NCBI GenBank assembly: GCA_902803015.1 | Contig: CADCOL010000089.1 | Span: forward strand, 1 to 15,676 | Length of the DNA: 15,676 nt | DNA from: an uncultured Lachnospiraceae bacterium | GTDB lineage: Bacteria > Bacillota > Clostridia > Lachnospirales > Lachnospiraceae | Direction of reading: 5' to 3' | Part shown: positions 1 through 15,676 of the stretch, piece by piece | Layout of the letters: every line of letters starts with the position of its first letter | Numbering within the stretch: position 1 is the first letter of the stretch | Notes under the pieces: generated by a model | What the model saw: the letters and a program-made list of their open reading frames with translations, nothing else | Told to the model about the DNA's origin: nothing | Database searches by the model: none | Position numbers and translations under genes: made by a program

Positions 1-1011
1 GACGAAACGGGTCGGCTGACAGGATCGGATTCGGGGAATGTATTTGTACGCTGGCAGGGAGAGGAAGATTTAACGCCAGTCCTTTTCTCCGCACATATGG
101 ATACCGTGGAACCGGGGATTGGCAAGAAAGCGGTTGCGGATGAAGGAAACGGAGTCATCAAAAGCGACGGAAATACCGTCCTCGGAGCGGATGATGTTGC
201 GGGAATCGTGGAAATCATCGAAGCGGTTCGAATAGTAAAAGAAAGCGGAAGAAAGCACAGAAGTGCGGAGTTCCTGTTTCCGGTTGCGGAAGAGGTTTAT
301 ACAAAAGGCTCAACGGCATTTGATTATTCAAAGCTCCGATCCAAAGAAGCATATTGTCTGGATTTAAGCGGACATGTCGGAGCGGCTGCCGTAAAAGCAC
401 CGACGCTGATATCCTTCCGTGTAACGGTTCACGGAAAAGCATCCCATGCGGGATTCGCACCGGAAAACGGAGTCAATGCCATTGCAGTCGCGGCAAAAGC
501 GATTGCGGAAATCCGACAGGGGCATGTGGATGAAGACAGCACCCTGAATATCGGCACAATAAAAGGAGGCATTGTAACCAATATCGTTCCCGAAAATGTG
601 AAGGTGGAAGGAGAAATCCGAAGTTTCAGACATGAACGGGCATTGGAACTTCTGGAAGAAACAAAGCAGGCATTTGAAAGCGCGGCAGAAGAAAATTCAA
701 ACGCCGGAAAAGCACAAATAGATTTTATATATGAAATCCATTTAACTGCGTATGAAAGGAACAAAGAAGAGCAGGTTGTTAAAAGATTTGAGAATGCGAC
801 AAAAAGAATCGGTTTAACACCGTCGCTTATATCCACAATGGGCGGAGCCGATAATCACCAGTTTAATAAAAACGGAATCAACGGAATTGTATTATCCTGC
901 GGAATGCAGAAGGTACATACAACCGAGGAATACATAGAAATTGCAGATTTGGAAGCCGGAGCCGATTTGGTGGCGGAACTTCTTTCGGCAGATTTAAAAG
1001 AAATAACATAA
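1..1011 (+). CDS. M20 family metallopeptidase, PepT-like (5' end outside window)
   Basis: This is a dizinc aminopeptidase or deacylase of the M20 family, probably cytosolic and acting on small peptides or N-acyl amino acids. The reading frame is open from base 1, so the N-terminus (perhaps 35-40 residues) lies outside; 336 residues are visible. Numbered from base 1, the M20 metal motif SAHMDTV carries H32 and D34. D64 in GADDVAG is the bridging aspartate, E97-E98 in VAEEVY are the general base and a metal ligand, and D121 in LDLSG is another ligand. The final metal histidine is in the C-terminal KVHTTEE. The dimerisation (lid) domain spans roughly residues 135-245. The layout best matches PepT-like proteins such as Bacillus YqjE rather than classical tripeptidase PepT. 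Only 31 bases separate it from the first GST-like gene, so it is probably co-transcribed and may trim peptide or cysteinyl-glycine-type conjugates; that substrate is inference. The family call is firm, the substrate unknown. Confidence 0.88.
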   Translation, partial: DETGRLTGSDSGNVFVRWQGEEDLTPVLFSAHMDTVEPGIGKKAVADEGNGVIKSDGNTVLGADDVAGIVEIIEAVRIVKESGRKHRSAEFLFPVAEEVYTKGSTAFDYSKLRSKEAYCLDLSGHVGAAAVKAPTLISFRVTVHGKASHAGFAPENGVNAIAVAAKAIAEIRQGHVDEDSTLNIGTIKGGIVTNIVPENVKVEGEIRSFRHERALELLEETKQAFESAAEENSNAGKAQIDFIYEIHLTAYERNKEEQVVKRFENATKRIGLTPSLISTMGGADNHQFNKNGINGIVLSCGMQKVHTTEEYIEIADLEAGADLVAELLSADLKEIT

Positions 1012-1042
1012 ACAGAAGAAATAGTAACGGAGGTTGAAAGCA

Positions 1043-2503
1043 GTGTCAAACATCGTACCATTCCAAAGCATAGCTTTATTTGAGAATACATTCCGCCATC
1101 AGATTAATAAAGAAAGCGGGAAAATAGAAGATCGCAAATTTGTTTTTCAAAAGAAATTCGGAGACGGGCCGGATGATCTTCCGACTGAACCGGACCGTTA
1201 CAGATTAATCTGGATGCCGGGATGTCCGCACTCCAATAAAGCGATAATCACACTGAGATTGCTCGGACTCGATAAAGTCATCAGTATAGGGGAATGCGGA
1301 ATCCTGCGGGATCCGAGAGGATGGGTTTTCTCGGAGGATTTGGGCGAGGTCGATCCGGTTTTGAAAATCCATTACCTGGACGATGCATATCTGAAAGGAG
1401 ATCCGGATTTTACGGGACGATCCACAGTACCGGCAATTGCAGATGTTACGACGGGTGCGATTGTGCAAAACGAAGCATGGGAGATTCCCGGATATCTGGT
1501 AACGGACTGGGAGGCTTTTCACAAGGAAAATGCACCGGATTTATATCCGGAAGCTTTACGTGAGGAAATCGACCGGGTAATTGAATTAATCAAACTTGTA
1601 AATGCATATGCATGCGGATTCGCAAGAAATCAGGAAAGCTACGATGAGGGTTATCAAAGCTATTTCAGAATTCTGGACCAGTTCGAAGAAAGGCTTTCGA
1701 AGAAACGGTTTCTTCACGGTGATTACATTACACTCTCCGACATTCATCTGTTTGTGGCGCTGATTCGTTTTCATATCAATTATCATCTGGTATTCGGGGT
1801 GAATAAAAAACGTCTCGAGGATTATCCGAATCTCTGGGGATATACGAGGGATTTGTATCAGACGGAAGGTTTCTACGAATATACAAAGCTTGAAAAAATA
1901 AAAGAGCATTATCAGCTCTCGCCGCATATGAGGGCAAAGCTCGGAAACGTACACGGCCTTTTGGGAGTCGGACCGGATAATTCCAAACTGCTGGAAGAAA
2001 CGGGAAGAGAGAAAATGTCCGGTCATCCGAAGGAAAAATTCATTTTAAAAAATCTTACACATTATCGTCATTCGGATGAAAAAGAGGAAATCGAATATCT
2101 GAAGGAAGAGCTTCTGAAACCGATTGAGAATGCGGGAAAAGCGAAATTTCAAACGGATCTGGAACGCTGGGCACATATCGAGGAAGATACGTTTAAGGCG
2201 ATTGACAGACGTCTGGGTGAAAAGAAATATTTAACCGGAGATGTGGCAAACGAAGCGGATAAACTACTGTATCAAACGCTTCTTCGACATGATGATATTT
2301 ACTATTATCTGCATAAACTGAATTTTGCCAAAACATACGACTATCCGAATATTGCACGATACGAAAAGGATTTGAAAACCGTAAAAGAGGTGGCGGAGTC
2401 GATAAATATTGAGAAAGAAAAAAAGAAAGCCTTCCGGGAGCTTTCTGAGGAAAGAAACCCGTACGGAATTGTATTTGCGGGACCGGAAAGGGATGAGGAC
2501 TAA
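1043..2503 (+). CDS. Xi-class GST / ECM4-like protein with a duplicated C-terminal domain
   Basis: This 486-residue protein belongs to the glutathionyl-hydroquinone reductase family (ECM4/YqjG), whose members usually have about 310-330 residues. GTG at 1043 is preferred because GGAGG at 1029-1033 sits 9 bases upstream; the TTG at 1034 abuts that site. The N-terminal thioredoxin-like domain has the catalytic cysteine C61 in GCPHS, where the family has CPWA. It keeps W94, R126 and V129-P130 but has E144-A145 in place of the usual Glu-Ser pair. The first all-helical GST_C domain spans about 168-290 (HGD at 225-227, DYPNLW at 260-265) and ends in a GVGP tail at 308-311. Residues about 345-455 form a second, diverged GST_C copy (YLTGD at 396-400, DYPN at 433-436). 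It is followed by NPYGIV and GP at 472-481, the same tail as in its paralogues. The extra domain may be a dimer or regulatory module. The next gene starts 3 bases after the stop. Confidence 0.85.
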   Translation: MSNIVPFQSIALFENTFRHQINKESGKIEDRKFVFQKKFGDGPDDLPTEPDRYRLIWMPGCPHSNKAIITLRLLGLDKVISIGECGILRDPRGWVFSEDLGEVDPVLKIHYLDDAYLKGDPDFTGRSTVPAIADVTTGAIVQNEAWEIPGYLVTDWEAFHKENAPDLYPEALREEIDRVIELIKLVNAYACGFARNQESYDEGYQSYFRILDQFEERLSKKRFLHGDYITLSDIHLFVALIRFHINYHLVFGVNKKRLEDYPNLWGYTRDLYQTEGFYEYTKLEKIKEHYQLSPHMRAKLGNVHGLLGVGPDNSKLLEETGREKMSGHPKEKFILKNLTHYRHSDEKEEIEYLKEELLKPIENAGKAKFQTDLERWAHIEEDTFKAIDRRLGEKKYLTGDVANEADKLLYQTLLRHDDIYYYLHKLNFAKTYDYPNIARYEKDLKTVKEVAESINIEKEKKKAFRELSEERNPYGIVFAGPERDED

Positions 2504-2506
2504 AAA

Positions 2507-3499
2507 ATGAGCGAGAACAGAATTCAATTCGGAAAAGTATCCACATCGGAAAATGTAAACGAGATTAGTTCGACGGGTGCTTTTGTCAGACAGAAAAACA
2601 GATTTGACACACCGTTTGGAAACAAAGAAGGAGAGCTTCCGGTAGAAGCAAACCGTTACAGACTGATTTGGACACCGCTTTGTCCGTGGGCAACAAGACA
2701 GGTAATTGCATTTAAGCTTCTTGGCCTTGAAGATGTCATCAGCGTCGGAAAAGTGGCCCCGGTCAGAACCGAAAACGGCTGGGAATTCTCCCTTGATGAA
2801 GGCGGCGTGGATCCCGTGCTCGGCATTCGCTTTCTGCCGGAAATTTATGCAAAGACCGATCCCGAATATACCGGAAGAGCAACTGTGCCGACCATAGTGG
2901 ATGTGAAAACCGGAAAGGTGGTAAACAATGACTACCATCATTTGACGAATTACTGGGAAACGGTTTGGAAACCGTTCCACAAAGAAGGAGCGCCGGATTT
3001 GTATCCCGAAGAACTGCGTAGTGAAATCGATGCACTGAATGAAATCATTTTTAATGAAATCAATAATGGAGTGTATAAAGCAGGATTCGCACAGTCCCAG
3101 GAGAGTTACGAGGAAAACTATCACCTTGTATTTCATCGTCTGGATCTTTTGGAAGAGCATCTTTCGCATAACCGGTTTCTGTTCGGAGACCGCCTGACCG
3201 ATTCGGATATCCGTTTGTACGTAACACTGGCGAGATTCGATACGGCATATTATTTTGCGTTCCGCTTAAATAAAAAGCGAATTCGCGATTATGACAATTT
3301 ATGGAATTATGCAAAAGAACTGTACAGTATTCCCGCATTTAAGGAGGCTACGGATTTTGACTCCATAAAACGCGGATACCTGCTTGGTTCCCACGCGGAG
3401 AATCCTTATCAGATTCTTCCGCTCGGACCGGACAATTCCGTTTGGGACGAACCGAACAACAGGAGCGAAAAATTCGGACCGCTCAAATACAAGTATTAA
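2507..3499 (+). CDS. Xi-class GST / glutathionyl-hydroquinone reductase-like protein, paralogue 2
   Basis: This 330-residue protein has the normal length and architecture of ECM4/YqjG enzymes, which reductively remove a thiol from thiol-hydroquinone conjugates through a catalytic cysteine. The signature FVRQKNRF occurs at about 26-33. The active site is C59-P60-W61-A62, identical to the canonical CPWA. W92, R124 and the cis-proline segment T126-V127-P128 are kept. The position of the usual Glu-Ser pair, after VVNN, reads D142-Y143. The helical domain begins near residue 165 and shows NNGVYKAGFA at 186-195, LFGD at 225-228 and DYDNLW at 261-266. It ends with the family tail NPYQILPLGP at 299-308. 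ATG follows the previous stop by 3 bases, with GGATGAGGA inside the upstream gene as ribosome binding site, so translation is probably coupled. Family membership is firm; whether glutathione is the real thiol is doubtful. Confidence 0.88.
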   Translation: MSENRIQFGKVSTSENVNEISSTGAFVRQKNRFDTPFGNKEGELPVEANRYRLIWTPLCPWATRQVIAFKLLGLEDVISVGKVAPVRTENGWEFSLDEGGVDPVLGIRFLPEIYAKTDPEYTGRATVPTIVDVKTGKVVNNDYHHLTNYWETVWKPFHKEGAPDLYPEELRSEIDALNEIIFNEINNGVYKAGFAQSQESYEENYHLVFHRLDLLEEHLSHNRFLFGDRLTDSDIRLYVTLARFDTAYYFAFRLNKKRIRDYDNLWNYAKELYSIPAFKEATDFDSIKRGYLLGSHAENPYQILPLGPDNSVWDEPNNRSEKFGPLKYKY

Positions 3500-3546
3500 A
3501 AGACTACAAATGTAGTTCAAATAGAAGTAATGACAAGGGGAATAAA

Positions 3547-4500
3547 ATGCCGGAGTTAAAAAACATAACCGCCGAAATTGAAAAAGACGGAAGCTTTAAA
3601 AGACAAAGAAACAGATTTACAACACCGTTCGGAAAAGAAGAAGGACAGTTGCCCGTTGAGGCGGGAAGATACAGAATTCTGTGGGCACCGGTCTGTCCGT
3701 GGGCACACCGTTCCATTATCGTAAGATCGTTGCTCGGCCTGCAGGACGTAATCAGTGTCGGGACACTCGACCCGGTACGTCCCGAAAACCCGAATGACTG
3801 GGCTTTCACGTTGGACGAAGGGAATGTCGACCCGGTGCTCGGATATCATTTCCTAAGCGAGGCTTATTTAAAAGCAGACCCGGATTATAAGGGAAGATTT
3901 ACGGTCCCGTCCGTTGTTGATCTGCAAACGGGAGCGGTCGTGAACAACGACTATTTTAACCTTACAAGGTATTGGGAAACGGAGTGGAAAGAATTTCATA
4001 AAGAGGGTGCACCGGATTTGTATCCCGAAGACCTGCGAAGTGAAATCGATGTATTGAATGATATTCTTTTTCATGAAATCAACAACGGCGTTTATAAGAC
4101 CGGTTTTGCGAGAAGCCAGGAGGCATATGAAGAAAACTGCAGACTGGTATTCAATCGCCTGGATTGGCTGGAGGAACGCCTGTCACACAGCAGATATCTG
4201 TTCGGAGACAGAATCACGGAATCGGATGTACGACTCTATGTAACACTCGCAAGGTTTGATGTGGCATATTACAACGGCTTTCGTGTGAACTTAAAAATGT
4301 TAAAAGATTATCCGAATCTCTGGGGTTATGCAAGAGATTTGTATCAGACTCCCGGATTTGGAGATACAACTGATTTTGAAGCAATTAAGAAGCATTATCA
4401 TCTGTGTGCGATTTCCACAAATCCGCTGAAACTTTTGCCGCTCGGGCCGGAAGAAGAGTTGTGGAATACCAAGCACGGAAGAGACAGGGAATATCATTAA
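3547..4500 (+). CDS. Xi-class GST / glutathionyl-hydroquinone reductase-like protein, paralogue 3
   Basis: This 317-residue protein is the most canonical of the four paralogues. The start at 3547 is chosen because AAGGGG lies 6 bases upstream and the protein then aligns with its neighbours. The frame stays open upstream to 3442, but that would overlap the end of the preceding gene. Catalytic C50 lies in CPWAHR. W85, R117 and T119-V120-P121 are kept, but the pair after VVNN is D135-Y136 rather than Glu-Ser. The C-terminal domain has NNGVYKTGFA at 179-188, LDWLEERLS at 205-213, YLFGD at 217-221, RFDVAYY at 236-242 and DYPNLWGYARDLYQ at 254-267, all typical of YqjG. It ends in NPLKLLPLGP at 292-301. 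It is co-directional with its paralogues at a 47-base gap. Expected chemistry is thiol-dependent reduction of S-conjugated quinols or alpha-substituted carbonyls; the physiological thiol is unknown. Confidence 0.88.
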   Translation: MPELKNITAEIEKDGSFKRQRNRFTTPFGKEEGQLPVEAGRYRILWAPVCPWAHRSIIVRSLLGLQDVISVGTLDPVRPENPNDWAFTLDEGNVDPVLGYHFLSEAYLKADPDYKGRFTVPSVVDLQTGAVVNNDYFNLTRYWETEWKEFHKEGAPDLYPEDLRSEIDVLNDILFHEINNGVYKTGFARSQEAYEENCRLVFNRLDWLEERLSHSRYLFGDRITESDVRLYVTLARFDVAYYNGFRVNLKMLKDYPNLWGYARDLYQTPGFGDTTDFEAIKKHYHLCAISTNPLKLLPLGPEEELWNTKHGRDREYH

Positions 4501-4535
4501 GCAATGCGGTATAAAAATAACAGGAGGAAGAAGGA

Positions 4536-5558
4536 ATGAGTTGCTGCGGAGGAAATCAACCGACTTATTCGGTGGAGATAAAAGAAGAAATAGCAAAGGA
4601 CGGGCGCTTTGTCCGTCAGAAAAATGTGTTTACAACACCGTTCGGTAACGGGGAAGGCGAAATTAAGGTAGAAAAAGGACGTTTCAAATTGTACTGGGCG
4701 AAAGGATGCCACTGGTCCAACAGAGCTTCGATTGTACGAGAACTGCTCGGACTGGAAGATGTGCTGGATGTACAGATTGTCGGAAGAGAAAACATAAACG
4801 GGACCTATGCGTGGACCGTGTACGATGAAGAAGGAAATCCGGATAAGCAGAGCGGATATAAATATCTTTTCGAGTATTATGAAGCGGGAAAACCGGGCTT
4901 TGAAGGACGTGCCACGGTTCCGGTCGTAGTGGATCAGATTGAGAAAAAAGCAGTACAGAATGATTATCACAAATTGACCAATTACTTCGAAACCGCATTT
5001 AAGGAGTTTCAAAAGAAGGATGCGCCGGATCTTTATCCCGAGGATTTAAGAGATGAGATTGATGCATTGAACGAATGGCTGTTTCCGAATATCAATAATG
5101 CGACCTATCGCATGATGTTTTCGAGGTCGTTGGAGGCGTATACGGAAGCGTATGAAGACTTTGTGAAAGCACTGGAGTATCTGGATGCCAGACTGGAGAA
5201 TAACCGTTTCCTGTTCGGAGACTATGTAACGGACAGCGATGTCAGACTGTATGTTACGCTGGTACGTTGGGAAGTGGCATATTACAGATTCCTCGGTACT
5301 TTTGAAAAAGGACTTCGGGGATATAAGAATCTTTGGGAATATACCCGTGATTTATATACGATTCCGGCATTCAAACATAATTCCTATCTGTCGGATATTG
5401 CACACGACTACGGTGCAATCGATGAGAGCGGAACTAATTTTCCGTCATTTAATTACAGATACTGGAATGCGGTGGATTACGAAAAGATTTTTTCCGAGCC
5501 GCAGAACAGAAGGGATTTATCACTGGATCCGGATCACAAGCTGAAAAAAGCAGAATAG
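4536..5558 (+). CDS. Divergent Xi-class GST-like protein, paralogue 4
   Basis: This 340-residue ECM4-family paralogue is the most diverged of the four. AGGAGG ends 8 bases before the ATG. The active-site motif is C58-H59-W60-S61 instead of CPWA, so proline is lost after the catalytic cysteine. W93, R125 and V128-P129 remain. The Glu-Ser position again reads D143-Y144, here as QNDY. The very N-terminus carries a Cys-Cys pair followed by Gly-Gly (residues 3-6), absent from the others; it could bind metal or form a disulfide, which is speculation. The helical domain keeps LFGD at 226-229, SDVRLYVTL at 234-242 and NLWEY at 265-269. RFD is changed to RWE, and the usual NPxxxxPxGP tail is replaced by an unrelated 50-residue end. 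Substrate specificity is therefore likely to differ from paralogues 2 and 3. The next gene follows after 30 bases. Confidence 0.84.
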   Translation: MSCCGGNQPTYSVEIKEEIAKDGRFVRQKNVFTTPFGNGEGEIKVEKGRFKLYWAKGCHWSNRASIVRELLGLEDVLDVQIVGRENINGTYAWTVYDEEGNPDKQSGYKYLFEYYEAGKPGFEGRATVPVVVDQIEKKAVQNDYHKLTNYFETAFKEFQKKDAPDLYPEDLRDEIDALNEWLFPNINNATYRMMFSRSLEAYTEAYEDFVKALEYLDARLENNRFLFGDYVTDSDVRLYVTLVRWEVAYYRFLGTFEKGLRGYKNLWEYTRDLYTIPAFKHNSYLSDIAHDYGAIDESGTNFPSFNYRYWNAVDYEKIFSEPQNRRDLSLDPDHKLKKAE

Positions 5559-5588
5559 GAAAGCAGACAGTTAAAGGCAGGACAGGAA

Positions 5589-6707
5589 ATGAGTTACGAT
5601 ATCGACACCCGATGTATTCACGGGTTGGAACATAAGAATAAAGATGCAAACAATGCCATCAGTTATCCGATTTATCAGACAGCATCCTTCAGTCATCTGA
5701 CTCCGGGACATAACCCGTCCGGATTTGATTATTCGCGTGAATCCAACCCGACAAGAAACTATCTGGAAGAAACCGTAAGCTCTTTGGAGGGCGCGTATGA
5801 TACGGTTGCATTTGCATCCGGAATGGCGGCCATATCCGCTGCGTTTGAATATTTTAAAACCGGGGATCATATTCTTTGCGGGGAAGATTTATACGGAGGT
5901 GTTGTGCGCTTAATTGCGCAGGTCTGTAATAAGAACGGATACGAAATCGAACCGGTTGACACGACGAATCCTGCGGAAGTTGCATCCCGGATAAAGGAAA
6001 ATACGAGGGCGATTTATTTGGAAACCCCTTCGAATCCGATGATGAAGGTTTCCGATATCAAAGCGATTGCGCAAATCGCACATGAGAACCGGGCACTTCT
6101 GATTGTGGATAATACATTTATGACGCCGTATTTACAGAATCCGATTAAAGACGGTGCAGATATTGTGATTCATTCCGGAACCAAGTACTTAAGCGGACAC
6201 AATGATACAGTTTGCGGATTCTTATGCAGCTCGAACAGGGAGTTGGCGGAAAGATTCCGCCTGCTTTCCAAAACAACCGGAGCAACACTGGGACCGTTTG
6301 AAAGCTGGCTGTGTCTGAGAGGAATTAAGACTCTGGCGCTTCGCATGGAACGGCATATAAGCAATGCTGCGGCAGTCCGTGAATGGCTGTTAAAAAGAAC
6401 GGAGGTGCGGGAAGTATACTATGCGGGCAGCGGAATGATTTCCTTTACCGTGGATTCAAAGGAACGCGCGGAATCAATTCTTAAGAATGTGAATCTGATT
6501 ATTTATGCGGAAAGTCTGGGAGGGACGGAAAGTCTGATTACCTATCCCGTTGTTCAGACACATCCGGATGTGCCGGAAGAAACCCGTGAAAGACTCGGTA
6601 TTACGGACAAACTCTTACGTTTATCGGTCGGCATAGAGTCTCCTGCAGACATTATTGCGGATTTGGAGAGTGCATTTGAGAACAGCCGGAACGCTGTGAT
6701 AGAATAA
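5589..6707 (+). CDS. Cystathionine gamma-synthase/lyase family PLP enzyme
   Basis: This 372-residue enzyme belongs to the Cys/Met metabolism PLP family (fold type I), cytosolic and normally tetrameric. It acts by beta- or gamma-elimination or replacement on cysteine, homocysteine or cystathionine. The Schiff-base lysine is K199 in SGTKYLSGHND. The PLP-phosphate contacts Y48 and R50 are in FDYSRESNPT, LYGG starts at 101, and D174 in VDNTF contacts the pyridine nitrogen. The C-terminal ESLGGTESL and RLSVGIE motifs are present. Odd feature: after VYYAG (277-279) the chain goes straight to GMISF, skipping the loop of roughly 15-20 residues that relatives have there (PGLxxHPxHExxKRQ...). The frame is intact on both sides, so this is an in-frame deletion and not a break. 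The sequence does not allow a choice between gamma-synthase, gamma-lyase and other activities. The context beside a second C-S lyase favours sulfur-conjugate catabolism. ATG follows AGGCAGGACAGGA. Confidence 0.9.
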   Translation: MSYDIDTRCIHGLEHKNKDANNAISYPIYQTASFSHLTPGHNPSGFDYSRESNPTRNYLEETVSSLEGAYDTVAFASGMAAISAAFEYFKTGDHILCGEDLYGGVVRLIAQVCNKNGYEIEPVDTTNPAEVASRIKENTRAIYLETPSNPMMKVSDIKAIAQIAHENRALLIVDNTFMTPYLQNPIKDGADIVIHSGTKYLSGHNDTVCGFLCSSNRELAERFRLLSKTTGATLGPFESWLCLRGIKTLALRMERHISNAAAVREWLLKRTEVREVYYAGSGMISFTVDSKERAESILKNVNLIIYAESLGGTESLITYPVVQTHPDVPEETRERLGITDKLLRLSVGIESPADIIADLESAFENSRNAVIE

Positions 6708-6738
6708 AGGGGAAAATGCAGAAACAGAGGTAATACGC

Positions 6739-7923
6739 ATGCCCGAAAGAAACCTGGATTTTGATCAAATCGTTGAACGAAGAAATACCAAATGCCTGAA
6801 ATATGATTTTGCCGAAAAACGCGGATATCCGAAAGATGTGCTTCCGCTTTGGGTGGCGGATATGGATTTCAGAACATCCTCTTATGTCGAGGACGCATTG
6901 TGTGAACTTGCAAAGCACAATATCTACGGATATACCAATACGCAGCCGGAAGACGGATTCTTTGATGCGGTTTCCGGATGGATGAAAAGACATCATGGTT
7001 TTGATGTGCTTCAGGAATGGCATGTAAAGACCCCTGGCGTGTGTTTCGCGATTGCCAACGCAATTCGCGCGGTAACAAAGCCGTCCGATGCGGTAATCAT
7101 TCAGGAACCGGTATATTATCCTTTCCGGAACATTATTCGTCAGAACAACAGAAAGCTTGTTGTGAATGAACTGGTCATTGATGTCAATGGACAGTATTTC
7201 ATGGATTTCGATGATTTCGAGAAAAAGATTACGGATCACAATGTAAAACTGTTCATCCTCTGTAATCCGCATAATCCGGTCGGAAGAGTATGGACAAAAG
7301 AAGAGCTTCTTGCGATAGGAGAGATTTGCAAACGTCACGGTGTAATTGTGTTCAGCGATGAAATCCATTTTGATTTTATCTGGGAAGGAACACATCAGAT
7401 TTTTCAGGAGGCGGATTCGTCCTTCCGTGAGTTTACCATTACCGGAACAGCGCCCAGCAAAACATTCAATCTCGCGGGTTTGCAACAGTCAAACATATTT
7501 ATACCGAATGAGGAAATCCGTAAAAAGTTTGAATGGGAGTATTACGTAACCGGGCTGGATGAGCCGAATGTTGCCGGAATTGCAGCCGCACAGGCGGCAT
7601 ACGAAAACGGTGACGAATGGTATGATGCAGCGAAGAATTATATTCGTAAAAACATAGAATTTGCAGATTCGTTCATTGCAAACGAACTCCCGGGTGTTCG
7701 TCTGATTCGTCCGCAGGGAACGTATTTAATCTGGCTCGATTTCAGAGAACTTGGTTTGTCGTCCGATGAACTCGAAGAATTAATTGTTAAGAAGGCAGGA
7801 CTCTGGCTGGACCGCGGAAGAATTTTCGGACGTGCCGGAGAAGGATTTGAAAGAATTAATGCAGCCTGTCCCAGGAGCGTTCTAAATGAGGCATTAAGTC
7901 GCATTAAGAACAATCTGCAATAA
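6739..7923 (+). CDS. MalY/PatB-type PLP-dependent C-S beta-lyase
   Basis: This 394-residue fold-type-I aminotransferase-like enzyme belongs to the MalY/PatB group. It cleaves cystathionine, cysteine and S-substituted cysteines to pyruvate, ammonia and a thiol. The N-terminus shows LPLWVADMDF at 35-44, the hallmark of the group. PLP ligands visible are Y126-Y127, N176 in CNPHNPVGRVW, D207 in SDEIHFDF, and the Schiff-base lysine K241 in PSKTFNLAGLQ. The substrate-carboxylate arginine is in the C-terminal RINAACPR. The length is normal and the frame complete. It follows the preceding PLP enzyme by 31 bases and is the last clear member of the run. In this context it is a good candidate for cysteine S-conjugate beta-lyase, releasing thiols from conjugates made available by the upstream peptidase and transferases. 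That pathway is inference; the family assignment is strong. Confidence 0.92.
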   Translation: MPERNLDFDQIVERRNTKCLKYDFAEKRGYPKDVLPLWVADMDFRTSSYVEDALCELAKHNIYGYTNTQPEDGFFDAVSGWMKRHHGFDVLQEWHVKTPGVCFAIANAIRAVTKPSDAVIIQEPVYYPFRNIIRQNNRKLVVNELVIDVNGQYFMDFDDFEKKITDHNVKLFILCNPHNPVGRVWTKEELLAIGEICKRHGVIVFSDEIHFDFIWEGTHQIFQEADSSFREFTITGTAPSKTFNLAGLQQSNIFIPNEEIRKKFEWEYYVTGLDEPNVAGIAAAQAAYENGDEWYDAAKNYIRKNIEFADSFIANELPGVRLIRPQGTYLIWLDFRELGLSSDELEELIVKKAGLWLDRGRIFGRAGEGFERINAACPRSVLNEALSRIKNNLQ

Positions 7924-7959
7924 ACGTAGCAAAACGGAACTATAGAACAATAGAATCAG

Positions 7960-8029
7960 GATGCCGTGGCCGCAGGAATAGCATAGGTTTCATAGACTGA
8001 AGTTGGTGGTTCGAGTCCACCCGGCATTG
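7960..8029 (+). tRNA. Atypical or degenerate tRNA-like element, CAU anticodon
   Basis: A 70-base cloverleaf can be drawn. The acceptor stem 7960-7966 / 8022-8028 has seven pairs with one G-U, and T8-G9 follow. The D-stem 7969-7972 / 7979-7982 has one C-A mismatch and one G-U, with a short CAGGAA loop containing GG. The anticodon stem 7984-7988 / 7996-8000 has one A-G mismatch, and its loop TTCATAG has U33, anticodon CAU and A37. The variable region is AGTT. The T-arm GGTGG-TTCGAGT-CCACC (8005-8021) is perfect and consensus. The discriminator is G8029 and no CCA is encoded. The T-arm and acceptor convince; the D-arm and anticodon stem are poor. It may therefore be a tRNA pseudogene, a specialised tRNA, or the remnant of an integration site. 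No independent promoter was recognised. Confidence 0.5.
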
Positions 8030-8143
8030 TTAAAATCAGTGTTTTTTGAAAGAATCCGAACCCAAATTGACTTTTGTTTGCGTAATGAGGCGGATTGTAA
8101 TATGCTGAAGATACTTAATAACAGAGGTCATAAGGAAAAACAG

Positions 8144-8854
8144 ATGAAAATACTGATTACAAACGATGACGGAATCGATTCGCCGTTACTAAAGAAACTT
8201 GCCGTTACGGCAAAGCAGTTCGGAGAAGTCTATGTGGTTGCTCCGGATACGCAAAGAAGCGCGGTTTCCCACGGATTTACCTATACCAGACCGATTACGG
8301 TAAAAGAGTATCCGTTCGGAGTGGAAGATGTGAAAGCATATTCCTGCGACGGACTGCCTGCCGATTGTGTACGTGTGGGAATTGGAAATTTCGTACCGGG
8401 AAAACCGGATCTGGTTCTCGCGGGGATTAACCACGGATACAATATCGGCGCGGACATTCAGTATTCCGGAACGGTTGCGGCCGCAATGGAGGCCGCGTTT
8501 GTCGGAGTACATGCGATTGCGGTTTCGCAGGGAATTCACAGCGACGGGCGAATCGCGGATACGTACTTGTCGGAGCTTTTAAAGGAATGTATTGAAAAAC
8601 CGCTTGAGAGAAACCAGGCATGGAATATTAATTTTCCGGATTGTTCCTTTGAAGAATGTAAAGGGATTCAAAGGGATTGTACGGTATCGAAGGATTTATT
8701 CTACGATGACGGATACGAAGAAGAAACGAATGCAGACGGCGCATCCTCGTACAGCATTGTGGCAAGACGAATCTGGAAAGCAACGCCCGGAACGGATTTG
8801 GCGGCGATTATCGCGAATTATGTTTCGGTTGGAATTGTAAACAATATCGGATAA
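8144..8854 (+). CDS. surE: 5'/3'-nucleotidase SurE
   Basis: SurE is a divalent-metal-dependent phosphatase that dephosphorylates nucleoside 5'- and 3'-monophosphates and is tied to nucleotide balance and survival. The protein has 236 residues, slightly shorter than the usual 245-260. It begins with the canonical MKILITNDDG; D8 and D9 are metal ligands. S39 in RSAVSHG and N96 in AGINHGYN complete the metal site, and YSGTVAAAMEA at 107-117 is the SurE signature. ATG at 8144 is chosen because the family starts exactly there and AAGGAA precedes it; an in-frame ATG at 8102 would add 14 unrelated residues. The gene lies 220 bases beyond the C-S lyase, with the tRNA-like element between, and no terminator separates them. 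It could be read from the upstream operon. The C-terminus NYVSVGIVNNIG corresponds to the family's last strand but lacks further extension. Confidence 0.93.
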   Translation: MKILITNDDGIDSPLLKKLAVTAKQFGEVYVVAPDTQRSAVSHGFTYTRPITVKEYPFGVEDVKAYSCDGLPADCVRVGIGNFVPGKPDLVLAGINHGYNIGADIQYSGTVAAAMEAAFVGVHAIAVSQGIHSDGRIADTYLSELLKECIEKPLERNQAWNINFPDCSFEECKGIQRDCTVSKDLFYDDGYEEETNADGASSYSIVARRIWKATPGTDLAAIIANYVSVGIVNNIG

Positions 8855-8881
8855 AAAAATTTTTAAAAAAACCGAATAATT

Positions 8882-8912
8882 TGTTGGACATGTGTTGGAC
8901 AAGGAGTGTTAT
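8882..8912 (+). promoter_or_regulatory. Tandem TGTTGGACA repeat with possible promoter
   Basis: The 9-bp sequence TGTTGGACA occurs at 8882-8890 and again at 8893-8901, an 11-bp period that puts both copies on the same face of the helix. TGGACA at 8885-8890 can serve as a -35 box, with TGTTAT at 8907-8912 as a weak -10 (16-bp spacing). The arrangement suggests an activator or repressor site in front of the small exported protein gene. The repeat is seen directly; the promoter reading is tentative. Confidence 0.35.
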
Positions 8913-8956
8913 CCTTTGGAAAACAAAGCAGATAATCCCTTGGGAGGGCACAAATT

Positions 8957-9322
8957 ATGAAGAAAATATTCGGTTATTTATTGGGATTCATTCTCATTAT
9001 CGTAGCTGTTAACGCATTCTGCCCCGAGGTGGGAGCGGTATTAAAAAAACATATTCCGGTTGTCGGAAATGAAGTGGTAACCATGGCGGAGGATATTGCA
9101 GGAACCGGTCTTGAACAGGCAGGTGTGCAGGCCGAAGATCGTGAGACCGCAAATCGGATTATCCACGATGTGTGCGATTTCATTCATGTCGGATTCGATT
9201 ATTACGCAACGGAAGATGAAGCGTTGAAGGACCGGGTTACGGCGGATTTTAACGATCTCGTGGCACTCGGAGGCGAAGAACTTGCGGAACTGATTTCCCA
9301 GGACTGGTTTGAAATCCTGTAA
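8957..9322 (+). CDS. Small exported or membrane-anchored protein of unknown function
   Basis: This 121-residue protein matches no family I recognise. A short basic start (MKK) is followed by a hydrophobic stretch at about residues 4-21, then a Cys at 22 within NAFCPEVG. The context is not a good lipobox, so the stretch is either a signal peptide or a single membrane anchor. The remainder (about 95 residues) is acidic and predicted mostly helical, rich in Glu and Asp. It has two aromatic-rich patches, DFIHVGFDYYAT near 60-70% of the chain and QDWFEIL at the very end, and would lie outside the cytoplasm. GGGAGG lies 9 bases before the ATG, giving a confident start. The gene stands alone between a repeat-bearing promoter region and the terminator at 9376-9406. 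It could be a structural or stress-related envelope protein; no function is claimed. Confidence 0.72.
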   Translation: MKKIFGYLLGFILIIVAVNAFCPEVGAVLKKHIPVVGNEVVTMAEDIAGTGLEQAGVQAEDRETANRIIHDVCDFIHVGFDYYATEDEALKDRVTADFNDLVALGGEELAELISQDWFEIL

Positions 9323-9375
9323 ACGGTTCCCATTCAAATCGTTTTTTGGGAGAAAGCAAATAAGAATACAAAAGG

Positions 9376-9406
9376 CGGCACTGTGCTTCGGCACGGTGCC
9401 GTTTTT
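9376..9406 (+). terminator. Rho-independent terminator
   Basis: An 11-bp GC-rich stem (9376-9386 with 9391-9401, one G-U pair) closes on a TTCG tetraloop and is followed by five T. A run of A precedes the stem. It ends the transcript of the small exported protein gene and separates it from the TetR regulon. Confidence 0.93.
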
Positions 9407-9446
9407 GTTATGTACAGAGCTGAGTAATGAAATTTAAAAAAAGTAC

Positions 9447-9475
9447 TTGACGGCTAATTGCAATTAGCCTATAAT
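9447..9475 (+). promoter_or_regulatory. Sigma-A promoter of the TetR operon
   Basis: The -35 box TTGACG (9447-9452) and a perfect -10 box TATAAT (9470-9475) are separated by exactly 17 bp. Transcription should start near 9482. The spacer is almost entirely occupied by an operator palindrome, so repressor binding would directly exclude RNA polymerase. Confidence 0.9.
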
Positions 9476-9495
9476 GAGGCTAATCCAAATTAGCC
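9452..9495. promoter_or_regulatory. Two GGCTAAT palindromic operators
   Basis: Operator 1 (9452-9469) is a perfect 18-bp palindrome with half-site GGCTAATTG and fills the promoter spacer. Operator 2 (9478-9495) has the same outer arms, GGCTAAT and ATTAGCC, with a four-base imperfect centre, and covers the start of transcription. Their centres are 26 bp apart. This is the expected layout for autorepression by the TetR protein encoded 46 bases downstream. Assignment of the site to that protein is inference from proximity. Confidence 0.85.
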
Positions 9496-9540
9496 AAACA
9501 AAGTGTGGATCGGGTAACGAACTGTGCAGAAAGGAAAAAC

Positions 9541-10206
9541 ATGGATACAAAGCAAAGAATACTGGACGAAGCACTGACACTGTTTTCCGAAAAGGGATAT
9601 GCCAATGTATATGTGGCGGATATTGCCGAACGCGTCGGCATTAAGGCACCGTCGCTTTACAAGCACTATAAGAACAAGCAGGCGATTTTTGATGCCATTC
9701 TCGAAGAGATGAACCGTCGTTTTCTGGAAACGGCAGGCGCACTTCAGATAAACGGAGCGGATGCGGTGGCGGATGCGGACATTTATAAAACCATATCGGA
9801 GGATCAGCTGCTTGGTCTCGGAAGAAATCTGTTTTTATACTTCCTGCACGACGATTACACAAGGCGTTTTCGTAAAATGCTTACCATTGAACAGTTTCAT
9901 GATAAAAGACTCGCGGATGTGTATATGAAGCAGTATGCGGACGATCCGCTTTCCTATCAGGGGATGCTGTTTGGTCTGATGGTTTCGGCAGGTGTTTTAA
10001 AAACGGACAATGTGCAGATTATGACATTGCATTTTTACGCACCGATTTACATGCTATTAACCATTTGTGACCGGGATCCGGAACGTGAGCCGGAAGCGCT
10101 GAATCTGCTGGATGCGCATATCCGTCAGTTTAATTCTCTGTATGCAAGAGATGAAGATCAGGTAAATGAAAACAAAAAGAAGACAAACCGGAGGAATAAA
10201 TCATGA
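9541..10206 (+). CDS. TetR/AcrR family transcriptional regulator
   Basis: This 221-residue repressor has the TetR layout: an N-terminal helix-turn-helix (about residues 4-50, with the recognition segment VADIAERVGIKAPSLYKHYKNK) and a variable helical ligand domain. ATG at 9541 is chosen because AAGGA sits 5 bases upstream and the HTH begins at the usual place; the GTG further upstream lacks a site. It is preceded by a promoter bearing two palindromes, and its stop overlaps the next start as ATGA. It is therefore probably an autorepressor that also controls the flavoprotein gene. The inducer is unknown; a quinone, electrophile or similar redox-active compound is plausible given the partner. 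The C-terminal tail is lysine-rich (KNKKKTNRRNKS-like) and encodes the Shine-Dalgarno of the next gene. Confidence 0.92.
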   Translation: MDTKQRILDEALTLFSEKGYANVYVADIAERVGIKAPSLYKHYKNKQAIFDAILEEMNRRFLETAGALQINGADAVADADIYKTISEDQLLGLGRNLFLYFLHDDYTRRFRKMLTIEQFHDKRLADVYMKQYADDPLSYQGMLFGLMVSAGVLKTDNVQIMTLHFYAPIYMLLTICDRDPEREPEALNLLDAHIRQFNSLYARDEDQVNENKKKTNRRNKS

Positions 10207-10919
10207 AAATTACAGTAATAAACGGTACCGAAAAACATGGTGTGACATACAGAATGAAGGAAATCTTTCTGGAGGAATTCAGAAATGATGCGGAGATTAC
10301 GGAGTACTATCTTCCAAAGGATTGTCCGGGCTTTTGCTGCGGATGTACGCAGTGTTTCCGGGAACAACAGCATTTGTGCAAGGATGCAGAGTATGTTCAA
10401 AGGATTGAAAAATCCCTTTTGGAAGCGGACCTTTTAGTGTTTACTTCACCGGCATATGTATTCCATACCACAGGCGCCATGAAAGCAATGCTCGATCATT
10501 TCGGGTATCGCTGGATGCCGCACAGACCTGCCAAAGAGATGTTCGGGAAAAGAGCCGTTATCATTACGCAGTGTCTCGGTTCAGGTGGCAAATCCACCGC
10601 AAAGGATATTAAGGACAGCCTTTCCTGGTGGGGCGTTACGGAGATTAAAGTAATCAGCTTTAAGTTGATGTCAGAGATTGACTGGAATAAAATCGAGGAA
10701 AAAAAGAAAGCGGATTTTCAAAAGAAACTTTCCAAAATCGCAAAAAAGATGCATGCCATTGACTATACAAAACCTGCACATACAGGCCTTGGTACCAGGT
10801 TTAAATTCTATGCGGTTCGTATGCTTCAGACTAGTCTCGGCAAGCAGAATCCCGAATACACCGATTACAAATACTGGAAAGCGAACGGCTGGATTGATAA
10901 GGTAAGACCGTGGAAATAA
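10203..10919 (+). CDS. Flavodoxin-fold NAD(P)H-dependent oxidoreductase with Isf-like Cys motif
   Basis: This 238-residue protein belongs to the NADPH-dependent FMN reductase / iron-sulfur flavoprotein superfamily. The N-terminus KITVINGTEKHGVT forms strand 1 and the FMN-phosphate loop. LVFTSPAYVFHTTGAMKAMLDHF (about 85-107) is the second flavin-binding region typical of the family. Between them lie C41, C45, C46, C48, C51 and C59. The spacing C45-x2-C48-x2-C51-x7-C59 fits the compact [4Fe-4S] motif of Isf proteins, so a cluster is possible, although many relatives with similar cysteines lack one. A basic C-terminal extension (about 185-238) is of unknown role. The ATGA overlap with the TetR gene and the strong CGGAGG 8 bases upstream indicate coupled expression. 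Likely role is reduction of quinones, nitro compounds or disulfides using NAD(P)H or ferredoxin; the substrate is not evident. Confidence 0.85.
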   Translation: MKITVINGTEKHGVTYRMKEIFLEEFRNDAEITEYYLPKDCPGFCCGCTQCFREQQHLCKDAEYVQRIEKSLLEADLLVFTSPAYVFHTTGAMKAMLDHFGYRWMPHRPAKEMFGKRAVIITQCLGSGGKSTAKDIKDSLSWWGVTEIKVISFKLMSEIDWNKIEEKKKADFQKKLSKIAKKMHAIDYTKPAHTGLGTRFKFYAVRMLQTSLGKQNPEYTDYKYWKANGWIDKVRPWK

Positions 10920-10949
10920 GGTAAGAGAATATCGATAACACTTAAAGAA

Positions 10950-10983
10950 AAGAAGGAGGTTGGCAGCAGCTGACCTCTTTCTT
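10950..10983 (+). terminator. Probable terminator after the flavoprotein gene
   Basis: A hairpin of about 15 bp (10950-10964 with 10969-10983, several G-U pairs) has an AGCA loop, and its 3' arm is T-rich (CTCTTTCTT). There is no clean T-run after the stem, so termination is less certain than at 9376. It lies between the flavoprotein stop and the LytTR promoter, where a terminator is expected. The GGAGG inside the 5' arm is not followed by a usable start codon. Confidence 0.55.
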
Positions 10984-11025
10984 CATGCCGTTTACCCGCA
11001 TTTTCATACCGAATACCGATTTTTT

Positions 11026-11054
11026 ATGACAAAATGAAACACAGGGATTAAGAT
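11026..11054 (+). promoter_or_regulatory. Promoter of the LytTR operon with upstream tandem repeat
   Basis: The -35 box ATGACA (11026-11031) and -10 box TAAGAT (11049-11054) are spaced by 17 bp. Just upstream, ATACCGA occurs twice without a gap at 11006-11012 and 11013-11019. The repeat could be part of a regulator site, possibly for the LytTR protein itself, but it is short and may be chance. Confidence 0.55.
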
Positions 11055-11095
11055 AGAATCATCAAAACGATATGCGCGTATCGGAGGAAAGAAAA

Positions 11096-11536
11096 ATGAT
11101 TTTTAAATTGAACATAGACAGGGATTGCAGGGAAGAAATCATTGCAAATGTGCATGAACGAACTCCGCTCATAGATAAAATCGAGAGACTGGTTACACAG
11201 GACGGAGGTCCGGATCAGCTGACGGGATACACGGAAGACGAAATCGTAATCATTAATATCGGCGATATTGAATGTCTTGTTGTGGAAGACGAAAAAACAT
11301 TTGCAATCTGCAACGCCGGAAAACGTTATCTGATTCGAAAACGTTTATATGAGCTTGAAGAAATTCTTCCCGAAGAGTTTGTCAAATTAAGTAAATCGGC
11401 AATTGCCAACCGCGGTAAAATCGTAAAATTCAAAGTGCAGCTTTCCGGTGCGGTGGATGCGGTTTTTGAAAGCGGAAATGTGGAGTGTATCTCAAGAAGA
11501 TGTTTTGCTGAGATGAAAAGGAGATATGGATTATGA
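11096..11536 (+). CDS. LytTR-domain DNA-binding regulator
   Basis: This 146-residue protein consists of a short N-terminal region (about 1-45) and a LytTR DNA-binding domain (about 48-144). There is no response-regulator receiver domain. Domain features include IVIINIGDIECLVVEDEKT, the YLIRKRLYELEEILP segment, and FVKLSKSAIANRGKIVKF, which corresponds to the conserved F-x-R-x-H/S-x-S-x-x-V/I-N core. ATG at 11096 follows CGGAGGAAAG with good spacing; an upstream in-frame ATG at 11072 has no ribosome site. The stop overlaps the next start (ATGA). This single-domain LytTR plus DUF3021 membrane protein arrangement is widespread in Firmicutes. It resembles the LytTR regulatory systems in which the membrane partner inhibits the regulator. 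The regulator probably controls its own operon. Confidence 0.9.
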   Translation: MIFKLNIDRDCREEIIANVHERTPLIDKIERLVTQDGGPDQLTGYTEDEIVIINIGDIECLVVEDEKTFAICNAGKRYLIRKRLYELEEILPEEFVKLSKSAIANRGKIVKFKVQLSGAVDAVFESGNVECISRRCFAEMKRRYGL

Positions 11537-11946
11537 AAAAGTTTATGAAGGAATTCTGTATAAGAGGACTCATGTTCGCAGCGGGAGGCCCGATGATCAC
11601 GGCAATCGTATGGTTCTGCTTACAGAAAGCCGGGGTGATCAGTACCCTTACAGTGAATGAAGTGGTAATTGCGATTCTCTCCACAAGCGTGATGGCTTTT
11701 ATTGCAGCCGGAATCTCCGTGATTCATCAGACGGAAAATGTACCGAAAGCATTCGCAGCACTGATTCAGGCATCGGTTTTGTACGTGGATTATCTGGGAT
11801 TCTATCTCATAAATGGCTGGATTCCGTTAAACAGAGTCTGGATTTTTACGGTAATCTTTTTTGCGGTATTCGGAATCACCTGGTTCATCATTTATATTTC
11901 TATCAAAACGAAGGTTGATAAGATGAATAAGGCGCTGAACCAGTAA
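11533..11946 (+). CDS. DUF3021 family four-helix membrane protein
   Basis: This 137-residue integral membrane protein has four hydrophobic segments at about 11-32, 43-66, 76-96 and 103-126. It starts with the basic MKKFMKEFCIRG and ends with a short charged tail at 127-137 (KTKVDKMNKALNQ-like). Length and topology match DUF3021 proteins, which are almost always encoded directly after a LytTR regulator. The four-base overlap with that gene supports a stoichiometric pair. By analogy with described LytTR/membrane-inhibitor pairs it may hold the regulator at the membrane and release it on an envelope signal; this is inference. The acyltransferase gene follows after 43 bases and is the obvious first candidate target or co-operon partner. 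Confidence 0.85.
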   Translation: MKKFMKEFCIRGLMFAAGGPMITAIVWFCLQKAGVISTLTVNEVVIAILSTSVMAFIAAGISVIHQTENVPKAFAALIQASVLYVDYLGFYLINGWIPLNRVWIFTVIFFAVFGITWFIIYISIKTKVDKMNKALNQ

Positions 11947-11989
11947 TCGAAAAAACACTGTTTGAAAACTAAGATTAAGGAAAAGGATT

Positions 11990-13087
11990 ATGAATAATCA
12001 AAGAAAACACTATTTGGATAATATTCGTTGGGTGGTTACACTTGTAGTTGTTCTTTATCATGTATTTTATATGTACAATGCCGAGATAATCGCAGGCGTG
12101 GTTGGAAAGATTACCAATCTCGACGTGCAGTACTTCGATGCATTTCAATACATGGTTTATCCCTGGTTAATGCCGATTTTCTTTATCGTTTCCGGTATCA
12201 GCTCCAAACTGTATCTGGATAATCACACCGGTAAGGAATTTGCAAAGGACAGAACAAGAAGACTCCTTGTACCTACAACAATCGGACTTTTGACATTCCA
12301 GTTTTTACAGGGAATTCTGAATATACAGCTAAGCGATGCTTACGAAACCATGTCGGCAATTCCGTTTCCCGGAAATTTGATCGGAATCACGATTGCAACC
12401 ATTCTTTCCGGGGTCGGTGTTCTTTGGTATATGCAGCTTTTGTGGCTGATCTGCATGATACTTTTGTTGATTCGTGTCATCGAAAAAGGGCGACTTTTAA
12501 AGGTCGCCGAAAAAACTCCCATATGGCTGGTATTCCTCTTTGCGATTCCTGTCTGGGGAGCGGGACAGATTCTGAATACGCCGATTATAGTAGTATATCG
12601 GTTTGGCTTCTATCTGGCATTCTTCCTGCTTGGATATTTCGTATTCTCAAGCGAGCAGGTAATGGAGAAGATGAAAAAACTGTTTCCGGTTTTTGCAGGC
12701 ATTGCACTCGCACTTTGCGTGGCGTTTGTCGTACTTTACTTCGGAGAAAATTATGCGGACAAACCGATTAACAGAGGACCTTTGTATGCGGCATATGCAT
12801 ACTTCGGAAGTCTTGCGATTCTGTCGGGTTTTGCAAAGTTCTTCGATTTCCGAAATTCCTTTACCGCATGGATGTGCAAACACAGCCTTGGGCTTTACAT
12901 GTTTCATTATCTCGGCATTTCGGCCGTTGCCTTATTTATAGCAAAGAAGGGACTTCTGCCTGCCGGAGTAATCTATCCGTTAAGCCTCCTTGCCGGACTT
13001 GCAGCCGGCATCGGATTTTATGAGATTATCTCCCGTATTCCGGTGTATCGCTGGACGGTGCTGGGGATTAAAAAAATGAAGAAATAA
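11990..13087 (+). CDS. Acyltransferase-3 family membrane protein
   Basis: This 365-residue polytopic membrane protein belongs to the acyltransferase-3 family, which transfers acetyl, succinyl or other acyl groups onto cell-surface carbohydrates or small molecules. The N-terminal signature HYLDNIRWVV at 7-16 is followed by VVLYHVFYM in the first membrane helix. Its H24 is the family's essential histidine. YPWLMPIFFIVSGISS (about 58-73) is the conserved second/third-helix region, and KDRTRRLLVP follows with the conserved arginines. About ten membrane segments can be counted. The sequence resembles the MdoC/OpgC-like subgroup more than OatA, and there is no extracytoplasmic SGNH domain. AAGGAAAAGGA precedes the ATG. 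It lies 43 bases after the DUF3021 gene without a terminator, so it is probably co-transcribed with the LytTR pair, suggesting regulated surface modification. Confidence 0.88.
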   Translation: MNNQRKHYLDNIRWVVTLVVVLYHVFYMYNAEIIAGVVGKITNLDVQYFDAFQYMVYPWLMPIFFIVSGISSKLYLDNHTGKEFAKDRTRRLLVPTTIGLLTFQFLQGILNIQLSDAYETMSAIPFPGNLIGITIATILSGVGVLWYMQLLWLICMILLLIRVIEKGRLLKVAEKTPIWLVFLFAIPVWGAGQILNTPIIVVYRFGFYLAFFLLGYFVFSSEQVMEKMKKLFPVFAGIALALCVAFVVLYFGENYADKPINRGPLYAAYAYFGSLAILSGFAKFFDFRNSFTAWMCKHSLGLYMFHYLGISAVALFIAKKGLLPAGVIYPLSLLAGLAAGIGFYEIISRIPVYRWTVLGIKKMKK

Positions 13088-13138
13088 AGTTAAATATTAA
13101 TATTGAATGGGTGCCTGTTTGACTTTTACGCTTACATG

Positions 13139-13167
13139 TTGACAATGACAATCGCAAGAGATAGAAT
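13139..13167 (+). promoter_or_regulatory. Sigma-A promoter of the alpha/beta hydrolase gene
   Basis: A perfect -35 box TTGACA (13139-13144) and TAGAAT (13162-13167) are 17 bp apart. Transcription should start near 13174, giving a leader of about 38 bases. Inverted repeats begin within the -10 box and cover the start site. Confidence 0.85.
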
Positions 13168-13196
13168 ATATCAAAAAGATATATCATATTGATATA
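13166..13196. promoter_or_regulatory. Overlapping TATATC inverted repeats, candidate operator
   Basis: ATATATC (13166-13172) and GATATAT (13178-13184) form a 7-bp inverted repeat around five A. An overlapping 17-bp palindrome, TATATCA-TAT-TGATATA, spans 13180-13196. The result is three or four related half-sites stacked from the -10 box through the transcription start. This could be a repressor site for the hydrolase gene. The sequence is AT-rich, so part of the symmetry may be fortuitous. Confidence 0.5.
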
Positions 13197-13211
13197 AAGA
13201 GAGAAATATAG

Positions 13212-14012
13212 ATGAGGAAACATAAAGTGAACATTGCATATATCATATTAAAAATCGTAATGATTGTTCTGATTGTGTATTTCGCAACGGATTGTATCAT
13301 GCAGACGATCTCCTATTCTTTCTATAAGGGCAATAAGCAGTTAAAAGAAGTTACATACACGCCGGAGGAAATACAGATTAATGAATCCTTTTACGGCTAT
13401 GCTTACAACCAGGACGCGGATTCGGACAAGGTAATCCTGTTCTTCGGCGGTTCTATGTACATTGCATACAATACCGTCGGAATGTACGGCGGACAGTTTG
13501 ACTGTCCTGTATTATCCATGGATTATTACGGCACGCAGAAAAGCAAGGGCAGAATGAATCTAAAATCCATGCAGCGTTCTGCGGAAGAGTTATATGATTA
13601 TGCCAAAGCAAAATATCCGGAAAAAGAAATCTACGTTTTCGGACACAGTTACGGATGCGGAATGGCAGCCTATCTGGCAAGCGTAAGAGAGTGTAAACAC
13701 CTGGTACTGGCTTCCGGATACCGGACAAGTGCGGATCTGTATAATAAGATTACACCGATTTTCTGGGGACCGATGCAGGTATTTATTAAGAACAATATCC
13801 GTGTGGATAAGTATGCAGCAAATACGAGATGTCCCGTAACGGTAATCGGTTCCGATTCGGATACTACGTTGGACGAAAAAATGCAACGTAAAGTTGCGGC
13901 TTTATATGCGAATGCGGATTGTAAGATTTTTGCGGGAATCAAACATGAAGATTATTTCGTAACGGATGATGTAATCCGCTATGTGAAAGAAACGGTATTG
14001 GATTGTAAATAA
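13212..14012 (+). CDS. Membrane-anchored alpha/beta hydrolase
   Basis: This 266-residue protein has one N-terminal membrane segment (about 9-28) and a compact alpha/beta-hydrolase domain from about residue 72, most likely on the outer face of the membrane. The oxyanion region is FFGGSMY at 77-83. The nucleophile elbow is G144-H145-S146-Y147-G148. The acid is probably D217 (or D215) in GSDSDTTLD, and the histidine is H245 in IKHEDYF. This is a complete Ser-Asp-His triad in the usual order. The family includes esterases, lipases and acyl hydrolases; the substrate cannot be told. The neighbouring acyltransferase-3 makes a deacylase or acyl-carbohydrate esterase an attractive but unproven guess. 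It has its own promoter and candidate operator upstream, and its start follows AAGAGAG 9 bases away. Confidence 0.86.
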   Translation: MRKHKVNIAYIILKIVMIVLIVYFATDCIMQTISYSFYKGNKQLKEVTYTPEEIQINESFYGYAYNQDADSDKVILFFGGSMYIAYNTVGMYGGQFDCPVLSMDYYGTQKSKGRMNLKSMQRSAEELYDYAKAKYPEKEIYVFGHSYGCGMAAYLASVRECKHLVLASGYRTSADLYNKITPIFWGPMQVFIKNNIRVDKYAANTRCPVTVIGSDSDTTLDEKMQRKVAALYANADCKIFAGIKHEDYFVTDDVIRYVKETVLDCK

Positions 14013-14030
14013 AGTGAATATGGTTATACT
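14003..14030 (+). promoter_or_regulatory. Promoter of the PadR gene
   Basis: TATACT (14025-14030) is a good -10 box, paired with a weaker TTGTAA (14003-14008) at 16 bp that overlaps the stop codon of the hydrolase gene. The inverted repeat overlapping the -10 box supports this being the regulated promoter. Confidence 0.55.
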
Positions 14031-14051
14031 ACTACGAAAAAGATGGTAGTA
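14027..14051. promoter_or_regulatory. TACTAC...GTAGTA inverted repeat, candidate PadR operator
   Basis: TACTAC (14027-14032) and its exact inverse GTAGTA (14046-14051) are separated by 13 bases and cover the -10 box and transcription start of the PadR gene. PadR-family proteins commonly autoregulate through inverted repeats in this position. Binding by this PadR is inferred from location. Confidence 0.6.
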
Positions 14052-14073
14052 CGTATTCCGGAGAGAAGGGAAA

Positions 14074-14607
14074 ATGGCAAGAGAGAAAAGAATCAACATG
14101 GTAATTCTGGGACTTTTATCCCACGAGGACTTAACGGGATATGATATGAAAAAACGCATCGATACTGCCATCAGTTTTTTCTGGAACGGCAGTTTCGGGA
14201 ATATCTATCCGGCCCTGAAAGAACTGGAAGAGGATGCCCTGATTAAAAGTAAAAAAACTTCCGTGGGCGGTCGTGAAAAGATTCTTTATCACATTACGGC
14301 GAAAGGGAAAAAAGAACTCGGAACATGGCTGAAAGACGACCAGGCGAGCAATGAACTACGTTACGAAACCCTGTTAAAAATTTTCTTTGCCGGAGGCGCG
14401 GACAGAAGCACGGCGTTTCGGAATATCGACCTCTTCGAAGAAAAGATTTCAAAGGACTTAAAGACTCTTAAGATGCTTTGCAGGTCACTGGAGGGTTGTC
14501 TCGATAATGACGATCATCTCTATTATTACCTGACGGCCTCCTTCGGTGTGGAGACGTATGAAGCATACCTGAAGTGGTGCACAAAAGCAAAGAAAATGTT
14601 AAAGTAA
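14074..14607 (+). CDS. PadR family transcriptional regulator
   Basis: This 177-residue protein has an N-terminal PadR winged-helix domain (about 8-80) and a C-terminal helical Vir_act_alpha_C-type dimerisation domain (about 93-175). The winged helix shows ILGLLSHEDLTGYDMKKRI at the start and NIYPALKELEEDALI as recognition helix and turn. The wing is REKILYHITAKGKKEL. It belongs to the longer PadR subfamily 1. The start is set by GAGAAGGG 4-6 bases upstream. A promoter with an inverted repeat precedes it, suggesting autorepression. In relatives this type of regulator often controls adjacent transporter, flavodoxin or detoxification genes. Here the adjacent gene is a flavodoxin stump of 17 codons, so its local target appears to have been lost. 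Confidence 0.92.
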   Translation: MAREKRINMVILGLLSHEDLTGYDMKKRIDTAISFFWNGSFGNIYPALKELEEDALIKSKKTSVGGREKILYHITAKGKKELGTWLKDDQASNELRYETLLKIFFAGGADRSTAFRNIDLFEEKISKDLKTLKMLCRSLEGCLDNDDHLYYYLTASFGVETYEAYLKWCTKAKKMLK

Positions 14608-14639
14608 CTGTAAGCCAAAAAGGAAAGGCGGTATGTATT

Positions 14640-14690
14640 ATGAAAAGACTGGTTGTATATTATTCTTTATCCGGAATATTGATTTATTAA
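14640..14690 (+). pseudogene. Truncated flavodoxin gene remnant
   Basis: A 16-residue reading frame starting MKRLVVYYSLSG matches the first strand and the start of the FMN phosphate loop of flavodoxins (usually followed by NTxxxA). After SG the sequence turns into ILIY and a stop. The ribosome binding site AGGAAAGGCGG is intact 7 or so bases upstream, so this was a real gene start. No downstream flavodoxin sequence was seen in any frame before the next gene. This points to a deletion that fused the stump to unrelated intergenic sequence. A regulatory leader peptide is the alternative, but the flavodoxin match is specific. Confidence 0.65.
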
Positions 14691-14707
14691 ATTATAGATG
14701 CTATTAT
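14679..14707 (+). promoter_or_regulatory. Possible promoter of the last gene
   Basis: TTGATT (14679-14684) and TATTAT (14702-14707) are 17 bp apart, with the -35 box inside the flavodoxin stump. Transcription would begin near 14714, just before the hairpin at 14733-14765. Confidence 0.5.
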
Positions 14708-14732
14708 GAGCCTGTACAGAGAAGAAACAATG

Positions 14733-14765
14733 GCGTTTCATCCAAAACGGATGGGACGCTTTTTT
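14733..14765 (+). terminator. Terminator-type hairpin just upstream of the last gene (possible attenuator)
   Basis: An 11-bp stem (14733-14743 with 14749-14759, two G-U pairs) has an AAAAC loop and is followed by six T, a textbook intrinsic terminator. Only 18 bases lie between the T-run and the ATG at 14784, which leaves no space for a downstream promoter. Transcripts of the last gene must therefore pass through it. Confidence 0.85.
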
Positions 14766-14783
14766 GCATTTTGGGGGATAAGT

Positions 14784-15676
14784 ATGGCGGCATTTGATAA
14801 AGTAAAAAGCGGCATTCCGCAAATGGACGAAGCACTGGATTACATTCGTCTCGGAGACAATGTGGTATGGCGTGTATCGGACCTTTCGGAGTTTAAACTC
14901 TTCATGGAGCCGTATGTAAAGCAGGCGATTGAAGATAAGCGGAACATTATCTATTTTCGTTTTGCATCCCATGAACCTCTCGTGGAAGACCGGCCGGAAA
15001 TCAAGACGGTTTGCGTGCCCTTGTCCCACCGCTTTGAGAATTTTACCGTGGACATTCATAACGTGATTGAGAGGGAAGGAAAAGATGCCTTCTATGTTTT
15101 CGACTGTCTGTCGGAACTGCAGACTGCGTGGGCAACGGACCTTATGATGGGAAATTTCTTCCGCGTAACCTGTCCGTTTCTCTTTATTCTGGATACGGTG
15201 GCATTTTTCCCGATTATCCGCGGAAAGCATTCCGTCCGTGCCATTAATAAAATTCTGAATACGACGCAGCTGTTCTTCGATGTATATTCCGATAAGAAAA
15301 ATGTCTATGTGCGTCCGGAAAAGGTCTGGAACCGGAATTCGGAAACCATGTTTCTGCCGCATACCTATAATCCCGAAAACGGGGATTTTAAACCCATTCT
15401 GGACGGGGTCAAATCTTCTCACTTTTATCAGACCCTGGGTCATGCACAGCGTTCGGCCGAAGAGCAGTACTCCGATTCCTGGGACCGCTTTTTTAACCGC
15501 GTAAAACTGATGAACGAAAACGGAATGGACATTGCCGATGACTGTTACAGGATGTGCGACATCATGATGACACGTGATGATAAAATGCGTGAGATGGTAA
15601 AGAAGCATTTTACACCGAAGGATTATTTCGAGGTCCGGGATCATATGGTCGGCACCGGAATGATCGGAGGAAAAGC
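14784..15676 (+). CDS. PEP-synthase-like protein with N-terminal KaiC/RecA-like region (3' end outside window)
   Basis: The frame is open from 14784 to the window end; 297 codons are visible. GGGGGA ends about 5 bases before the ATG. In-frame ATGs at 14706 and 14730 exist but lack ribosome sites and would place the terminator hairpin inside the gene. Residues 10-29 (GIPQMDEALDYIRLGDNVVW) resemble the opening of KaiC/RecA-like ATPase domains. No Walker A GxxxxGK[ST] follows, so this domain probably does not hydrolyse ATP. FFRVTCPFLFILDTVAFFPI (about 129-148) would be a core strand region. The last visible residues, VGTGMIGGKA, match the start of the PPDK/PEP-synthase ATP-grasp domain (family FGTGxIGGKAxGL). 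I therefore expect a large PEP/pyruvate-binding protein continuing outside. Function is uncertain; it is not a housekeeping PEP synthase of ordinary layout. Confidence 0.68.
   Translation, partial: MAAFDKVKSGIPQMDEALDYIRLGDNVVWRVSDLSEFKLFMEPYVKQAIEDKRNIIYFRFASHEPLVEDRPEIKTVCVPLSHRFENFTVDIHNVIEREGKDAFYVFDCLSELQTAWATDLMMGNFFRVTCPFLFILDTVAFFPIIRGKHSVRAINKILNTTQLFFDVYSDKKNVYVRPEKVWNRNSETMFLPHTYNPENGDFKPILDGVKSSHFYQTLGHAQRSAEEQYSDSWDRFFNRVKLMNENGMDIADDCYRMCDIMMTRDDKMREMVKKHFTPKDYFEVRDHMVGTGMIGGK

Follow-up and report, generated by a model that had tools for sequence, protein, structure and literature searches.

An uncultured Lachnospiraceae bacterium, an anaerobe of the rumen type, carries a seven-gene operon in which four tandem genes for glutathione S-transferases of the xi class (xi-GSTs) are flanked by genes for an M20 peptidase, a Cys/Met-metabolism PLP enzyme and a PatB/MalY-family C-S lyase. 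We propose, giving the idea about an even chance, that this operon serves the oxygen-independent salvage of sulfur from S-conjugates of cysteine or short cysteine peptides. The conjugates would be activated and probably aromatic. The peptidase and C-S lyase genes, together with transporter and acetyltransferase genes in relatives, suggest oxygen-independent recovery of cysteine, and the plan resembles the acetylate–cleave–deacetylate salvage of cysteine S-conjugates in Bacillus, with the xi-GSTs apparently in the cleavage slot. The proposal is supported by conserved gene order in relatives and partner genes in 87 xi-GST loci, by a fusion of a GNAT acetyltransferase to the GST_C domain, by a conserved catalytic Cys, Tyr triad and Arg155 beside a missing Glu-Ser pair, and by LysR–GNAT–ABC genes upstream in two relatives (loci L044 and L036), read alongside the published acetylate–cleave–deacetylate logic (PMC9706529).

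The operon and its products

The window (the whole stretch of DNA analysed, 15,676 nt) is an entire contig (C89 of genome G000), so the M20 gene at its start lacks its 5′ end. ORF checks and Pfam matches bear out what an earlier note on this DNA had described: seven co-directional genes on the + strand, in the order M20, X1, X2, X3, X4, CGS-type and PatB (Table 1), with gaps of 31, 3, 47, 35, 30 and 31 b. That description is amended in that X1 carries an extra GST_C copy and the M20 gene is 5′-cut. The start of X3 was set at the ATG at 3547; the ORF list has a TTG at 3442.

Table 1. Features of the operon and its downstream flank
Feature	Position	Strand	Remarks
M20-family metallohydrolase, peptidase-T-like	1..1011	+	5′ end cut by contig start
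X1, xi-GST with second GST_C-type domain	1043..2503	+	motif CPHSNK
Duplicated GST_C-type module of X1	2090..2488	+	residues about 346–480
X2, xi-GST	2507..3499	+	motif CPWATR
X3, xi-GST	3547..4500	+	motif CPWAHR
X4, divergent xi-GST	4536..5558	+	motif CHWSNR; Pro following catalytic Cys lost
Cys/Met-metabolism PLP enzyme, CGS/CBL/CGL type	5589..6707	+	PF01053 (Cys_Met_Meta_PP), 422.5 bits
PatB/MalY-family C-S beta-lyase	6739..7923	+	TIGR04350 (C_S_lyase_PatB), 427.5 bits, cut-off 340
Unusual tRNA-like RNA, 70 nt, anticodon CAT	7960..8029	+	36 b after patB

The M20 protein matches M20_dimer (PF07687, 72 bits) and Peptidase_M20 (PF01546, 55 bits), and scores 266.1 bits against TIGR01883 (cut-off 274.25) with its N-terminus cut. 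Its best PDB matches are 3gb0 (209 bits) and 3rza (175 bits), and YxeP (1ysj) gives just 28.1 bits; these scores place it as PepT-like and not of the YxeP type. The Cys/Met PLP enzyme has PRK08247 as its top NCBIfam match (410, under the cut-off of 585) and is closest in the PDB to the cystathionine gamma-synthase 4l0o (340 bits) and the CGL/homocysteine desulfhydrase 7d7o (332 bits), matches that assign it to the CGS/CBL/CGL type and not to an exact reaction. The PatB/MalY identity proposed earlier holds, with the family model scoring well above its cut-off. This protein also matches Aminotran_1_2 (123.1 bits), carries an SKTF motif at residue 240, and has 4dgt (372 bits), PatB 6qp3 (352 bits) and the cysteine-S-conjugate beta-lyase 9k71 (307 bits) as its best PDB matches.

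Active sites and ancestry of the four xi-GSTs

X1–X4 all belong to the xi sequence family and fold (GST_C_2 scores of 59.5, 44.9, 57.9 and 38 bits, respectively), with the actinobacterial-type structures 4pts and 3m1g as their best PDB relatives by sequence. The catalytic Cys is present in all four (157 of the 159 collected sequences), and so is the Tyr triad of the H-site: the equivalents of Y224, Y301 and Y346 are Tyr in X1–X4 and are conserved in 155, 154 and 126 of the 159. Arg155 is kept by the window proteins and by 158/159 sequences; in ScECM4 this residue binds the carboxylate of Gly (PMC5063366). The Glu-Ser pair of the gamma-glutamyl site (E173-S174 in ScECM4) is missing: it reads DY in X2–X4 and EA in X1, and an ES pair occurs in 0/159 collected sequences and in three of five PDB rows. 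The four GSTs are thus apparently no longer built for recognizing glutathione, which counts against the earlier suggestion of glutathione or imported glutathione conjugates as their thiol; of the mercapturate-type logic put forward with it, the conjugate-processing block stands, but glutathione recognition by the GSTs does not.

Compared with xi-GST/glutathionyl-hydroquinone reductases such as YqjG, ECM4, PcpF, NmGHR and MstX, the window proteins differ in this replaced Glu-Ser site, in their placement in a sulfur operon, and in X1 and X4. The CPWA motif, termed ‘strictly conserved’ in the xi class (PMC6345682), is present in X2 and X3 but broken in X1 (CPHS) and X4 (CHWS). MstX (mycothiol S-transferase Xi of Corynebacterium), in the nearest PDB group, likewise has D-Y or D-F in place of E-S, whereas the Arg155 column reads Gly in this group and Arg in the window proteins.

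X1 is also set apart by its length of about 486–489 aa, made up of a GST and an additional GST_C copy, with residues 351–482 aligning with 170–312. A predicted model places tail helices at 346–465; a single-sequence fold was useless (pLDDT 35.2). Forms of at least 430 aa make up 18 of 164 xi rows and fall into one clade (SH-aLRT 100), and X4 belongs to a separate clade that comprises 33 rows (SH-aLRT 100, stem 0.65). The detached GST_C module was also seen as stand-alone ORFs, besides being the second domain of X1 and the part fused to GNAT in two MAGs (L063 and L064). Recent tandem duplication was rejected, as every paralogue clusters with xi-GSTs from other organisms; by their place in this quick tree, built under LG+G4 with SH-aLRT as its sole support measure and with 35 forks left open, X1–X4 are four old subfamilies rather than a recent expansion.

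A search of the own genome (76.75% complete) gave five matches, all on the window contig and corresponding to the four proteins and the extra GST_C copy. Xi-GSTs occur in 8/31 genomes of the genus and, in a phylum sample, in 7/398 including the own genome, or 3/397 others once three weak, partial matches (E 6e-5 to 5e-4) are set aside. The earlier note found four in a row striking: the four are present and xi-GSTs are sparse, but the paralogues are ancient and multi-copy runs are not rare, with at least two copies in 41 and at least four in 10 of 87 loci that were chosen by similarity rank and are not independent, many being from Bacillaceae.

Genomic context and the salvage model

Relatives keep the operon as a block, in agreement with the earlier reading of a conserved thiol-conjugate or organic-sulfur unit. 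M20-X1-X2-X3-X4 recurs in identical order in G024 (L044) and X2-X3-X4-CGS-PatB in G021 (L045), and all seven genes are present, reshuffled, in G004 (L036). A scar in G002 consists of fragments of GCS2, X4 and PatB in that order, which indicates that the block was formerly contiguous there and then lost. Upstream of the operon, L044 has LysR-GNAT-SBP-permease-ATPase, with the same genes in L036; the transporter that the earlier note had advised looking for is of the cystine-type ABC kind and lies 5′ of M20 in L044 and 3′ of it in L036. Gaps of 452 b (LysR-GNAT) and 217 b (GNAT-SBP) in L044 may leave space for extra promoters. Further upstream in both loci, and on contig C227 of the own genome, are a GCS2-type ligase and an EgtC-like amidase (GATase_4), which match EgtA (59.9 bits, cut-off 370.8) and EgtC (68.3 bits, cut-off 218.65) of ergothioneine synthesis weakly, far under the cut-offs.

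GNAT is the commonest co-directional partner in the same run (54 of the 87 loci) and was missed by the earlier note because it lies outside the window; in the own genome, the start of a GNAT gene sits at the edge of a different contig (L150). Other partners are the cystine-type ABC transporter (35), CysK (20), PepT-like M20 (19), PatB (15), CGS (14), LysR (8) and M20 amidohydrolase (7). Culturable carriers of xi-GST genes include Kineothrix alysoides and Roseburia inulinivorans (L066, L127). Homologs of these clusters occur in 0/20 random 20-kb windows from three genomes; a Fisher test of 78/87 against 0/20 was discarded as biased, since the clusters were defined from those same 87 neighborhoods and the windows number only 20 from three genomes. 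A separate phylum draw gave CysK, GNAT, GCS2 and GATase_4 in L164, the cystine-type ABC set in L166 and L167, and no partner in L165; L165 and L166 encode xi proteins that share 98–99% identity with members already collected.

The scm (yxe), ytn and yha clusters of B. subtilis likewise place an ABC amino-acid importer, a GNAT and an M20 enzyme around a C-S cleaving enzyme, and share with the xi-GST loci the logic of protect, cleave and deprotect (PMC9706529, PMC12757645). In this published scheme of acetylation, breakdown and deacetylation, the breakdown enzymes are interchangeable (PMC9706529). The Bacillus clusters cleave with monooxygenases or 2SL, a slot that xi-GSTs would occupy here, and PatB, CGS and CysK are added. 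The GNAT and importer are those of L044, L036 and the runs counted above; the window itself, and thus its contig, has neither gene, and its M20 differs from the YxeP-type N-acetylcysteine deacetylase.

Gene content, its conservation, the active-site residues, the fold and the GNAT–GST_C fusion are observed; we infer the substrates, order of steps, thiol donor and direction of flow as follows. A LysR-regulated cystine-type ABC transporter would import the conjugate, whose amino group would be blocked by the GNAT acetyltransferase or, in some loci, perhaps by the gamma-glutamyl ligase. The catalytic Cys of the xi-GST-fold enzyme would attack the conjugated sulfur, reductively releasing the carbon skeleton, and the cysteinyl part would be passed to a second small thiol, probably not glutathione. 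The M20 hydrolase (or EgtC-like amidase) would take off the blocking group or trim the peptide, and PatB, the CGS-type enzyme and CysK would channel the sulfur to sulfide, cysteine or homocysteine. X1–X4 would be specificity variants, each for a different partner with an activated carbon; aromatic or quinol-type partners are the most likely. The model is weakened by the PepT-like character of the window M20 and the rarity of the YxeP-type family (TIGR01891, only 7/87 runs), by the runs with no partner (9/87) or no GNAT (33/87), by the presence of GNAT in just one of the four phylum-draw loci, by the lack of GNAT and ABC genes on the own contig, and by the non-independence of the 87 loci from which the clusters were defined. 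It also weighs against the model that known xi chemistry requires an activated carbon, which is lacking in S-alkyl and succinyl conjugates.

The cystine-type transporter could also point to uptake and reduction of cystine and mixed disulfides, with the xi proteins as glutaredoxin-like thiol transferases and the lyases degrading surplus cysteine. The actinobacterial type of the nearest structures agrees with this, as do the thiol transferase and mycoredoxin activities reported for the relative MstX of Corynebacterium (PMC6815410). We consider this unlikely; it leaves unexplained the GNAT partners, the GNAT–GST_C fusion, the M20 enzyme, the four specificity-type paralogues and the conserved quinol-binding Tyr triad. 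Also unlikely, in our view, is a route resembling the mercapturate pathway, in which conjugates of glutathione or gamma-glutamylcysteine would be imported, the EgtC-like amidase would cut off gamma-Glu, M20 would cut off Gly and PatB would cleave the cysteine conjugate. The upstream ligase and amidase, a GCS2-GATase_4 pair adjoining xi-GSTs in G318, the PepT-like M20, the conserved Arg155 and the transporter SBP, which is closest to 4c0r and 4eq9 (which we take to be glutathione-binding GshT), all fit such a route, but the Glu-Ser pair is lost in X1–X4, the ligase and amidase are missing from most xi-GST runs (GATase_4 in 2/87), and the GNATs are again unaccounted for. Detoxification of quinones or electrophiles, with the GSTs reducing thiol-hydroquinone adducts under stress and the sulfur genes merely supplying cysteine, would suit the conserved Cys and Tyr triad and the fact that characterized xi enzymes are hydroquinone-conjugate reductases (PMC5063366, PMC6345682). 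It seems quite improbable to us: the partners (transporter, GNAT, CysK, lyases) and LysR suggest nutrition over stress, and the annotated runs showed no redox-stress regulator.

The premise that clostridial anaerobes generally lack glutathione synthesis needs care, as a gamma-Glu-Cys-ligase-type gene is found in 5/31 genus genomes (PF04107 in four, including the own genome, and PF04262 in one). It occurs in 4/8 genomes with and 1/23 without xi-GSTs (P 0.0098, related genomes not being independent). A link between the two was rejected on the genomes passing 90% completeness and 5% contamination (3/5 against 1/8, P 0.22).

Returning to salvage, a broader claim is more tentative, and we lean against it as a whole: that xi-GST-fold enzymes form a third, oxygen-free cleavage class in protect–cleave–deprotect salvage, shifted from glutathione to a cysteine-derived thiol, with at least four ancient specificity classes shuffled among GNAT operons and once joined to the acetyltransferase through a GST_C docking module, the operons of the genus being tagged by tRNA-like RNAs of a new family, which have Cys or Met anticodons and may serve as sensors of sulfur amino acids. 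Among the titles and abstract starts listed from open-licence papers, none describes an S-conjugate salvage operon with xi-GSTs or tRNA-like RNAs beside sulfur genes. If true, rumen and gut anaerobes could regain cysteine from conjugated compounds through this class, the presence of GST genes in organisms that show no evident glutathione partner would be explained, and it would become doubtful to annotate such genes as ‘glutathionyl-hydroquinone reductase’, a label applied in a gut flavonoid survey (PMC12940152). The class could also fill an open slot in the known route for breaking down S-(2-succino)cysteine, in which the monooxygenase route requires oxygen according to the authors and 11/102 yxe loci have neither monooxygenase nor lyase (PMC9706529).

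The tRNA-like RNA and transcription signals

The tRNA-like RNA is supported by ARAGORN, by the Rfam tRNA model (33.7 bits) and by our model R1 (90.7 bits). Control by a known riboswitch or T-box was rejected at Rfam gathering scores, a threshold below which T-boxes would escape: the window gave this one tRNA and no other match, and a set of 11 loci gave tRNAs plus a single c-di-GMP riboswitch. Promoter-like sites number 19 in the window against 15.6 (sd 3.2) and 13 in L044 against 14.4 (4.6); for terminator-like sites, the counts are 14 against 9.0 (sd 3.1) and 14 against 8.1 (2.6), respectively. Relatives of the tRNA-like RNA often adjoin Cys/Met genes.

Active site and descent of the xi-class proteins

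The part of PMC5063366 that describes ScECM4 has the gamma-glutamyl moiety bound by Glu173 and Ser174, the glycine carboxylate by Arg155 and the quinol by three tyrosines. Among the 159 xi-GST sequences that we collected, the catalytic Cys is present in 157 (alignment columns), the Arg155 equivalent in 158, and the three triad tyrosines in 155, 154 and 126 sequences respectively, with 20 gaps at the last Tyr column. The Glu-Ser pair occurs in none of the 159 at the aligned Glu173-Ser174 columns, where it is replaced by DY (132), EA (11), DP (7), DH (5), DF (2), DN (1) or NY (1). Three of the five PDB rows have ES and are glutathione or gamma-Glu-Cys enzymes; the other two, both actinobacterial, have DF or DY instead, and Gly replaces Arg155. 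Because the Cys and the Tyr triad are kept and the Glu-Ser pair is gone, we read the xi-GSTs as having probably retained their sulfur and quinol chemistry with an altered thiol partner. The CPWA motif, termed strictly conserved in section 14 of PMC6345682, is broken in two of the four operon paralogues, X1 (CPHS) and X4 (CHWS).

A tree of 164 rows, built by a quick method under LG+G4 from the 159 sequences plus 5 PDB segments, placed X1 in a 24-row clade marked by CPH..K motifs (support 99) and X4 in a 33-row clade, mostly CHWSNR or CNWSNR, that includes a Treponema protein (support 100, stem 0.65). The X2 set has 16 rows (support 97) and the X3 set 11 (support 95), among them an Acholeplasmatales protein. 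As each falls in its own clade or set, X1–X4 appear to be old paralogues; recent duplication was ruled out, within this quick tree, by these separate clades being shared with sequences of other organisms.

The 490-aa form makes up a single clade of 18 rows in the same tree, including two identical copies of one locus (support 100). A 298-aa protein in locus L063 and its near-twin L064 combines a GNAT domain with a xi-type GST_C domain by Pfam, and our own HMMs place these at residues 1-143 (E 1.1e-51) and 158-276 (E about 5e-36). Since this fusion and GST_C-only ORFs clear of contig ends (L058, 190 aa; L164, 208 aa) occur, the extra domain of X1 would be a variant of a movable GST_C unit that may serve in docking or substrate binding.

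Gene neighbourhood and a putative role in conjugate salvage

The neighbourhood sample consisted of 77 loci taken, in order of GST similarity, from a single scan of genome contigs and 17 stretches from relatives, one of them without a GST, giving 87 runs (co-directional genes, gaps of at most 250 b) after duplicate removal; partner clusters were named from their representatives by Pfam and NCBIfam. Partners were GNAT (54 runs), cystine-type ABC transporters (35), CysK (20), PepT-like M20 (19), PatB (15), CGS (14), LysR (8), YxeP-family M20 (7) and GATase_4 (2), counts for which no P value is given because the loci are interrelated and the clusters were drawn from them. Nine runs had none of these partners, and for many Bacillaceae a xi-GST and a GNAT make up the whole unit. 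Homologues of the partner clusters were absent from 20 random 20-kb windows of genomes G005, G012 and G035, and three of four xi-GST loci from a separate phylum draw had partners.

B. subtilis has an established route in which cysteine S-conjugates are acetylated, broken down and then deacetylated, and in which the breakdown enzymes are exchangeable (PMC9706529, sections 4 and 10; PMC12757645, section 9); CmoJ consumes molecular oxygen (PMC10863075). Partner genes of the same kinds as in these salvage clusters occur at the xi-GST loci, with the GST in the cleavage slot, where oxygen would not be required. We suggest that the operon acts like the scm type, and do not class it as a member because its M20 is PepT-like, unlike YxeP. 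The best matches of the ABC binding protein (SBP) are 4c0r and 4eq9, which we take to be GshT. Given these matches and the PepT-like M20, we also allow that peptide or glutathione conjugates may be imported and trimmed ahead of GST action. Quinone-cysteine adducts of plant phenols in rumen forage are a plausible conjugate source.

Two xi-GST loci adjoin a nitrogenase-like set (table). In L056, its NifH-like member scores 449.8 bits, over the cut-off, and the NifB-like (277.5) and NifD/E-like (165.4) members fall below theirs; the set is perhaps an anaerobic C-S reductase resembling methylthio-alkane reductase. The MmgE/PrpD-family cluster (c42) of a Veillonella locus also occurs in two other loci.

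Coordinates of features in the window and in related loci
Feature	Location	Remark
tRNA-like RNA, 70 nt	window 7960-8029	family member; copies L168-L182, L184-L187
SurE-like 5'-nucleotidase	window 8144-8854	after tRNA-like RNA
TetR regulator, then FMN-reductase-like protein	window 9541-10919	also 3' of the operon in L052 (G024) and L090 (G004)
Nitrogenase-like set and sulfonate-type ABC transporter	L056:10084-17130; L051:2035-9432	adjoin xi-GST genes
MmgE/PrpD-family gene	L129:7370-8776	Veillonella rogosae; adjoins xi-GST, then cystine-type ABC set
GCS2-GATase_4-LysR and following genes	L151:8697-20000	G025
Deletion scar	L154:4896-5516	G002

Upstream genes and loss of the block

Because the window starts inside the M20 gene, the upstream genes were taken from relatives. 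In genome G024, one contig (L044) carries GDSL, a tRNA-like RNA, a GCS2-family ligase, an EgtC-like GATase_4, LysR, GNAT, SBP, permease, ATPase, M20 and X1 to X4 (cut), and a second (L052) carries on with X4, CGS, PatB and a tRNA-like RNA; G004 has these genes in reshuffled order (L036). Contig C227 (L150) of the window's own genome ends in GCS2, GATase_4, LysR and the start of GNAT and therefore probably precedes the window. Ligase matches occur in 4 (PF04107) and 1 (PF04262) of the 31 genus genomes; the PF04262 type is paired with GATase_4 in L061 and G012, and a GCS2-GATase_4 pair adjoins xi-GSTs in G318.

The xi-GST block is present in 8 of the 31. No xi-GST was found in the G025 genome, where GCS2-GATase_4-LysR is followed by serine-dehydratase-like, short-chain dehydrogenase (SDR), SBP, ABC and YxeP-family M20 genes, an alternative module at apparently the same locus. 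The G002 scar retains pieces of GCS2 (1-60), X4 (281-311) and PatB (216-251 and 300-393), and adjoins a tRNA-like RNA. The block is therefore an accessory unit that can be lost.

A tRNA-like RNA family

The family of this unusual tRNA-like RNA counts 15 copies in 14 of the 31 genus genomes, with CAT (8) or GCA (7) anticodons and a cloverleaf supported by 7 pairs in which both sides change. Beyond the genus, a copy scoring at least 79 bits is present in 4 of 149 further genomes of the family (next match, 53 bits); three of these copies lie after CysK and one before metK. Ten of the 15 genus copies adjoin PatB, an OAH-sulfhydrylase-like gene, GCS2 or the scar. CAT copies mostly lie 3' of patB. 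GCA copies with an annotated next gene lie in leaders, roughly 27-50 nt ahead of the start codon; they precede an OAH-sulfhydrylase-like gene (L179; L178, L180 and L181 by BLAST label), GCS2 (L182), a radical-SAM NifB-like gene (L174, L184) or metK (L187). These RNAs may act in cis as tRNA mimics or may be additional tRNAs; G004 besides carries ordinary tRNA-Cys and tRNA-Met genes.
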